DNA of 64,000 nucleotides from Myxococcota bacterium (GTDB taxonomy: Bacteria; Myxococcota_A; Bradymonadia; UBA7976; UBA1532), in assembly GCA_963169045.1 (NCBI GenBank), contig CAUJDF010000052.1:1-64000 (forward strand), read 5' to 3'. Position numbers and translations under genes: made by a program. Below the pieces are notes generated by a model. That model was not told the DNA's origin. It made no database searches and saw only the letters and a list, made by a program, of their open reading frames with translations. Below, one piece after another: positions 1-64,000 of this stretch. Positions within the stretch are counted from its first letter, which is position 1. Each line of letters begins with the position of its first letter.

Positions 1-935
1 CCGATGCGCACGTCGAACTGCTTGAGCGCGTCGAGGTCCTCGACGCGCACCGGCACCTTGCCCGTCCACGTCGTCACGAACCCGTCGACCTTCTTCGGCG
101 CGCCGAGCAGCTCGCGGAACACCCGCGGGAACTCCTCGCGCAGGGCGGGCTGGCGGCTGTAGTCGAGGCGGTAGACGACGCGCTGCACGCGGCCGCCGGC
201 CACGTCGAGCGTGACGAACGTCGGCTCGGTGCGGAACTCGTGGGGCGGCAGCTGCAGCGTGAGGTCCTTGTTCTTCTCTTCGCCGCTCTTCTGGGGGCGG
301 TACTGCGGGTACGCCTTGAGGATGGCTTCGGGCGTGGCGCCGAGGAACGGCGTCGTCTCGACGCCGAGCTTTCGCCCGTCGCCGACGAGGCGCTTCCACG
401 GCAGAAGCGGCCACCAGTTCAGGCGCAGGCGGCCGCGGCCGCGGTCGAGCATCACCGCCTGCTGGCCGGCCTCGGGGTCGAACCACCACGTCGTCTGCAG
501 GCTGCCGTCGGGCTTCGCCGCCGCGCCCTGGCCCCAGCGCGCCGCGATCTCGGCGGTCGCCGACCGCGGCATCTCGGCCTGGACGTAGCGCAGCTGCCCG
601 CCGTCGCTCGAGAAGTCGAGGCGCAGGCGCACGTCGGGCCAGCCCTCGGGCGCCACCGTGCCGTCCTCGGCGAGCGCGGGCACGGCGGCCTTCACCTCGT
701 CGCGCGTCTGGCCGAAGCGCACGCCGGACAGCGGCGCGGGGAAGGCGGCGGGCTCCGGCGAGAGCAGGTCGGTGACCGGGCGGGACGGCGCCGGCGCGGC
801 GGCCCCCCCGACCGGGGCGCTCGCGGGCGCCGGGGCCGCGTCGCTCGTCGCCGCCTTCTTCGCGGGCGCCCCGCCCTCGCAGGCACACAGGGCGACGGCG
901 AACAGCAGCAGCATCGCCCGGCGCGACACGTACAC
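1..935 (-). CDS. Exported lipoprotein, 3' end outside window (partial)
   Basis: The minus-strand frame is open from about 935 to the window edge, so the C-terminus is missing. The N-terminus has Arg residues followed by a hydrophobic stretch (MLLLFAVALCAC) ending in a lipobox-like L-C-A-C, so it is probably a lipoprotein. I prefer a GTG start at 935 or 929 because it supplies the basic n-region; ATG at 914 is the alternative. After an Ala/Pro linker there are two similar units, one with GVRFGQTRDEVKAAVP and a later one with FLGATPEAILKAYP. This resembles the 'G.RFGmt..eV' pattern of small periplasmic repeat domains, but I do not recognise the family. Function unknown. Confidence 0.6.
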   Translation of the reverse strand, partial: MYVSRRAMLLLFAVALCACEGGAPAKKAATSDAAPAPASAPVGGAAAPAPSRPVTDLLSPEPAAFPAPLSGVRFGQTRDEVKAAVPALAEDGTVAPEGWPDVRLRLDFSSDGGQLRYVQAEMPRSATAEIAARWGQGAAAKPDGSLQTTWWFDPEAGQQAVMLDRGRGRLRLNWWPLLPWKRLVGDGRKLGVETTPFLGATPEAILKAYPQYRPQKSGEEKNKDLTLQLPPHEFRTEPTFVTLDVAGGRVQRVVYRLDYSRQPALREEFPRVFRELLGAPKKVDGFVTTWTGKVPVRVEDLDALKQFDVRI

Positions 936-985
936 GCCCCCCCGGCGGGGGACGCGTGGGCCCGGCGAGGCGGGACGCCGGCGCC

Positions 986-3313
986 TCATCGCCCGGCGCG
1001 ACGGCGGCGCCGCAGGCCGGCGCCGAGCGCGAGCAGCACGAGGGGCAGGGGGGCGCCGACGCCGCCGACGGCTGCGCAACCGCCGCCACCGCCGCCGCCC
1101 TCGTCCCCTTCGTTGGGGGCGCCGTCGACGTCCGGACCGGCGTCGAGCCGCCCGCCGGGGCCGGCGTCGGGCCCATTGTCGCCGCCGGTGTCGGCCGGGC
1201 CGCCGTCGAGCTCCTTCTCGTCGGGCCCGGCGTCCGCGGGGTGGGTCTCGGGGATGATCGGCCACGCGGCGACGCACTGCGCCGTGGTGCCGACCGTCTC
1301 GCAGCGCTGGTGCTGCGGGCACTGCACACCAAGGCACGGATCGGGGATGCACCCGCCGCGGAAGCAGATCTCGGCGTTGCCGCACGCCACGCCGTCGCAC
1401 GGATCGGCCACGCAGGCGTTGTTGAGGCAGATCTGGCCGTCCTCGCAGCCCACCGGCGCGCACCCGAGCGGCTGGCACAGGCCGTCGACGCAGGCGTCGG
1501 TCGCGGGGCAGCTGACGCCGGCGCACGAGAAAACGCACTGGCCGTTGCGGCAGAACGAATCCTCGCCGCACTGCACGCCGAAGCACGGGTCGCGCTCGCA
1601 ACCGTCCGGACGGCACCGCCCGCCGCGCGGGCAGCCGAGGAAGACGCAGTGGTCGGGGCCGCACGCGCCGAGGTGGCAGATCTCGCCCTCGCCGCACGTG
1701 ACGCCGGCGCAGGGGTTCTCGCAGCCGCTCTGGCCGCAGACCTCGCCCTCGCCGCACTCGCCGAAGACACACGCGGGCACGCACACGCCGTCTTCGCACA
1801 GCGCCTGCTCCGGGCACGCGCCGTCCTCGCCGCAGCGCGGCAGGCACCGCCCCTCGTAGCAACCCTCGCCGGCGGGGCACGAGTCGCCCTCGTCGACCTC
1901 GCCGTCGCAGTCCTCGTCCCGGCCGTTGCAGATCTCGGCGGGCTTCGCGCCGCACGTGCCGCACTCGTTGCGCACGCCCTCGTCGATCACGCCGTCGCAA
2001 TCGTTGTCGACGAGGTCGCAGACCTCGCCCACCGGCGAGATGTCGGGCAGGCACCGCACGCGACCGAACGCGCAGCCCATCGTGCCGCGGGAGCACTGGC
2101 CGGAGAGCGCCGTCGCGCAGGACTCCGGCGCCACGAGCGGCGCGTTGTCGGGCAGCTGGTCGACGAGGCCGTCGCAGTCGTTGTCGACGCCGTCGCAGAG
2201 CTCGGCGCCGGTCGGCGTGCAGAAGACGCGGTCGCAGGCGTCGCCGTAGCCGTCCTGGTCGGTGTCGCCCTGGTCGCGGTTGATGATCTTCGGGCAGTTG
2301 TCGCAGACGTCGCCGACGCCGTCGCCGTCCTCGTCGATCTGGTCGGGGTTGGGGACGGTCGGGCAGTTGTCCTCGGGGAGGCAGATCTCGTCGAGGTCCT
2401 CGTCGGAGCACGGCAGGCCGACGCCCCAGCGGGTGTGCTCGCAGAACTCCTCGGTCGTCTCGCCGGGCTCCAGCGGTCCGAGGTCGTAGCGCATCGCCAG
2501 CGTGACGTCGAAGCCGTCGTCGGTGACGAGGTTCATGTCGGCGTCGGCGTTGTTGCCCCGGCCCTCGTTGAGGTCGTTGCCGAGGATGGTGCAGCCGCCC
2601 TGCATGCTCTCGATGCGGCCGCGCTGCTCCGAGTACCGGCCGACCTCCCACGAGGTGAGGCGGCGGTCGTCGCGGTCGCCGCCGCTCATGCCGATGAACG
2701 TCGACGGCTCCTCGGGGTTGTCGCCCTCGTCGAACTCCCACAGGGTGCGCGGGGCGCCGAGGCCGGTGGCGCCGTAGTCGTTGCCGAGGCCGCCGTTGAA
2801 GAAGAGGTCGCCGTCGATGTACGGCGTCAGCGACAGCACGTCGATGCGCTGGCCGGACACGTTGGTGAACGTGTAGCAGCGCTCGAGCACCGTGCAGTCC
2901 AGCCGGTAGCGCGCGTTCACCTCGAGCCCGTTCACCGCGTACTGCGCGATGACGTCGGCGCCGTCGCGTTGGACGAGCGGGTTGACGCGGTCCATCTCGC
3001 CCGACTCGAGCCAGGTCCCCGAGGTCACGCCGTTCGACGTCGTGCAGAGGAAGGCCATCGCCTCGAAGACGGTGCTGACGAGGCCCTGGGCCTGGCCGGG
3101 CAGGTCCATGAACGGGTCGTAGCGGGCGCCGCCGCCGATCTCGACCGCCGTGCCCGTCGCGCCGTAGGCGTCGATCTCGAGCTCCACCCGGCCGAGGTCG
3201 GGCATGCACATCGCCGGATCGGTGGTCAGGCGGGCCTCGAAGTTGTTCTGGGCGAGCGCCGGGAGGGCCAGGAGGCTCAACGGCACGGCGAGCAGCGGAC
3301 GGATGATCGACAC
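986..3313 (-). CDS. Large Cys-rich exported protein with MopE-type and thrombospondin-3-like motifs and a MYXO-CTERM tail
   Basis: About 775 residues. The GTG start at 3313 sits just after GGGAGG; a GTG 12 nt upstream would overlap that site. A signal peptide ends at ...ALPALA-QNN. The first ~270 residues are non-repetitive. An Asp-rich calcium-binding segment ([15 protein letters not shown]) follows, then three MopE-like units ([10 protein letters not shown] and variants) spaced 30-45 residues apart. Next come about twelve short Cys-rich modules of the type C.G..C.....C, and an Asp/Gly linker. The tail is Gly-run, Cys, hydrophobic segment ([12 protein letters not shown]), RRRRR. That is the MYXO-CTERM architecture, which in Myxococcota is processed by a myxosortase for surface anchoring. 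Probable surface or matrix protein binding Ca2+ or Cu; ligand unknown. Confidence 0.85.
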
Positions 3314-3421
3314 GGGACCTCCCACGAAGGGAGGAATTTTGCAGGGGCGGCCGAGGAAAAGGCAACCCGCGCGGCCGGTTCCGGTGGGGGCGGCGCGGCC
3401 GGGCGTCGGCCGGGCCGGCGC

Positions 3422-4447
3422 TCAGGCCCCGCCGCCGAGGCGGCGGACGATCGCCTCGGCCATGCGCTCGAGCGGCGCCTCGTCGTTCGCGAGGCCCGCC
3501 TCCCGCACGGAGCGGGGCATGCCGTCGACGATGCAGGAGGACTCCGACTCGGCGATCACCTCGCCGCCCGCCGCGCGGATGGCGCGGGCGCCGCGGAGTC
3601 CGTCGTCGCCCATCCCGGTGAGCACCACGCCGAGCACGCGCGCCCCGAAGGCCGCGGCGGCGCTCTCGAAGAGCAGGTCGACCGACGGCCGGTAGGGCAG
3701 GTGGACCGACCCGTGCTCCACCGCGGCGACGACCGCCGCTTGACGACGCGTCAGGCGCAGGTGGCAGCCGCCGCGGGCGAGCACGGCGAGGCCGGGGCGC
3801 AGGGGCACCTCGCCGTCGGCCTCGACCACGGTGAGCTGCGCGGCGGCGTCGAGGCGCTGCGCCAGCGCCTCGGTGTATCCGGCGGGGATGTGGAGGGCGA
3901 CGGCGACGGGCACGGGCAGGTCCGCCGGCAGCGCCGGCAACAGGCGGGCGAGGGCCTGCGGGCCGCCAGTGGACGTCCCGACGACCACGACGTCGGCGCG
4001 GCGCGCGCCCGGCGCGACCGTCGCCGGGCTCGCCGCGAGGGTAGGCAGACGCGGCCGGGCCGAGGCGGCGGCGCGGACGGCGCGGACGAGCGCCTCGCCG
4101 AGCGTGTAGAGCCGGTCCGTCGCCAGCGCCGTGGGCTTCTGCACCAGCTCGACGGCGCCCATCTGCAGCGCCTCGACGCACTGGGCGTTGTCCCGGCCCG
4201 AGACGCTCACGAGGACGACGCGCGGCGGGTCGTCGTGCGGCAGCGCCGCCATCACGCCCACGCCGTCCAGGCCCGGCATCGTCAGGTCCAGGGTGACGAC
4301 GTCCGGGCGGAGCATCGCGATCTTCTCGAGCGCCTCGAGCCCGTCGCGCGCGATGTCGACGACCTCGATGCCGGGCGCCGCGGCGAGCGTCTCGCGCAGC
4401 ACCTTGCGCGCGAACGCCGAGTCGTCGACGACGAGCACGCGGATCAT
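3422..4447 (-). CDS. cheB: CheB: chemoreceptor glutamate methylesterase/deamidase
   Basis: 341 residues, normal CheB length. The N-terminal receiver has D8-D9 and phospho-acceptor D54 (TLDLTMP). The C-terminal esterase domain has the catalytic set: Ser in GTSTGG (about 158), His in HIPAG (about 185) and Asp in TGMGDDG (about 279). It removes methyl groups from the MCP and acts in adaptation when phosphorylated by CheA. It is last in the chemosensory operon; its ATG overlaps the CheR stop codon by 4 nt (ATGA). Confidence 0.96.
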   Translation of the reverse strand: MIRVLVVDDSAFARKVLRETLAAAPGIEVVDIARDGLEALEKIAMLRPDVVTLDLTMPGLDGVGVMAALPHDDPPRVVLVSVSGRDNAQCVEALQMGAVELVQKPTALATDRLYTLGEALVRAVRAAASARPRLPTLAASPATVAPGARRADVVVVGTSTGGPQALARLLPALPADLPVPVAVALHIPAGYTEALAQRLDAAAQLTVVEADGEVPLRPGLAVLARGGCHLRLTRRQAAVVAAVEHGSVHLPYRPSVDLLFESAAAAFGARVLGVVLTGMGDDGLRGARAIRAAGGEVIAESESSCIVDGMPRSVREAGLANDEAPLERMAEAIVRRLGGGA

Positions 4448-5271
4448 CGCGCCGCCCTCCGGTACAGGAAGACGCCGGCGACCTCCTCACAGGTCAGCGC
4501 CGTGCCGAAGCGCAAGAGCGACTCGGACACGCCGAGCAGCAGCGCGCCGCCCGGCTCGAGCGCCCGCGCGAGCAGCTCGCCGACCCGCGCGTGCGTCGCC
4601 TCGGCGAAGTAGAACAGCACGTTGCGGCAGAGCACCGCGTCGAACGTGCCGAGGGCGGCCACCTGCGCGGGGTCGAGCAGGTTGACCCGGCGCCAGTCGA
4701 CGGCGCGCGCGATGCGCTCGCCCACGCGGGCGCCGCCCGGATCGTCGACGACCCAGCGGGCGGCGGCGCGGTCCGGCAGCGCCCGGGTGGCGCGCAGCCC
4801 GAACCGGCCCGTCCGGGCCCGCTCGAGGGCGCGGGCGCTGATGTCGCTCGCCACGATGTCGACGCGGTCGAGCAGGCCGCGCTCCTCGAGCAGCATCGCC
4901 AGCGTCAGCGGCTCCTCGCCCGTCGCACAGGCCGCCGACCACACCCGCGCCCGGCCCTTGCGCGCCACCGCCGGCGCGACGACGTGGTCGATCAGCACGT
5001 CGAGCGGCTCGAGCTCGCGGAAGAAGTAGGTCTCGTGGACGACGAGCGTCTCGACCAGCGCCGCCATCTCGGCGCCGTCGGGGTCGTCGTACCGGAGCAG
5101 GTAGTAGTAGTCGAGCAGCGAGTCGAAGCCGGCCTCGACGGCGCGGGTCGACACCTTCTGCGCCAGCAGCTCGCGGTCGCGCGGCGCGTAGCACAGGCCC
5201 GTCCGCTCCTCGATGAGCGCGCTCAGGATCGCGAAGACCTGCGGCGAAAGCGGGAGCGTCCCCATCGTCAC
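4444..5271 (-). CDS. cheR: CheR: chemoreceptor glutamate methyltransferase
   Basis: 275 residues, SAM-dependent CheR family. Visible motifs are HETYFFRE (family form NETxFFR), the SAM-binding SAACATGEEPLTLAM and the later DISARALERA and CRNVLFYF blocks. It methylates glutamates on the MCP encoded in the same operon. The GTG start overlaps the HEAT-gene stop (GTGA); an ATG two codons in (5265) is an alternative start. The MCP has no C-terminal NWETF-like tether, so CheR would act without one. Confidence 0.95.
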   Translation of the reverse strand: MTMGTLPLSPQVFAILSALIEERTGLCYAPRDRELLAQKVSTRAVEAGFDSLLDYYYLLRYDDPDGAEMAALVETLVVHETYFFRELEPLDVLIDHVVAPAVARKGRARVWSAACATGEEPLTLAMLLEERGLLDRVDIVASDISARALERARTGRFGLRATRALPDRAAARWVVDDPGGARVGERIARAVDWRRVNLLDPAQVAALGTFDAVLCRNVLFYFAEATHARVGELLARALEPGGALLLGVSESLLRFGTALTCEEVAGVFLYRRAAR

Positions 5272-7604
5272 CCGCCGAGCAGCACGGCGCAGATGCGGCG
5301 CACGGCGGCGTCGGGATCGCGGCGGCCGGCGCGGCGCACGGCGCCCGTCGCCTCGTCGGTGCCGATCGCCGCGAGCGCCGTCACGATGGCGCGGCGGGCC
5401 GGCGCGCCCGAGCGGTCGAGCGCCGCGATCAGCTCGGCGGTGGCGCCGAGGCGGGCGAGGGCAGCGGCGAGGATCGGCGCGCGCTCGTCATCGGCCGGCG
5501 CCAGCGCCGCGACGAGCGCGGACACGCGCCCCGACACCGGCGTCGCGAGGGCGGCGGCGACCCGCGCGCGCAGCGGCTCCTGGTCGAGCAGGCCCGCGAG
5601 CTCGTGCGTCGCGCGCTCGCCCGGTCGCGCGGCGAGGACCCCCAGCGCGGCGTTGCGCAGTCCGGCGTCGTCGTCGCCGGCGGCCTCGAGGAGCACCGCC
5701 GCGGCCTCGGGCGCGTCGAAACCTGACAGCGCGGTCAGCGCCACGAGACGCGTCGCCGGCTCGTCGTCGCGCGCGGCGGCGCACAAGAGCGGCAGCGACG
5801 CCGGATCGCCGCCGAGGCCGAGCCCCACGAGCGCTGCCCGCCGGATGTCGGCGTCGGGCGTCGCCGCCAGCGCGCGGAGCGCCTCGCCGGCGGTGGCGGC
5901 GTCCAGCCGGGCGAGGGCCTCCACGGCGGCGACACGCACCTGCCCCGCCTCGTCGTCGAGCCGCGCCACCACCGCGGGGACGGCGGCCCGCAGGCCGAGG
6001 CGGCCGACCGACTGGCAGGCGGCATAGCGCACCCACGCGTCGGCGTCGTCCAGCGCCGCCACGACCCGTCCGTCCACGCGCGCGTCGTCGGCCCGGTGCC
6101 CGAGCGCCCGCACCGCCTGCGCCCGCGTGCGCGGCGCCTCGCTGGCGCTCGCCGCGAGCAGCGCCTCGACCGCGCCGGCCTCCTCGACGAAAGGCAGGCC
6201 CTGCAGCGCCGCGTCGCGGACGCGCGGATCGGGATCGCCAAGCCCGGCGAGCAGGACGGGCAGCGAGTCCGGCGCACCGAAATACGAAAGAATCCGAAGG
6301 GATGCGCGACGCACCCGCGGCGACGGCGAACGCGCGCCCGCCGTGGCGAGGCGCCCTGCCTCCGCGCCGCCGAGCGCCTGGAGGGCCGCCGTCGCCGCCT
6401 GGGAGACGCCGGCGTCCGGGTCGTCGAGGCGCGCGAACAGGCCGGGCACGGCGCGCAGGTCGCCGACGCGCCCGAGCGCCGCGCAGGCCACCGCCCGCAC
6501 CTCCGCCTCCGGGTCGTCGAGCGCGGCCAGCAGCGCGTCGAGCGCGCTCGCGCCGAGCAGCGGCAGCAGCGCCACCTTGCGCGCCGCGTCGGCCGTCCGG
6601 ATGCGCTCGGCGAGCGCCGGCCCCGGGTCGTCGCCGAGCGCCGCGAGCGCCGCCGCCGCCGCCGCGACCACGGAGAGGGGACCGGCGAGGAGCGCCGTCA
6701 GCGCCGGCGCCGCGCTCGCGTCACCGAGCGTCGCGAGCACGCGGCACGCGGCCGCCTGCTCGTCCGCCGAGGCGCCCGGCAGCGCGCCCGCGATCGTCGC
6801 CGTGGCGCCGGCGGGCGCCGCCTCTCGCAGCGCCCGCTCGGCGGCCTCCGCGTGGCCGTACCGTTCGCGCTGCCGCTCGAGCAGCGTCGCCAGCGCCAGC
6901 GTCACGACCCGCGCGCGGTCGGGCGCCGCGCCCGCGAGGGCGCCCGCCAGCGGCGCGACGGCGCCCCGCTCGCCCGTCTCCGCGAGCGCCCGCGCGGCCT
7001 CGTCGGCGTACATCGGCTGCTCGAGCAGCGCGGCCAGCGGCGCGATCGCCCGCGGATCGCCGCTCCGGCCGAGCACGTCGATGGCGGGGAAGACGCGGAA
7101 GAACCGCTCGCCGCCGACGAGCGCGACGAGCGTGTCGACCGCCGCGCGGCCGCCCACGCGCCCGAGCGCCTCGAGCGCCGCCAGCGCGACGTTGTCGTCC
7201 GGGTGCTCGAGCAGCGGCTCGAGGGCGGGCAGCGCCCGCGGGCGGCGGCGCCGGCCGAGGATCTGCGCGGCGTCGGCGAGGACCGCCGGCTCGGGGCTCG
7301 TCAGCAGCTCGGCGGCGACGGCGTCCTCGACGTCGCCCGTCGCGGCGACGAGCGCGTCGACCGCCGCGGCGATCCGACCCTCGTGGTCGCGCCGCTCGCG
7401 CAGGCAGCGACAGAGCGCTGCGTGCGCCACCTCGCCGAGCGAGGCCAGCCCGGCCACCACGGCGCGCCGCACCGCCCAGCTCGGATCGCTCAGTCGCTCG
7501 AGGAGCGCCGGCACGCCCGCCTCGCCCGCGGCGACCAGGCGGTCGACGTGCTCGATGCGGCGGCGATCCGCCTCGGAGAGCCCGGGCGACGGACGCTGGC
7601 TCAC
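5268..7604 (-). CDS. HEAT-repeat protein embedded in the chemosensory operon
   Basis: 778 residues made almost wholly of ~30-residue PBS-lyase-type HEAT repeats (pattern DP...VR..A..AL...G...A...L...L.D). These are recognisable from about residue 25 to the end, which suggests 20 or more repeats. There is no signal peptide or membrane segment, so it is a cytoplasmic alpha-solenoid, most likely a protein-binding scaffold. It lies between MCP and CheR with 4-nt overlaps on both sides (GTGA each), so it is probably made with the signalling complex. I recall a HEAT-like protein in the Che7 cluster of Myxococcus xanthus, but orthology is not shown here. It could be the input element for the sensorless MCP (inference). 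Confidence 0.9.
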
Positions 7605-10099
7605 GCCTTCTCCTCGGGGGCGCCGCGCTGCCGCTCGCCGTTCCCGCCGGCGGGACCCGGGCGCAGCGCCAGCGCCGCCTCGCTCAGGAGGGCGCCGTTC
7701 TCGGCGATGGCGCGCAGATCGGGCACGCTCTCGGCCAGCGCCTGCGCGAGGCGCGCGTTGTCGGACACGAGCGTCCGGGCGCGGACCCGCACGCCCGTCA
7801 GCGCCTGCGCCAGCTCCGCGCTGCCGACCGCCTGCTCGGCGGCGGCCCGGCCGATCTCGTTCATCGCCCCGGCGTGGCGCGCCGCCAGCCCCGAGAGCGA
7901 TCCGAGGGCCTCCGCCTGCTCGCCGACCGCGCGGGCGACCTGACGCGCGAGGCGGCGCACCTCCTCGCCCTCGGCGGTGAGGCCGGACAGCGTGCGCGCC
8001 TGGCCATCGGCGGCGCGGGTGACCTCGGCGGCCAGCTCGGCCACCGTCCGCGCCGATGCCGCGATCTGCTGGTTGGCCCGGGACTGTTCGGCCACGGCGC
8101 GCGCCGTCTGCATCGCCTGCTTGCGCGAGTCGGACATGGCCCGAGCGATCTCGCCGGCGCCCTTCGCCTGCTCGGCGAGGCCGGCGAGGGTGCGCTGGGT
8201 CAGCGCGGTGACCTCCTCCGCCGCCGTCGCCGCGATCTTGAGCGCGCGCGACTGCTCGCCGAGCCCGTTCGACGCCTGGCGCGTCAGGGCGCGCATCCGC
8301 GCCGCGGCCTTGGCCAGCTCGCCCGCCGCCGCGGCCTGCTCGCCGCTCGCCTGGGACATCTGCTCGGCGCCCGTGCGCAGGTGGGAGGTCGCGCGCACCG
8401 TATCGCGCAGCGCGCGCGCCTGCTCCACGGTCGCGTCGCGGGTCTGCTTCGCGAGCCGGCGCATCTCGGACGCGCCGCCGGCGAGCGCCTGCGTGGCCTG
8501 CGTCTGCTCCGCGGCGGCCCGCGCGATCACGCGCCCCTCGTCGTTGACCCGCGCCGCCACCTGGATGACGCCCTGGACCGACTGGAGCTGCTCGGCGCCG
8601 GCCTGCTCGATGCTGCGCACGGCGCGCCCGAGCTCGTCGATCCCCTGCAGGATCGAGCTCAGCGCCTGCCCCGCGTCACCGGCGAGCCGCGATCCCTCCT
8701 CGGCCGCCTTCGCGCCCTCGACCACCGCGCTCACCGCCTCGCGCGTCGTCTTCTGCAGGCCGCGCACGATCTTCGCGATGTCGGCGCTCGCCGTGGCGGC
8801 GCGATCGGCGAGCGCGCGGATCTCCTCGGCCACCACCGCGAAGCCGCGCCCGTGCTCGCCGGCGCGCGCCGCCTCGATGCTCGCGTTGAGCGACAACAGG
8901 TTCGTGCGGTCGGCGATGAGGTTGATCGTCTGCACGATGTCGCCGATCTCCTCCGCGCGCTGGCCGGTCTCCTTCATCACCGAGACCGACTCGGTCATCG
9001 CCTTGCGGATGCCGACCAGCCCCTCGATCGAGCGGGCCACGATGGCGCCGCCCTCCCGCGCCGTCTGGGTCACGCGATCGGAGGTCTGACGCGCGCCCTC
9101 GACGATGGTTCCGATGCGGCGCGTCGCCGCTTCGAGCTGCCCCGACGCGGCCGCGCCGCCCTCGGCGAGGGTGTTGATCTGCTCGGCGCCGCGCGCCACC
9201 AGGGCCGCGGAGCGCGCGAGCTGCTCGACCTGGGTGGCGTTGGCGTCGACGAGGGCCGCCGTCCGCTCCGCCGACGCGGCGACCTGCTCCACCGAGGCGG
9301 CGACCTGCGTGGCGTTGCTCGCCGCCTCCGTCGCCGCCACCTCCTGGGAGCGCGCGCTCTCGGCCACCGCGCGGCTCGAGCGCGCCATCTCCTCGGCCGT
9401 GGCCGCCGTCTCCTCGACCGCGGTCGCCATCTCGGCGCCGTCGGCCGCGAGGCGCTCCGTCGACTGCGTCAGCGCGCCGACCTGGCCGGCGACCGCGCCG
9501 ATGCGCTCGCCGACGGTCTGCGCGTCGGCCGCGAGGCGGCTCGTGCCCTTGGCCATCTCCTCGATCGTCGAGCCCACCTCTTCGATCGCCGCCGCCGCCT
9601 CCTCGCCGCGCGCGGCCGTTTCGCGCACGCTGCTCGCCGCCTCCGTCGTCCCGGCGAGGAGCTCGGCGCTCGCCCCGGCGAGGCGCTCGGCGGTAGCCGC
9701 GGAGCCACGCACCGCCGTGGCCGACTCCTCGAGCGCGCGGGCCGTCTTCTCGACCGACTCCGCGAGCCGCGCGCCGTCCTCCTTCACGCCGGCGACGGAG
9801 GCGGCGACCTGCTGCAGGCCGCTCGACGTCGACGCCAGGCCGTCAAGCGTCTCTTTCACCGACCGGCTGACCTGCGACTGCGAGGCGGCGAGCTCGGCGA
9901 CGGTCGAGCCGATCTCCTCGACGTTCGCCGCCACCGCCTCGATCACGGTCCGCGTCTCCGCCGCCGCCGCGATCTGGGGCGCGGCGCCGGCCTGCAGCCG
10001 GGCGGCGGCCGCCGCCATGGCGCGCGCGCCTTCACCCGCCGTCTGCAGGGCGTGGGCGAGGCCCTGCGCCCGGGATTCAGTCTGCGCTTCCGTCGCCAT
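7601..10099 (-). CDS. Cytoplasmic methyl-accepting chemotaxis protein with no visible sensor domain
   Basis: 832 residues from ATG 10099, which has GAGGAG 7 nt upstream; a TTG at 10117 would overlap cheW further. There are no transmembrane segments, HAMP-type input or recognisable sensor fold. Nearly the whole protein is Ala/Glu/Gln-rich heptad coiled coil. The conserved MCP hairpin tip ([20 protein letters not shown], then [14 protein letters not shown]) lies near residue 405, so about 395 residues precede it and 425 follow. Usual MCP signalling arms are roughly 85-225 residues. The ascending arm contains many EE/A-type motifs that could be methylation sites. It is a cytoplasmic receptor in the manner of FrzCD, coupled to CheW/CheA. 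There is no C-terminal CheR-binding pentapeptide. Confidence 0.92.
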
Positions 10100-10526
10100 C
10101 GCCCTGCTCCTCGCCAACGACCTGCAGGTGGTCGATCAACATCACCAGGCGGCCCGCGACCTGCGCGACCGCCTTCACGAACCCGGAGGCCTGCCGCCGG
10201 ATCGCGGCGGGCGGCGGCTGGAACGCGTCCGCCGCGATGCGCACCACGTCGCGCGCGCTGTCGACGAGCAGGCCCACGCGGCGGGCGCCGGCCTGCACCA
10301 CCACCACGCGCGTGTCGAGCGTGGGCTCCGCCGGCGGCAGCCGGAAGCGTGCGCGCAGGTCGACGACCGGCACCACCGCGCCGCGGATCTGCACGAGCCC
10401 GGCGACGTGCTCGGCCGCGCCCGGCACGCGCGTGGCGCCCTCGAAGCTCTCCATCACCACGACGTCGTCCGCGGCGACGACGTAGGTCGCGTCCGCCACG
10501 CGGAACATGATGTGCAGACTGCTCAC
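10077..10526 (-). CDS. cheW: CheW: chemoreceptor-kinase coupling protein
   Basis: 149 residues. The CheW beta-barrel signature is present: [20 protein letters not shown], then [20 protein letters not shown] and [18 protein letters not shown]. It links the MCP to CheA. The GTG start at 10526 overlaps the CheA TGA by 4 nt, and its 3' end overlaps the MCP start by 23 nt. The acidic tail ([12 protein letters not shown]) is short. Confidence 0.93.
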
Positions 10527-12526
10527 CGCGCCGCCTCCCGCTCCGCGCCGGCCACCGCCCCGCTCAGCGCCACGAGGTCGAGCACCAGCGTGGGGCGCCC
10601 GTCGCCGAGATCCGTCGAGCCGGTGACGCCCGGCACGCGCACCAGCGGATCCTCGAGCGGCCGCACCACCACCTCCTGCTGGCCGAGCAGGCGGTCGACG
10701 CCGAACGCGAAGGGGTGCCCCTGTCGGCGGACCACCATCGCCTTGCGCGCCGCGCCGCTCGCGCCCGGCAGCCGGAACGCGGCGTCGAGCGCGACGACCG
10801 GGATCGCCTCGCCGCGGCGCTCGAGCAGCCGCACCGCCAGGCCCTCCGCCGGCGCCGGCGCGCCGGTCATCGCCTCGGGCGACAGCTCGACGATCTCCTC
10901 GATGCTCGCCACCGGCGCCGTGAAGCGCTGCGCGCCCGCCTCGAAGGAGAAGGCGTCGACGATGGTGATCGACAGCGGCACGCGCATGACGAACGTCGTG
11001 CCGCGGCCGGGGACGCTCTGCACCTCGAGCTGCCCGCCGAGCTGCTCGACCGCCACCTGGCGCACGATGTTCATGCCCATCCCGCGGCCGCTCGTGGTGG
11101 TGGCCTCGGTGAGCGTGGAGAGCCCCGGCATCGACAGCAGCTCGAGCAGCGCGGCGTCGGTCGCCGGCGCGTCGCGGCCCGCCTGCGTCGCGACCCGCGC
11201 CCGGTCGACGCCGCTGCCGTCGTCGGCCACGGTGAGCTCGAGCTGGTTGTTGGCGCGCTCGCGGCACTCGACGCGCAACAGGCCTTCGGCGGGCTTGCCG
11301 GCGCGGGCCCGCGCCTCGGGCGCCTCGATGCCGTGGTCGACCGCGTTGCGCAGCAGGTGCACCACCGCCGGGAAGAGCCGGTCGGCCACGCTCTTGTCGA
11401 GCTCGGCGCGTCCGGCGGCGACCTCGACCCGCAGCGGCTTGCCGCTCTGCCGGCTCAAGCCGCGCACGATCAGCGGCACGCGGTCGAGCATGTCGGCCAC
11501 CGAGATCATCCGCGCGCGCATGATCGCCGCGCGCATGTCGCGGAGCTGGCGCCGGTTCTCCTTGAGGATCGGCAGGATCGAGCGCAGGTCGACGCCCTTC
11601 TCCGCGAGCCCCGCGAGCGCGGCCTCGAGCCGGTAGCGGTGGACGACGAGCGCCGACAGCTTCTCGAGCGCGTCGTCGAGGCGCGCCACCTCGACGCGGA
11701 TGACGCCGGCGCGGACGGGCTCGAGGGCCGGCCCTTCGTCCTCGGGCAGGGGCGCCGGCGCGGGGGCGCGGGCCTCGGCGACGGCGGCGGCCTCGGCCTC
11801 GTCGACCCCGGCCGCCTCGGCGACGCGCGCCGGCGTCTCCCCGGTGAGCAGCAGGATGGCGAAGACGAGGCCCGCAGGCGCCGCGTCGCTCTTCGGCGTC
11901 GACAGCGGCACGACCTTCACCACCTGCCCGAGCGCGGCGACGCGCTGCTGGACGGCGGTGATCGTCAGGCCCGCCGCGGCGCGCTCCGCCGACGGCCGGA
12001 AGTCGATGCGCACCGCGCGCAGGCCGCGCGCGACGCCGAGCTCGAGCTCCTGCCGCTCCGCGGGGCCGAGCCGCGCCGCGAGCGCCGGCTCGAGCGTCAG
12101 CCGGCCGCTCTCGGTCGGCTCGCCCGCCACCGTCGGCAGCGCGTCGAGCGCGGCGATCAGCGCCGCCGGCGCGGAGGGGACCGGCCGGCCGTGCGCCAGG
12201 GCGGCCACGCGCTGCTCGATGCCGGCGAGCGCCTGCACCAGCAGGTCGAGCGCCTGCGCCGGCAGCCGGCCGGCGGCGCGCTCCGCGGCGCGGAAGACCG
12301 TCTCCATCGCGTGGGCGAGGTCGACGATCGGGTCGGCGCCCACCATGCCCGACAGGCCCTTGATCGTGTGCAGCGACCGGAAGAGCTCGCGCACGGCCCG
12401 CGGGTGCGGGCGCCCCTCGCGGAGCGCCGCCTCGACCTCGCCGATGTGGTCGCGGGCGGACTTGAGGTGGTCCTCGACCTCGGCGAGGTAGCCGGCGAGG
12501 AACTCGTTGACGTCGAAGGTGCTCAC
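10523..12526 (-). CDS. cheA: CheA: chemosensory histidine kinase
   Basis: 667 residues. HPt domain at ~1-110 with phospho-acceptor His53 (FRSLHTIKG). An Ala/Pro-rich linker region holds no obvious CheY-binding P2 domain. The dimerisation helices are followed by the ATPase domain, with N-box HLLRNAVDHGIE (~390), G1 DDGSGVD (~434) and G2 GRGMGMNIV (~479). A CheW-like P5 domain runs from ~530 to the end. The GTG start at 12526 overlaps the response-regulator stop (GTGA). There is no C-terminal receiver, unlike FrzE. Expected partners are CheW, the MCP, the CheY-like protein and CheB. Confidence 0.95.
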   Translation of the reverse strand: MSTFDVNEFLAGYLAEVEDHLKSARDHIGEVEAALREGRPHPRAVRELFRSLHTIKGLSGMVGADPIVDLAHAMETVFRAAERAAGRLPAQALDLLVQALAGIEQRVAALAHGRPVPSAPAALIAALDALPTVAGEPTESGRLTLEPALAARLGPAERQELELGVARGLRAVRIDFRPSAERAAAGLTITAVQQRVAALGQVVKVVPLSTPKSDAAPAGLVFAILLLTGETPARVAEAAGVDEAEAAAVAEARAPAPAPLPEDEGPALEPVRAGVIRVEVARLDDALEKLSALVVHRYRLEAALAGLAEKGVDLRSILPILKENRRQLRDMRAAIMRARMISVADMLDRVPLIVRGLSRQSGKPLRVEVAAGRAELDKSVADRLFPAVVHLLRNAVDHGIEAPEARARAGKPAEGLLRVECRERANNQLELTVADDGSGVDRARVATQAGRDAPATDAALLELLSMPGLSTLTEATTTSGRGMGMNIVRQVAVEQLGGQLEVQSVPGRGTTFVMRVPLSITIVDAFSFEAGAQRFTAPVASIEEIVELSPEAMTGAPAPAEGLAVRLLERRGEAIPVVALDAAFRLPGASGAARKAMVVRRQGHPFAFGVDRLLGQQEVVVRPLEDPLVRVPGVTGSTDLGDGRPTLVLDLVALSGAVAGAEREAAR

Positions 12527-12909
12527 CCCGGCTGCGCCGCGCGCGCGTCGAGCAGCTCGGCGACCGCGCCGAGGATCTGTTCGGGCGCGAAGGGCTTCGT
12601 CAGGTAGCGGTCGGCGCCTGCCGCGAGCGCACGCTCGCGCGACGTCTCGTCGCCCCGCGTCGTCACCACCACGATCGGCAGCGCGCGGAGGCGATCTTGC
12701 GAGCGGACGAACTCGATGACTTCGAGTCCCCCGATGTCGGGCATGTTCAGGTCGAGGACGACGAGGTCGAAGGCCTCGAGCGAGAGCTGCTCGATGGCTT
12801 CGAGGCCGCTCGCCGCCTGACCGAACACGAGGCCGGACCGGGCCCGCAGGCAGGCGATGACCATCTGCCGCATCACCTGGCTGTCGTCGACCACGAGGAC
12901 CTTGGACAC
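12523..12909 (-). CDS. CheY-like single-domain response regulator
   Basis: 128 residues, receiver domain only. The acidic pocket D8-D9, phospho-acceptor D53 (VLDLNMP), the switch region VVTT and the Lys in LTKPF are all present. The GTG start at 12909 has GGAGGA 6-7 nt upstream. It is the first gene of the chemosensory operon and is coupled to cheA by a 4-nt overlap. It probably carries the CheA output. No flagellar or pilus gene is next to it, so the downstream target (motility, development or other) cannot be told from the window. Confidence 0.93.
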   Translation of the reverse strand: MSKVLVVDDSQVMRQMVIACLRARSGLVFGQAASGLEAIEQLSLEAFDLVVLDLNMPDIGGLEVIEFVRSQDRLRALPIVVVTTRGDETSRERALAAGADRYLTKPFAPEQILGAVAELLDARAAQPG

Positions 12910-13029
12910 GGGCCATCCTCCGACCGGGCGGCGATGGTGTCACATCGGAACCCGGCATCCAAACCTGTTGACGAGAGACGTCTCGGCACAGAAAAGTGGC
13001 GCGCCGCGCGGCCTGCGGGAGGCAGGTAG
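12910..13029. promoter_or_regulatory. Divergent promoter region between the chemosensory operon and a hybrid kinase
   Basis: This 120-bp spacer separates oppositely transcribed signalling genes. On the plus strand TTGACG at 12968-12973 could be a -35 box. It is followed at once by the 10-bp palindrome GAGACGTCTC (12975-12984), a possible operator. GGGAGG near 13017 is the ribosome binding site for the gene at 13030. No clear -10 box is visible. Confidence 0.35.
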
Positions 13030-14157
13030 ATGCTCGACCCCGATCCCGAGACCGATCGCCGCTACACCGTCTGGGTCGTCGACGACAGCGCGACCGAGCT
13101 GGCGCGCGCCGAGAAGGCGCTCTGCCCGCCGTTCGTCGTGCGCACCTTCCCCGACGGCGCGAGCGCGCTCGAGCGCTTCGCCTCAGGCGAGCTTTGCGAC
13201 CTGCTCGTGCTCGACTGGGAGATGTCGGGCCTCTCGGGCGTCGACGTCTGCCGCTACCTGCGCGGGCCGTCGGGCGACGCGAAGCTGCCGATCCTGCTGC
13301 TGACGGTCCATCGCGACACCGAGCGCGTCGTGGAGGGCCTCGAGGCCGGCGCCAACGACTTCCAGTCGAAGCCGTTCGTGCCGGCCGAGCTCCGCGCGCG
13401 CGTCGCGGCGCTCATCCGCGCCAAGCAGCTGCGCGACCGGGTGGAGCAGGCCGAGCGCCGCCGCGCCGAGGACGCCGAAGAGCGGGCCCGCCTGCAGGAC
13501 CTCTACCTCGGCATCATCGGCCACGATCTGCGCAATCCGCTCGGCGCCATCCTCAACGCCGCGCAGCTCGTGGAGCTCGCCGATCTCGACGACGCCCAGC
13601 GGCGGGACCTCGCCGGTCGCATCGCCAAGAGCGCCCGCCGCATGGGGGAGATGATCGAGCAGATCCTCGACGTCACGCGCACGCGGCTCGGCGGCGGCAT
13701 CCCGATCCGGCCCGCGCCCGCCGACGTCCACGACGTCTGCCGGCGCGTGGTCGAGGAGATCGCGCTCGCGCACCCCGGCAGCGACCTGCGCTTCCAGGCC
13801 CGCGGCGACGGCGCCGGCCGCTGGGACGCCGGACGCGTGGCGCAGGCGGTCTCGAACCTGATCGCGAACGCCGTCCAGCACGGCGCGCCCGCGACGCCGG
13901 TCACGGTGCGCACGTCCGCCGAGGGCGCGGGCGTGGTCGTCGAGGTCCACAACGAGGGCCCGAAAATCCCGCCCGACCGCGTGGCGTCGCTGTTCGACCC
14001 TTTCAGCCGCCTCGGCGGGCGCCACGGGAACGTCGCGGGGCTGGGCCTCGGGCTGTACATCGCCCAGCAGATCGTCGCCGCCCACGGCGGCGAGATCACG
14101 GTGCGCAGCGACGACGGCACGACGTTCCGCGTCTGGCTCCCCCGCGACCGCGCCTGA
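13030..14157 (+). CDS. Receiver-histidine kinase hybrid
   Basis: 375 residues, soluble. An N-terminal receiver (~10-128) has D18-D19, phospho-acceptor D62 (VLDWEMSG) and K114 (SKPF). A coiled coil follows, then a HisKA dimerisation domain with His165 (IIGHDLRNPLGA). The ATPase has its N-box around SNLIANAVQHG, a degenerate G1 (VHNEGPKIP, where D.G.G is expected) and G2 GLGLGLYI. The ATP-lid Asp is replaced, yet the glycine-rich G2 is intact, so activity is plausible. The GGGAGG site gives a confident ATG at 13030. It is divergent from the chemosensory operon, so cross-talk is possible but unproven. Confidence 0.92.
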   Translation: MLDPDPETDRRYTVWVVDDSATELARAEKALCPPFVVRTFPDGASALERFASGELCDLLVLDWEMSGLSGVDVCRYLRGPSGDAKLPILLLTVHRDTERVVEGLEAGANDFQSKPFVPAELRARVAALIRAKQLRDRVEQAERRRAEDAEERARLQDLYLGIIGHDLRNPLGAILNAAQLVELADLDDAQRRDLAGRIAKSARRMGEMIEQILDVTRTRLGGGIPIRPAPADVHDVCRRVVEEIALAHPGSDLRFQARGDGAGRWDAGRVAQAVSNLIANAVQHGAPATPVTVRTSAEGAGVVVEVHNEGPKIPPDRVASLFDPFSRLGGRHGNVAGLGLGLYIAQQIVAAHGGEITVRSDDGTTFRVWLPRDRA

Positions 14158-14216
14158 CGGCGCAGTGACGCACGTCGCTGTTGCCACGGGCCGCCGGGCC
14201 CGGCTACAAGCGCGGC

Positions 14217-15143
14217 ATGCTCCTCGCCATGAGCGGCGTCCGCAAACGGTTCGGCGCGACGCTCGCCCTCGAGAACGTCACCTTCTCCATCGAAGGCCGG
14301 GCCGTCGGCCTGCTCGGCCCCAACGGCGCCGGCAAGACGACGCTGATGAAGGTCTGCCTCGGGCTGACGGCGCCCGACGCCGGCGACGTGCGCGTCCTCG
14401 ATCTCGACGCGGTGCGCGACCCCAACGCGGTGCGCGCGCGCCTCGGCTACGCCGCCGAGGGACCGGGACGCATCCCCGGCCTGTCGGGCCTCGAGTCGGT
14501 GGCCTACGCCGCCGAGCTGTGCGGCGTCCCGCGGCGCGAGGCGCTGCTGCGCGCCCACGACATGCTCGACCTCGTCGGCCTCGACGAGTCGCGCTACCGC
14601 CCCGTCGAGACGTTCAGCACCGGCATGCACCAGCGCGTGAAGCTCGCCATGGCGCTGGTGCACGACCCGGAGCTCGTGCTGCTCGACGAGCCGACGAGCG
14701 GCCTCGACCCCGAGAGCCGCGACGAGCTGCTCGACCTGATCGCGCAGCTGCGCGATCGCCAGGGCCCGGCGGTGCTGCTGTCGACGCACCTGCTGCACGA
14801 CGTGGAGCGCACCTGCGACGCCTGCGTGATCATGCAGGCGGGCCGGGTGCTGTTCGCCGGGCGCCTCGACGAGCTGCGGCAGTTCGCGCCCGCCACCTGG
14901 GAGCTGCGCCTCGGCGAGCCGTCGCCGGCGCTCGCCTTGGCGCTGACGCGGCGCGGCGCCCGCGTCGAGCCCGGGCCGCGCCGCGAGATCGTGTACGTCA
15001 CGCTGCCCGACGGCGCGGGCCCCGACGTGCTGTGGGCCGAGGCGGCGGCGCTGCGGCTGCCGATCGTCCACCTCGAGCCGCGCGCGTCGAGCCTCGAGGA
15101 GGCCTTCTTCGAGAAGATCGGCGTCCCGATGGGGGGCCGATGA
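14217..15143 (+). CDS. ABC transporter ATPase (ABC-2 type), first pair
   Basis: About 308 residues. Walker A GPNGAGKTT, a variant signature FSTGMHQRVKLA, Walker B LVLLDEPTSGLDPE and the H-loop STHLLHD are all present. The C-terminal ~100 residues form the accessory region common in exporter-type ATPases of the CcmA/NatA/DrrA group. It starts at ATG 14217 (alternative 14229); there is no clear ribosome binding site. Its TGA overlaps the permease ATG (ATGA), the first of four coupled genes. Substrate unknown. Confidence 0.9.
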   Translation: MLLAMSGVRKRFGATLALENVTFSIEGRAVGLLGPNGAGKTTLMKVCLGLTAPDAGDVRVLDLDAVRDPNAVRARLGYAAEGPGRIPGLSGLESVAYAAELCGVPRREALLRAHDMLDLVGLDESRYRPVETFSTGMHQRVKLAMALVHDPELVLLDEPTSGLDPESRDELLDLIAQLRDRQGPAVLLSTHLLHDVERTCDACVIMQAGRVLFAGRLDELRQFAPATWELRLGEPSPALALALTRRGARVEPGPRREIVYVTLPDGAGPDVLWAEAAALRLPIVHLEPRASSLEEAFFEKIGVPMGGR

Positions 15144-16051
15144 ACGGCGAGCGCATCTACGCGGTCGGCTACCGGCCGCTCGACTTCAAAGGGCGCCGGC
15201 AGAGCCCGCCGTGGCCCATCGCGCGCACGATGCTCTTGCTGGCCTGGCGCAAGCGCGCCACGAAGGTGGCGCTGCTCTTCTGCCTCGCCGTCGTCGGCGG
15301 CCACGGCCTGTGGCTCGTCGCGCAGCTGCTCTTCCGGCGGTACGCCGGCGAGATGGGCGGCGCGCACATGCTCGCCGTCGACCAGCTCGTCGGGCAGGCG
15401 CAGGAGGTCTTCGCCGCCTTCCTGAGCATGCAGTTCTTCGTCACCGCGGTGGCGCTCTCGGTCATCGCCGGCGGCGCCGTCGCCGAGGACCGCGCCGCCG
15501 GCGCGTTCGAGCTCTACTTCGCGCGGCCGCTGACGCCGCGGCAGTACGCCGTCGGCAAGCTGCTCGGGGCGGGGCTCGTGCCGGCCGCGACGCTCGTGCT
15601 GCCCTCGCTGCTGCTGTGGATCGTGGCGGTGGGCGTCGCGCCGCCGGCCCTGCGCGCGCAGCTCTGGTGGCTCGTGGTGCCGGCGCTCGCCGGCGCGCTC
15701 CTCGCCGCCGCGACGCTGACCGCGACCGTCGTCGGCCTGAGCGCCCTGGGGCGCAAGGCGCGGACGGTCGGCGTCGTCTACGTCGGCGGCCTCATCCTGC
15801 TGTCGGGCGTCGCCGAGGGCCTCGCCGCCGGCGGCGTCGGCTGGGCCGGCTACCTCGCGCCGGAGCGCGACTTGCGCACCGTCGCCGACACGCTGCTGAA
15901 CGTCGGCCTGCCGAGCGTCGGCGCGCAGTTCCTGCCGCATCGGCCGCAGGCCAACCCCGACGCGCTGCTGTCGGCCGCCGGCCTGCTGGCCTACGCCGCC
16001 GCCGGCCTCGGCGCGCTGTGGTGGCGGCTGCGCGCGGAGGTGAGGGCGTGA
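15140..16051 (+). CDS. ABC-2 type permease, first pair
   Basis: 303 residues. A cytoplasmic N-terminus of ~30 residues is followed by about six hydrophobic segments, starting at [20 protein letters not shown]. The motif [16 protein letters not shown] after segment 2 is typical of ABC-2 permeases. It would form the membrane half with the ATPase encoded just upstream (4-nt overlap) and is coupled downstream by a GTGA overlap to the second ATPase. Confidence 0.85.
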
Positions 16052-16998
16052 GCCTCGACGCGCTCCACGTCGCCAAGGGCATGCTCGAGGCCCGCGGGGT
16101 CTCGAAGATGTTCGGCCAGGTCCGCGCCCTCAACGACGTCGACCTCGACCTCGGCCCCGGCGTCACCGGCCTGCTCGGCCCCAACGGCTCGGGCAAGTCG
16201 ACGCTGATGAAGCTGTTCGCGGGGCAGCTGCTGCCCGAGACGGGGCAGGTGCGGCTGCTCGGCGCCGATCCGTTCCGCGAGCCGAAGGCGCTGCGCGCGC
16301 TCGGCCTGTGCCCCGAGCAGGACAAGTTCTACGAGGACCTGACCGGCTTCGAGTTCGTCGAGGCGCTCACGCGGCTCCACGGCTTCTCGGCCCGCGACGC
16401 GCGGACGCACGCGGCGAAGGCGATCGAGCGTGTGGGCATGACGCGCGACGGCGTCAAGCGCCTCGAGGCGATGTCGCGGGGCATGCGCCAGCGCATCAAG
16501 ATCGCCCAGGCCATCGCCCACGACCCGCAGGTGGTGCTGCTCGACGAGCCGCTCAACGGCGCCGATCCGGTGGCGCGCGCGGACCTCATCGCGCTCGTGA
16601 AGGTGCTCGGCGACGAGGGCCGCTGCGTCGTGGTGTCGAGCCACGTGCTGCACGAGGTCGAGGCGATGACGCACCGCGTGGTGTTCATCCGGTTCGGCCG
16701 CCTGCGCGCCTTCGGCGACGTGCTGCGCCTGCGCCGCGCCCTCGAGGACCGCCCCTACCGCATCCGCGTCGAGGTGGACCGTCCGCGCGAGGTGGCCGCG
16801 CGCCTCATGCAGCTGCCGCACGTGCGCGCCACCCAGCTCGTCGACGGCGAGCTGCTCGAGCTGACGACGACCGACCTCGACGCCGCGGCGTTCGACGTCC
16901 CGGCGGCGGCGACGGCGCTCGGCACCGTGGTGCGGCGCTTCACGTCGCCCGACGCCGATCTCGAGAGCCTCTACCGCTACCTGATCCAGCAACGATGA
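16048..16998 (+). CDS. ABC transporter ATPase (ABC-2 type), second pair
   Basis: 316 residues. Walker [10 protein letters not shown], signature [13 protein letters not shown], Walker [14 protein letters not shown] and H-loop SSHVLHE are visible. The usual 'SGLDP' after Walker B reads NGADP. GTG start 16048 overlaps the previous stop. It pairs with the permease downstream (ATGA overlap). Two different ATPase/permease pairs in one overlapping operon suggest either a heteromeric exporter or two related exporters. Confidence 0.9.
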
Positions 16999-17705
16999 AC
17001 GCCGAGCTGAACGCCGCCACCTTCTGGCTGGGCTTCCACCTGCGCCGCAACCTGCGCAAGCGGCCCTTCGTGCTCTGGGCCGTCGGCATCGGCCTCGGCC
17101 TCGCCATCCTGAAGTTCGGCGCGCGCATGCCGCCGGAGCCCCTGGCCGCGCTGGTGGTGCAGCTCGCCGCGCCGCTCATGTCGCTCTTCTACGGCACCGG
17201 CGCCATGCGCGAGGAGATCGAGGACCAGACGCTGACCTATAGCTTCAGCCGCCCCGTGGGCCGCCACTGGCTGTATGCGGCGCGCGTGCTGGCGTCGATC
17301 GGACCGGTGGCGGCCATCGTCATCCCCGCGGCCTTCGCCGCCGGCACCGGCCCCGGCGGCGAGCCGCTGCGCTACGCCTTCGGGGCCGCGCTCGCCACCC
17401 TGGCCTACGGCGGCTTCTTCGCGCTCGCCGGCGAGCTCATCAAGTGGCCGGCGTGGTTCGGCCTCGCCTTCCTCGTCTTCTGGGAGGGCGGCGTAGGCCA
17501 GGTGCCCGGCTTCCTCGGCCGCCTCACGCTGCTCACCCAGCTGCGCGGCGTCACCGGGATGAAGCCGGCGGGCGGCCCGTGGACGGCGTGGTGGGAGGCG
17601 CCCGATCCCGTCGGCGCCGCCGTCGCCCTCGTCGTCGTGGCGGCGGTGACGCTGTGGCTCGGCGGCCAGATCGTGCGCCGCCGCGAGTTCGTGCTCACCA
17701 AGTAG
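16995..17705 (+). CDS. ABC-2 type permease, second pair
   Basis: 236 residues with five to six hydrophobic segments (for example FVLWAVGIGLGLAILKF, VGAAVALVVVAAVTLWL). It carries the same kind of motif as the first permease (FSRPVGRHWLYAARVL). It is shorter than typical ABC-2 permeases, and the two membrane subunits may form a heterodimer. Its start overlaps the preceding ATPase by 4 nt. The stop at 17705 is 8 nt before the ABATE remnant. Confidence 0.82.
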   Translation: MNAELNAATFWLGFHLRRNLRKRPFVLWAVGIGLGLAILKFGARMPPEPLAALVVQLAAPLMSLFYGTGAMREEIEDQTLTYSFSRPVGRHWLYAARVLASIGPVAAIVIPAAFAAGTGPGGEPLRYAFGAALATLAYGGFFALAGELIKWPAWFGLAFLVFWEGGVGQVPGFLGRLTLLTQLRGVTGMKPAGGPWTAWWEAPDPVGAAVALVVVAAVTLWLGGQIVRRREFVLTK

Positions 17706-17712
17706 GCCGCCC

Positions 17713-17890
17713 ATGGCACGCCCCGAGCCCGAGTTCCTGCACCTCGGCGCCCACCTGGCGCTCGACCTCGTCAACACGTGGACGATCGACCGCGGCCGGC
17801 CGGCCGGTCGAGCGGCTCGGCGACTTCGACGCGCTGCTGCGCTGGCTGCACGTGACGCCGGCGGCGCTGCCGGCGGTGGACCGTCAGTGC
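17713..17890 (+). pseudogene. Broken ABATE/CGNR-type regulator gene (5' fragment with frameshift)
   Basis: The first ~30 codons read MARPEPEF, HLGAHLALDLVNTW, DRGRP. This matches the start of ABATE-domain proteins (pattern 'LALDLVNT'), which normally end in a CGNR zinc finger and are about 180-200 residues long. The frame then shifts within the repetitive GGCCGGCCGG near 17800; in the other frame the domain continues as RLGDFDALLRWLHVTPAAL. Homology stops where the 43-bp tandem repeat begins. No CGNR finger follows. It is probably a decayed gene cut off by the repeat; a sequencing error could explain the shift but not the missing 3' half. Confidence 0.65.
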
Positions 17891-17969
17891 GTGAACGTTC
17901 GCGGGGGTCGACAGGCTGAGGGTCGCTCAGTGCGTGAACGTTCGCGGGGGTCGACAGGCGGAGCGTGGC
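17884..17969. repeat. 43-bp tandem repeat, two copies
   Basis: The 33-nt core TCAGTGCGTGAACGTTCGCG-GGGGTCGACAGGC is identical at 17884-17916 and 17927-17959. The remaining 10 nt of each 43-nt unit match at 7 positions. A third, degenerate unit start (CCGGTGCGTGGTTCTTG) follows. Each core contains the palindromes GAACGTTC and GTCGAC. The repeat replaces the 3' part of the ABATE-type gene and lies 80-160 bp upstream of the AraC-type gene, so it could be an operator, a minisatellite or the scar of an insertion. Confidence 0.8.
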
Positions 17970-18034
17970 CCGGTGCGTGGTTCTTGCGGCGGCCAGCGTG
18001 CGGATTGGGCGGCACGGAGGCACGGCGCCGGTCG

Positions 18035-18047
18035 TATAATGCGCGCC
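18035..18047 (+). promoter_or_regulatory. Consensus -10 box of a probable leaderless promoter
   Basis: A perfect TATAAT lies at 18035-18040 and ends 7 nt before the ATG at 18048, in a locally GC-rich context. With a normal -10-to-start distance, transcription would begin at or next to the ATG, giving a leaderless mRNA. There is no convincing -35 at 17 bp spacing and no ribosome binding site. Confidence 0.6.
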
Positions 18048-19061
18048 ATGTCCCCCGTCGCCACGACCTACTCGGTACTGCCGGTGCGCCTGCTGTTGCA
18101 GAGCGCGCGCGCGTGCGGGCTCGACGACGCCGCGCTGCTGAACGCGGCCGGCGTGCAGCCGGCGCTGCTCGACGACGTGGACGCGCGCGTGCCGGCCGAG
18201 GCCGTCGAGGCGCTGTGGGACGACGTCGCGCGGCGCAGCGGCGACCCGGCCTTCGGGCTCCACATCGCCGAGCAGAGCCCGCGCGGCTCGTTCGGGGTCG
18301 TCGAGTACGTCTGCCGCAACGCCGCCACGCTCGGGCAGGCGCTGCGCACCATGACGCGCTACGCCCGCCTCGTGCACGACGGCGCCCTGCTCGACCTCGA
18401 GGTCGACGATCGCGAGGCGCGCCTGCTGCTGCGGAGCGTCGACCTGCGCGGCGGCTCGCCGAGCCTCGTCGAGTGGACGCTGACCTACGTCCTGCTCGCG
18501 GCCCGCGAGATGACCGGCACGGAGCTCGCCCCGGAGACCGCCGTCTTCCGTCACCCGACGCGCGGCGCCGCCGCCGAGTGGGCCCGCGTGTACCGGTGCC
18601 CGGTGACGTTCGGCGGTCCGTACCACGCGCTCGTCTTCGCGCCGGCGACGCTCGACCTGCCCGTGCGCCGCGCCGATCCCGCGCTCGCCCGCCTGCTCGC
18701 CGTGCACGCCGAGGAGCGCCTCGCCCGCCTGCCGCAGCCCGAGGGCTTCGGCGGCCGCCTGCGCTGGGCCATCCGCGAGCTGCTGCCCAACGGCGCCCCG
18801 CGCCTGCCCGACGTCGCGCGCCTGCTCGCCACGAGCCCGCGCTCGCTCCAGCGCCGCCTACAAGAGGAGGGGACGTCCTTCCAGGCGCTCGTGACCGAGG
18901 TGCGCAACGAGACGGCGGCGCACTACCTGACGGAGCGCGACCACGGCATCGGCGAGATCGCGTTCCTGCTCGGGTTCTCGGAGCCGAGCGCCTTCCACCG
19001 CGCGTTCAAGCGGTGGAGCGGCCGGACCCCGAGCGAGTACCGCCAGCACAAGGCGAGCTGA
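18048..19061 (+). CDS. AraC-family transcriptional regulator (arabinose-binding-type N-domain)
   Basis: 337 residues. The N-terminal ~200 residues match the AraC-type binding/dimerisation domain of the PF12625 kind (LPVRLLLQSARACGLD, then FGLHIAEQSPRGSFGVVEYV). The C-terminal HTH18 pair contains VARLLATSPRSLQRRLQEEG and IGEIAFLLGFSEPSAFHRAF. Such regulators often control lipid or xenobiotic metabolism genes, but no clear target is adjacent. An ATG at 18039 overlaps the TATAAT box, so I take 18048. Effector unknown. Confidence 0.9.
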   Translation: MSPVATTYSVLPVRLLLQSARACGLDDAALLNAAGVQPALLDDVDARVPAEAVEALWDDVARRSGDPAFGLHIAEQSPRGSFGVVEYVCRNAATLGQALRTMTRYARLVHDGALLDLEVDDREARLLLRSVDLRGGSPSLVEWTLTYVLLAAREMTGTELAPETAVFRHPTRGAAAEWARVYRCPVTFGGPYHALVFAPATLDLPVRRADPALARLLAVHAEERLARLPQPEGFGGRLRWAIRELLPNGAPRLPDVARLLATSPRSLQRRLQEEGTSFQALVTEVRNETAAHYLTERDHGIGEIAFLLGFSEPSAFHRAFKRWSGRTPSEYRQHKAS

Positions 19062-19148
19062 GGCGGGCCAGGAAGGCCCGCATGCCGAAGGCGGAGTCAC
19101 CGGCCCGAAGCGAGCGCGCGCGGGCCGGAGCCCGCGTGCGTGGGTCGA

Positions 19149-21557
19149 CTACCGGCAGGCGTTGACGGCGCCGGGGGTCGGCGCGGCGGCGCGGAAGTCG
19201 GCGGCGTTGTCGTCGGTGTCGCCGCAGCGCGCGAGGGTGCGGTTCGGGCCGCCGTTGCCCTCGCGGTCGCTCGGGCTCGCGCCCTCGCCCGTGCCTTCGA
19301 TGCGGCCCTCGTAGGCGAGGCCGTCGACGACGCGGCCGTCGGGGCCGACGACGCGCACGCCGTCCGGCGCCCCGTTCTGCAGCGCCTTGCTCAGCCGCAG
19401 GCGCAGGACGCTCGCCGGCAGCCCCTCGATGACCTTCGGGGCGCCGACGACGAGGTACTGGCCGGGCTCGAGCGTCGCGCCGGCGGCGCCGAGGTCGAAG
19501 CGGCCGTAGACGCGGCCGCTGGCGCCGTCGACGAGCTCGAGGGCGTAGCCGCGCAGGGCCACCGCCTCCTCGCCGGGGTTGGTCAGCTCGACGAACTCGG
19601 CGCTGTCGGCGCCGGGCTGGTCGTAGTCCACCTCGCTGACCGCGACGGTGCCGGGGACGAACGCCGGCTCTTCCTCGGGGACGCCCGCCTCGAGGCCGAG
19701 CCGGGCGCGCTCCGCGTTGACGGCGGGCAGCAGCGTCTGCAGGTCCGGGCCGGCGCGCAGCGCTTCGGGCGAGAAGCCGGTGAAGGTGACGCGGCCCGTC
19801 CAGCGCGAGACCGTCGGGGCGTTGCAGATGTAGCGCTGGCCGTTGTGCGCGCAGTGCCACGCCCCGCACCGGTAGGCGTCGTTGCCGAGCCACGTGCAGT
19901 TGGTGATCCGCGGGTTGTCGAGGCGGCAGTTCTGCGGCATCTCGTGCGTCACGCGCCAGCTCGCGCTGAGCTCCGGATCGCTGATGCGGTTCCAGAAGTT
20001 GCCGGAGATGTCGAGCACGCCGTTCGTGTGCCAGGCGTCGACCTGCCACGCGTCGCCGTTGTCGGTGACGTTCGAGGCGCGGATGCGCGACTGCTCGTGC
20101 AGCGAGTCGGCCTCGATGCTGACGCCGATCTTGTTGCGGCGGACGTTGCTCTCCTCGATGACCACGAGCTGCGGCGCGAGGACGCGCACGCCGTACTGCG
20201 TGTTGTCCACGATGTCGGTGCGCACGAAGATCGGATCGCGCGGCCACTCCCGGGGGAAGCTCGGCGGCGGGTTCGAGGGCGGCGGCGCCGTCGGGAAGTC
20301 GGGGCAGGTGAAGGCCGGGTGCAGGCCGCTCTCCGGGCCGTCCACGCGCACGCCGACCGTGTTCGCGGCGATCGTCGAGTCCGTCACCGCAAGCTCGCTG
20401 GTGTGCGCGTCGATGCCGACGCCGAAGCCGGTGATGATCGAGCGCTCGAGCGTGCTCGCCGCCGCCTGCGCCCCGCGCAGGCCGACGCCGTCGCCCTTGC
20501 CGACGAGCACCGCGTCGTCGATGTCGGCCGCCGCCTCGGCGCCGAGCACGACGCCGTGCGTCACCTGGTCGAGCCGGATGCGGCTCAGGCGGTTGCCGGC
20601 GCTGCCCGCGTCGAACCGGAAGCCGGTCTCGCCGTGGTCGACGGTGACGTCGGTGAAGGTGTTGTGGCCGCCGGCGACCTGCACGCCGGTGCGCGCCTTC
20701 TCGATGAAGACGTGCTCGAGCGTGTTGCTCGCGCCCTGCAGGACGAGGCCCTTCCAGCCGTCGCGCACCGCGGTGAACACGACGGGGTGCTCGGCGGTGC
20801 CCACCGCCTGCAGCTTGCCCTGGACCTCGAGCGCCACGTCGCCGTAGGGGCCCGCGCCGATGATGTTCCCCTGGACGCGCACGCCCGGCTGGATGGTGAG
20901 GATCGCGTCCGGCGCGACGACGGTGTTCTCGAGCAGGACCACGTTGCAGCGGTCCCACGTCTCGGTGCCGACGACCGTCTGGCCCTGGATGTAGCGCGTG
21001 CCCTCGACGCAGGGCTGCGCGGCCACCGGGCGGCGGCACTGGAAGTTCGTGCCCTCGCAGCCGACGTTCACCGCGTAGGCGCCGGCGCCGGGGTCGTTCC
21101 ACGAGGAGAAGATGACGAGGTACTTGCCGTCCCGGGCGATGTCGACGCCGGGCAGGACGGCGGCGCCGCCCTCTTCGTCCTCGGCGGTGGCGAGGCGCGG
21201 GCCCTTGTCGGCGCCGCTCATCGGGCCGTAGATCGCCGCCACCGTGTCGAGCGCCTCGCCGGGCGCCAAGTCGACCGAGCCCGTGCCCGCCGTCGCCCGC
21301 AGGCCCACCTGGATGCGCGCGCCCGCCTTCGCCTCGAAGGTGAAGCCGTAGACGCGCCAGCCGGGCCGGAACGTGCCGCGGATCTCGCTGTTGAGGTCGA
21401 TGTCGTCGAGGATGTGCGCGCTCGACACCATGTCGGCCTTGCCGGCCTCGCCCACCTGGACGTCGTCCAGGCCGATGGCCGACGGCGCGGTGTCGGGCGT
21501 CCCCTGGCAGGCGGCCAGCAGGCCGGTCAGCGCGAACCCCAGCGTCTTCGTCTTCAT
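19149..21557 (-). CDS. Right-handed beta-helix lipoprotein with C-terminal lamin-tail (LTD) domain
   Basis: 802 residues. ATG 21557 follows GGGGGAAAC. Lipobox LLAAC gives lipidated Cys17. Residues ~45-170 look like a beta-sandwich with a PPC-like pattern. Residues ~200-560 are parallel beta-helix repeats (VLLENTVVAPDAILTIQPG, GVQVAGGHNTFTDV, GVRVLAPQLVVIEESNVRRN). This resembles periplasmic NosD/pectate-lyase-like folds that often bind or cleave polysaccharide. The C-terminal ~150 residues have the LTD pattern (VSEVDYDQPGADSAEFVEL, then GYALELVDG). Probably outer-membrane or surface. No catalytic residues identified. Confidence 0.85.
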   Translation of the reverse strand: MKTKTLGFALTGLLAACQGTPDTAPSAIGLDDVQVGEAGKADMVSSAHILDDIDLNSEIRGTFRPGWRVYGFTFEAKAGARIQVGLRATAGTGSVDLAPGEALDTVAAIYGPMSGADKGPRLATAEDEEGGAAVLPGVDIARDGKYLVIFSSWNDPGAGAYAVNVGCEGTNFQCRRPVAAQPCVEGTRYIQGQTVVGTETWDRCNVVLLENTVVAPDAILTIQPGVRVQGNIIGAGPYGDVALEVQGKLQAVGTAEHPVVFTAVRDGWKGLVLQGASNTLEHVFIEKARTGVQVAGGHNTFTDVTVDHGETGFRFDAGSAGNRLSRIRLDQVTHGVVLGAEAAADIDDAVLVGKGDGVGLRGAQAAASTLERSIITGFGVGIDAHTSELAVTDSTIAANTVGVRVDGPESGLHPAFTCPDFPTAPPPSNPPPSFPREWPRDPIFVRTDIVDNTQYGVRVLAPQLVVIEESNVRRNKIGVSIEADSLHEQSRIRASNVTDNGDAWQVDAWHTNGVLDISGNFWNRISDPELSASWRVTHEMPQNCRLDNPRITNCTWLGNDAYRCGAWHCAHNGQRYICNAPTVSRWTGRVTFTGFSPEALRAGPDLQTLLPAVNAERARLGLEAGVPEEEPAFVPGTVAVSEVDYDQPGADSAEFVELTNPGEEAVALRGYALELVDGASGRVYGRFDLGAAGATLEPGQYLVVGAPKVIEGLPASVLRLRLSKALQNGAPDGVRVVGPDGRVVDGLAYEGRIEGTGEGASPSDREGNGGPNRTLARCGDTDDNAADFRAAAPTPGAVNACR

Positions 21558-21628
21558 GTCGTTTCCCCCGTGGTGCGGCGTCGTCGCCGTGAACGCGGCG
21601 CACCATAGGCGGGGCGGGCGCGGCGCCA

Positions 21629-21742
21629 TTGACCGCGGGCGCCATTCGCTTGACCCGCCGCGCCGCCGCGCCCGCGCGGGGCGCCGGGGGTCGGGGGACG
21701 CTGACCGCGCGCGCCATGGCGCTGACCGGCCGCGCCACCGTG
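21629..21742. promoter_or_regulatory. Four copies of a YTGACC-n4-GCGCC motif upstream of the GspE-like gene
   Basis: The motif (T/C)TGACC followed 4 nt later by GCGCC starts at 21629, 21650, 21701 and 21722. Copies 1-2 and 3-4 are each exactly 21 bp apart, about two DNA turns; 51 bp separate the pairs. The last copy ends just upstream of the putative -10 box TATGTT (21744-21749), which itself ends 7 nt before ATG 21757. This looks like paired operators for a dimeric regulator. High GC makes GCGCC matches common, but the TGACC part and the repeated 21-bp phase are harder to get by chance. Confidence 0.5.
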
Positions 21743-21756
21743 CTATGTTCGAGGCC

Positions 21757-22929
21757 ATGAGCACCGCGCCCGCCGACGACCGCGGCGTCGTCACCCTCGT
21801 CGACCGCCTGCTGGGCCGCGCCATCCACGAGCGCGCCAGCGACATCCACATCGAGCCGCGGGCCGACCGCGTCCGCGTGCGCTTCCGCATCGACGGCATC
21901 CTGGTGGAGCGCCCGCCGGTGCCCGACACCTTCCGCCACTCGGTGCCGAGCCGCCTCAAGGTCATGGCGAGCCTCGACATCGCCGAGAAACGCCTGCCCC
22001 AGGACGGCGCGTTCACGGTCCAGGCGGGGGAGCGCGAGATCGACCTGCGCCTCTCCACGTTCCCCACGGAGTACGGCGAGAAGGTCGTCGTCCGCGTGCT
22101 CTCGCGCGCGTCGGACGCCGTCGACCTGCGCCGGCTCGGCCTCGATCCGCCGATGGTCGACAAGCTGCGCGCGCTCGCCCAGAAGCCCCACGGCATGGTG
22201 CTCGTCACCGGGCCCACCGGCAGCGGCAAGACGTCGACGCTCTATGCCATGATCCAGGAGATCGACTCGAACCAGAAGAACGTCGTCACGCTCGAAGACC
22301 CCATCGAGTACCGCTTCGCCAACATCATCCAGGGCCAGGCGCACCCCAAGGCCGGCTTCACGTTCGCCACCGGCCTGCGCGCCATCCTCCGGCAGGACCC
22401 CGACGTGATCATGGTCGGCGAGATGCGCGACGCGGAGACCGCCGACATCGCGTTCAAGGCGGCGCTGACCGGGCACCTCGTGCTGTCGTCGCTGCACACG
22501 AGCAGCGCGCTCGAGACGTTCGTCCGCATCTTCGACATGGGCCTCGAGCGGTTCGTGGTCGCCTCGGCGCTGCATGCCATGGTGGGCCAGCGCCTCGTGC
22601 GGCGCCTCTGCCGCGCGTGCTGCCGCGCCACGCCCGCCGACGACGCGACGCGGACGCTGATGGGCGCCGCCCCCGGCGAGGCGCTCATCGTGCACGAGCC
22701 CGTGGGCTGCGTGCAGTGCGCCCACACCGGCTACCACGGCCGGACGGGCATCTACGAGCTGGTGGAGGTCGACGACGAGCTGTCCGACCTCATCAAGGCC
22801 GAGACGTCCACCCGCCGCGCCCTTCGCGAGCACCTCGAGTCGCGCCACCACCAGAGCCTGCGCGCCGCCGGCTTCGCCCGCGTCCGCGCCGGCGTCACGA
22901 CCGTCGCCGAGGTCCTGCGCGTCGCCTGA
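21757..22929 (+). CDS. Short GspE/PilB-family secretion ATPase
   Basis: 390 residues, whereas typical GspE/PilB proteins have 500 or more; the N-terminal MshEN/N1 region is missing. Present are the N2-type segment (HERASDIHIEPRADRVRVRF), Walker A GPTGSGKTST (~151), an Asp box (TLEDPIEY), Walker B IMVGEMRDAETA (~217), a His box (LSSLHTSSALE) and a Zn tetracysteine, C.AC ~285 with C.QC ~318 (VGCVQCAHTGYHGRTG). It would power a type II secretion or type IV pilus-like machine. No other Gsp/Pil gene is nearby, so it may serve a complex encoded elsewhere. ATG 21745 is an alternative start but overlaps the likely -10 box. Confidence 0.88.
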   Translation: MSTAPADDRGVVTLVDRLLGRAIHERASDIHIEPRADRVRVRFRIDGILVERPPVPDTFRHSVPSRLKVMASLDIAEKRLPQDGAFTVQAGEREIDLRLSTFPTEYGEKVVVRVLSRASDAVDLRRLGLDPPMVDKLRALAQKPHGMVLVTGPTGSGKTSTLYAMIQEIDSNQKNVVTLEDPIEYRFANIIQGQAHPKAGFTFATGLRAILRQDPDVIMVGEMRDAETADIAFKAALTGHLVLSSLHTSSALETFVRIFDMGLERFVVASALHAMVGQRLVRRLCRACCRATPADDATRTLMGAAPGEALIVHEPVGCVQCAHTGYHGRTGIYELVEVDDELSDLIKAETSTRRALREHLESRHHQSLRAAGFARVRAGVTTVAEVLRVA

Positions 22930-22949
22930 ACGCCCGTCTCACTGGAAGT

Positions 22950-22977
22950 TTGACGCGTCTCTCCGCCTCGTGATGAT
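22950..22977 (+). promoter_or_regulatory. Candidate sigma-70-type promoter
   Basis: TTGACG at 22950-22955 is followed after 16 bp by GATGAT (22972-22977, 4 of 6 consensus). The surrounding ~60 bp are clearly less GC-rich than the rest. A start near 22984 would exclude the in-frame ATGs at 22970/22973 and supports ATG 23024 for the kinase gene. Confidence 0.4.
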
Positions 22978-23023
22978 TGTCCGCATAACTCGAACCAATC
23001 ATGCGGCGATCGCCTTGGGGGGC

Positions 23024-23875
23024 ATGACCTTGTGGACTTCCGTGGGGAGCGGCGTTCAGGAGGCGGAGGCGCCCGGCACCGGCGTGCGGCGCCTCGTGCG
23101 CGCGCTCACGCAGGCCGTCGCGGAGCGGGACCGCCGCGCCGACGAGGCGCGGCGGCTGGCGGCGGCGATGCACGACGTGGCGGGGCTGCTCGGTGCGGTG
23201 GCGGCGGGCGTGCACCACGTGCGCGAGCTGATGGAGGACGAGCCGGGGCTGTCGGCCGAGGGCCGCGCCGCCGTCGCGCTCGAGCTGGGCGCCCTCGACG
23301 AGGTGCTGGCCCACGTGCGGGCGCTGCACGCGCAGGCCCGCGGCGAGCGCCCGCAGGCAGGCCGGCCGCAGCGGCTGGTCGACCTCGTCGACGGGGTGCT
23401 GGCCGTGCTCGGCGCGGATCTGTCCGCCGGCGTGCGGCTGGCGTCGAGCTGTCCGACCGACGTCTACACGCCGGCGGACGCGCTCGACGTCTGGCGCATC
23501 CTGACCAACCTGGTGCGCAACGCCGTCCAGGCGATGGCCGACGCGGCGCTCGGCGGCCGCGTGGTGGTGACCGTCGACGCCTTCGACGCCGAGGTCGTCG
23601 TGCGGGTGGCCGACGAGGGGCCCGGCGTCCCCGAGCGTCTGGCGGACCGCATCTTCGAGCGGCGGTTCACCTCGCGGGCCGACCGCGGCGGCCAGGGCCT
23701 GGGGCTCGCCCACTCGCGGGAGCTCGCGTTCCAGTGCGGGGGGTCGCTCTCGCTCGAGCGGCGGCCCGGACGCGGCGCCACCTTCGCACTGCGGCTGCCC
23801 CGGTGCCTGGCCGACGGCAGCGAGCCGCCGGCTCCGCTGCACCCCGTCCTCGTCGACCTGCGCCCCGCCCGCTGA
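23024..23875 (+). CDS. Soluble sensor histidine kinase
   Basis: 283 residues. The start at ATG 23024 is preceded by GGGGGG. The dimerisation helix has a likely phospho-acceptor His in AAAMHDVAGLLGAVAAG (not the standard HE.R.P form). The ATPase has N-box LTNLVRNAVQAM, G1 DEGPGVP, F-box IFERRFTS and G2 GGQGLGLAHS. There is no membrane segment or recognisable sensor domain, so it may receive its signal from a partner. It lies between the secretion ATPase and the NifU-like gene; no response regulator is adjacent. Confidence 0.85.
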   Translation: MTLWTSVGSGVQEAEAPGTGVRRLVRALTQAVAERDRRADEARRLAAAMHDVAGLLGAVAAGVHHVRELMEDEPGLSAEGRAAVALELGALDEVLAHVRALHAQARGERPQAGRPQRLVDLVDGVLAVLGADLSAGVRLASSCPTDVYTPADALDVWRILTNLVRNAVQAMADAALGGRVVVTVDAFDAEVVVRVADEGPGVPERLADRIFERRFTSRADRGGQGLGLAHSRELAFQCGGSLSLERRPGRGATFALRLPRCLADGSEPPAPLHPVLVDLRPAR

Positions 23876-23889
23876 TCGGCCCGGCCGCC

Positions 23890-23926
23890 GATTCGAATCC
23901 CATTCGCCTCGGCGAGCATCTATGCT
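23890..23926 (+). promoter_or_regulatory. Palindrome and -10-like box upstream of the NifU-like gene
   Basis: GATTCGAATC (23890-23899) is a perfect 10-bp palindrome, followed by TATGCT (23921-23926), which matches 4 of 6 -10 positions. The start would fall near 23933, leaving a ~23-nt leader with the GAGAGAG site. The position fits a repressor site near -35 to -45. Confidence 0.35.
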
Positions 23927-23955
23927 CGGCACCCCCCGGAGTTCCGAGAGAGTCG

Positions 23956-24219
23956 ATGAGACGGAAGATCGCGCGCATCCTCGAGGAGAAGATCAACCCG
24001 TACGTCGCGGGCCACGGCGGCCGCATCGAGGTCGTCGACTACGTCAACGGCACGGTGTTCCTGTCGATGTCGGGCGGCTGCCAGGGCTGCGCCGCCTCGG
24101 CGGTGACGCTCCGGCAGGGGGTCGAGGAGGCGCTGCGCACCGAGCTCGGCGAGCGCATCAAGCACATCGTCGACGTCACCGACCACGAGTCCGGCTCGTC
24201 CCCCTACTACACCGCCTGA
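23956..24219 (+). CDS. NifU C-terminal-domain Fe-S scaffold/carrier protein
   Basis: 87 residues, the full length of a stand-alone NifU C-terminal (Nfu) domain. It has the cluster-binding C-x2-C in GGCQGCAAS and the preceding INPYVAGHGGRIEVVDY. It carries [4Fe-4S] clusters to apoproteins in the cytoplasm. Upstream GAGAGAG is the ribosome binding site. TATGCT at 23921-23926 is a likely -10 box and the palindrome GATTCGAATC (23890-23899) a possible operator. Confidence 0.93.
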   Translation: MRRKIARILEEKINPYVAGHGGRIEVVDYVNGTVFLSMSGGCQGCAASAVTLRQGVEEALRTELGERIKHIVDVTDHESGSSPYYTA

Positions 24220-24223
24220 GAAG

Positions 24224-25531
24224 CTACAGCCATCCGTGAAGGATGAAGAGGATCTCGTCGGCTTCGGTCTCGAAGCGGTCCTCGTGGTTCGTCCACCGGT
24301 GGCGGTACTGCAGGTTGAGGTCGACGAAGGTGTAGGGGTGCCACTCGAGGCCGAGCACGCCCTGGTGCCGGCTGTCGAAGGCGAAGTCGACGTCGGCGTC
24401 CCGCCAGTCGTAGCGCAGGCGCGCCACCAGGCTCTCGTGCAGGATCCAGTCGAGCTCGTGGAAGGCCACGAGCGACGTCACCGCCTCGCGCTCGTCGTGG
24501 GAGACGTGGTCGACGTCGTACTCGCCGAGGTAGATCAGCGGCGCCCAGCCCAGCGCCTGTAGGCTCAGCGCCCACTGCACGCCGCCGAGGATCTGGTCGA
24601 GCTTCTGGTCGTCGCGGTCGCGGCTGCCGTACAGGAGCGACGCGCCGAGGTGCCAGACGAGGTCGCGCCAGCCGGCGGAGAGCGCCGCGCCGTAGCCGTC
24701 GTCCGGCTCGACCGGGTCGTCCCAGTCGTCGGCCGCGTTGAACGCCGCGAGGTGGAAGTAGGCGCGGTTGGGGTTGAAGCCGACCTCGACGCCGGTGACC
24801 TGCCGCTCGTGGTCGAGCGGCCTGCCGACGAAGCCGGTCTCCTGCCGGATGAACGCGGTGTGGTCGTCGAGCCGCCAGCCGAACGGCGGCAGGAAGCGGC
24901 CCGCGCGTACGTAGGCCTGGTTTGGCAGGTCGTGGTACATCGCCCACGCCTCGCGCACGAAGAAGCGGTCCCAGGTGTCGTCGAACTGCTCTTCGCGCGA
25001 GCCGCGGAAGCCGGTGTTCACGAGCAGCGTCAGGCGCCCCCCGTTGAGGGTCGCCGGGTTGTAGGGCCGCGCGGCGAGGTAGAGGTCGGCCTGCATCGGG
25101 AAGAACGCGTTCTCTTCGTCCTCGCCGAGCGGGAAGTCGCCCATGAGCCGCAGGTCGCCGCCCGCCTGGAACGTCGGGTTCGGCTCGATGCCGCCGTAAC
25201 GCGCGGCGGTGCCCGCGGCGGGCGCGGTCCCGCCGGCCAGCTTCGGCGCGCGGTACGCCTCGTCGGCGGGGCGGGTGCCCCACGTGGGCAGCACCTGACG
25301 GCCGTAGTACGCGCCGGCGGCCGTGCGCATGCCGCCGCCGGTGGGGCTCACGTGGCACGTGTTGCAGTTGAGGGAGCACTTGCGCAGGTCGATCGACGGG
25401 TCCTCCCAGTCGACCGGCTGGACGTGGCAGGTGTCGCACGCCTTCGCCGAGCGCACGGCGAACTGCGGCAGGGCCAGGGCGGGCGCGGCGCCCGCGAGCA
25501 GCAGCGCGAGGACGGCCAGGACGCGCGTCAT
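24224..25531 (-). CDS. Exported diheme cytochrome domain fused to a predicted outer-membrane beta-barrel
   Basis: 435 residues. A signal peptide (TRVLAVLALLLAGAAPALA) precedes two c-type heme sites: C32-D-T-C35-H36 and C56-N-T-C59-H60, with an extra Cys52. The remaining ~340 residues are alternating-hydrophobicity, aromatic-rich strands (VRAGRFLPPFGWRLDD, RYDWRDADVDFAFDSR, NLQYRHRW) ending in FILHGWL, typical of an outer-membrane barrel. The combination suggests electron transfer at or across the outer membrane. ATG 25531 overlaps the upstream cytochrome-gene stop by 1 nt. No porin-cytochrome family assigned. Confidence 0.75.
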   Translation of the reverse strand: MTRVLAVLALLLAGAAPALALPQFAVRSAKACDTCHVQPVDWEDPSIDLRKCSLNCNTCHVSPTGGGMRTAAGAYYGRQVLPTWGTRPADEAYRAPKLAGGTAPAAGTAARYGGIEPNPTFQAGGDLRLMGDFPLGEDEENAFFPMQADLYLAARPYNPATLNGGRLTLLVNTGFRGSREEQFDDTWDRFFVREAWAMYHDLPNQAYVRAGRFLPPFGWRLDDHTAFIRQETGFVGRPLDHERQVTGVEVGFNPNRAYFHLAAFNAADDWDDPVEPDDGYGAALSAGWRDLVWHLGASLLYGSRDRDDQKLDQILGGVQWALSLQALGWAPLIYLGEYDVDHVSHDEREAVTSLVAFHELDWILHESLVARLRYDWRDADVDFAFDSRHQGVLGLEWHPYTFVDLNLQYRHRWTNHEDRFETEADEILFILHGWL

Positions 25532-26271
25532 CACGGCCCCACCGGCGCGCCGGCGCGGATCCAGGCCTCGCACAGGCGGATCTGCGCCTCGGTGAACGGA
25601 TCGCCGGTGAGCGGCATGCGCGCGCCGCCGATGCCGCGCAGGCGCTTGATCAGCAGCGACGCGGCGGGATCGCCGCCGCCGCGCAGATCGCCGCTGAAGC
25701 CGCCCGCGTCGAAGCCGGCGTAGGTCGACAGGTCGAGCCCCGAGGACGGCTGGTCGACGTCGTGGCAGAACTCGGTGGCGCAGCCGCCCGCGAGGAGCGG
25801 GCCGATCTCGCCGTTCCAGGTGGGCGGCGGGCCCATGTCGGGCGGCGTGGCGTCGAGCGGGCCGGCGTCGGGCGGGGCGGCGTCGGGCACGGGCGCCGTC
25901 GCGTCCATCTTCGGCTCGCCGCGGGGCGCGCCGCCGTCGAGCCAGGCGGCGATGACCGCCCGCTCGGCGTTGGGCAGGCCGAGGCCCGGCGGCATGCGGT
26001 TCTCGACCACCACCTGGTGCTCGATCGCCGCGGCGTGCGTCACGGCCTGCTCGTAGGTGAAGAGGGCGTAGGGCGCCCCGCCGGCGGGGCGCTCGCCGTG
26101 GCACGACCAGCACTGCACCTCGAAGATCGGCCGCACGTGGGCCTCCCACGTGGGCGCGCCGTCGACGAGCGCCTCGAGCGTCCGGTCGCCGAAGCCCGGA
26201 CAGCCCGCGAGGGCGAGCGCGACGCAGGCCGGACCGGTCGCGCGGGCGATCGCTCGCACCATGCTCCCCAT
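25531..26271 (-). CDS. Heme-binding lipoprotein (c-type cytochrome)
   Basis: 246 residues from ATG 26271, or 243 from ATG 26262, whose spacing to GGAGGGG is better. Lipobox ALAGC. The first heme site is CWSCH (~54-58), with distal Met in NRMPPGLGLP. An Asp/Pro-rich linker follows, then a second candidate site CATEFCH (C-x4-C-H, not the standard spacing) with Met in RMPLTGDPF. It resembles planctomycete/myxobacterial-type cytochrome lipoproteins. It is in an operon with the diheme-barrel gene, to which it may pass electrons from the periplasm. Confidence 0.8.
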   Translation of the reverse strand: MGSMVRAIARATGPACVALALAGCPGFGDRTLEALVDGAPTWEAHVRPIFEVQCWSCHGERPAGGAPYALFTYEQAVTHAAAIEHQVVVENRMPPGLGLPNAERAVIAAWLDGGAPRGEPKMDATAPVPDAAPPDAGPLDATPPDMGPPPTWNGEIGPLLAGGCATEFCHDVDQPSSGLDLSTYAGFDAGGFSGDLRGGGDPAASLLIKRLRGIGGARMPLTGDPFTEAQIRLCEAWIRAGAPVGP

Positions 26272-26406
26272 CTCCCCTCCCGGATGGCCGTTCGAGCGGC
26301 GAGGGTAAACACGGCCCGCGGTACAGGTCCAGGAGGCCGTCGCGGAGGGACGTCGGCGCTCGCGGTCGTCGGCAATGCGTTACGGACTCCGAGAGCGCCT
26401 GTGGTA

Positions 26407-26424
26407 GAAGACGGGCCCGTCTTC
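26407..26424. promoter_or_regulatory. 18-bp perfect palindrome upstream of the glycosyltransferase operon
   Basis: GAAGACGGGCCCGTCTTC reads the same on both strands and ends 17 nt before ATG 26442. A TGnTA-type -10-like sequence (TGGTAGAAG) overlaps its left end. It is either an operator at the transcription start or a hairpin in the leader. Confidence 0.55.
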
Positions 26425-26441
26425 CCCGCCGAGGGTGCCCG

Positions 26442-27446
26442 ATGGCGCTTCGCGCGCGCTTCAACGCGTGGTGGCTCGCGCCGCTCGCCGTGCTGGCGAG
26501 CGCGGTGGCGATCGCGGTGCAGCGCGCCAACGTGCCGGACCGCGCCGACTGGGCGGCGGCCACCGGCTACGTGCGGGCGCAGCTGCGGCCCGGCGACGGC
26601 GTGACGTGGACGCCGGCCTGGGCGGGGGAGGGTCGGCTCTTCTTCGAGGGGCTGCCGGCCTTCCACCTGCCCGACCCGGCGGCGGCCGACTTCGGCCGGT
26701 ACGACCGCGTGTGGGTGCTGGGCGCCTTCGGGGGCGGGGCGCGCGACCTGCCCGCGGCCGAAGCGAACGTCGTCGACCGGCAGGTGTTCGGCGGCGTCAC
26801 CGTCGAGCGCGTGCAGCCTGGCGGCGACCGCGTGGTCGGCGACCTGTACGCCGGTCTCGAGGGGGCGCGGGTGGTGCGCGTGCGCAAGGGGGGCGCCGAG
26901 CAGGCGTGCGACTTCTGGGACGGCCGCGGCTGGCACTGCGACCTGAAGAAGGCGCCCGACGCGACGCGCCGCTGCCTGGGCGCGCCGGTGAGGACGCGCC
27001 TGCAGCAACGGCGCGGCGACCCGCACTGCGGCCTCGACCCCTGGCTGCACGTGAGCCGCGACGTGCGCGTGATCGGCGCCGGCGCGCGCCGGTGCGTGTG
27101 GTTCCACCCCATCGCCGGCGCGACGGTCGAGATCCGCTGGCCCGGGGCCCCGGCGGCGTCCCGGCTGGTGATCGACTACGGCTTCGCCGACCCGGTCGTC
27201 ACCGACAACGACCTGAAGGCGCCGCGCGTGAAGCCGGCCCGGCTGACGGTGCGCCGCGGCGCGGCCGGGATCGCGGCCCACGAGGTGACGGTCGAGAAGG
27301 GCTGGCGCCGGCTCGAGGTGCCGCTCGAGGGGGCGGCGGCGGCGGCGGGGCCGATGACGTTCGCGATCGAGACGTCGTCCAGCGTCGACGCCCACTTCTG
27401 CTTCGACCCGACGCTGCGCGCGCCGCGCGCGGGAGGCGCCCCGTGA
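26442..27446 (+). CDS. Membrane-anchored protein of unknown function, partner of a PMT glycosyltransferase
   Basis: 334 residues. One N-terminal transmembrane segment (WWLAPLAVLASAVAIAV) is followed by a ~300-residue presumably periplasmic part. The first half has a Rossmann-like feel (DYVRAQLRPGDGV..., YDRVWVLGAFGG). The second half looks like a beta-sandwich (EIRWPGAPAASRLVIDYG, EVTVEKGWRRLEVPLEG). I do not recognise the family. It is coupled by 4 nt to the glycosyltransferase and likely works with it, for example in handling lipid-linked sugars or acceptor proteins (inference). Confidence 0.75.
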   Translation: MALRARFNAWWLAPLAVLASAVAIAVQRANVPDRADWAAATGYVRAQLRPGDGVTWTPAWAGEGRLFFEGLPAFHLPDPAAADFGRYDRVWVLGAFGGGARDLPAAEANVVDRQVFGGVTVERVQPGGDRVVGDLYAGLEGARVVRVRKGGAEQACDFWDGRGWHCDLKKAPDATRRCLGAPVRTRLQQRRGDPHCGLDPWLHVSRDVRVIGAGARRCVWFHPIAGATVEIRWPGAPAASRLVIDYGFADPVVTDNDLKAPRVKPARLTVRRGAAGIAAHEVTVEKGWRRLEVPLEGAAAAAGPMTFAIETSSSVDAHFCFDPTLRAPRAGGAP

Positions 27447-29143
27447 TCGCGCTGAACCGCCTGACCCGGCGCGACCACGTGATCGGGGCGCTCCTGGCGC
27501 TCATCTACGGCGTCCTGCTGCTGATGACGAGCCGCGAGGTCGGCGTCCCCCGCGACGAGAGCTTCTACTTCTACGCCGCCGACCGCGCCGCCGACTGGGT
27601 GGACCGCCTGTTCGACCCGAACGTGCGCTCGTTCTCGCGCGCCGAGATCGACCGCGGCTTCGAGTACAACCACGAGCACCCGGTCCTCATGAAGACGCTG
27701 GCCGGCGTCTCCCACCGGCTGCTGAAGGACCGCTGGGGGTGGATCGACGACCACCGCACCGCGTACCGCGTGCCCACGATGGTCATGGCGGCGCTGGCGG
27801 TGTGGCTCGCCTGGCTGCTGGGGGTCGTCGTGCAGGGACGCCTGGCGGGGCTCGTGGCGGCCGTCTCGCTGGCCTTCCTGCCGCGCTACTTCTTCCACAC
27901 GCACTTGTTGTGCTTCGACGCGCCGGTCACGTTCACGTGGCTGCTCGGTGCCTACACGTTCCTGCGGGCTTCGCGCAGCCGCGCCTGGGCCGTCGCGTGC
28001 GGCGCGGCCATCGGCCTCGGCTTCGCGACGAAGCTGAACACGTTCTTCCTGCCGTTCACGCTGCTCGGCGTGGCGGCGGTCGACGCCTGGACGTACAAGC
28101 GGCGGCACGGCCGCTGGACGGCGCCCGGCGGCGAGCGCGGGCCGCTGACGTACCACGCGTGGACGGCGGTCTCGATCGTCGTCCTGAGCCTGGTGATCTT
28201 CTTCGGGCACTGGCCGTGGCTCTGGCACGACACCGTGTCGCGCCTGCGCTTCTACATCGGCTTCCACGCCCAGCACGTGCACTACCCGGTCGACTACCTC
28301 GGCGAGCTGTGGTTCAAGCCGCCGTTCCCGGTGCACTACCCGTTCGTGATGACGCTCTTCACCGTGCCCACGGGCATCCTGGTGCTCGGCGCCATCGGCG
28401 TGGGGGTGACGGCGCGGCGCGCGTGGCGCGCGTTCCGCCACCCGCCGCTCGACGTGGACCGCCGCGCCGCGGACGTGCTGGTGCTCGCCAACCTGGTGGC
28501 GCCGATCCTGGTGATCGCGCTGCCGTTCACGCCGATCTTCGGCGGTACGAAGCACTGGTTCCCGGCGTATCCGTTCCTGGCGGTGGCGGCGGGGGTGGGC
28601 GCGACGCGTCTCGCGCAGGGCCTGTTCCGCGCGCTGGCCCCGGCGCGGCAGGCGCTCGCCGGCGGCGCGCTGGCGCTGGCGATGCTCGTGCCGGCGGCCT
28701 GGGCGACGCTCGCGTACCACCCCTACGGCATCACCTACTACAACGAGCTCGCCGGCGGCGCGGCGGGCGGCGCGCGCCACGGCATGCTGCGGGACTTCTG
28801 GGGCTACGCGTCGATCGGCGTGCTGCCGGTGCTCAACGAGAAGGCCGACAAGAACGCGCTCGTCTTCTGGCACGACGCGACGCAGTGGTCGGTCGAGGCC
28901 TACCAGCGCGACGGCCTGCTCCGCCGCGACGTGAAGGTCACCGGCGACTGGACGGCGCCGTACAGCGACTGGGGCGTCTACCATGAGCAGCGGTCCAAGT
29001 TCCCCGAGGAGCTGGACCTCTGGCGCGCCTACGGGACGGACTGGCCGGTGGACGGGCTGTTCGTGGACGGGGTGCAGGTGGTGGGGCTCTATCGGCGGCC
29101 GGCGCCGCCGAAACCGCCGCCCATCCCGCCAGGCGGGCGGTAG
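27443..29143 (+). CDS. Dolichyl-phosphate-mannose-type (GT-C, PMT family) glycosyltransferase
   Basis: 566 residues with about nine to eleven transmembrane helices. The acidic motif of the first loop, REVGVPRDESFYF, sits right after the first helix as in PMT/ArnT enzymes, followed by FEYNHEHPVLMKTLAG. It would transfer a sugar from a polyprenyl-phosphate donor to protein or lipid on the periplasmic side. GTG 27443 overlaps the upstream stop (GTGA). The C-terminal ~120 residues (from ITYYNELAGG) are soluble. Confidence 0.85.
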   Translation: MIALNRLTRRDHVIGALLALIYGVLLLMTSREVGVPRDESFYFYAADRAADWVDRLFDPNVRSFSRAEIDRGFEYNHEHPVLMKTLAGVSHRLLKDRWGWIDDHRTAYRVPTMVMAALAVWLAWLLGVVVQGRLAGLVAAVSLAFLPRYFFHTHLLCFDAPVTFTWLLGAYTFLRASRSRAWAVACGAAIGLGFATKLNTFFLPFTLLGVAAVDAWTYKRRHGRWTAPGGERGPLTYHAWTAVSIVVLSLVIFFGHWPWLWHDTVSRLRFYIGFHAQHVHYPVDYLGELWFKPPFPVHYPFVMTLFTVPTGILVLGAIGVGVTARRAWRAFRHPPLDVDRRAADVLVLANLVAPILVIALPFTPIFGGTKHWFPAYPFLAVAAGVGATRLAQGLFRALAPARQALAGGALALAMLVPAAWATLAYHPYGITYYNELAGGAAGGARHGMLRDFWGYASIGVLPVLNEKADKNALVFWHDATQWSVEAYQRDGLLRRDVKVTGDWTAPYSDWGVYHEQRSKFPEELDLWRAYGTDWPVDGLFVDGVQVVGLYRRPAPPKPPPIPPGGR

Positions 29144-29153
29144 GGCGCGGGCG

Positions 29154-29873
29154 CTACTTCTCGGACTTGCGGCGCCGCAGCATCAGGAAGCCGACGAGCA
29201 GGAACGCCAGCAGCGGCGAGTCGTGCCCCGGCGGGCCGGCGTGGCAGCCGCCGCCGCCGCCACCGTCGTCGTCACCGCCGCCGCCGGCCCCGGCGTCGGG
29301 ACCCCCGGCGCCGCCCGCGCCGCCGGCGCCGCCCACGGGCGGGTCGGCCCCGCCGGCGCCGCCCTCACCACCCTCCGCAGCGACGGTGATCTGCGTGCTG
29401 GCGGTGGCCCACAGGTCGCCGGTCTGCAGCCGGTCGTCGTTCACGCTGTTCGCCGCGGCGTTGATCGTGACCGTGCCCTCGGTCGCCGGCGCCTCGAACA
29501 GGAACCGGAAGACGGCCTTGCCGTCCTCGTAGGCGAGCGGCCCGCCGTTGTGCGTCAGCTCGACGCCGAACGTACGGAGCACCTCGTCCTCGGCCGGCTG
29601 CAGGGCGCCGCCCCCCACCACGGCGATGTTGGCGCCCGCGGCCGTCTCCTGGCCGCCGCTGACGGTCAGCGTCAGCTCGATCGTCTCGCCGGGCGCGACG
29701 GTGCCGGGGCCCTCGATGACGGCCGTCGGCGCGACGCCGCCCTCGTGGCAGCCGGTGCCGCCGCAGCCCGCCGTGGCCTTGCCGACGACGCCCACGCGGT
29801 TGGCCCAGGCCGACGGCGCCGCCGCCAGCAGCACGGTCGCGACGGCCGCGGCCGTCCGGGTCGTACGCTTCAT
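29154..29873 (-). CDS. Exported choice-of-anchor-type protein with MYXO-CTERM tail
   Basis: 239 residues. ATG 29873 follows GAGAGAGG. The signal peptide ends near PSAWA. A motif CGGTGCHEGG precedes a beta-sandwich (IEGPGTVAPGETIELTLTV, then AGANIAVVGGGAL and LTHNG) that matches the reelin-like 'choice-of-anchor V' pattern. A Gly/Ala/Asp linker leads to a tail GCHAGPPGH, hydrophobic LLAFLLVGFLML, RRRKSEK. It is the second MYXO-CTERM protein here, so it is likely processed by a myxosortase encoded elsewhere. C-x4-C-H near the N-terminus could bind a metal or heme. Confidence 0.8.
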   Translation of the reverse strand: MKRTTRTAAAVATVLLAAAPSAWANRVGVVGKATAGCGGTGCHEGGVAPTAVIEGPGTVAPGETIELTLTVSGGQETAAGANIAVVGGGALQPAEDEVLRTFGVELTHNGGPLAYEDGKAVFRFLFEAPATEGTVTINAAANSVNDDRLQTGDLWATASTQITVAAEGGEGGAGGADPPVGGAGGAGGAGGPDAGAGGGGDDDGGGGGGCHAGPPGHDSPLLAFLLVGFLMLRRRKSEK

Positions 29874-29922
29874 CGATACCTCTCTCGTACAGATGGCCCA
29901 GATATTCTCGGATGCGGACGGA

Positions 29923-30723
29923 TCAGCGCCGGGGTTTCCGCCCGCCGCCACCGCCACCGCCGCCGCCGCGCCGGTCGCCGTCGCGGCGCGGACCGCGGCG
30001 CTCGCCCCGGTCGCGCCCGCCGCGTCCGCCGTCGTCGCGTCGGCGCGGACGCTCCTCGTCGCCCTCGGCCCGGGGCGGCGGCGCCGCCTCGCGGGTGCGG
30101 TCGCGCGGGTCGTCGGCGTCCTCGAGCTCGACCGGCCAGCAGCGACGCCCGCGCAGGGCGTCGACGAGCGCGGCGTTGTCGGCCGGATCGCCGGGCACCA
30201 CCGTCACCGCGCGGCCGAGCCAGCGGGGGTCGCCGCCGCACGAGCCGATGCGCGCCGCCAGCCGCTTGTCGGCGGCGTGGTCGGCGAGGTCGTCCCAGAC
30301 GGGGCGCCCGCGGCCGACGCGCGTCTCGACGCCCGCCACGTTCGGCAGCGAATAGACGCGGTCGCCCATGGGCTCGATGTCGCGCTGATAGGGGTGGGCG
30401 ACGATGAGCGCGCCCTCGTGACGGCCGATGCGCTCGAGCGCCTCGTCGGCGTCCCACCGCAGCGTGCCCGGCGACCAGCGTTCGCCCTGGAACGCCTTGC
30501 CCGGATCGCGCGGGATGAAGACCAGCGCGCCGCGGTCGAGCAGCAGCTCGACGCCGAAGAACGCCCTGAGGCCCTCGGCCTCGAGCGCTTTCGCGTAGGC
30601 GTCGAAGCGGTCGACGCGGTTGCGGTCAGTGAGGACGACGCCGTCGAGGCCGGCGTCGGCGGCGGCCGCCGCGAGGGCCTTCGGGTCGAGGTCGCCCGGT
30701 GCGGTGTGCAGGTCGAGCAGCAC
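29923..30723 (-). CDS. PHP-domain-like protein with an Arg/Gly-rich tail
   Basis: 266 residues, GTG start. The fold matches the PHP phosphoesterase family: MLLDLHTAPGDLDP (family DLH.H), GVVLTDRN (family TDH), FFGVELLL (family GvE) and LIVAHPYQ. Two usual metal ligands are changed (DLH.H to DLHTAP, TDH to TDR), so catalysis is doubtful. The last ~65 residues are ERPRRRDD, RGGRDRGERRG and a Gly run, like an RGG nucleic-acid-binding tail. It could be a catalytically reduced PHP protein acting on RNA or DNA (inference). Its stop is 50 nt upstream of the MYXO-CTERM gene on the same strand. Confidence 0.72.
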   Translation of the reverse strand: MLLDLHTAPGDLDPKALAAAAADAGLDGVVLTDRNRVDRFDAYAKALEAEGLRAFFGVELLLDRGALVFIPRDPGKAFQGERWSPGTLRWDADEALERIGRHEGALIVAHPYQRDIEPMGDRVYSLPNVAGVETRVGRGRPVWDDLADHAADKRLAARIGSCGGDPRWLGRAVTVVPGDPADNAALVDALRGRRCWPVELEDADDPRDRTREAAPPPRAEGDEERPRRRDDGGRGGRDRGERRGPRRDGDRRGGGGGGGGGRKPRR

Positions 30724-30823
30724 GTGCGCGCTCCCGTTCCAAGGTGCGAGGCGCGGGAGCCTAGCAGATGCGCCGCGCGGTCAAAAGACGCTGTGTTGCG
30801 TGGCAGCCTCACGAGACAGCGGG

Positions 30824-30836
30824 TATCGTGCCCCCC
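30824..30836 (+). promoter_or_regulatory. -10-like box 7 nt before the NAD kinase ATG
   Basis: TATCGT at 30824-30829 fits TAnnnT and is followed by exactly 7 nt (GCCCCCC) before ATG 30837. No ribosome binding site is present. The spacing equals that at 18035 and 21744, supporting a leaderless transcript. Confidence 0.4.
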
Positions 30837-31625
30837 ATGCTCGACCTGAAGCGCATCGGCTACTTCACGCGCGACCACGACCAGGACTACCGCCTGGGGA
30901 GCATGCGCAAGCTGTTCAGCCGGGCCCACATCGAGATGGTCGAGCTCGATCGCGAGAACCCCGGCGAGCCGGTCGACCTCGTGATGGCGCTCGGCGGCGA
31001 CGGCACCGTCCTGCGCGCCTTGTCGGCCTTCCCCGGCATCCCGGTGCTCGCCGTGAACTTCGGCACGCTCGGCTTCCTCACCGCCAGCGACCGCGAGGAC
31101 CTCGACCGCGTGCTCGTCCGCCTCCTGAGCGACGACTACTTCATCGAGGACCGCCTGACGCTCCAGGTCGACCATCGCGGGCAGTCCTACCGGTGCATCA
31201 ACGAAGTGGTGGTGAAGTCGTCGATCCACATGATCCAGGTGGGGGTCGAGGTCGACGGCTGCTCGACGCACCGTCCGCGGGGGGACGGCGTCATCGTCGG
31301 CACGCCCACCGGCTCGACGGCCTACATGCTCAGCACCGGCGCGCCGGTCATCAAACCGGACGTCGACTGCATCATCCTCAAGCCGCTCAACGAGTACAGC
31401 TTCGGCAGCCGCTCGCTGATCATGCCGGGCTCGTCCAAGCTGACGCTGACGGTCGACACGGAGCGCCGCGAGCAGGAGGTCCTGCTGGTCATCGACGGCA
31501 AGCACAAGGCGAACGTCACTGCGGGCGACGTCATCCAGGTGCAGCGCTCCCACGTGCCCGCCCGCCTCATCTTCTTCGAGCGTGACTACTTCTTCCGCAA
31601 CCTCAAGAGCCGCCTCAACTGGTGA
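30837..31625 (+). CDS. nadK: NAD kinase
   Basis: 262 residues. It contains the family motifs GGDGTVLRA (~51, catalytic Asp), NFGTLGFLT, NEVVVKSS and GDGVIVGTPTGSTAY. It phosphorylates NAD+ to NADP+ in the cytoplasm. ATG 30837 is chosen because the motifs start a few residues later and nothing upstream in frame looks conserved. The membrane-bound MutS-like gene follows after 10 nt. Confidence 0.95.
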   Translation: MLDLKRIGYFTRDHDQDYRLGSMRKLFSRAHIEMVELDRENPGEPVDLVMALGGDGTVLRALSAFPGIPVLAVNFGTLGFLTASDREDLDRVLVRLLSDDYFIEDRLTLQVDHRGQSYRCINEVVVKSSIHMIQVGVEVDGCSTHRPRGDGVIVGTPTGSTAYMLSTGAPVIKPDVDCIILKPLNEYSFGSRSLIMPGSSKLTLTVDTERREQEVLLVIDGKHKANVTAGDVIQVQRSHVPARLIFFERDYFFRNLKSRLNW

Positions 31626-31635
31626 GCGGCGCGCC

Positions 31636-33483
31636 GTGACGACCATCGAACGGCCGCCGGCCCCCTACGAGCGCCGCGCCGCCCGCTACGCGCGCCTGCT
31701 CTTGCGCACGCGCAAGCGCATCTCGGCCATCGCCGCGGCACGCTTCGCCGCGTTCGCGCTGACGGCGTTCTTCGTCTACGCCAGCACGACCGAGGACCCG
31801 CCGGTCTGGCCCTGGCTCCTGGGGGCGGTGCTCTCGGGGGCGGCCTTCGCGGCGGCAGTGGCCCTCCACCGGCGGCCGTACGCGCTGGCGCCGCGCCTCG
31901 AGGCGCTCGTGGCGGTGAACCGCGAGGGCGCGGCGCGCCTGCGCGGCGAGTGGGACGCGGTGCCCGACGACGGCGCCGGCTTCCTCGACGCGCACGACCC
32001 GCTGCGCAGCGAGCTGCAGCTCTTCGGGCGCGGCTCGGCGTATCAGCAGCTGGCGCGCGCCTCGCTGCCCGGCGCCCGGGCGCGCCTCGCCGAGCTGCTG
32101 CGCCATGGCGTGCCGACCGCCGACCTGCCCGCGCGCCACGCCGCCAGCGCCGAGCTCGCCGCCGGCAGCGGCTTCCGCCAGCGCCTCGAAGCCGAGGCCC
32201 GCCTCGCGCACATGGACGAGCGCACGATGACGCGCTTCCTGCGGTGGGCCGAGGAGGGCCTCTCGCCGCGCTGGCTGCCCGCCGTGGTGTGGGTCGCGCG
32301 ACTGCTGGTGCCGGCGACGTGGACGCTGCTCGTGCTGACGCTCGTCTTCGAGATCTGGACGCCGTGGCCGGTCCTCGCCGGGGCCCAGGTGCTGCTGTTC
32401 CTGGCCACGACCCGCCCGCTGGCGGCCCGCTACGAGCCGCTGCTCGTCGAGGAGAGCTTCCAGCCCTTCGTGGGCCTGCGCCGCATGTGCGCGCTCGTCG
32501 AGCGCCGGCGCTTCCAGGCGCCGCTGCTGCTCGACCTGAAGCGCCGCCTCGAGTCGGGCGGCGCGCGCGCGTCGGCCCGCATCGGCGCCCTCGAGTCGAT
32601 CGTCGGTCTGCTGTCCGTCCGCCTGAACGCGATCATGTACGGCGTCTTCAACCTGATGGCGCTGATCGAGATCCACGGCGTCGGTCGCCTCGAGCGCTGG
32701 CGCGCGGCTCACGGCCGCCACGTCCGCACGGACCTCGAGGTGCTCGCCGACCTCGAAGTGCTCGCCTCCTTCGGCGCGTACGCGTGGGACCGCCCCGGCT
32801 ACTGCTGGCCGACCGTGCGGGCGGAGGGCGGCGCCTTCCTCGAGGCCGAAGCGCTGGGCCATCCGCTCTTCGCCGTCGAGCGCCGCAGGGTCAACGACTT
32901 CCGCATCGAGGAAGGCGGCCGCCTCGCGCTCGTCACCGGCAGCAACATGGCCGGCAAGAGCTCGTTCCTGCGCACCGTCGGCCTGAACGTGCTGCTGGCT
33001 CGCGCCGGCGCGCCCGTCTGCGCGCGCCGCTTCGAGGTGCGCGCCTGCGAGCCGGTGACGAGCGTGCAGGTCACCGACGCGCCGGGCGAGGGCCTCTCGC
33101 GCTTCTACGCCGAGGTCAAGCGCATTCGGGGCATCCTCGAGGCCGTCGAGGCCGCCGAGGGCGATCCGTCCCGGCCGCCGTGCCTGTACCTCGTCGACGA
33201 GATGCTCAGCGGCACCAACAGCCGCGAGCGCAACCTCGCCAGCCGCGCCATCGTGCGCCGCCTCGTCGCCGCCCGCCGCAGCGCCGGCCTCGTCACCACC
33301 CACGACCTCGAGCTCGTGCGCGTCGAGCACGAGAACCCCGAGCACGTACGGACCTACCACTTCACCGATCGCGTCGACGGCCGCGCCCTGCACTTCGACT
33401 ACCGCCTCCGCGAGGGCGTGGCCACGACGACCAACGCGCTCCACGTGCTGCGCATGGAAGGCATCGAGGTGCCCGAGGCGTGA
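31636..33483 (+). CDS. Membrane-anchored MutS-like ATPase
   Basis: 615 residues. The N-terminal ~65 residues have two hydrophobic helices (FAAFALTAFFVYA, WPWLLGAVLSGAAFAAAVAL), and a second pair lies at ~215-260. After a MutS-core-like helical region comes the MutS ATPase: Walker A TGSNMAGKSSFLRT (~434), Walker B YLVDEMLSGTN (~516), signature N.S/R-type SRERNLASRAIV and the switch His in VTTHDLEL. Mismatch-recognition domains are absent. It belongs to the MutS-related membrane proteins, whose substrate is unknown; a role in ordinary mismatch repair is unlikely. GTG start 10 nt after nadK. Confidence 0.88.
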   Translation: MTTIERPPAPYERRAARYARLLLRTRKRISAIAAARFAAFALTAFFVYASTTEDPPVWPWLLGAVLSGAAFAAAVALHRRPYALAPRLEALVAVNREGAARLRGEWDAVPDDGAGFLDAHDPLRSELQLFGRGSAYQQLARASLPGARARLAELLRHGVPTADLPARHAASAELAAGSGFRQRLEAEARLAHMDERTMTRFLRWAEEGLSPRWLPAVVWVARLLVPATWTLLVLTLVFEIWTPWPVLAGAQVLLFLATTRPLAARYEPLLVEESFQPFVGLRRMCALVERRRFQAPLLLDLKRRLESGGARASARIGALESIVGLLSVRLNAIMYGVFNLMALIEIHGVGRLERWRAAHGRHVRTDLEVLADLEVLASFGAYAWDRPGYCWPTVRAEGGAFLEAEALGHPLFAVERRRVNDFRIEEGGRLALVTGSNMAGKSSFLRTVGLNVLLARAGAPVCARRFEVRACEPVTSVQVTDAPGEGLSRFYAEVKRIRGILEAVEAAEGDPSRPPCLYLVDEMLSGTNSRERNLASRAIVRRLVAARRSAGLVTTHDLELVRVEHENPEHVRTYHFTDRVDGRALHFDYRLREGVATTTNALHVLRMEGIEVPEA

Positions 33484-33584
33484 CCGGCGCGTGCCCGACG
33501 GCCGGCGGGGCGGTCGCGGCGGCGGGTGGCGCCCGCGCCGAATCTGCTGGGCACGGGGGAAGCGGGGCGCGCATCATCGCGGCG

Positions 33585-34781
33585 ATGCGGTGCGCGGTAC
33601 GGCATGCGGTGGCGGCGTTGGGGCTCGCGGCCTGCGCGGCGGGCGAGGTGGCCGACCGCCCGGTGGGATCGGCGCGCGTCGGCGCGCCCGACGCCGACGC
33701 GGTGGCGGACCTCGGCCTCGTGCCGCTCGGACGGGACGACGCGTCCCGCCCGCCCCCGCGGGACGCGGCGACGGCCCGTCCCGACGCGGCGCAGCCCGGC
33801 CGTGACGCCGCCGTCGGCGAGGAAGACGCGGCCACCGCGCCGGACGCCGGACTCGACGCGGCGCCGCCCGTCGACGGGGCGGCCGTCCCCGACGATCCCG
33901 ACATGCAGCCGCCCGAGTGCCCGCCGGGCCACGCGCGCCAGCCGGACGGTGAGTGCGCGCCGCCGCCCGACGCCGCCTGCGCCCCCCGCGCCGAGACCTG
34001 CAACGGCGCCGACGACGACTGCGACGGCCGCGTCGACGAGGCGCCGGTCTGCGGCCCGTGGGCCGAGCGCGCGTGCCGCGTGACGCTCGGCTGGGCCGAC
34101 AATCGCCGCGGGCCCGCCGGCCCCAGCGACACATGGAGCGCATGCCCGGCCATGCCGCGTCAGATGGGCGGTGACGTGCGGTGCACCACGACGCTGGGCG
34201 ACGGCCGCTTTGCCCACCTCGACCTCGACGGCAACGTCGACGAGAACGACCAGCTCGCCGTCGCGTTCCGGTGCGAGGACCCCGACTTCGCCGCGCTCGC
34301 CGAGTGGGCGGAGACGCACTGCGCGGTCTTCCTCGGCTGGGCGGACGACAACCGAGGTCCCGCCGAGGCCGAGGCGTGGGGCGCCTGCCCGGCCCAGGTC
34401 GCGGGCGACGGCCTGCTGCGGTGCACCAGCAGCGGTTACGACGGCGTCTTCCGCGCGCTGTCGCTCGACGGCGACGTCGACGAGAACGACGACCTGGCGG
34501 TGGCGTTCGTGTGCCGGGACGACGCCGATCCCGACCGCGCGCGGGCGTTCCAGAGCGGGGCGGCGGTGCACCTCGCCTGGTCCCCCCTCAACCAGGGCCC
34601 GCCCGACGGCGCCGAGCGCTGGACGCCGGAGTGCCCCGGCGAGGACGTGGTGCGCATCGGCCGCATCGCCCTCCCGCGGCGCTGCGTCCAGAGCGGCGGC
34701 GACGGCCGCTTCCACCGCCTCGACTTCGCCCTCGACATCGACGAGGACGATGACCTCGGCATCGCGCTGAAGCGCCGCTGA
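33585..34781 (+). CDS. Lipoprotein with MopE motif and three copies of a ~85-residue Cys/Trp domain
   Basis: 398 residues. Lipobox GLAAC gives Cys17. Residues ~30-115 are an Asp/Ala/Pro-rich linker. One MopE-type unit (TCNGADDDCDGRVDE) follows at ~140. Three tandem units follow: C.V.LGWADN..GP...W..CP...G..RC......G.F..L.LDG.VDENDDLAVAF.C. The third is more diverged (LAWSPLNQGPPDGAERW, DIDEDDDLGIAL). I do not recognise the unit; the Asp/Asn/Glu-rich end (DGDVDENDDLAVAF) suggests Ca2+ binding. ATG 33585 is set by the basic/hydrophobic signal. Confidence 0.78.
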   Translation: MRCAVRHAVAALGLAACAAGEVADRPVGSARVGAPDADAVADLGLVPLGRDDASRPPPRDAATARPDAAQPGRDAAVGEEDAATAPDAGLDAAPPVDGAAVPDDPDMQPPECPPGHARQPDGECAPPPDAACAPRAETCNGADDDCDGRVDEAPVCGPWAERACRVTLGWADNRRGPAGPSDTWSACPAMPRQMGGDVRCTTTLGDGRFAHLDLDGNVDENDQLAVAFRCEDPDFAALAEWAETHCAVFLGWADDNRGPAEAEAWGACPAQVAGDGLLRCTSSGYDGVFRALSLDGDVDENDDLAVAFVCRDDADPDRARAFQSGAAVHLAWSPLNQGPPDGAERWTPECPGEDVVRIGRIALPRRCVQSGGDGRFHRLDFALDIDEDDDLGIALKRR

Positions 34782-34797
34782 GGCCGCCGCGCGCTCT

Positions 34798-35514
34798 TCA
34801 GACGGGCAGGTCGACGCCGAGCGCCCGCAGCGCGGCGTCCACCTGGGGCGCCCAGCCGCGATTCGCCTGTGGGTTCGCGGGGCTGGGGTGGGGAACGCGC
34901 CCGAAGACCACGTCGAAGCCGGCCAGCGCCTCGCGGGCGCGCGCCTCGGCGAAGGCGCCGAAGCCGACCACGAAGCGCGGCTTCAGCGTCTCGACCACCT
35001 CGCGCAGCGCCGCGTCGCAGACGGCGAAGAGCGGCCCGCGGTCCGCGCGGCGCAGCTTGTCGGGCGTGACGTTCGCGCCGTCAGCCGCGAGGAAGAGCAG
35101 CGGGCAGTAGTTGGCGAAGAAGAAGCGCGCGAAGAACGCCTCGGGCGTGCCGAACCGCTCCCGGGCCCACGCATAGACGCGCGTGCCGCTGCCCTCGGCG
35201 CGCGGCGAGGCGAAGCCGAGCACGGGCCGGCGCGGGTGCTCGCGCGGCGGCCGCCCCACGTCCCCCGAGATGCCCAGCCACTCGCGCGCCACCTGCGGGT
35301 GCCCGAAGGGGACGCCGGTCTGGGCCATGCCCCACGGGCCGGGGTTCATCCCCACCATGACCACCTGCTTGGGGCCCGCGCCGTACCGCTCGAGGTACGC
35401 GCGGTGGGTGGCCGCGGCATACGTCAGCGGGTCGTAGACGTGGGCCACCGGCGGCCCGAAGCAGAGGGCGTCGAGGGCGCGCGACAGGCGTTCGGCGGAG
35501 GCGACGAGCGACAT
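34798..35514 (-). CDS. SMUG1-type uracil-DNA glycosylase
   Basis: 238 residues. The SMUG1 signature GMNPGPWGMAQTGVPFG is present (water-activating Asn in GMNPG). The second active-site motif HPSPANPQANRGW carries the catalytic-loop His. It removes uracil, and probably hydroxymethyluracil, from DNA in base excision repair. ATG 35514 is favoured; an upstream in-frame ATG at 35586 would extend into the divergent promoter region. It is convergent with the preceding lipoprotein gene and divergent from korA. Confidence 0.93.
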   Translation of the reverse strand: MSLVASAERLSRALDALCFGPPVAHVYDPLTYAAATHRAYLERYGAGPKQVVMVGMNPGPWGMAQTGVPFGHPQVAREWLGISGDVGRPPREHPRRPVLGFASPRAEGSGTRVYAWARERFGTPEAFFARFFFANYCPLLFLAADGANVTPDKLRRADRGPLFAVCDAALREVVETLKPRFVVGFGAFAEARAREALAGFDVVFGRVPHPSPANPQANRGWAPQVDAALRALGVDLPV

Positions 35515-35603
35515 GATGCTGCATCTTAAAGGTGCCGCAACGCTTGAGAAATGCCCGCCGGATCCTTTAGATCCGCGCAGCCTCACGCCCCGGAGTGCGC
35601 ACC

Positions 35604-37432
<1,829 letters not shown>

Positions 37433-37433
<1 letters not shown>

Positions 37434-38464
37434 TGTCGCTCTATCCGAACCTGCCCCCGACCGACGCCTCGGCGCTGCAGCGCAAGGACTTCCAGACGAA
37501 CCAGGACGTCCGCTGGTGCCCGGGCTGCGGCGACTACTCCATCCTGGCGCAGATCCAGCGGACGATGCCCGAGCTCGGCATCCCCAAAGAGAACTACGTG
37601 TTCATCAGCGGCATCGGCTGCTCGAGCCGGTTCCCGTACTACATGGACACGTTCGGGATGCACACCATCCACGGGCGCGCGCCGGCGATCGCCACGGGCG
37701 TCAAGACGCTGCGGCCCGACCTGCAGGTGTGGGTGGTGACCGGCGACGGCGACGCGATGTCGATCGGCGGCAACCACTTCATCCACACGCTGCGCCGCAA
37801 CGTCGACCTGAAGATCCTGATGTTCAACAACCGGATCTACGGGCTGACCAAGGGGCAGTACAGCCCCACCTCCGAGCAGGGGAAGAAGACCAAGTCGACG
37901 CCGATGGGCTCGGTCGACTACCCGTTCAACCCCATCAGCCTGGCGCTGGCGGCCGAGGCCACCTTCGTCGCGCGCTCGGTCGACGTCGACGCGAAGCACC
38001 TGCAGGAGATGATCACGCGGATGGCGCGCCACAAGGGCACGGCGTTCCTCGAGATCTACCAGAACTGCAACATCTTCAACGACGGCGCCTTCGACTACCT
38101 CACCGACCGCAAGACGAAGGTGGAGCACGAGCTGAAGCTCGAGCACGGCAAGCCCGTCCGCTTCGGCCCGGGCGGCGCGAAGGGCATCGCCCTGAACAAC
38201 CGCCTCGAGCCGATCGTGGTCGACGTGGCCGAGCACGGCGAGGACCGCCTGCTCGTCCACGACGAGACGAACCAGTCGCTCGCGTTCCTGCTCAGCCGCC
38301 TCGTGCACCCCGACTTCCCGACGCCGCTCGGCGTCTTCCACATGCGCGAGCGCCCGAGCTACGACCAGCTCGTGCAGGCCCAGGTCGACGAGGCGAAGAA
38401 GCGCTCGCCGGTCGGCTCGGTGCAGGCCCTCCTCGACGCCGGCGAGACCTGGACCGTCCGGTAG
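37433..38464 (+). CDS. korB: 2-oxoacid:ferredoxin oxidoreductase, beta subunit
   Basis: 343 residues. TPP-binding beta subunit: RWCPGCGDYSIL (CPGCG, Fe-S ligand Cys), SGIGCSSRFPYY, the TPP/Mg motif GDGDAMSIGGNHF and NNRIYGLTKGQYSPTS, characteristic of the KorB group. ATG overlaps the korA stop (TGATG). It forms the catalytic complex with the upstream subunit; in aerobes this is an alternative to the 2-oxoglutarate dehydrogenase step. Confidence 0.95.
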
Positions 38465-38470
38465 ACGCGA

Positions 38471-39010
38471 TCAGCGCGGCGGGGCGACCTCGGGCTGCGC
38501 GCCCTCCGGCGGGCGCCCGGCCGGCGCCGGCTGCATCTTCTCGCCGGCCTCCTCGAGCCACGCGCCGATCGTCTGGCGCGTGTCGTTGAAGAGCTCGCGG
38601 GCGGAGCCGACCGCGACGGACGTCTCGTCCACCTTGCGGCCCATCGCGCGGAACTCGTCGTTCACGTCCTCGCGCAGGGCCTCCCAGTCCTCCCGCGTCT
38701 CGCCGGCGGCCTTGCGCAGGTCCTGCTCGAGCTCGTCGGCCTCCTGGCGGAGCTCCTTCACGGTGCTGTCGAAGCGCTCGCGGAACTCGGCGGGCACGTC
38801 GGGGGCGCGCGCCTCGAGGTTGCGGATGCGGTCGCGCAGCTCGGCGACGCGGGCCTGGGCGCGGGCGACCCACGCCGGCGCGGGCTCGCGCCCCTCGCGG
38901 GCGGCCTCGGTGCCGGTGCCGGTGCCGGTGGTGCCGGTCGTCGCGTCGTCGTCGCGGCCGCAGCCGGCGAAGAGGGCGCCGAGGGCGAGGCAGAGGGCGA
39001 GATTTCGCAT
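38471..39010 (-). CDS. Coiled-coil lipoprotein
   Basis: 179 residues. ATG 39010 follows GGAGGAAG. Lipobox LFAGC (Cys17), then a Thr/Gly spacer. Residues ~45-150 are charged heptads (VAELRDRIRNLEARAP, KELRQEADELEQDLRKAA), predicting a long helix. The C-terminus is Pro/Ala-rich. Probably an inner- or outer-membrane-anchored periplasmic spacer protein, comparable in build to Lpp-like or YgdI-type proteins but not homologous as far as I can see. It follows the glycosyltransferase gene on the same strand. Confidence 0.8.
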   Translation of the reverse strand: MRNLALCLALGALFAGCGRDDDATTGTTGTGTGTEAAREGREPAPAWVARAQARVAELRDRIRNLEARAPDVPAEFRERFDSTVKELRQEADELEQDLRKAAGETREDWEALREDVNDEFRAMGRKVDETSVAVGSARELFNDTRQTIGAWLEEAGEKMQPAPAGRPPEGAQPEVAPPR

Positions 39011-39061
39011 GGACTTCCTCCGTGTCGACGACGGAGGCAAGGGAGCAATGCGCATGCCGGC

Positions 39062-40225
39062 TCAGACCGGGCGGGCGTAGGTGCGGCCCTTCCACGCCCC
39101 GCCGCGGCCCTGGTGGTGCCGGCGCGCGGAGTCGAACGTCATCGCCGCGTACAGGACCGCAGCCAGCGGCAGCAGCAGCCCCCGGACCGGGGATTGCCGA
39201 TACAGCATCAGGGTCGGGGCGTAGCACAACGCCATGAGGAGCCAGGTCGCGCCGCCGAGCATCAGCAGCGCCGCGTGCCACGTCACGAGGCCCCAGAGCA
39301 GCGCGAGCGGCGCGGCCAGGTACGTGAGCGCCATGCCCCCCAGCGTGGCGGCGAGCCACGCCGGGGAGTGGCGCAGCTGGGTGTAGGCCGTGCGCGCCAC
39401 CATGTCCCAGACCGCAGCGAGGCCCGCGTAGGGCCGCAGCGAGAACGTCTCGTCGGTCAGCCCGAGCCAGATCCGGCCCCGGTGCCGTTTGATCAGCCCG
39501 GCCAGCGCGCAGTCGTCGATGAGCGCGCCCGCGATGACGCGCAGCCCGCCGGCGCGCAAGAGCGCCGACCGCCGCACCAGCATGCACCCGCCCGCCGCGC
39601 CCGCCGTGCGCCGCCGCGCGTCGTTGACCCACGGGAACGGGTACAGCTTCTGGAAGAAGAACACGAACGCCGGGATGAGCAGGCGCCCCCAGAAGCCGTC
39701 GGCCTGCAGCCGCACCATGAGGGAGGCGAGGTCGAGCTCGTGGGCCGTCGCCTTGGCGACGAGGCGGCGCAGCGCGGTCGGGTGGTGCGCGACGTCCGCG
39801 TCGGTGAAGAGGTAGTAATCGGGATCGGTGCGCTCGGCGGCGACGACGCCCTGACACATCGCCCAGAGCTTGCCCGTCCAGCCGATGGGCAGCGCCTGGC
39901 CGCGCCGGATCGCGACCCGACGCTGCTCGCCGGGATCGAGCACGGCGCGGACGGCGTCGGCGGTGCCGTCCTCGCTGCGGTCGTCGACGACCACCACGTG
40001 CAGGGGACCCGGGTAGTCCTGGTCGAGGAGCGAGCGCACCGCGCGGCCGACGAAGAGCGCTTCGTTCCGCGCGGGCACGACCGCGGTGACGCACGGCCAG
40101 TCGCGCGGCGGGCGGTCGCCGCCGTCGAGCAGGCGGGCGCCGTCCCAGAAGCGACCGTGGCCGAGCGTGAGGTACGTCCAGATGCCGAGGGCGAGGATGG
40201 CGGCGGGTCCGAGGAAGTCGCTCAT
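39062..40225 (-). CDS. hpnB: HpnB-like family-2 glycosyltransferase (hopanoid-associated)
   Basis: 387 residues. An N-terminal membrane helix, then a GT-A domain: CVTAVVPARNEALFVGRAV, VVVVDDRSEDGTAD, IGWTGKLWAMCQG and DxD-like FTDADVAH. Three membrane helices and TYLAAPLALLW complete it. The P.GW.GK.WA motif is characteristic of HpnB, a glycosyltransferase found in hopanoid clusters. No squalene-hopene cyclase is adjacent, so the substrate stays inferred. It is 27 nt downstream of the PfkB-kinase gene. Confidence 0.82.
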   Translation of the reverse strand: MSDFLGPAAILALGIWTYLTLGHGRFWDGARLLDGGDRPPRDWPCVTAVVPARNEALFVGRAVRSLLDQDYPGPLHVVVVDDRSEDGTADAVRAVLDPGEQRRVAIRRGQALPIGWTGKLWAMCQGVVAAERTDPDYYLFTDADVAHHPTALRRLVAKATAHELDLASLMVRLQADGFWGRLLIPAFVFFFQKLYPFPWVNDARRRTAGAAGGCMLVRRSALLRAGGLRVIAGALIDDCALAGLIKRHRGRIWLGLTDETFSLRPYAGLAAVWDMVARTAYTQLRHSPAWLAATLGGMALTYLAAPLALLWGLVTWHAALLMLGGATWLLMALCYAPTLMLYRQSPVRGLLLPLAAVLYAAMTFDSARRHHQGRGGAWKGRTYARPV

Positions 40226-40252
40226 CGATCGTTCGACGCGCGACGCCCCGGT

Positions 40253-41149
40253 TCAGGTGGCGCCGAGCCGCGTGCACGCCTCGGAACCCCGCGCGCACGC
40301 GTGGGCCAGGTGGTCGTGCAGGCGCTCGCCGGCGGGATCGGCGGCGAGGCGCGCCACCAGCGCCGCCTGGAACGCGTCGCCGGCGCCGGTCGTGTCGACC
40401 ACCGGCACGGCGGGCGCGGGCACCGCGCCGCGGTCGCCGGCGCGCGCCCAGATCGCCCCCCGGGACCCGAGCGTGACGACGGCGAGGGACACGCCGCGCG
40501 ACACGAGCGACGCGGCGGCGGCCCACGGGTCGTCGGTGCCCGAGATCCACGGCGCCTCCTCGACCGAGCACTTCACGACGTCGCAGCGCGGCACGACGGC
40601 GGCAAGGCGGGCGCGCAGCAGGTCGTGGTCGGCCCAGCGGTGGACGCGCGGGTTCGGGTCGAACGCGACGAGCGCGCCCTCGGCGCGGGCGAGGTCGACG
40701 AGGCGCTCGGCGGCGGCGACGCCGTCGGCGGACTCGAGCATGCCGCCGCCGAAGTGGACCACACGCGCGCCCGCGAGGATCTCGGAGGTGACGTCGTCGG
40801 GCCGCAGGGCAGGGCGGTCCCCGGTCGGGGCGGGGTAGAAGAACGAGCGCTCGCCGGCGGGATCGACCGCGATGAAGCAGAGGTCGGTCCGGCGCGCCGG
40901 GTCGTGGCGCAGGCCGGTCGTGTCGACGCCCTCCTCGCCGAGGCGGGCGCGCAGCAACTGGCCGAACTCGTCACCGCCCGCCACGCCGATGAACGCCACG
41001 CGCGCGCCCTCGCGGGCCGCGCCCACCGCCACGTTGCAGGGCGCCCCGCCGCTGCGCACCGCGAAGCTCCGCGCCTCGCGCAGCCGCCCGGGCGCCTGCG
41101 CCACGAGGTCGAGCACCGCCTCGCCCACGCACACCACGTCGAAGCCCAC
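40253..41149 (-). CDS. PfkB-family carbohydrate kinase (fructokinase-like)
   Basis: 298 residues. The N-terminal PfkB signature region (GGAPCNVAVGAAREGARVAFIG) and the C-terminal signature DTTGAGDAFQAALVA with catalytic Asp are present. It phosphorylates a sugar or nucleoside with ATP; it is closest in length and motifs to fructokinases. The GTG start at 41149 follows GGGAGG with 5-nt spacing; GTG 41155 overlaps that site. First gene of a possible operon with the HpnB-like and coiled-coil lipoprotein genes. Confidence 0.9.
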   Translation of the reverse strand: MGFDVVCVGEAVLDLVAQAPGRLREARSFAVRSGGAPCNVAVGAAREGARVAFIGVAGGDEFGQLLRARLGEEGVDTTGLRHDPARRTDLCFIAVDPAGERSFFYPAPTGDRPALRPDDVTSEILAGARVVHFGGGMLESADGVAAAERLVDLARAEGALVAFDPNPRVHRWADHDLLRARLAAVVPRCDVVKCSVEEAPWISGTDDPWAAAASLVSRGVSLAVVTLGSRGAIWARAGDRGAVPAPAVPVVDTTGAGDAFQAALVARLAADPAGERLHDHLAHACARGSEACTRLGAT

Positions 41150-41221
41150 GCGCACCTCCCCGCATCTGGATTCGTCGGCGACGCGGGCGGTGTTACCATG
41201 CCCCGTCACGGAGCACGAACG

Positions 41222-42586
41222 ATGGCGACACGGAGCAACGAAGGTCCCGGTCACGTGGTGGCGGTGATCGGCGGCGCGTGCGCCGGATCGGTGGTCGCCG
41301 AGGTGCTCGCCGAGGCGGGCACCCGCGTGGTCGTCTTCGAGCAGAACGCCCGGCCCTACGGGAAGATCGAGGACGGCCTGCCGCGCTGGCACGAGAAGCA
41401 GCGCCGACAGGAGTACGACCGCATCGACGCCCGCCTCGATCGGCCCGGGGTCGACTTCGTCCCGCTCACGCGCCTCGGGCGCGATGTGGACTTCGTCGAC
41501 GTGGCGACGCGCTGGGGCTTCAGCCTCGTCGTACTGGCCAACGGCGCCTGGAAGGACCGCCCCATGGGCTGCCCGTCCGCCGACGCCGCCCTCGGGCGCG
41601 GGCTCGCCTACCAGAACCCGTTCGTCTACTGGTTCAACCACAAGGAGGAGGCGGGCTACGACGGCCCGCGCTTCGAGATCGCCGACGAGGCGGTCGTGGT
41701 CGGCGGCGGCCTCGCGTCGATCGACGTCGTGAAGATCCTGCAGCTCGAGATGTACGCGGCGGCGCTGCGCGCCCGCGGCCACACGCCCGACGTCGTGGCG
41801 ATGGAGCACGCCGGCATCCCGCGTTACCTCGCGAAGCTCGGCATCGCCGACCCGGCGAGCCTCGGCATCCGCGGCTGCGTGCTGCTCTACCGCCGCCGCG
41901 TCGTCGACATGCCGCTGGCCGCGCTCGACGCGAACGCCGACGAGGCGCAGAAGGCGCGACTCGCGGGTATCCGCGAGAAGATCCTCGCCAACGCGCAGGC
42001 CAAGTTTCTGTTCCGCGTCGAGACGCAGCGCGTCGTGCGCGAGGTGCTGCTGACCGACGGCCGCGTGTCCGGCGTCCGCGTGCAGCGAACCGAGGTCGGC
42101 GCCGACGGGCAGGCGGCGCCGGTGCCCGGCAGCGAGCACGTCATCCCCACGCCCTTCGTCGTCAGCTCGATCGGCAGCATCCCCGAGCCGCTCCCCGGCG
42201 TGGAGATGGACGGCGTCTACTACCGCTTCCGCGACGCCGATCGCGGCGAGTACGCGGCCCTGCCCGACGTGTTCGGCGCGGGCAACGTCGTCACCGGCCA
42301 GGGCAACATCAAGGCCTCGATGGAGCACGGCGCCCAGGTGGCGAGCCACCTCGTCGAGCGCTACCTGCGCACGGTCGAGGCCGACGGCCTGTCGCCCTAC
42401 ACGCGCCACGGCGAGGTGGCCGGCACGCTCGCCGCCGACGGCGCGCTCGCGCGCCTCGAAGGCAAGGAGCCGCTCCCGACCGAGCAGGTCGACGCCCTGC
42501 TCGAGCGCGTCCGCGAGCGCCAGCGCGCCGTCGGCTACGACGGCGACTACCGCGCGTGGATCCGCCGGCACGCGCCGGCCGGCTGA
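41222..42586 (+). CDS. FAD-dependent, NAD(P)H-binding oxidoreductase (ferredoxin reductase-like)
   Basis: 454 residues. The N-terminal dinucleotide site reads VVAVIGGACAGSVVAEVLAE (GGACAG in place of GxGxxG). A second Rossmann motif, EAVVVGGGLASIDVVKIL, is followed by the late FAD motif LPDVFGAGNVVTGQGNIKAS. Length and layout match adrenodoxin/ferredoxin-NADP reductase-like proteins. ATG 41222 has GGAG 8 nt upstream; ATG 41198 is possible. Divergent from the kinase gene. Electron partner unknown, although korAB upstream makes ferredoxin a candidate. Confidence 0.82.
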   Translation: MATRSNEGPGHVVAVIGGACAGSVVAEVLAEAGTRVVVFEQNARPYGKIEDGLPRWHEKQRRQEYDRIDARLDRPGVDFVPLTRLGRDVDFVDVATRWGFSLVVLANGAWKDRPMGCPSADAALGRGLAYQNPFVYWFNHKEEAGYDGPRFEIADEAVVVGGGLASIDVVKILQLEMYAAALRARGHTPDVVAMEHAGIPRYLAKLGIADPASLGIRGCVLLYRRRVVDMPLAALDANADEAQKARLAGIREKILANAQAKFLFRVETQRVVREVLLTDGRVSGVRVQRTEVGADGQAAPVPGSEHVIPTPFVVSSIGSIPEPLPGVEMDGVYYRFRDADRGEYAALPDVFGAGNVVTGQGNIKASMEHGAQVASHLVERYLRTVEADGLSPYTRHGEVAGTLAADGALARLEGKEPLPTEQVDALLERVRERQRAVGYDGDYRAWIRRHAPAG

Positions 42587-42610
42587 TCCCGGGGTCGCCG
42601 TCGACCGGCG

Positions 42611-43867
42611 TCAGTCCTTCACGCAGTAGAGCACGCCGGCATACGGCGGCAGGTGGTCGGTGGTGTTCCCCCAGGCGAAGTTGCCGCCCGCGGCGACCGT
42701 CTCCGCGCCGTTGGCTGCCTCGCCCGTCCAGCGCACCCGGAGGCGGCGCAGGTAGGCGACCGCGCCGGCGGCGGGGCTCATCGTCCCCGACTCGCTGCCG
42801 ATCTGGAACTGGGCGGAGCCGCCAAGCGCGCGCGGCGTGATCACGCGGCCGATGACCGGCACCTGGCCGGCGCCGAGCGGGAAGCGCCCGCGCAGGTCGG
42901 GCCGGTTGTTCGTGCCGTCGGCCTCGGACCACCCCGCCGGGCACGCGAGCAGGTTGAACGCCATGATCGCGCCGGTGGGGAAGACCGCGTCGCGGCCCGG
43001 CGGGCCCTGCGGCCCGACCTCGCCCTGCGGGCCCTGGACGCCGCGCTCGCCCTGGACGCCGCGCTCGCCCTGGAGTCCCTGCGGGCCGCGCAGCGCGTCC
43101 GCGTGGTCGTCGGCGAGGAGCCGGCCGAGAAGCGCAATGAATCCGGCATCTTCGCCGAGCACGCCCGCCACCTGGGCCGGGTCGGCGGGCGCGCCCTGGG
43201 GCCCGCGCTCGCCCTGGGGCCCGCGCTCGCCCTGGGGTCCGCGCTCGCCGGCGGCCCCCTGCGGACCGGCGGCCCCCTGCGGACCCGCGGGACCGGCCTC
43301 GCCCCGCGGTCCGGCGGGGCCGGCCTCGCCCTGCGGTCCGGCGGGGCCGGCGACGCCCTGCGGACCGGCGGGCCCGGGCGGCCCCGGCGGCCCGGCGTTG
43401 CCCTCGCCGCCCACGCCGACCCAGCGGCCCTGCTCGTCGATGACGAGGCGCCCGCCCACCGACACCGAGCGCGGGTTCACGTCGCCGGTGACGTCCTCGG
43501 CGGTGGCCGCGTGCAGCGCGTAGGGGACGCTCACGATCGGCAGGCGCGGCGTCATCTCGGCGTCGTCGGCGACGCGGACACCGAGCCAGAGGCCGCCGTG
43601 TTCGGCGAACAGGCCCGGCGGCAGGCCGTCGTCGCCGCCGATCACGGTGGCGAAGTGGCCGGCGGCGGCGCGCACCCCCTGCGTCTCGGACCACACCGCG
43701 GCGCCGCCCTCCGCGTCGGCGTACAGCGCGAACGTCACGTCGACGGCGCCCTCGACGGGCGCGCCGTCGGCCTGCAGCAGGCGGCCCTGCCAGGCCACGT
43801 GGCGCGGCGGCGCGGCGGCGGCGGGCGCGGCGAGCGCGAGCACGGCGGCGGCGAGCAGGCTCCTCAT
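42611..43867 (-). CDS. Exported collagen-like protein with phage-collar-type C-terminal domain
   Basis: 418 residues. A signal peptide ([17 protein letters not shown]) precedes a beta-domain ([39 protein letters not shown]) common in myxobacterial surface proteins. Two G-x-y collagen-like tracts ([13 protein letters not shown]; then [16 protein letters not shown]) are split by a ~40-residue globular insert. The C-terminal part, [22 protein letters not shown] and [14 protein letters not shown], matches phage tail-collar domains. Likely a trimeric surface fibre. Its ATG overlaps the stop of the small lipoprotein gene (ATGA). Confidence 0.87.
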
Positions 43868-44346
43868 TCGGCGTCCTCCACGGCGGGGTTCAGCAGGCGC
43901 ACGGGCCCGGGTTCGAGGCGAAACCGGGGCGAGGTCAGCGGCGGGCCGGCGAGATCCGCCGGGCCGAGCGCGCCCACCAGCAGGTAGCGGGGCGAGCGCA
44001 GCGCGCCGCAGCCGGCGCACAGGCCACCGGCCGGGCGCGGTGCGCCGGGGACGGCGGCGTCGACGGGGGGCGCGGCACCGTCGGGTGCGGCGTCTGCGGG
44101 GGGCGCGGCGGCGTCGGGCGCGGCGTCGACGGGGGGCGCGGCGCCGTCGTCCGCGGAGGCGCCGTCGGGCGGCGCGACGAATGCGTCGCGGGCGGCGCCG
44201 TCGTCCCCGGGCGTGCGGCCGTCGGACGGCGGCGCGGCGTCGCCGGCCGCGGACGCGTCGCGCTCGTCGCCCGCGTCGCCGCCCTCGGCGGTGCACCCCA
44301 GCGCCAGCAGCACCAGCGCCGCCCACCCCCACCGTCGCGCGATCAC
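43864..44346 (-). CDS. Small Asp/Ala/Pro-rich lipoprotein upstream of the collagen-like gene
   Basis: 160 residues. GTG 44346 follows GAGGA. Lipobox ALGC (Cys18). Residues ~20-100 are low-complexity with repeats such as [21 protein letters not shown] short conserved-looking end follows ([21 protein letters not shown], then [19 protein letters not shown]) with C-x2-C. It is translationally coupled to the collagen-like fibre gene and could be its membrane anchor or assembly partner (inference). Confidence 0.75.
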
Positions 44347-44442
44347 GAATTCCTCACGCGCCGAGACATACGACGGCCGTCGCGGAGCGGTCAACGACGC
44401 GGTGCCGCGCGGTTCCCCGGGCGGCGCTCCGACGGGCGCTGA

Positions 44443-44448
44443 TATACT
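44443..44448 (+). promoter_or_regulatory. -10 box for kbl-tdh
   Basis: TATACT matches 5 of 6 consensus positions. It lies 33 nt before the GTG at 44482, leaving a ~26-nt leader that contains the GGGGGAG ribosome binding site. No clear -35. Confidence 0.45.
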
Positions 44449-44481
44449 CCGCGCCTTCCAACCCCCCGGGGGAGCAGCATC

Positions 44482-45672
44482 GTGGACCCGACGTTTCTCG
44501 AGCACCTCGCGCGTGAGACCGAGGCCCTGCGCGACCAGGGCCTCTTCAAGCGGGAGCGCGTGATCACCTCGCCCCAGCAGGCCGATATCCGCGTGCAGGG
44601 CGGCGACCACGTCATCAACTTCTGCGCGAACAACTACCTCGGCCTCGCCAACCACCCGGCGCTCGTCGAGGCCGCGCGCGAGGCGCTGCCGAAGTACGGC
44701 TTCGGCATGTCGTCCGTCCGCTTCATCTGCGGCACGCAGGACGTGCACAAGCAGCTCGAAGGGCGACTGTCGGCCTTCCTCGGCACCGAGGACACCATCC
44801 TCTACTCGTCGTGCTTCGACGCGAACACCGGCCTCTTCGAGACGGTGCTCGGCCCCGAGGACGCGATCATCAGCGACGCGCTCAACCACGCCTCGATCAT
44901 CGACGGCATCCGCCTCTGCAAAGCGCAGCGATTCCGCTACGAGAACAACGACATGGCCGATCTCGAGGCGAAGCTGAAGGAGGCGTCCGGCGCCCGCTTC
45001 AAGCTCGTCGCCACCGACGGCGTGTTCTCGATGGACGGCATCCTCGCCAACCTCCCGGCGGTCTGCGACCTGGCCGAGAAGTACGGCGCGTCGGTGATGG
45101 TCGACGACTCCCACGCCGTCGGCTTCATGGGCGAGAAGGGGCGCGGCACCCCCGAGCACTGGGGCGTGATGGACCGCGTCGACATCCTGACGGGCACCCT
45201 GGGCAAGGCGCTCGGCGGCGCCTCCGGCGGCTACACTTCGGGCCGCAAGGAGGTCGTCGCCTGGCTCCGGCAGCGCTCCCGCCCGTACCTCTTCTCGAAC
45301 ACGCTCGCCCCCGTCATCGCCGCCACGTCGCTGAGGGTGCTCGACCTGCTCGAGGGCGGCGACGAGCTGCGCGTGAAGCTGCGGCAGAACGCGGCGTACT
45401 TCCGCGCGGGCACGGAGAAGCTGGGCTTCCGCCTCGTCCCCGGCGAGCACGCGATCATCCCGGTCATGCTCGGCGACGCGAAGCTCGCGTCCGACATGGC
45501 CGATCGCCTGCTGCACGAGGGCATCTACGTCATCGGATTCTCGTTCCCCGTCGTCCCCAAGGGTCAGGCCCGCATCCGTACGCAGATGTCGGCCGCCCAC
45601 GAGCGCGAGCACCTCGACCGGGCGCTCGCCGCGTTCGCCAAGGTCGGTCGAGAGCTGGGTGTGATCGCATGA
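44482..45672 (+). CDS. kbl: Glycine C-acetyltransferase (2-amino-3-ketobutyrate CoA ligase)
   Basis: 396 residues, PLP-dependent alpha-oxoamine synthase family. Visible: [45 protein letters not shown] and the PLP-lysine region [13 protein letters not shown]. It cleaves 2-amino-3-ketobutyrate with CoA to glycine and acetyl-CoA. GTG start with GGGGGAG upstream. Coupled to tdh by ATGA, so the two threonine-degradation steps are co-made. Confidence 0.97.
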
Positions 45673-46700
45673 AGGCGCTGGTGAAGGCCCGCCGCGAGCC
45701 GGGCATCTGGATGCAGGACGTGCCGGTGCCCGAGATCGGGCCCAACGATGTGCTGATCAAGGTCCGCAAGTCCGCGATCTGCGGGACCGACATCCACATC
45801 TACAACTGGGACGAGTGGTCGCAGAGCACCATCCCGGTGCCGATGACCGTCGGCCACGAGTTCGTCGGCGAGATCGCCGCGCTCGGCAGCCACGTCGAGG
45901 GCTTCCGTGTCGGCGATCGCGTGTCGGGCGAGGGCCACCTGACGTGCGGCTACTGCCGCAACTGCCGGGCCGGCAAGCGGCACCTCTGCCGCAACACGAA
46001 GGGCGTCGGCGTCAACCGGCCTGGCTCCTTTGCCGAGTTCCTCGCCATCCCCGCCAGCAACGCCTTCAAGCTGCCCGACAACATCCCCGACGACGTGGCG
46101 GCGGTCCTCGACCCGCTCGGCAACGCCGTCCACACCGCGTGCAGCTTCGACCTCGTCGGCGAGGACGTGCTGATCACCGGCGCCGGTCCCATCGGCAGCA
46201 TGGCCGTGGCGGTCTGCAAGCACGTCGGCGCCCGGCACGTCGTGATCACCGACGTGAACGACTACCGCCTCGAGCTCGCGCGCAAGATGGGGGCGACGCG
46301 GGCGCTCAACGTTTCGCGCGAGTCGATCCGCGACACCATGCACGCGCTCGGCATGACCGAGGGTTTCGACGTCGGCCTCGAAATGTCGGGCAACCCGCAG
46401 GCCTTCCGGCAGCTGCTGGGCGCGATGAACCACGGCGGGCGCGTCGCGCTGCTCGGCATCCCGCCCTCCGAGACGGCGATCAACTGGAACGAGGTCATCT
46501 TCAAGGGCCTGATCCTCAAGGGGGTCTACGGCCGGGAGATGTTCGAGACCTGGTACAAGATGACGAGCATGCTCCAGAGCGGCCTCGACATCTCCCCGTT
46601 GCTGACGCACTGCTTCCCGATCGACGAGTACGGCGTCGCCTTCGAGACGATGCGCTCCGGCGAGTCCGGCAAGGTCGTCCTCGACTGGGGCGCGAATTAG
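45669..46700 (+). CDS. tdh: L-threonine 3-dehydrogenase
   Basis: 343 residues, zinc-dependent medium-chain dehydrogenase. Catalytic-Zn region [17 protein letters not shown] and GHEFVGEI, structural-Zn cysteines [18 protein letters not shown] site GAGPIGSMA. It oxidises threonine to 2-amino-3-ketobutyrate, the Kbl substrate. The TAG stop shares its last base with the next gene's GTG. Confidence 0.97.
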
Positions 46701-47041
46701 TGGACGTCGTCGTCTACTCGTCGCTCAACCTGACGCAGGCGCACCTCGTGCGCAGCCTGCTCATCTGCGAGGGCATCCCGTCGCGAATGCGGCACGGGCT
46801 CTTGGCGCCGCTGGCCGGCGAGCTGCCGATGGACGCGTGCCGCGCCGAGATCCTGGTGCGCGCCGAGGACGTCGCGGCGGCCTCGGCGGTGGTGGCCGAG
46901 GCCGAGGCGCCGCAGGGGGCGGACCGGCCGTGTCCGCGCTGCGCCGAGGAGAACCCCGCCGGCTTCGAGCTGTGCTGGCGCTGCGGCGCCGACATGCCGG
47001 TCGCGCGGGTCGCCCCGCGCCTGCGCCTCGTCCCGGACTGA
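46700..47041 (+). CDS. DUF2007-like protein with C-terminal zinc ribbon
   Basis: 113 residues. The N-terminal half (VVVYSSLNLTQAHLVRSLL, then GIPSRMRHGLLAPLAGELP and AEILVRAEDVAAA) has the DUF2007/'putative signal transducing' pattern, predicted ligand- or peptide-binding. The C-terminal ~40 residues form a zinc ribbon, PCPRCAEENP...LCWRCGA. GTG start overlaps the tdh stop by 1 nt. A regulatory role is inferred only from the family name. Confidence 0.75.
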   Translation: MDVVVYSSLNLTQAHLVRSLLICEGIPSRMRHGLLAPLAGELPMDACRAEILVRAEDVAAASAVVAEAEAPQGADRPCPRCAEENPAGFELCWRCGADMPVARVAPRLRLVPD

Positions 47042-47149
47042 GCCCCGCCGGACGGCGTCCCGCGTGACAATTGGGTAACAGTCGGGTCGTCCGGCGGCAG
47101 ATCGTGCTATGACGCCGGCCACGTTCCCTTCCAGCCGGTGGTGGCGCGC

Positions 47150-48580
47150 ATGCTCGACTTCCTGCCCGAGTGGGTTCGGAATTTCCTGCCGATCCTCGGC
47201 CTGCTCGTCATCGTCTCGCTGCTCATCCTCAGCCTGCCGCGCATCGAGCTCGGCCACTCCTCGCACTTCCTGCGCCGCCGCTTCCTGAACTGGTTCCCGC
47301 TGGGGTTGACGTACGCCTTCCTCTACATGGGGCGCTACAACCTCACGGTCGCCAAGAACGCGCTCGGCGGGCGCATGACCAACGACGACTTCGGCACGAT
47401 CTTCGCGGTCGGGACGGTCGTCTACGGCCTGTCGTTCCTGATCAACGGGCCGCTGACCGACCGCTGGGGCGGGCGGCGCACCATCCTCATCGCCGCGGTG
47501 GGCTCGGCGGTGATGAACGTGGCGATGGGCCTGCTGCTCTTCACGAAGTACGAAGGGAACCTCACGCCGATCTTCAGCGTGCTCTACGCCGGCAACATGT
47601 ACTTCCAGAGCTTCGGCGCCGTCTCGATCGTGAAGGTCAACGCGCAGTGGTTCCACGTCCGCGAGCGCGGCGTGTTCGGCGGCATCTTCGGCATCCTCAT
47701 CTCGCTCGGCATCTACTTCGCCTTCGACTGGGGCCGCATGATCGTCGAGGGCTTCCCCGGCCGGACGGAGTGGGTCTTCTTCATCCCCGCCGCCATCCTG
47801 GCCGCCTTCTTCGTCCTCGACTGGTTCCTGATCCGCGACACGCCGCAGGACGCGGGCTTCGCCGAGGTGGAGACCGGCGACGCGTCGTCGGGCGACACGG
47901 GGCCGCGGCTGCCGGTGCTCGAGGTGCTCAAACGCATGTTCACGAACCCGATCATCGTGACCATCGCGCTGATCGAGTTCTGCAGCGGCTTCCTGCGCAA
48001 TGCGATCATGCACTGGTACATCATCTACGCGAAGCAGACGGGCATCATGTCGAGCTTCGTGCCCAGCAACTGGGGCCTGATGCTCTGCGTGGCCGGCATC
48101 CTCGGTGGCGTCTTCGCCGGCATCATCTCCGACCGCGTCTTCCACTCGCGGCGCGGGCCGTCGGCGGCCATCCTCTACGCCTTCATGCTCGCCGGCTCCG
48201 TCGCCGCCTGTTTCCTGATGGGCAACAGCGCGCTCGGCTGGCTCGTCGTCTTCCTCTCGCTCTCGATCATCGGCGTGCATGGCATGCTCTCGGGCACCGC
48301 GAGCATGGACTTCGGCGGGAAGAAGAACGTCGGCATCGCCGTCGGGATCATCGACGGCATGGTCTACCTCGGCACCGGCCTGCAGTCGATCGTGCTCGGC
48401 TCGATCCTGCCCGAGAAGGAAGCGGCGAAGGACCCCGCCAACTGGTGGATGTGGCCGGTGGCGATGATCCCGCTCGCGCTCATCGGCTTCGTGCTGACCC
48501 TGCGCATCTGGAACGCGAAGCCGCAGCCGAAGGCCGCGCCCAAGGCCGTCGAGCAGGCTGCCACCGGCACCGACGCCTGA
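47150..48580 (+). CDS. MFS transporter of the organophosphate:phosphate antiporter (GlpT/UhpC) family
   Basis: About 476 residues (ATG 47150; GTG 47138 possible). An N-terminal helix is followed by twelve membrane segments. Motifs include GLTYAFLYMGRYNLTVAKNA and INGPLTDRWGGRRTILIAA, typical of OPA-type transporters (Arg in the YxxRYN motif contacts the phosphate). Several further segments (FGGIFGILISLGIYFAF, VFAGIISDRVF) fit the fold. Probable substrate is a phosphorylated small molecule such as glycerol-3-phosphate or hexose-phosphate; exact substrate unknown. Confidence 0.87.
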   Translation: MLDFLPEWVRNFLPILGLLVIVSLLILSLPRIELGHSSHFLRRRFLNWFPLGLTYAFLYMGRYNLTVAKNALGGRMTNDDFGTIFAVGTVVYGLSFLINGPLTDRWGGRRTILIAAVGSAVMNVAMGLLLFTKYEGNLTPIFSVLYAGNMYFQSFGAVSIVKVNAQWFHVRERGVFGGIFGILISLGIYFAFDWGRMIVEGFPGRTEWVFFIPAAILAAFFVLDWFLIRDTPQDAGFAEVETGDASSGDTGPRLPVLEVLKRMFTNPIIVTIALIEFCSGFLRNAIMHWYIIYAKQTGIMSSFVPSNWGLMLCVAGILGGVFAGIISDRVFHSRRGPSAAILYAFMLAGSVAACFLMGNSALGWLVVFLSLSIIGVHGMLSGTASMDFGGKKNVGIAVGIIDGMVYLGTGLQSIVLGSILPEKEAAKDPANWWMWPVAMIPLALIGFVLTLRIWNAKPQPKAAPKAVEQAATGTDA

Positions 48581-48790
48581 TCTGCGCCGGTCGCGCGGCC
48601 GCGTCGTGCTCCACGGGTCGTGGATGGCGAGGCGGTCGTGGTGCGCGTCCCACCACTCGGCGTAGACCTCGCCGGTCGTCGCCGCGCTCCGTCGCGACGA
48701 CGTCCTGCGAAGAGCGGGACGGGCCGGCGCCGCGCGTCCTCGGCGGGGGACTGCGAGCGGTGGTCCCTGAACGGCGTGCGCCCGCCGCTG

Positions 48791-49762
48791 TCAGTCGCTC
48801 CCGCCCCGCTCGCAGCGCCGGACCGCCCCGGGGTCCGCCCCGCTGACGAACGGCGACGGCGCGCACACCGTCTCGCCGCTGCAGCGCCAGAGGCCGTCGG
48901 CGCAGAACGAGTTCCAGCCGACGTCCGCGGGCCCGTCCACCGGCGCGTCGACGGTCGCGCTCCCCCAGCGCACGTCGCCGCCGGCCCGCTCGTCGACGAG
49001 CTGCACCGTGACGGCGCGGGGGAGCGCCACCTCGAGCGGCGCCACCCCGGCGGCGGTCATCAGGCCGTGGCCCACGCCCATCACCGCCGTGAGCGGCACT
49101 CGCACCTCGGCGTCGTCGCCCCGCACGGCGGCGGCGATCCACGGCAGCGCTGCCACGCGGTCGCCCCAGTCGCTGTCGTACTGGACGATCACCCCGATCA
49201 CGCCCGCCCCGGCGGTCACCCGAGCGTTCCCCAGGCGCGGCTCGCCCCGCTCCTCCTCGGGGAACGCCACGCCGATCGCCACCGCACCGTCCGCGTCGCC
49301 CGGCGCGGCGAACGCGAGGCGCACGCGCTCGCCAGCGTCGAGGTCGAACGCGAGCCGCCGCCACTCGGCCCCCGCGTGGGCGCAGACCGCCGGTCCCGCG
49401 CAGTCGTCGGCGAGCTGGTAGAAGTGTCCGGGGCCGCCCTGCGCGTCGAACGTGTGCACGCCTGCCACCTCGGCGGTCAGCTCGACGACGAGCTCGCGAC
49501 CGCTCGGCGCGTGGTCCGCGCAGGCCCCGGCGGCGTCGAATCCCACGTCGCCGCGCCCGCGGACGACGAAGCCGCCCGGGTAGAGCGCGCGCGGCTCGCC
49601 CGTGCGCAGGTCGATCGCGTCGGGGCAGCGCGCCGCCCCTTCGCCCGTCTCGGCGCCGCCGTCGACTTCGGCGGCGGCCCCGGCTTCGGCTTCGGTCTCG
49701 GCCTCGGGCGACGCGATGCAGGCCGAGAGGCACACGGAGAGCAGGAGGATGCGTCGGTTCAT
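48791..49762 (-). CDS. Exported lipoprotein of unknown function
   Basis: 323 residues. Signal RRILLLSVCLSAC gives lipidated Cys15. An Ala/Glu-rich linker follows, then two or more beta-rich domains: VVELTAEVAGVHTFDAQGG, YQLADDCAG and GERVRLAFAAPGDADG resemble a PPC-like domain. The C-terminus has a short Cys-rich end (SFCADGLWRCSGETVC). No catalytic motif. It is convergent with the transporter and followed by a 210-bp gap. Confidence 0.75.
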   Translation of the reverse strand: MNRRILLLSVCLSACIASPEAETEAEAGAAAEVDGGAETGEGAARCPDAIDLRTGEPRALYPGGFVVRGRGDVGFDAAGACADHAPSGRELVVELTAEVAGVHTFDAQGGPGHFYQLADDCAGPAVCAHAGAEWRRLAFDLDAGERVRLAFAAPGDADGAVAIGVAFPEEERGEPRLGNARVTAGAGVIGVIVQYDSDWGDRVAALPWIAAAVRGDDAEVRVPLTAVMGVGHGLMTAAGVAPLEVALPRAVTVQLVDERAGGDVRWGSATVDAPVDGPADVGWNSFCADGLWRCSGETVCAPSPFVSGADPGAVRRCERGGSD

Positions 49763-50013
49763 GGACCGAACGTAGCCGCGTCCGCGCATCGAGGCGGAGC
49801 GAAGAAAAGATCATCCCCCGCCGGTGCGCCCGGTGGCAGGACAGATCCTCGGTGCTGCCGGCGAGCGAACGAACAGACTTGGGAGAAGAAAGGCCCCGTC
49901 TGACGGTGCCATGGCGAGCTTATAACAGAGAGCGGGGCTTGCGGCAAGGCGCGGGGCGTGCCGTACAGTCGCCGCCCTCGGCCCCACCTTCCGGCCGAGA
50001 GAGGGGGAGAGAG

Positions 50014-51522
50014 ATGGGTGTGTCAGCGACGACGGAGGCGGGCGCCACGATCCGGCACGAGGTGGTGATCGCCGGCGGAGGCCCGACCGGGCTGATGTTG
50101 GCGGGCGAGCTGGCGCTGGCGGGCGTCGACGTGGCGATCGTGGAGCGGCGCGCCACGCAGGCGCTCGTCGGCTCGCGCGCGGGCGGCCTGCACGCCCGGA
50201 CGATCGAGGTGCTCGACCAGCGTGGCATCGCGGATCGGTTCCTCGCCGAGGGACAGGTAGCCCGGGTCGTGTCCTTTCATCTGACGCCGCTCGACGCCGG
50301 CGACCTGCCCACGCGTCACAGCTACAGCCTCGCGCTGTGGCAGAACCACATCGAGCGCATCCTGGCCGGCTGGGTCGTCGAGCTGGGCGTGCCGACCTAT
50401 CGGGAGCGGGAGGTGACGGGCTTCGCGCAGGACGGCGCCGGCGTCGACGTCGCGCTGTCCGACGGCCGCACGTTGCGGGCCGAGTACCTGGTCGGGTGCG
50501 ACGGCGGACGCAGCCTCGTCCGCAAGGTCGCCGGCATCGACTTCCCCGGGTGGGATCCGACCACGAGCTGGCTGATCGCCGAGGTCGAGACGGCCGACGA
50601 GCCGGCGTGGGGCATGCGCCGCGACGCCCTCGGCTTCCATGGGTTCAGCCGGATGGCGGGCGGGGGACCGGTGCGCGTCGTGCTGACCGAGCGGCTGCTG
50701 CAGAGCGGCGGCGAGCCCACCCTGCGAGACCTGAGCGAGGCGCTCGTCGCCGTCTACGGGACGGACTACGGCGTCCACAGCCCCACCTGGATCTCGCGCT
50801 TCACCGACATGACGCGACAGGCCGCGGCCTACCGCGATCGGCGCGTCCTGCTCGCCGGCGACGCCGCGCACGTGCATCCGCCGGTGGGTGGACAGGGCCT
50901 CAACATCGGCGTGCAGGACGCGGTGAACCTGGGATGGAAGCTCGCGGCGGTCGTCCGCCGGACGGCGCCGGAGACCCTGCTCGACACCTATCACGCCGAG
51001 CGCCACCCGGTCGCCGCCCGTGTGCTGCGCACCACCATGGCGCAGATGGCGCTCCGCCGCCCCGACGACCGCTCGACGGCCCTGGCCGACATCCTGTCCG
51101 AGCTCCTCGCGCTGGACGAGGTCCGCCGGCGGCTCGCCGCGGAGATGTCGGGTCTGGGCGTCCGCTACGACCTCGGCGACGGGCACCCGCTGCTCGGCCG
51201 TCGCATGCCCGATCTCGATCTGCACACCCAGGGCGGCCCGCTGCGCGTCTTCACGCTGCTGCACGAGGCGCGGCCGGTGCTCCTCAACCTCGGGGCGCCC
51301 GGCGCGCTCGACATCGCGCCCTGGGCGGATCGCGTCCGGACGGTCGACGCCGGCTACGCAGGGACGTGGGAGCTCCCGGTGGTGGGGACGGTCGCGGGGC
51401 CCGGGGCGGCGCTCATCCGACCCGACGGCTATGTGGCATGGGTGGGAGACGAACGGGGGCAGGGGCTCGCGGAGGCGCTGACTGCCTGGTGCGGACCGCC
51501 CGCGGCGGCGACCGCCCGCTGA
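50014..51522 (+). CDS. FAD-dependent aromatic-type monooxygenase
   Basis: 502 residues, PF01494 family. GxGxxG in VVIAGGGPTGLMLAGELA, conserved SRAGGLHARTIEVLDQRG, the DG motif YLVGCDGGRSLVRK and the GD motif LLAGDAAHVHPPVGGQGLN. The C-terminal ~110 residues form the thioredoxin-like domain typical of PgaE/RdmE-type polyketide hydroxylases. It hydroxylates an aromatic or polyketide substrate with NAD(P)H and O2. ATG 50014 follows GAGGGGGAGAG. TATAAC at 49921-49926 may be a -10 box. No polyketide genes are near, so a resistance-type (tetracycline- or rifampicin-like) or catabolic role is equally possible. Confidence 0.9.
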   Translation: MGVSATTEAGATIRHEVVIAGGGPTGLMLAGELALAGVDVAIVERRATQALVGSRAGGLHARTIEVLDQRGIADRFLAEGQVARVVSFHLTPLDAGDLPTRHSYSLALWQNHIERILAGWVVELGVPTYREREVTGFAQDGAGVDVALSDGRTLRAEYLVGCDGGRSLVRKVAGIDFPGWDPTTSWLIAEVETADEPAWGMRRDALGFHGFSRMAGGGPVRVVLTERLLQSGGEPTLRDLSEALVAVYGTDYGVHSPTWISRFTDMTRQAAAYRDRRVLLAGDAAHVHPPVGGQGLNIGVQDAVNLGWKLAAVVRRTAPETLLDTYHAERHPVAARVLRTTMAQMALRRPDDRSTALADILSELLALDEVRRRLAAEMSGLGVRYDLGDGHPLLGRRMPDLDLHTQGGPLRVFTLLHEARPVLLNLGAPGALDIAPWADRVRTVDAGYAGTWELPVVGTVAGPGAALIRPDGYVAWVGDERGQGLAEALTAWCGPPAAATAR

Positions 51523-51537
51523 GAGCCCCCGGGCGGT
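51511..51537 (+). terminator. Hairpin at the end of the monooxygenase gene
   Basis: ACCGCCCG (51511-51518) and CGGGCGGT (51530-51537) form a perfect 8-bp stem with an 11-nt loop that includes the TGA stop, then CTTCGC. There is no U-tract, so termination is uncertain; it lies between convergent genes. Confidence 0.4.
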
Positions 51538-51584
51538 CTTCGCGCGGCGTGGCGCCGAGCGGGCCACGCGGTCGAGGGAGCGCG

Positions 51585-51989
51585 TCAGCCGGCCTTGTTC
51601 TTCTCGTCCCAGGCCTTCGGCTCCCACAGCTCGACCTTGTGGCCGTCCGGATCGACGATCCACGCGAACTTGCCGTTCTCGTGCGACTCCGGGCCCTTGA
51701 GGACCTCGACTCCGTTCGCCCGCAGGTCCGCCAGGAGCCCGTCGAGGTCGTCGACGCGGTAGTTGATCATGAAGGCCGCGTCGCTCGGCGCGAACCACTC
51801 GGTGTCACGCTTCGCGACGTTCCAGACGGTGAGGCCCTTGTCGTCGGCCCGGTCCTCGGGCCACCTCAGGATGGCACCGCCCCATGGCTCGAGCGGGATG
51901 CCCAGGTGCTTCTGGTACCACGCCGCGAGCGCCGCGTGGTCGCCCCTGCTCTTGAAGAACACGCCCCCGATCCCGGTCACCCTCGCCAT
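51585..51989 (-). CDS. VOC (glyoxalase-fold) family protein
   Basis: 134 residues. ATG 51989 with GGAGGGAGTG upstream. betaalphabetabetabeta modules: GVFFKSRGDHAALAAWYQKH and FMINYRVDDLDGLLADLRAN, ending in WIVDPDGHKVELWEP, the usual metal-ligand Glu position. Activity unknown (glyoxalase, dioxygenase or antibiotic-binding types share this fold). Convergent with the monooxygenase. Confidence 0.88.
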   Translation of the reverse strand: MARVTGIGGVFFKSRGDHAALAAWYQKHLGIPLEPWGGAILRWPEDRADDKGLTVWNVAKRDTEWFAPSDAAFMINYRVDDLDGLLADLRANGVEVLKGPESHENGKFAWIVDPDGHKVELWEPKAWDEKNKAG

Positions 51990-52047
51990 CACTCCCTCCT
52001 CCGGCTGATTGGAACACTGTCGCAGAACACCGACGAGGATAGGAGCT

Positions 52048-52272
52048 TCACGGCGCGGGAGATAGGATCTTGAAGTCATGGTAAGCAAGTCGTTGAAATC
52101 GATGCGTTTCCGCGTGCGCGGGGGAGGTGTCGGATGGGGCGTTGCGGCCCCGACACTCCCTCTGTCGGCGCGGTGGTCCGGCAGACCGACGGGAAGCCGT
52201 GCGGCGCCCCGCGGCACGCCGGCCGGCGAGCGACGGCACGGCGAGACAGACGACGAGCAGCGTGGGCTTCAT
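52048..52272 (-). CDS. Possible small secreted protein or remnant of one
   Basis: 74 residues. The N-terminus MKPTLLVVCLAVPSLAG is a good signal peptide and GGAGG precedes the ATG at good spacing. After that the codons become Arg-rich and unlike coding sequence of this genome, which suggests a frameshifted or decayed exported protein. It is listed because the start region is convincing. Confidence 0.3.
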   Translation of the reverse strand: MKPTLLVVCLAVPSLAGRRAAGRRTASRRSAGPPRRQRECRGRNAPSDTSPAHAETHRFQRLAYHDFKILSPAP

Positions 52273-52766
52273 GGCGCCTCCGCGCGTGACCGTAGGGGGC
52301 CCGGCCCGGCGGCGCAAGGGGGTCGCCCGACCTGCCGCCGCGCGCGCGGCGCGCCCACGCCGGCGCGCGGCGGCCATCGCTGGCGGCGTCACGACAGATC
52401 GCACCGGACGCCACCGACCCCCGCGACGTGGCGTCACGCGCGACGCGCCCTCTCTGCGGCCTCGACCGGCCGGCATGCCGCGCCCACAGGGGGCCGCGCC
52501 GCAGAAGAGGACCGATGCCCGCGCCGGCGCGGCCCGGTGCCTCGCCACCGGGCCCTCCGAATGCGCCGATGCCATCCCGACCGGGGACGCCTCACCGTTC
52601 CACGCCGCGCTCGGCGAGTTGGTTCGCCGTCCCACGCCCCCGAGAGTCTGCGCGTGGCTGTCTCGCCGACACGTCGCGACCGAGCGGTGGAGCACACACC
52701 AGCCGCCACCGGGGCCGACTCGTCAGGATGCACCATGCGCGGGCGCCTCGACGGACCGGGCGGCCC
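52273..52766. other. Gene-free stretch
   Basis: 494 bp between the small signal-peptide ORF and the DUF2087 gene. Both strands have open frames, but none has a recognisable domain, ribosome binding site or the codon pattern seen in neighbours. It looks like decayed or non-coding DNA. Confidence 0.5.
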
Positions 52767-53309
52767 CTACGCCCGTCGGCCCGCCACCTGCCGGATCAGC
52801 GCCACGGCCTCCGCCGGGGGTTCCCGCTCGATGCGCCAGTAGCGACGGCAGTCGGTGGTGCGACCGACCATGCCATTGTTCACCATCTCGCGCCGCAACA
52901 GCGCGTGGTCGCCGAACCGGTGCTGCGCGACGAGCATCGCGTTCACTTCGGCCTCGGTGAACGTGCGCCGGGCGGGCAGCCGCGACCACAGCACCCACAG
53001 GCAGGGCTCCTGGTGGCTGAACTTCGACGGCCAGCGCAGCATCTGGCCGTCGGGGGCGAAGTAGCGGGCGAGCTTCGCCAACTTGACGAAGTCGACGGCG
53101 GGCGGCGGCGGCGGCTCCCGCTCGAGGCGGTGGCGGGCGACCTGCTGGGCGCGGAAGTGTTGGAAGTTCTGGTATCCGGCGGCGCGGGCCAGCATGTGCA
53201 GCATCTCCACGTGCCCGGGCGGACCCTCATGACCGGCGAGCTGATTGCGGAGCGACCTGGCGACGGCGGAAATGTCCGTCGCGTGGAAAGAGAGCTCTTC
53301 CTTCGACAT
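52767..53309 (-). CDS. DUF2087-domain protein
   Basis: 180 residues. The C-terminal ~80 residues match DUF2087, a winged-helix-like fold (RRTFTEAEVNAMLVAQHRFG, LRREMVNNGMVGR, CRRYWRIE). The N-terminal part (AVARSLRNQLAGHEGPPGHV, MLARAAGYQNFQHFRAQQ) is the accompanying domain often seen with it. Probably a DNA-binding regulator. It is isolated between two gene-free stretches. Confidence 0.82.
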   Translation of the reverse strand: MSKEELSFHATDISAVARSLRNQLAGHEGPPGHVEMLHMLARAAGYQNFQHFRAQQVARHRLEREPPPPPAVDFVKLAKLARYFAPDGQMLRWPSKFSHQEPCLWVLWSRLPARRTFTEAEVNAMLVAQHRFGDHALLRREMVNNGMVGRTTDCRRYWRIEREPPAEAVALIRQVAGRRA

Positions 53310-53804
53310 GACTCGTCTCCATGCGTGCCTGTCCGCGGGGGTGTCGGTGGTCGCCCTTCCGACGCGGCACGGGAGCGGTGTCCGTCGAAGGTGATGAAGG
53401 CAGGTTTAGCTCCCCGTGAGGGGTGGCGACGCCTGGGTGAACTGCCGACCGGCGGCGACCTTAGCGCAGGCACGCGTAGATCGGCAAGGCGCCGGTGGTG
53501 CGACCCGATCGTCGCCGGCGGACACACGCGTGCAGGACCGCGCCGGCGAGGGCGTCTGCGTCGGCGACAGGCCTGCGCAGCGGCCCGGGCAGCGCGAGCG
53601 CCCGTCGCGCGGGCGCGTCCCGGAGGACATGCGGTGTCGGCCATCCGCTTCCCGCCGGACGACGAGCGGAAGCCGCGGCACGGGCGCGAGTGCGGAGTCC
53701 GTCGGTCGACGGCCGGCGGCCGGCGCGCCGGTGAGGCGTGCTTGCGTGGCACCCCGCCGCCCGGCATACGCTGCCGCGGAATGGCGCTGATGGGGCGGGA
53801 CGAG
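53310..53804. other. Intergenic stretch between DUF2087 and large lipoprotein genes
   Basis: 495 bp, presumably holding the two divergent promoters. No gene-like frame on either strand has domain content, and no convincing -35/-10 pair was found. CATACG 11 nt before ATG 53781 is a weak -10-like sequence. Confidence 0.45.
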
Positions 53805-56315
53805 ATGCGCACACACGGTCGGTGGAGGTGGTCGGGGCTCGCGTCGGTCTGTCTGCTCGCGGCATGCGAGGGCGGCAGCGGCGACTCGCGCGCGCAGCCG
53901 GACGCTCGGGCACCCGACGCCGCGGCACCCGACGCCGCGGCACCCGACGCCGCGGCACCCGACGCCGCGGCGCCCGACGCCGCGCCGCCGTGCCCCGACG
54001 GCCCCGAGGCGTGCAACGGGATCGACGACGACTGCGACGGCAGGACCGACGAGGACCTCGGAACGACGACGTGCGGCGTCGGCGGCTGCGAGCACGACCA
54101 GCCGAACTGCGTGGACGGCGGGGCCGTCGCCTGTGATCCGTCCGCCGGTGCTTCCGACGAGGTCTGCGATGGCGTCGACAACGACTGCGACGGGACGGTG
54201 GACGAAGGGCACGTCGACGCCGAGTGGTCTCCGGACCGCGACGGCGATGGCCACGGGGCGAGCGCCGGCAGCAGCTGCGCCAGCCTGTTCGCCGAAGGTG
54301 CCGCCGAGGACGGCGTGTATGTCATCCGGCCCGGCGGACACGACGGGCCCGCGCTGCGCGTGTCTTGCGACATGAGCCGCGACGGGGGCGGCTGGACGCG
54401 GGTGTTCCACCACGACGTCGCCGGCGGATGGTTCGCCTCGGACGCCGACGCCCGCGCCCGCGACGTCGAGACGCCCGAGGGCGCGCTGTACTCGATCCTC
54501 GAGCACATCGAACACTTCCGCTCGTCGGACGGGGGCTTCGTCTTCCGGATGGAGTGGCCTGGCACCGCCATCGAAGGCCGCAACATCTGGCGGCAGGCAT
54601 CGAATCCGACCACGGCGCCTGTGGCCGGCTACGAAGCGCTCGACGTCGATTATGCGCAGCAGTTCTGGGGCGGCCTCGAGCTCTCCGACACGGCGGAGAC
54701 CTTCCTCGACGGATCCGTGGGGCATCCGTACTGGTTCTATGCCATCGGCGCGCAGGTCCCATGGAACGACCCGCCTGGCATCCCGGCGTACACCCCGCAG
54801 GCCGAGCGCGTGTCGCTGTGGGTGCGGCCCGACGACGCCGTCGCGGGGGGCGCCTCGGTCCTCGCCTGCGCCGGTCCGCCCGGGTACGTCGACGTCGCGG
54901 GCGACTGCGACGACACCGACCCCGACGTCCACGCGGGGGCCGCGGAGCGCTGCAACGGCGCGGACGACGACTGCGACGGCGAGGCCGACGAGGGCTGTCC
55001 CTTCGGCGACGTGGCGCTGACGACGATGCCGCAGCCGCTCCACTTCTACGCGCGCGACGTCGGGACGGACCGCTGCGCGTTCACGGTCGAAGGGGAGGCC
55101 GTGGGCGCCGCCAGCGCGGTCCGCGTCGCCGTGACGCGGGACGGCGTGGAGTACGCGGCGTCGGTCGGCGACGGGCCCACGTTCGCGATCCCGGTCGTCA
55201 TCGAGGCGGGGCTCTCGCGCTACGACGTCTCCGTCGCCTGGAGCGACGGCGACGGCTCCTGGCGGCCGGTGGTCACCGCCGAGGACGTCGTGTGCGGCGA
55301 CGTTTTCCTCATCGACGGCCAGTCCAACGCCGTCGCCATCGACTACCAGGGCGAGCGCCTCGGCGACGGGGAGCGCAGCCCGTTCGTGCGCAGCTTCGGC
55401 AGCGCCGTCCAGGACGCGAGCGTCGCGGACGACCGGAGCTTCTCGATCGCCGTGGCGGACGCCGGCTACACGCGCGGCGCCATCGGGCAGTGGGGGCTGC
55501 GCCTCGCGAACCGGATCAAGGACGCGCGCCAGGTCCCGATCCTGGTGATCAACGGCGCGGTCGGCGGCACGCGCGTCGACCAGCACCAGCGCAACGACGC
55601 GGATCCCGAGGACCTGGCGACGATCTACGGCCGCATGCTCTGGCGCGCCCGCCAGGCCGGCGTCGCCGGGGCGGTGCGCGCCATCTTCTGGCATCAGGGC
55701 GAGAGCGACGGCGGTCAGCCCTACGCGACCCACCTCGGGTTGTGGACGGCCCTGTACGACGACTGGCTCGAGGACTATCCCAACGTCGAAGGCATCTTCC
55801 CGTTCCAGGTGCGCGCCGGCTGCGGCGAACCGACGTGCAACCGCAACATCCACCGTGAGCTGCCGTCGCTCCTGCCTCGGGTGCTCCGTGCCATGAGCAC
55901 GACCGGCGTCGACGGCCACGATGGCTGCCACTTCTTCCACCGGACGTACGCGGAGTGGGGCGATCGCATGGCGCGCGTGGTGTTGCGGGATCTGTACGGC
56001 GTCGCGGTCGAGGGCAACATCGACGCGCCCGATCCCGCCTCGGCGCGCTGGCTGTCACCGACGGCGCTCGAGATCGACTATGGCGCGACCGGCGGCGGTC
56101 TGTCGTTGCAGCGGGGCGTCGAGGTTCGTTTCTCGCTCTCGGACGGCGCCCGGATCGTCGGCGCGCGCGTCGTCGGCCGGACGGTGGTGCTCACCACGGC
56201 GGCCCCCAGCGTCGCGCGGTGGGTGTCCTTCGTCGACGTGGCGGGAGACATCCCCTGGCTCGTCAACGACCTGGGCATCGGGGGCTTCGCCTACCACCAG
56301 TTCCCGATCGACTGA
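53805..56315 (+). CDS. Multidomain lipoprotein: MopE motifs, fibrinogen-like domain and SASA-type esterase
   Basis: 836 residues from ATG 53805; ATGs at 53781 and 53790 would only lengthen the n-region. Lipobox LLAAC (Cys21). An APDAA pentapeptide repeat and two MopE units ([20 protein letters not shown]) follow. A fibrinogen C-terminal-like domain begins at ~150 (SCASLFAEGAAEDGVYVI, then SCDMSRDGGGWTRVF). A third MopE unit (CNGADDDCDG) is at ~385. The sialate O-acetylesterase-like (SASA) domain has FLIDGQSNAVAI (nucleophile Ser, ~505), FWHQGESDGG (~628) and DGCHFF (catalytic His, ~706). It probably deacetylates a surface polysaccharide, with carbohydrate or Ca2+ binding by the front domains. 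Confidence 0.88.
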   Translation: MRTHGRWRWSGLASVCLLAACEGGSGDSRAQPDARAPDAAAPDAAAPDAAAPDAAAPDAAPPCPDGPEACNGIDDDCDGRTDEDLGTTTCGVGGCEHDQPNCVDGGAVACDPSAGASDEVCDGVDNDCDGTVDEGHVDAEWSPDRDGDGHGASAGSSCASLFAEGAAEDGVYVIRPGGHDGPALRVSCDMSRDGGGWTRVFHHDVAGGWFASDADARARDVETPEGALYSILEHIEHFRSSDGGFVFRMEWPGTAIEGRNIWRQASNPTTAPVAGYEALDVDYAQQFWGGLELSDTAETFLDGSVGHPYWFYAIGAQVPWNDPPGIPAYTPQAERVSLWVRPDDAVAGGASVLACAGPPGYVDVAGDCDDTDPDVHAGAAERCNGADDDCDGEADEGCPFGDVALTTMPQPLHFYARDVGTDRCAFTVEGEAVGAASAVRVAVTRDGVEYAASVGDGPTFAIPVVIEAGLSRYDVSVAWSDGDGSWRPVVTAEDVVCGDVFLIDGQSNAVAIDYQGERLGDGERSPFVRSFGSAVQDASVADDRSFSIAVADAGYTRGAIGQWGLRLANRIKDARQVPILVINGAVGGTRVDQHQRNDADPEDLATIYGRMLWRARQAGVAGAVRAIFWHQGESDGGQPYATHLGLWTALYDDWLEDYPNVEGIFPFQVRAGCGEPTCNRNIHRELPSLLPRVLRAMSTTGVDGHDGCHFFHRTYAEWGDRMARVVLRDLYGVAVEGNIDAPDPASARWLSPTALEIDYGATGGGLSLQRGVEVRFSLSDGARIVGARVVGRTVVLTTAAPSVARWVSFVDVAGDIPWLVNDLGIGGFAYHQFPID
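53910..53984 (+). repeat. 15-bp tandem repeat coding for APDAA
   Basis: Four identical copies of GCACCCGACGCCGCG (53910-53969) and one with a single change (53970-53984). It forms the linker after the lipobox; copy number could vary between strains. Confidence 0.85.
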
Positions 56316-56348
56316 CGGCCCGGGGGGCGGCGGCCCGCCGCGCCGTCA
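56313..56348. terminator. Inverted repeat spanning both stop codons of convergent genes
   Basis: TGACGGC (56313-56319) pairs with GCCGTCA (56342-56348). The TGA of the plus-strand gene and the TGA of the minus-strand gene are the two ends of the stem. A smaller inner stem GGCGG/CCGCC can form. Possibly a bidirectional terminator; no U-tract. Confidence 0.4.
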
Positions 56349-58595
56349 CTGCGCCGTCGGGACGCACGCCCCGATCGTCGGGCTCGGGTCCTCGTCGGGG
56401 CCGAAGGCGCCCACGGCGCACGTCTCGTCGGCGGCGCAGTCGTCGCTGAAGCCGAAGGCGTCGGCGCGACAGACGCGGATGCACGTCGTGGCGCCGCCTT
56501 CCTCGAGCGCGGCGCACACGTGCCCGGTCTGGCAGTCGCCGACGCCGGTGCCCGCCGGATCGGCGCAGGCCTCGCGGCTGCCGCGCAGGCCGGCGCCCGG
56601 CTCGCAGACGCCGCCCACCGCCTCCGCGCCGTCGGCGCCGATGCCGATGAACGCGAGCGCGCAGACCTGGCCGGCGGGGCAGCCCGAGCCGGCGGTGACG
56701 AGCGCGTCGCACTCGCCGAGGCACAGGCCGAGCGAAGGGACGTCGTCGCCGAGCACGCCGATGCCGCAGACCGCGCCGGCGGCGCAGACGTCGAGGTGGT
56801 CCGCGTCGCAGAACTGGACGCACCGCGGGTCGTCGTTCTCGAAGACGGGCGTGCACAGGTGGGCGGCGGTACAGGAACCCCAGTAGCTCGCGTCGTCCTG
56901 CTCGCAGAGGTCGCCGTGCCCGCTCCGGCCGGCCGGCCGCGCGTAGCAGGCGCCGACGATGCCCGAGGCATCGGAGCCGCCATAGACGCAGACCTCGCCG
57001 CGCCCGCAGCCCGACTGGGTCGCCACCTCGCAGTTGGCGTGGCAGAACTTGAACGCCTGGCCGTCGTCGAGGAACTCGGTGTAGTCGAGGCAGCGCTGGC
57101 CCGCGGGGCACGCGTCGCCGCCGCCGCACGCCGCCTTGCAGCGGCCGAGCACGCAGGCGAGGTCGGCGGCGCAGTGGAGCGCGGCGTCGTCGCTGCTGGC
57201 GTCGCAGGGCTGGCCGGCGCGAGCCGTGCCCGCCCAGTCGCACGTGGTGAGCGGCACGTCGGCGACGCAGTAGCCCGCGCCGCAGCGGCCATCGCCGGGC
57301 GCGCAGCGGCGGGCGTCGACGCACCAGCCGGGATCGGCGCCGTTCGCCTCGGGGATGCCCGAGCTCACGCACGCCTGGCGGGCGCCGCAGCCCGGGTCCT
57401 CCGCGAACGCGTCGCACGGCGCGCGGCACTCGCCCTCGTCGGCGCCGGCAACGGTGCGGGCGCAGGAGGCCGGGGCGCGACAGCAGCTCGCCGACGGCTG
57501 GCAGGCGTCGCCGACGTCGCAGGTTCCCGGACCGCCCGGTCCGCCGCCGGGGCCGGCGCCCGGTCCGCCGCCAGGTCCGCCACCGGGGCCGGCGCCCGGT
57601 CCGCCGCCAGGCCCCGCGCCCGGACCGCCGCCAGGGCCCGCGCCCGGACCGCCACCGGGCCCCGCGCCCGGACCGCCACCGGGTCCGCCGCCGGGTCCGC
57701 CGCCAGGCCCTGCGCCCGGACCGCCGCCGGGTCCGCCGCCGGGCCCCGCGCCCGGACCGCCGCCGGGTCCGCCGCCGGGCCCTGCGCCCGGACCGCCGCC
57801 GGGTCCGCCGCCGGGCCCCGCGCCGGGCCCGCCGCCGGGTCCGCCGCCGTCCTCGCAGGCGCGGCGCAGATCGGCGGAGAAGTTGCCGACGAGCATGACC
57901 ATCTCGGCGCAGTCGGCGGCCGCGTCCGCCAGGTCGGCGATCGCGTTGCGCGCCTCGCAGCGGTCGACGCACAGCGCGCGGAAGGCGGCGCGTGAGCCGC
58001 CCGACACGCCGGCGCACAGCGCGTCGCCCGCGGCGCAGTCGGCGAGGCCGTCGCACGCGGTGTCGCACCGCGATGGCGGCTCGTCGCCGCCTTCGCAGGC
58101 CTCGCGGAAGGGCTGCGACAGACCGGCGACGGTCTCGACCACCGCGCGGCAGTCGTCGGCCTGTTCGATCACCGAGCGCAGCGCCGCCTGCGCCCCGCAC
58201 ATCGGCAGGCACGTCTGCACGAGGGCCGCGCGCGCGTCGCCGCCGAGGCCGGGACACAGGTCGGGGTCGTCGCCGGTGGCGCAGCCGGCCAGGCGGTCGC
58301 ACGCCTGACCGCACGGATCGCCGACGCCGCCGTCGCCGCCCGCGCCCCCACCGCCCCCGCCCCCGCCGGCGCCGCCGCCGCCGTCATCGCACCCGGCGAC
58401 GACCTGCGTCACGCGCCCGTTGGTGCACCGGCCGTCGAGGCACACGCCGTCGGCGGTGGCGCCGTCGCCGGTCGTCAGCGTGCAGCAAGGCCCCACCCGG
58501 CCGTTGAGCTGACAGGTCGACGCTTCGTCGTCGCCCCCGCAGCCGGCGAGGGCGAGCGCGAAGAGCGCGGCGGCGGCCGTTCGAACGAGGTGCAT
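56346..58595 (-). CDS. Cys-rich lipoprotein with a 108-residue GPGX (silk-like) tract
   Basis: 749 residues. Lipobox LALAGC (Cys19). Residues ~20-90 are Cys-rich with a Gly run. Two ~75-residue modules follow (CGQACDRLAGC..., CDTACDGLADC...) of the same C-x3-C-x5-C type as the giant neighbour. Residues ~250-357 are 27 tandem tetrapeptides GPG(G/A). The C-terminal ~390 residues hold about nine Cys-rich modules (GAGYCVADVPLTTCDW, GEVCVYGGSD, AAGAVCGIGVLG, ADETCAVGAFG). The ribosome binding site GGGGGGGAT is inside a hairpin. Probably a surface-anchored extended protein; function unknown. Confidence 0.82.
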   Translation of the reverse strand: MHLVRTAAAALFALALAGCGGDDEASTCQLNGRVGPCCTLTTGDGATADGVCLDGRCTNGRVTQVVAGCDDGGGGAGGGGGGGGAGGDGGVGDPCGQACDRLAGCATGDDPDLCPGLGGDARAALVQTCLPMCGAQAALRSVIEQADDCRAVVETVAGLSQPFREACEGGDEPPSRCDTACDGLADCAAGDALCAGVSGGSRAAFRALCVDRCEARNAIADLADAAADCAEMVMLVGNFSADLRRACEDGGGPGGGPGAGPGGGPGGGPGAGPGGGPGGGPGAGPGGGPGGGPGAGPGGGPGGGPGGGPGAGPGGGPGAGPGGGPGAGPGGGPGAGPGGGPGGGPGAGPGGGPGGPGTCDVGDACQPSASCCRAPASCARTVAGADEGECRAPCDAFAEDPGCGARQACVSSGIPEANGADPGWCVDARRCAPGDGRCGAGYCVADVPLTTCDWAGTARAGQPCDASSDDAALHCAADLACVLGRCKAACGGGDACPAGQRCLDYTEFLDDGQAFKFCHANCEVATQSGCGRGEVCVYGGSDASGIVGACYARPAGRSGHGDLCEQDDASYWGSCTAAHLCTPVFENDDPRCVQFCDADHLDVCAAGAVCGIGVLGDDVPSLGLCLGECDALVTAGSGCPAGQVCALAFIGIGADGAEAVGGVCEPGAGLRGSREACADPAGTGVGDCQTGHVCAALEEGGATTCIRVCRADAFGFSDDCAADETCAVGAFGPDEDPSPTIGACVPTAQ
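57525..57848 (-). repeat. 324-bp repeat coding for (GPGX)27
   Basis: Every codon belongs to a GPGG or GPGA tetrapeptide, with a higher-order 36-nt unit GPGGGPGGGPGA used several times. This period-4 pattern differs from collagen (period 3) and resembles elastic silk-type GPGGX sequences. The DNA is a near-perfect GC-rich minisatellite, so length variation and assembly errors are both possible. Confidence 0.9.
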
Positions 58596-58599
58596 GCGG

Positions 58600-58628
58600 A
58601 TCCCCCCCGGGATGGCGAAGGGGGGGAT
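58600..58628 (-). promoter_or_regulatory. Hairpin sequestering the ribosome binding site of the 749-residue lipoprotein gene
   Basis: ATCCCCCCC (58600-58608) and GGGGGGGAT (58620-58628) form a perfect 9-bp stem with an 11-nt loop. On the minus strand the 3' arm GGGGGGGAT is the only purine-rich site before ATG 58595, 4 nt away, so it would be hidden when the hairpin forms. The hairpin also follows the upstream gene's TAA by 9 nt and may act on that transcript end. Confidence 0.6.
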
Positions 58629-58637
58629 GAAATCACA

Positions 58638-61600
58638 TTACGGCTGGATGGTCACCTGCACCGTGGAGGTACCGGAGCCGCCACCCCACCCGTCCACGAA
58701 CAGGAAGTACGTGCCGGGTTCGGCCTGGTTGATCTGGACGAGCGAGTTGAGGCCGTCGAAGTCGTCGTTGCAGTCGACCTCGGCGTTGTCGTCGTCGCAG
58801 ACGTCCTGGCGGACGAAGATCAGCGGGTCGTAGTCGGCCTCCAGGACCTCGAACACGATCGTCGCGCGCTGGCGGAGGGTGAGCACGAGCACCTGCTCGG
58901 GGCCCTCGCCGCCGCACAACGATTGGTAGTTGTCGACGAGGCGCCGCGTGTCCACCTGGAACCGGCCGCCCTGGGGCGGGACGTTGATCACGTCGCCGGC
59001 CAGCTCGCACAGGACCGGGTCGAAGCACGCGAGCGCCTGCTCGGGATCGCACGCCCCGCCGACGTCTTCGAGGCAGGCGGCCACGCGGTCCACGTAGTCG
59101 TCGGGCGAGCGCGCGGTCGCGTCGCGGCCCGTGCACTCGGCGTTGCAGCGCGCGGCGTCGGGGAACGCGCCGCAGGCCACCGCCGCGTCGCAGGGGGCGG
59201 CGCAGGCGGGGTTGGGCTCGCCGCCGAGGTCGAGGCAGGTCTCGAGCTCGCCGCAGCCGCCCGCCGCGAGGCAGGCGAGCTGGACGGGCACCGCCGCGGG
59301 GACCGGCGTGCAGTCGAGGCGGCACAGGTACGGGTCGATCGCGCGGTCGCACGCGCGCCGCTCGTCGCAGTAGCGGCGGCACACGGGATCGGCCGGCGGC
59401 GGCTGGAAGCCGACGCACGCCGCCACGCCCCCGCAGCCGGCGCCGACGCGCAGGGCGTCGGCCACGCAGCCGGCGGCGTCGGCGTCGGGCGCCGCCTCGC
59501 ACGCGGCGACGCAGCCCTCGACGTCGAGGTGGCAGCCTTCGAGGCGCGCGCAGTGCGCAGCGCAGTCCACCGCGACCTCGGCGGGGACGCACGCCGCGAG
59601 CGGCGCGCACTCCGCGTCGATCTCGATGCCCTCGAGGCAGCGCGCGGCGGCCCCGAAGCGCAGGCCCTCGGCGTCGCCGAAGCCCGCCACGCAGCGACCG
59701 AGGCAGGCCTGCAGGCCGTCCGCGTCGCCCGCGCACGCCGTCGTGGCGCGGCAGTAGTTGGCGCAGGCGCGCCCGCCGGCCTCGGGGTCCTCGAGGCAGT
59801 CGGCGACGCCGAAGCCGCCCGGCGCAGCCTCGCAGGCCGGGGCCGACAGGACGCAGCCCACGCTGAGCGCACCGCGCTCGGGCGCCTCGAAGTGGGCGTC
59901 GTCGCACTCGCGCGTGCAGGCCGCCTCGTCGCCGGCGAGGCCACAGTCGACGAGCCGCTCGCAGGCGCGGTCGCAGGGCACCGCCGGCGGCGGCGCGCAG
60001 TCGGCGACCGCCTCGCAGTCGTCGGCGGCCGCGACGCAGGCGCGCCACGCGCCCTCGCGGCGCAGCGTGAAGCGGGCGTCGCAGTCCGCGAGGCAGGCCT
60101 CGGCGTCGGGCGCCTCTCCGCACTCGCCGAGCCGCGCGCAGTGGGCCGCGCAGAGCGCCTCGGGCGAGCTGGTGGCGAGGCACAGGCCGAGCTCCGCGCA
60201 CGACCATGCCTCGGCGCAGGCCATGCGCGGCGCGGCGCGACCGACGGCGATCGGATCCGTCGGATCCACCGTCGCTTCGCAGGCGATGCGGCAGTCCGGT
60301 CGGCCCTGCTCGCCGAGGTCGTCGCAGAAGTCGCGCGCCGTGCACAGCCGGTCGCACTCGCCGGCGAACGGGTGGGGCGCCGGCGGCTCTACGGGACCGG
60401 CGCCGCCGTAGCAGGCGTCCATCAGGTCGAAGACCAGGAACAAGTCATCGGGGCAGCCCGGGGCGAGCCCGTCGTAGATGCACTGCGCGACGCCCTCGCC
60501 GGCGCTCTCGGCGTCGGCGTACATGTCCTCGCAGAAGCCGAAGAAGTCGTCGAGGCCACAGCCGTTCCACACGGCGCAGAACGCCTCCTCGTCCACGCCC
60601 GGCGGGGGCGGCGGCGGCAGGTCGGGCGCCTCGCCCGGCAGCAGGCAGGCGCGGGCGTCGTCGCAGTCGTCGCCGGCGCCGTCCAGGCACTGGCGCGCCC
60701 GCAGCCCGCGCAGCCGCGTCAGCGGGTCGTCGGCGCAGGTGAGCGCCGCCTCGGGCAGCTCCACGTCGCAGGCGGCGGCCCGATCGACGATCGGTCCGCA
60801 GTCGTGGACCGCGTCGGGCGGAATGCAGCGCGCGAGCGCCGCGCAGTCGGCGTCGGCGGGCGCCACGGCGAGGCACTCGCGGGCCACCTCGAAGCGCAGG
60901 CCCTCGTCGCCGACGAGGCCCGCGCCGCACGCCGAGAGGCAGGCGCCCAGGTCCTGCGGCGCCTCGGCGCCGCACTCGGCGGAGGCGGCGCGGCACCAGC
61001 CGAGGCACTCGCGGCCGCGGTCCGGCGTGCGCAGGCAGCGCTGCACGCTGTGCTCGCCGTCGAGGCAGGCGGGGGCGGTGAGCACGCACGCGGTCACCTG
61101 TTCGGTCGGCACGGGGTCGGCGAAGTGCGCGTCGTCGCAGGCGCCGGCGCAGCCGGGCACGGCCTGCAGGCCGCACTCCTCGATGCGCGCGCAGACCTGC
61201 GCGCACGGCATGGACGGCGGGACTTCGCAGCCGGCCATCACTTCGCAGTTGCCGGCCTCCGCGGCGGCGGCGACGCAGTCGCGGAAGCGCGCGTGCCGGT
61301 CGCGGGGCCAGACCGCGTCGCAGGCCGCCGCGCAGTCGTCGCCGGCGAGCCCGCAGCCCTCGAGGCGGGCGCAGTGGGCCTCGCACTGCGCCGCCGACGA
61401 CGCGCCGTCGAGGCACTCGTCCAGGGCGTCGCAGCGGTCGCTGTTCGCGCAGCCGAGCTGGATCTGCGCGCGCTCCGCGAGGTCGCGGTCCTGCTGCTCG
61501 TCGCCGATGCAGGCGGTCACGCACTCGACGCGCTCGCCCTCGATGATCCCGCAGACGTCCTGCGCCTCGCACAGCCGGCCGCAGTCGCGGGCGACCGGAT

Positions 61601-62669
61601 CGACGCCGCCGCCGCCGTTGTCGAAGCAGTTGAGGAACAGGTCGAGGTCGCAGCGCGCCTGCATCGCCTGGACCGCGCACTGCAGACCGCCGGGGCCGGA
61701 GAAGTCCACGAACTCCTGGTAGATCTCCTCACACGGGACGCCGAACTCGAACTCGAACTGGCAGCCGTCGTAGGCGGCGCAGAACTGCGCCTGGTCGACC
61801 CGCGGCGGCCCCTGGCCGGGCTGGGGCGGCGTCACGCACTCCGAGACGCGCTGGCAGTCCTGCGCCGCGGCCGCCGTGCACTGGGCGAGCTGCCGCGCGC
61901 GGAGCTGCGCGAGCGGATCGTCGCCCAGGTTGCGGTCGACGCACTGGACGAGGCACTCGGCCGCATCCTGCACGCCGCACTGCCCGACGACGCCGCAGGC
62001 CGACTGGCAGATGGCGAACACGCTGGTGCCGAGGCACTGGACGAAGCCGTCGTTGTCGCAGGCCTCGACGAGCGTCTCGCCGCAGGCGCGGAACGGCTCG
62101 CCGCTCGACTCGCAGGCCGCGGCGCAGGCGTCCGCGGTGATCCCGCCGGCGCCGCACTCGACGACGCGCGCGCACGTCTCGGCGCAGGGCAGGGGCTCCA
62201 CCCGCGGCGGCCGGCACAGCTGCAGCTGGCGGCAGGACTCGACCTCGAGGCAGTCGAACCACACGGCGGGGCGACCAGTGCGCGAGACGCGCTCGCAGCG
62301 GCGCATGCACGCCTCGCCGTCGCCGAAGATCTCCCCGAGGCGGTTGCAGCTCTCGTAGCGGCCGCAGGCGTCCTCGCAGGTCTCGATCGGGGTGCCCGGG
62401 AACATGTCGGGCAGCAGGCCGAGGTCGGGCGGCGCGGCGTCGCGTGCGTCGCCGTCGCGGTCCACGCGGGCGTCGCCGGGCCCCTCGTCGGGCTCGCCGC
62501 CGTCCCGCGGCGTCACGGGACCGCCGTCCTCGCGGGCGGCGTCGCCGATCCCCGGCCCGGCGTCGGGGTCGAGGACGTCGTCGCCGCCGCCGCCCCCCTC
62601 GCCGTCGCAGCCCGCCACGAACCACATCGCGAAGGCGGCGAACACGACGCCTCTGCGGATCCTCCACAT
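58638..62669 (-). CDS. Giant Cys-rich repeat lipoprotein
   Basis: 1343 residues. ATG 62669 with GGGGGAGGAG upstream. Lipobox FVAGC (Cys21), then an Asp/Gly linker to ~90. Residues ~95-1215 are tandem ~40-50-residue modules of the form C.x3.C..(L/V)..C.x7-12.C.x3.C (for example CAETCARVVECG, CEAHCARLEGCG, CDRACERLVDCG). About 135 cysteines make up 10 percent of the protein. A block starting at Val291 is duplicated at Val692. The last ~110 residues (LTLRQRATIVFEVLEADYD, then AEPGTYFLFVDGWGGG) resemble a PPC beta-domain. Likely extracellular, disulfide-bonded; no match to a known family that I can name. Confidence 0.85.
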   Translation of the reverse strand: MWRIRRGVVFAAFAMWFVAGCDGEGGGGGDDVLDPDAGPGIGDAAREDGGPVTPRDGGEPDEGPGDARVDRDGDARDAAPPDLGLLPDMFPGTPIETCEDACGRYESCNRLGEIFGDGEACMRRCERVSRTGRPAVWFDCLEVESCRQLQLCRPPRVEPLPCAETCARVVECGAGGITADACAAACESSGEPFRACGETLVEACDNDGFVQCLGTSVFAICQSACGVVGQCGVQDAAECLVQCVDRNLGDDPLAQLRARQLAQCTAAAAQDCQRVSECVTPPQPGQGPPRVDQAQFCAAYDGCQFEFEFGVPCEEIYQEFVDFSGPGGLQCAVQAMQARCDLDLFLNCFDNGGGGVDPVARDCGRLCEAQDVCGIIEGERVECVTACIGDEQQDRDLAERAQIQLGCANSDRCDALDECLDGASSAAQCEAHCARLEGCGLAGDDCAAACDAVWPRDRHARFRDCVAAAAEAGNCEVMAGCEVPPSMPCAQVCARIEECGLQAVPGCAGACDDAHFADPVPTEQVTACVLTAPACLDGEHSVQRCLRTPDRGRECLGWCRAASAECGAEAPQDLGACLSACGAGLVGDEGLRFEVARECLAVAPADADCAALARCIPPDAVHDCGPIVDRAAACDVELPEAALTCADDPLTRLRGLRARQCLDGAGDDCDDARACLLPGEAPDLPPPPPPGVDEEAFCAVWNGCGLDDFFGFCEDMYADAESAGEGVAQCIYDGLAPGCPDDLFLVFDLMDACYGGAGPVEPPAPHPFAGECDRLCTARDFCDDLGEQGRPDCRIACEATVDPTDPIAVGRAAPRMACAEAWSCAELGLCLATSSPEALCAAHCARLGECGEAPDAEACLADCDARFTLRREGAWRACVAAADDCEAVADCAPPPAVPCDRACERLVDCGLAGDEAACTRECDDAHFEAPERGALSVGCVLSAPACEAAPGGFGVADCLEDPEAGGRACANYCRATTACAGDADGLQACLGRCVAGFGDAEGLRFGAAARCLEGIEIDAECAPLAACVPAEVAVDCAAHCARLEGCHLDVEGCVAACEAAPDADAAGCVADALRVGAGCGGVAACVGFQPPPADPVCRRYCDERRACDRAIDPYLCRLDCTPVPAAVPVQLACLAAGGCGELETCLDLGGEPNPACAAPCDAAVACGAFPDAARCNAECTGRDATARSPDDYVDRVAACLEDVGGACDPEQALACFDPVLCELAGDVINVPPQGGRFQVDTRRLVDNYQSLCGGEGPEQVLVLTLRQRATIVFEVLEADYDPLIFVRQDVCDDDNAEVDCNDDFDGLNSLVQINQAEPGTYFLFVDGWGGGSGTSTVQVTIQP
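59571..60596 (-). repeat. Copy 2 of the 401-residue internal duplication
   Basis: Begins at VDEEAFCAVWNGC and runs through FGFCEDMYADAES, PHPFAGECDRLCTARDFC, CAAHCARLGECG, PCDRACERLVDCGL and AGGRACANYCRATTACAG to CAPLAACVP. Each block has an equivalent in copy 1 at an offset of 1203 nt. Confidence 0.75.
60800..61799 (-). repeat. Copy 1 of the 401-residue internal duplication
   Basis: Begins at VDQAQFCAAYDGC and runs through GVPCEEIYQEF, ARDCGRLCEAQDVCG, CEAHCARLEGCG, PCAQVCARIEECGL and DRGRECLGWCRAASAECG to CAALARCIPPD. Similarity also extends to the left (DDPLAQLRARQ versus DDPLTRLRGLRARQ), so the unit is about 400 residues. Confidence 0.75.
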
Positions 62670-62690
62670 GTCCCGACTCCTCCCCCGAGG

Positions 62691-62708
62691 AAAAAAGCAG
62701 CCTTGCTT
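62691..62708 (-). terminator. Probable intrinsic terminator after thiI
   Basis: On the minus strand AAGCA-AGGC-TGCTT forms a 5-bp stem with a 4-nt loop followed by TTTT. This is unusual here, where U-tracts are rare. It lies between the thiI stop and the giant lipoprotein gene. Confidence 0.5.
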
Positions 62709-62737
62709 AACCTAAGGGAAGGCGGTCGTCCATTGCT

Positions 62738-63922
62738 CTACAGACGCGTCGACGTGACCCCGGCGAGCGCGGCGCGGACGAGGTGGTCGACGTCGAGCTT
62801 CGCCTCCTCGTGCTCGAGGGCGCGGACGGGCGCGCGGATGGCGGGATGCTTGGGCACGAACAGCGTGCAGCAGTCGTCGAACGGCCGGATCGACAGCTCG
62901 AACGTGCCGATGCGCCGCGCGATGGCGATGGTCTCGAGCTTGTCGTAGGTGAGCAGCGGTCGCATCGTGAGCAGGCCCGTCAGGTTGTCGACGAGCGTCA
63001 GGTTCTCGAGGGTCTGGCTGGCGACCTGGCCCAGGTTCTCGCCGGTGCAGAGCGCCGCGGAGCCGAGCTGCGCCGCCAGCGCGCCGGCGATGCGGTACAT
63101 GAAGCGGCGGTAGAGAAGCACCGTCAGCCGCGGATCGCAGCGCTTGCGGATCTCGGTCTGCACCGCGGTGAAGGGCACGACGTGCAGCAAGAGCCCGCCC
63201 TGCCGCGGCGCCAGGGTGCGCGCGAGATCCTCGACCTTTTCGCGGCTGGCCTCGCCGATGAAGGGCGGCGAGTGGAAGTAGACGGCGTCGAGCGCGCAGC
63301 CGCGCTTCTGCGCGAGGTAGCCGGCCACCGGCGAGTCGATGCCGCCGGACAGCAGCAGCAACACGCGCCCGGTCGTGCCGACCGGCAGGCCGCCGACGGC
63401 CGGGAGGGTGCGCACCCAGAGGTACGTGCCCTCCTCGGCGACCTCGATGCCGAGGCGGTGGTTCGGGCGCTTCAGGTCGACGCGCAGGCCGAGATCGCCG
63501 GCCACGGCGCCGCCGACGTGGGCGTTGAGCGCCGGCGAGGTCAGCGGGAATGATTTGAGCGAGCGGCGCGCGTCGGCGGCGAAGGTGCCGGTGGCGCCGG
63601 CGAGCTCGACCGCCGCCAGCCGGCGCGCCTCGGTCGTGATCGTCTCGAGGTCCGACGGCACGCGGCGCACCGGGCTGACGCTGCTGACCCCCGGCGTGTC
63701 GGCGACGACGGCCAGCGCCGCCTCGAGGCCCTCGGGGGAGGGGAGCACGGCGAAGTAGCGGGCATAGTGGCCCTGCAGCTTCGCGCCGGGCACGGCCGCG
63801 GCGAGCGAGGCCCGCAGGTTGCGGCGCAGCTTGTCGAGGAACTCGCCGCGGTTGCGGCCCTTGAGCCACACCTCGCCGATGCGGATCAGCAACATCGTGT
63901 AGTCGGCGCGCGGGGGCGTCAC
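62738..63922 (-). CDS. thiI: ThiI: tRNA 4-thiouridine synthetase without rhodanese domain
   Basis: 394 residues. N-terminal ferredoxin-like/THUMP region (LLIRIGEVWLKGRNRGEF, then LRVDLKRPNHRLGIEVAEEG) and the PP-loop ATPase motif LLLLSGGIDSPVAGY (~190). Near the end, DDCCTLFVPKHPAIRAP. The C-terminal rhodanese domain of the E. coli enzyme is absent, as in many bacteria. It adenylates and thiolates U8 of tRNA and may feed thiamine thiazole synthesis. GTG 63922 overlaps the cysteine desulfurase stop by 4 nt; ATG 63895 is an alternative. Confidence 0.95.
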   Translation of the reverse strand: MTPPRADYTMLLIRIGEVWLKGRNRGEFLDKLRRNLRASLAAAVPGAKLQGHYARYFAVLPSPEGLEAALAVVADTPGVSSVSPVRRVPSDLETITTEARRLAAVELAGATGTFAADARRSLKSFPLTSPALNAHVGGAVAGDLGLRVDLKRPNHRLGIEVAEEGTYLWVRTLPAVGGLPVGTTGRVLLLLSGGIDSPVAGYLAQKRGCALDAVYFHSPPFIGEASREKVEDLARTLAPRQGGLLLHVVPFTAVQTEIRKRCDPRLTVLLYRRFMYRIAGALAAQLGSAALCTGENLGQVASQTLENLTLVDNLTGLLTMRPLLTYDKLETIAIARRIGTFELSIRPFDDCCTLFVPKHPAIRAPVRALEHEEAKLDVDHLVRAALAGVTSTRL

Positions 63923-64000
63923 GGGCGGGTGCCTCCATAGACATCGCGGAGGGTGGAAACGGCCGCGCCGAAGCGGCGCGCAGCCTCGTCGACCTCGGCC
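63919..64000 (-). CDS. Probable cysteine desulfurase, 3' end only (partial)
   Basis: Only the last 26 codons are in the window: AEVDEAARRFGAAVSTLRDV, YGGTRP, stop. The helix E-x-D-x-A-A-x-x-F-x-x-x-V-x-x-L-R is typical of the C-terminus of NifS/IscS-type enzymes. The position directly before a rhodanese-less thiI, with a GTGA overlap, fits a dedicated sulfur donor as in the Bacillus nifZ-thiI pair. Family assignment is inferred from this fragment and the context. Confidence 0.55.
   Translation of the reverse strand, partial: AEVDEAARRFGAAVSTLRDVYGGTRP

Follow-up and report, generated by a model that had tools for sequence, protein, structure and literature searches.

The closest described relative of the system reported here is the Che7 system of Myxococcus xanthus, whose operon lists CheY7, CheA7, CheW7, Mcp7, CheR7, and CheB7 in that order (locus tags 6965–6959). 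The receptor of this system, Mcp7 (MXAN_6962), was published as a member of class 40H (PMC3945109). Mcp7 is located in the cytoplasm, where it gathers in one or two clusters of high mobility, and CheW7 is one of its binding partners. An interaction between CheY7 and the HEAT protein Cpc7 has been reported, and Che7 has been connected with how aggregation and sporulation are coupled.

Receptors of class 64H have 32 paired heptads, and in sandwich arrays two CheA/CheW baseplates flank opposed receptors in 12-nm hexagonal packing. Like the chemoreceptor (MCP) described here, the receptors in the sandwich arrays of Rhodobacter sphaeroides and Vibrio cholerae are cytoplasmic and lack a membrane anchor, and in V. 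cholerae about 35 nm separate the two baseplates (PMC3964821); a spacing of 31 nm applies to E. coli receptor fragments. FrzCD of M. xanthus is likewise cytoplasmic and has no ligand-binding domain, but differs in its size (417 aa) and N-terminal DNA-binding region (PMC6952110), and in its operon and localisation. The length class of an MCP sets both the partners with which it shares trimers and the distance of the kinase layer from the sensory end.

A Che7-type operon

The window, by which we mean the whole stretch of 64,000 nucleotides that was analysed, contains a compact minus-strand operon with the gene order cheY-cheA-cheW-mcp-HEAT-cheR-cheB (Table 1). Neighbouring genes overlap by 4 nt, but cheW and mcp share 23 nt, and the cheY/cheA overlap holds only with the GTG start inferred for cheA. 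The mcp frame was found where the original prediction had placed it; its ATG at 10099 is preceded by AGGAG at a distance of 7 nt, and its stop lies at 7601. An alternative TTG start at 10117, 6 codons earlier, would give 838 residues, and this 838-residue numbering is used for domain, repeat, and model positions. Downstream of cheB, positions 986–3325 (minus strand) encode a MYXO-CTERM protein with MopE-like metal-binding motifs.

Table 1. Features of the Che7-type operon and of the MCP in the window. Residues are given in the 838-residue numbering.
Feature	Position	Strand	Basis
cheB (CheB7-like)	3422..4447	-	Pfam, conserved locus order
cheR (CheR7-like)	4444..5271	-	Pfam, conserved locus order
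HEAT-repeat protein (Cpc7-like), 778 aa	5268..7604	-	ORF, Pfam, NCBIfam, loci; 4-nt overlap with mcp stop
mcp (Mcp7 ortholog), 832 aa	7601..10099	-	ORF, Shine–Dalgarno (SD) at ATG, PF00015, 49 related loci
C arm, residues 509–788, 28-residue repeat rows beginning with the E-Q rung at +94	7754..8593	-	Repeat analysis
Fragment 150–680, predicted hairpin with both helices unbroken	8078..9670	-	AlphaFold model
MCPsignal Pfam match, residues 372–525	8543..9004	-	Pfam search
Hairpin tip, residues 389–424, nearly invariant	8846..8953	-	Ortholog alignment
N arm, 28-residue repeat rows, residues 46–353	9059..9982	-	Repeat analysis
cheW (CheW7-like)	10077..10526	-	ORF frame, conserved in loci; GTG start inferred from 4-nt cheA overlap
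cheA (CheA7-like)	10523..12526	-	ORF, Pfam, locus order; GTG start inferred from 4-nt cheY overlap
cheY (CheY7-like)	12523..12909	-	ORF, Pfam, conserved locus order

Orthologs and taxonomic distribution

Among 84,980 species genomes scanned, 49 relatives of the MCP were found that are full length or cut only by contig ends, with identities of 44–57%. Nearly all belong to Myxococcota, and their hosts include Myxococcus, Corallococcus, Pyxidicoccus, Hyalangium, Polyangium, Sorangium, and Minicystis as well as MAGs. The gene order of the window recurs at nearly all loci that are long enough to show it; at one exception, the gene for the HEAT protein precedes cheY rather than following mcp (L042:4503). 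At the M. xanthus locus (L079), the ORF read from a GTG at codon 43 encodes 821 aa, as published for Mcp7. Because of this match and the shared operon order, we assign the window protein to the Mcp7/Che7 family, and its gene is an ortholog of M. xanthus mcp7. Both proteins are long MCPs of matching length, with about 51% identity, no membrane segment, and MCPsignal as the only domain; the window protein comes from a different myxobacterium and lacks the outermost C-arm rungs. In M. xanthus, the published start, which yields 821 aa, is 29 codons downstream of an ATG that is conserved in the family (L079:9884; 850 aa), and the annotated start of Mcp7 may be too far downstream.

Near the window organism, Che7-type systems are patchy: none of 12 genomes from the same family (G001–G012) contains a full-length relative, and these genomes gave tip matches only or none. 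Two MAGs labelled Planctomycetota (L052, L067) carry a complete Che7-type operon, which reflects either transfer or mis-binning. A Myxococcus-like Che7 locus was also found in a genome labelled Comamonas sp. KCTC 72670 (L045), a label that is probably wrong.

Domain content and arm lengths

The MCPsignal domain (PF00015) was recognised with 141 bits against a cut-off of 34.6 and is the only Pfam domain of the protein. Matches to NCBIfam models all fell far short of the cut-off and were limited to MCPs and generic coiled-coil proteins, and matches to SMC, Rad50, and MukB were set aside as generic coiled-coil similarity. The maximum 19-residue Kyte–Doolittle mean is 0.92, and no membrane segment was detected. 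The receptor is thus devoid of a membrane segment and of a recognised sensor domain, as had been proposed, and its tip lies near the middle: the tip glutamate (in EAARAG) occupies position 409 among the 832 residues (415 in the 838 numbering), close to the predicted position of about 405. This leaves arms of about 408 (N) and 424 (C) residues. As the orthologs are also near-symmetric (N arm mostly 413–417, C arm mostly 430–436 residues), this symmetry is not a matter of chance. At one locus, the C arm has 441 residues and the N arm is shortened to 303, with several N-arm deletions in the alignment; this asymmetry is either real or an assembly error (L072:6020-8254, plus strand).

Sequence features of the arms

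Between about −392 and +410 relative to the tip, most of 47 orthologs have no indel at all, the exceptions being a few sequences, mostly from MAGs, and the outer ends. In pairwise comparisons with the window proteins (30 residues trimmed per end, six cut or odd loci excluded), internal gap events per 100 residues numbered 0.03 in the MCP, 0.70 in the HEAT protein, and 1.05 in CheA; the three proteins came from one set of loci and had an equal mean identity of 0.50–0.51. The window MCP contains a proline-free stretch of 751 residues, and in most orthologs this stretch reaches about 830. The outer N arm of the Polyangium and Sorangium proteins may be kinked at about −308, where a proline occurs.

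When the family-averaged hydrophobicity of the MCP is divided into consecutive 35-residue blocks, 23 of 24 have a period of 3.5 residues, with one phase (R=0.97), compared with 3 of 19 blocks in CheA and none of 22 in the HEAT protein (R about 0.25). Apart from the tip, about 840 residues of family sequence show neither a stutter nor a module boundary. Phase and alignment give about 57–58 heptads per arm, which sets the protein apart from the 32 per arm of class 64H. Membership of class 40H would imply 20 heptads per arm and a match to an HMM whose score depends on sequence close to the tip; the heptads of the window MCP run far past 20 per arm. The protein also matches the Thermotoga maritima receptor 2ch7 (TM1143, class 44H) over 238 residues without a gap; 2ch7 is a cytoplasmic fragment of a membrane receptor and has about half the arm length of the window MCP or less.

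Superimposed on the heptads is a longer repeat. Throughout the family, the C arm carries an E-Q rung every 28 residues (four heptads) from +94, with a weak continuation to +402. Conservation of the rung glutamine is 90% or higher as far as +318 and about 70% from +346 on; in the window MCP, the rungs at +374 and +402 have been lost (none after +346). Lags of 28, 56, and 112 residues dominate in the N arm, with E-E or E-Q rungs at −117, −173, −229, and −285, and conservation declines toward the ends of both arms. The tip register and the 28-residue rung spacing are common to the Mcp7 family and class 64H. Among the regions examined in a distant genome (G057), those with a recognised tip belong to 64H-like membrane receptors with C arms of about 231–256 residues, in contrast to the window MCP with its arms of about 400 residues and no membrane segment. 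One of these receptors (L002), 64H-like by C-arm length, aligns without a gap from −269 to +202. The simplest reading of these alignments is that the Mcp7 arm would be a 64H-like arm lengthened by further 28-residue units.

Structure models and continuity of the hairpin

AlphaFold2 predicted only helix for the full chain (32 sequences, mean pLDDT 68), with symmetric breaks at residues 209–226 and 618–633, half-way along each arm (+/−200), where pLDDT falls to near 40. These breaks, and the end of 64H-like receptors at about +231, would fit a hairpin of standard or 64H length whose arms past about +/−200 fold back or form a hinged input or docking bundle. We folded residues 150–680 alone (31 sequences, 531 columns, no gaps), reasoning that a fold-in-half artefact would lose or shift the break and that a real hinge would keep it. 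The fragment model consists of unbroken helices of 268 and 260 residues (pLDDT 84), is helical at the former break sites, and superposes on the 2ch7 hairpin with a target TM of 0.74; at about 38 heptads per arm, it already exceeds 64H. The pTM is low in both models (0.33–0.34). As the break vanishes in the fragment, the kink of the full-length model at +/−200 is probably an artefact. Moreover, the family has no indel, proline, or heptad-phase change at this site, and the same 28-residue unit passes through it. We therefore regard a shorter hairpin with separate outer parts as unlikely. Unrecognised input modules within the arms, which the original prediction had offered as its alternative, find no support: no Pfam or NCBIfam domain other than MCPsignal, boundary proline, or insertion was found, and the heptad phase is unchanged throughout.

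The arms might also be helical and unpaired far from the tip, with their outer parts binding another receptor, the HEAT protein, or an opposed array layer. Conservation drops toward the ends, and covariation between the arms is weak or absent more than about 260 residues from the tip; at an alignment depth of Neff 26, however, the missing outer signal carries no weight. Against this arrangement, the arms are near-equal in length with an identical repeat period, and mutual information between them has a weak peak at i+j of about 9–12 that extends out to 260 residues. Charge complementarity between the arms is best at an offset of 9 over 120–395 (among 141 offsets), and side-chain volume shows nothing, so that this signal is no more than suggestive. 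The E/Q profiles of the two arms correlate best at +6 (r=0.35), which is not decisive because the 28-residue period is common to both arms, and paired deletions across the arms were sought, but internal indels are too few to use. Altogether, we consider unpaired outer arms improbable. That the length is a low-complexity artefact of slipping alanine-rich repeats without a structural role is scarcely credible: the protein has 25% alanine and 28-residue repeats, but slippage would be expected to produce length variation, of which there is almost none at about 50% identity between −392 and +410, and the outer repeat rows remain conserved.

Five observations support the proposal of an exceptionally long hairpin: an alignment with almost no indels, the long run without proline, the single heptad phase, the 28-residue repeats in both arms, and the two-helix fragment model. 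They favour a reading of the window MCP as one nearly unbroken hairpin with about 57–58 heptads per arm and a length of about 60 nm. The more specific claim of arms longer than 350 residues is supported in full by the sequence, and the trusted structure model reaches only +/−265; for the outer 130–150 residues of each arm, a continuous hairpin is supported by sequence features.

Proposed mechanism

We consider it likely that the window MCP is the Mcp7-type receptor of a Che7 system and a sensorless, near-continuous hairpin of about 57–58 heptads per arm that would form four-helix dimer bundles in free cytoplasmic arrays. Each chain would fold into one hairpin of two near-continuous helices, with this number of heptads in either arm, and two chains would associate as a four-helix bundle with a length of about 60 nm, as estimated from about 10.5 Å per paired heptad (about 600 Å; PMC6628036). 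We infer the bundle pairing, as the models are of monomers only. Since the tip and the operon are standard, docking of CheA and CheW at the tip, as in other MCPs, and methylation by CheR and CheB would be expected; free cytoplasmic arrays would be expected from the lack of both a ligand-binding domain and a membrane anchor. Input to CheA would most likely arrive via the arms, by partner binding, by methylation through the CheR and CheB of the operon, or by packing of opposed receptors. Candidate methylation-like motifs are located in the N arm at residues 63, 98, 168, 175, 231, 254, and 273. Output would most likely proceed via CheY acting on the HEAT-repeat protein of the operon. Arrays of such receptors would be thicker than those known, at 60 nm if interdigitated and 120 nm if end to end, as opposed to 35 nm in V. 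cholerae.

The window genome (9.0 Mb, 95% complete) shows only two MCPs, and the sensorless MCP is therefore probably the input point of its own system. The second (L115; G000:C58:312622-313086) is a receptor of 441 aa with hydrophobic N-terminal stretches and an adjoining CheW-like ORF, and is perhaps DifA-like. The MCP count in M. xanthus is 21.

Relation to known receptor classes

The Mcp7 protein family is already known. In the openly readable literature, we found no mention of the arm length of Mcp7; an earlier notice in the subscription literature is possible. The longest whole receptor has been estimated at 545 Å, with a coiled coil of 336 Å, and rare receptors with more than 32 paired heptads exist, which were left out and unnamed in that survey (PMC6628036). 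The coiled coil of the window MCP alone would measure about 600 Å, its arms being nearly twice as long as in any recognised class of receptors, and myxobacterial lineages share this conserved length. Tentatively, and with more doubt than confidence, Mcp7-type receptors might be set apart as a separate ultra-long class of about 57–58 paired heptads (about 60 nm), lacking a ligand-binding domain, with the rungs as input surface and arrays of 60–120 nm between baseplates. The presence of Mcp7 in the model organism M. xanthus makes both signal travel along a receptor of near-double length and the control of a sensorless receptor tractable.

In a Flavobacteriales MAG, a 654-aa MCP with two tandem hairpin tips (L083:8155-10119, plus strand) adjoins a protein with several CheW-like stretches.
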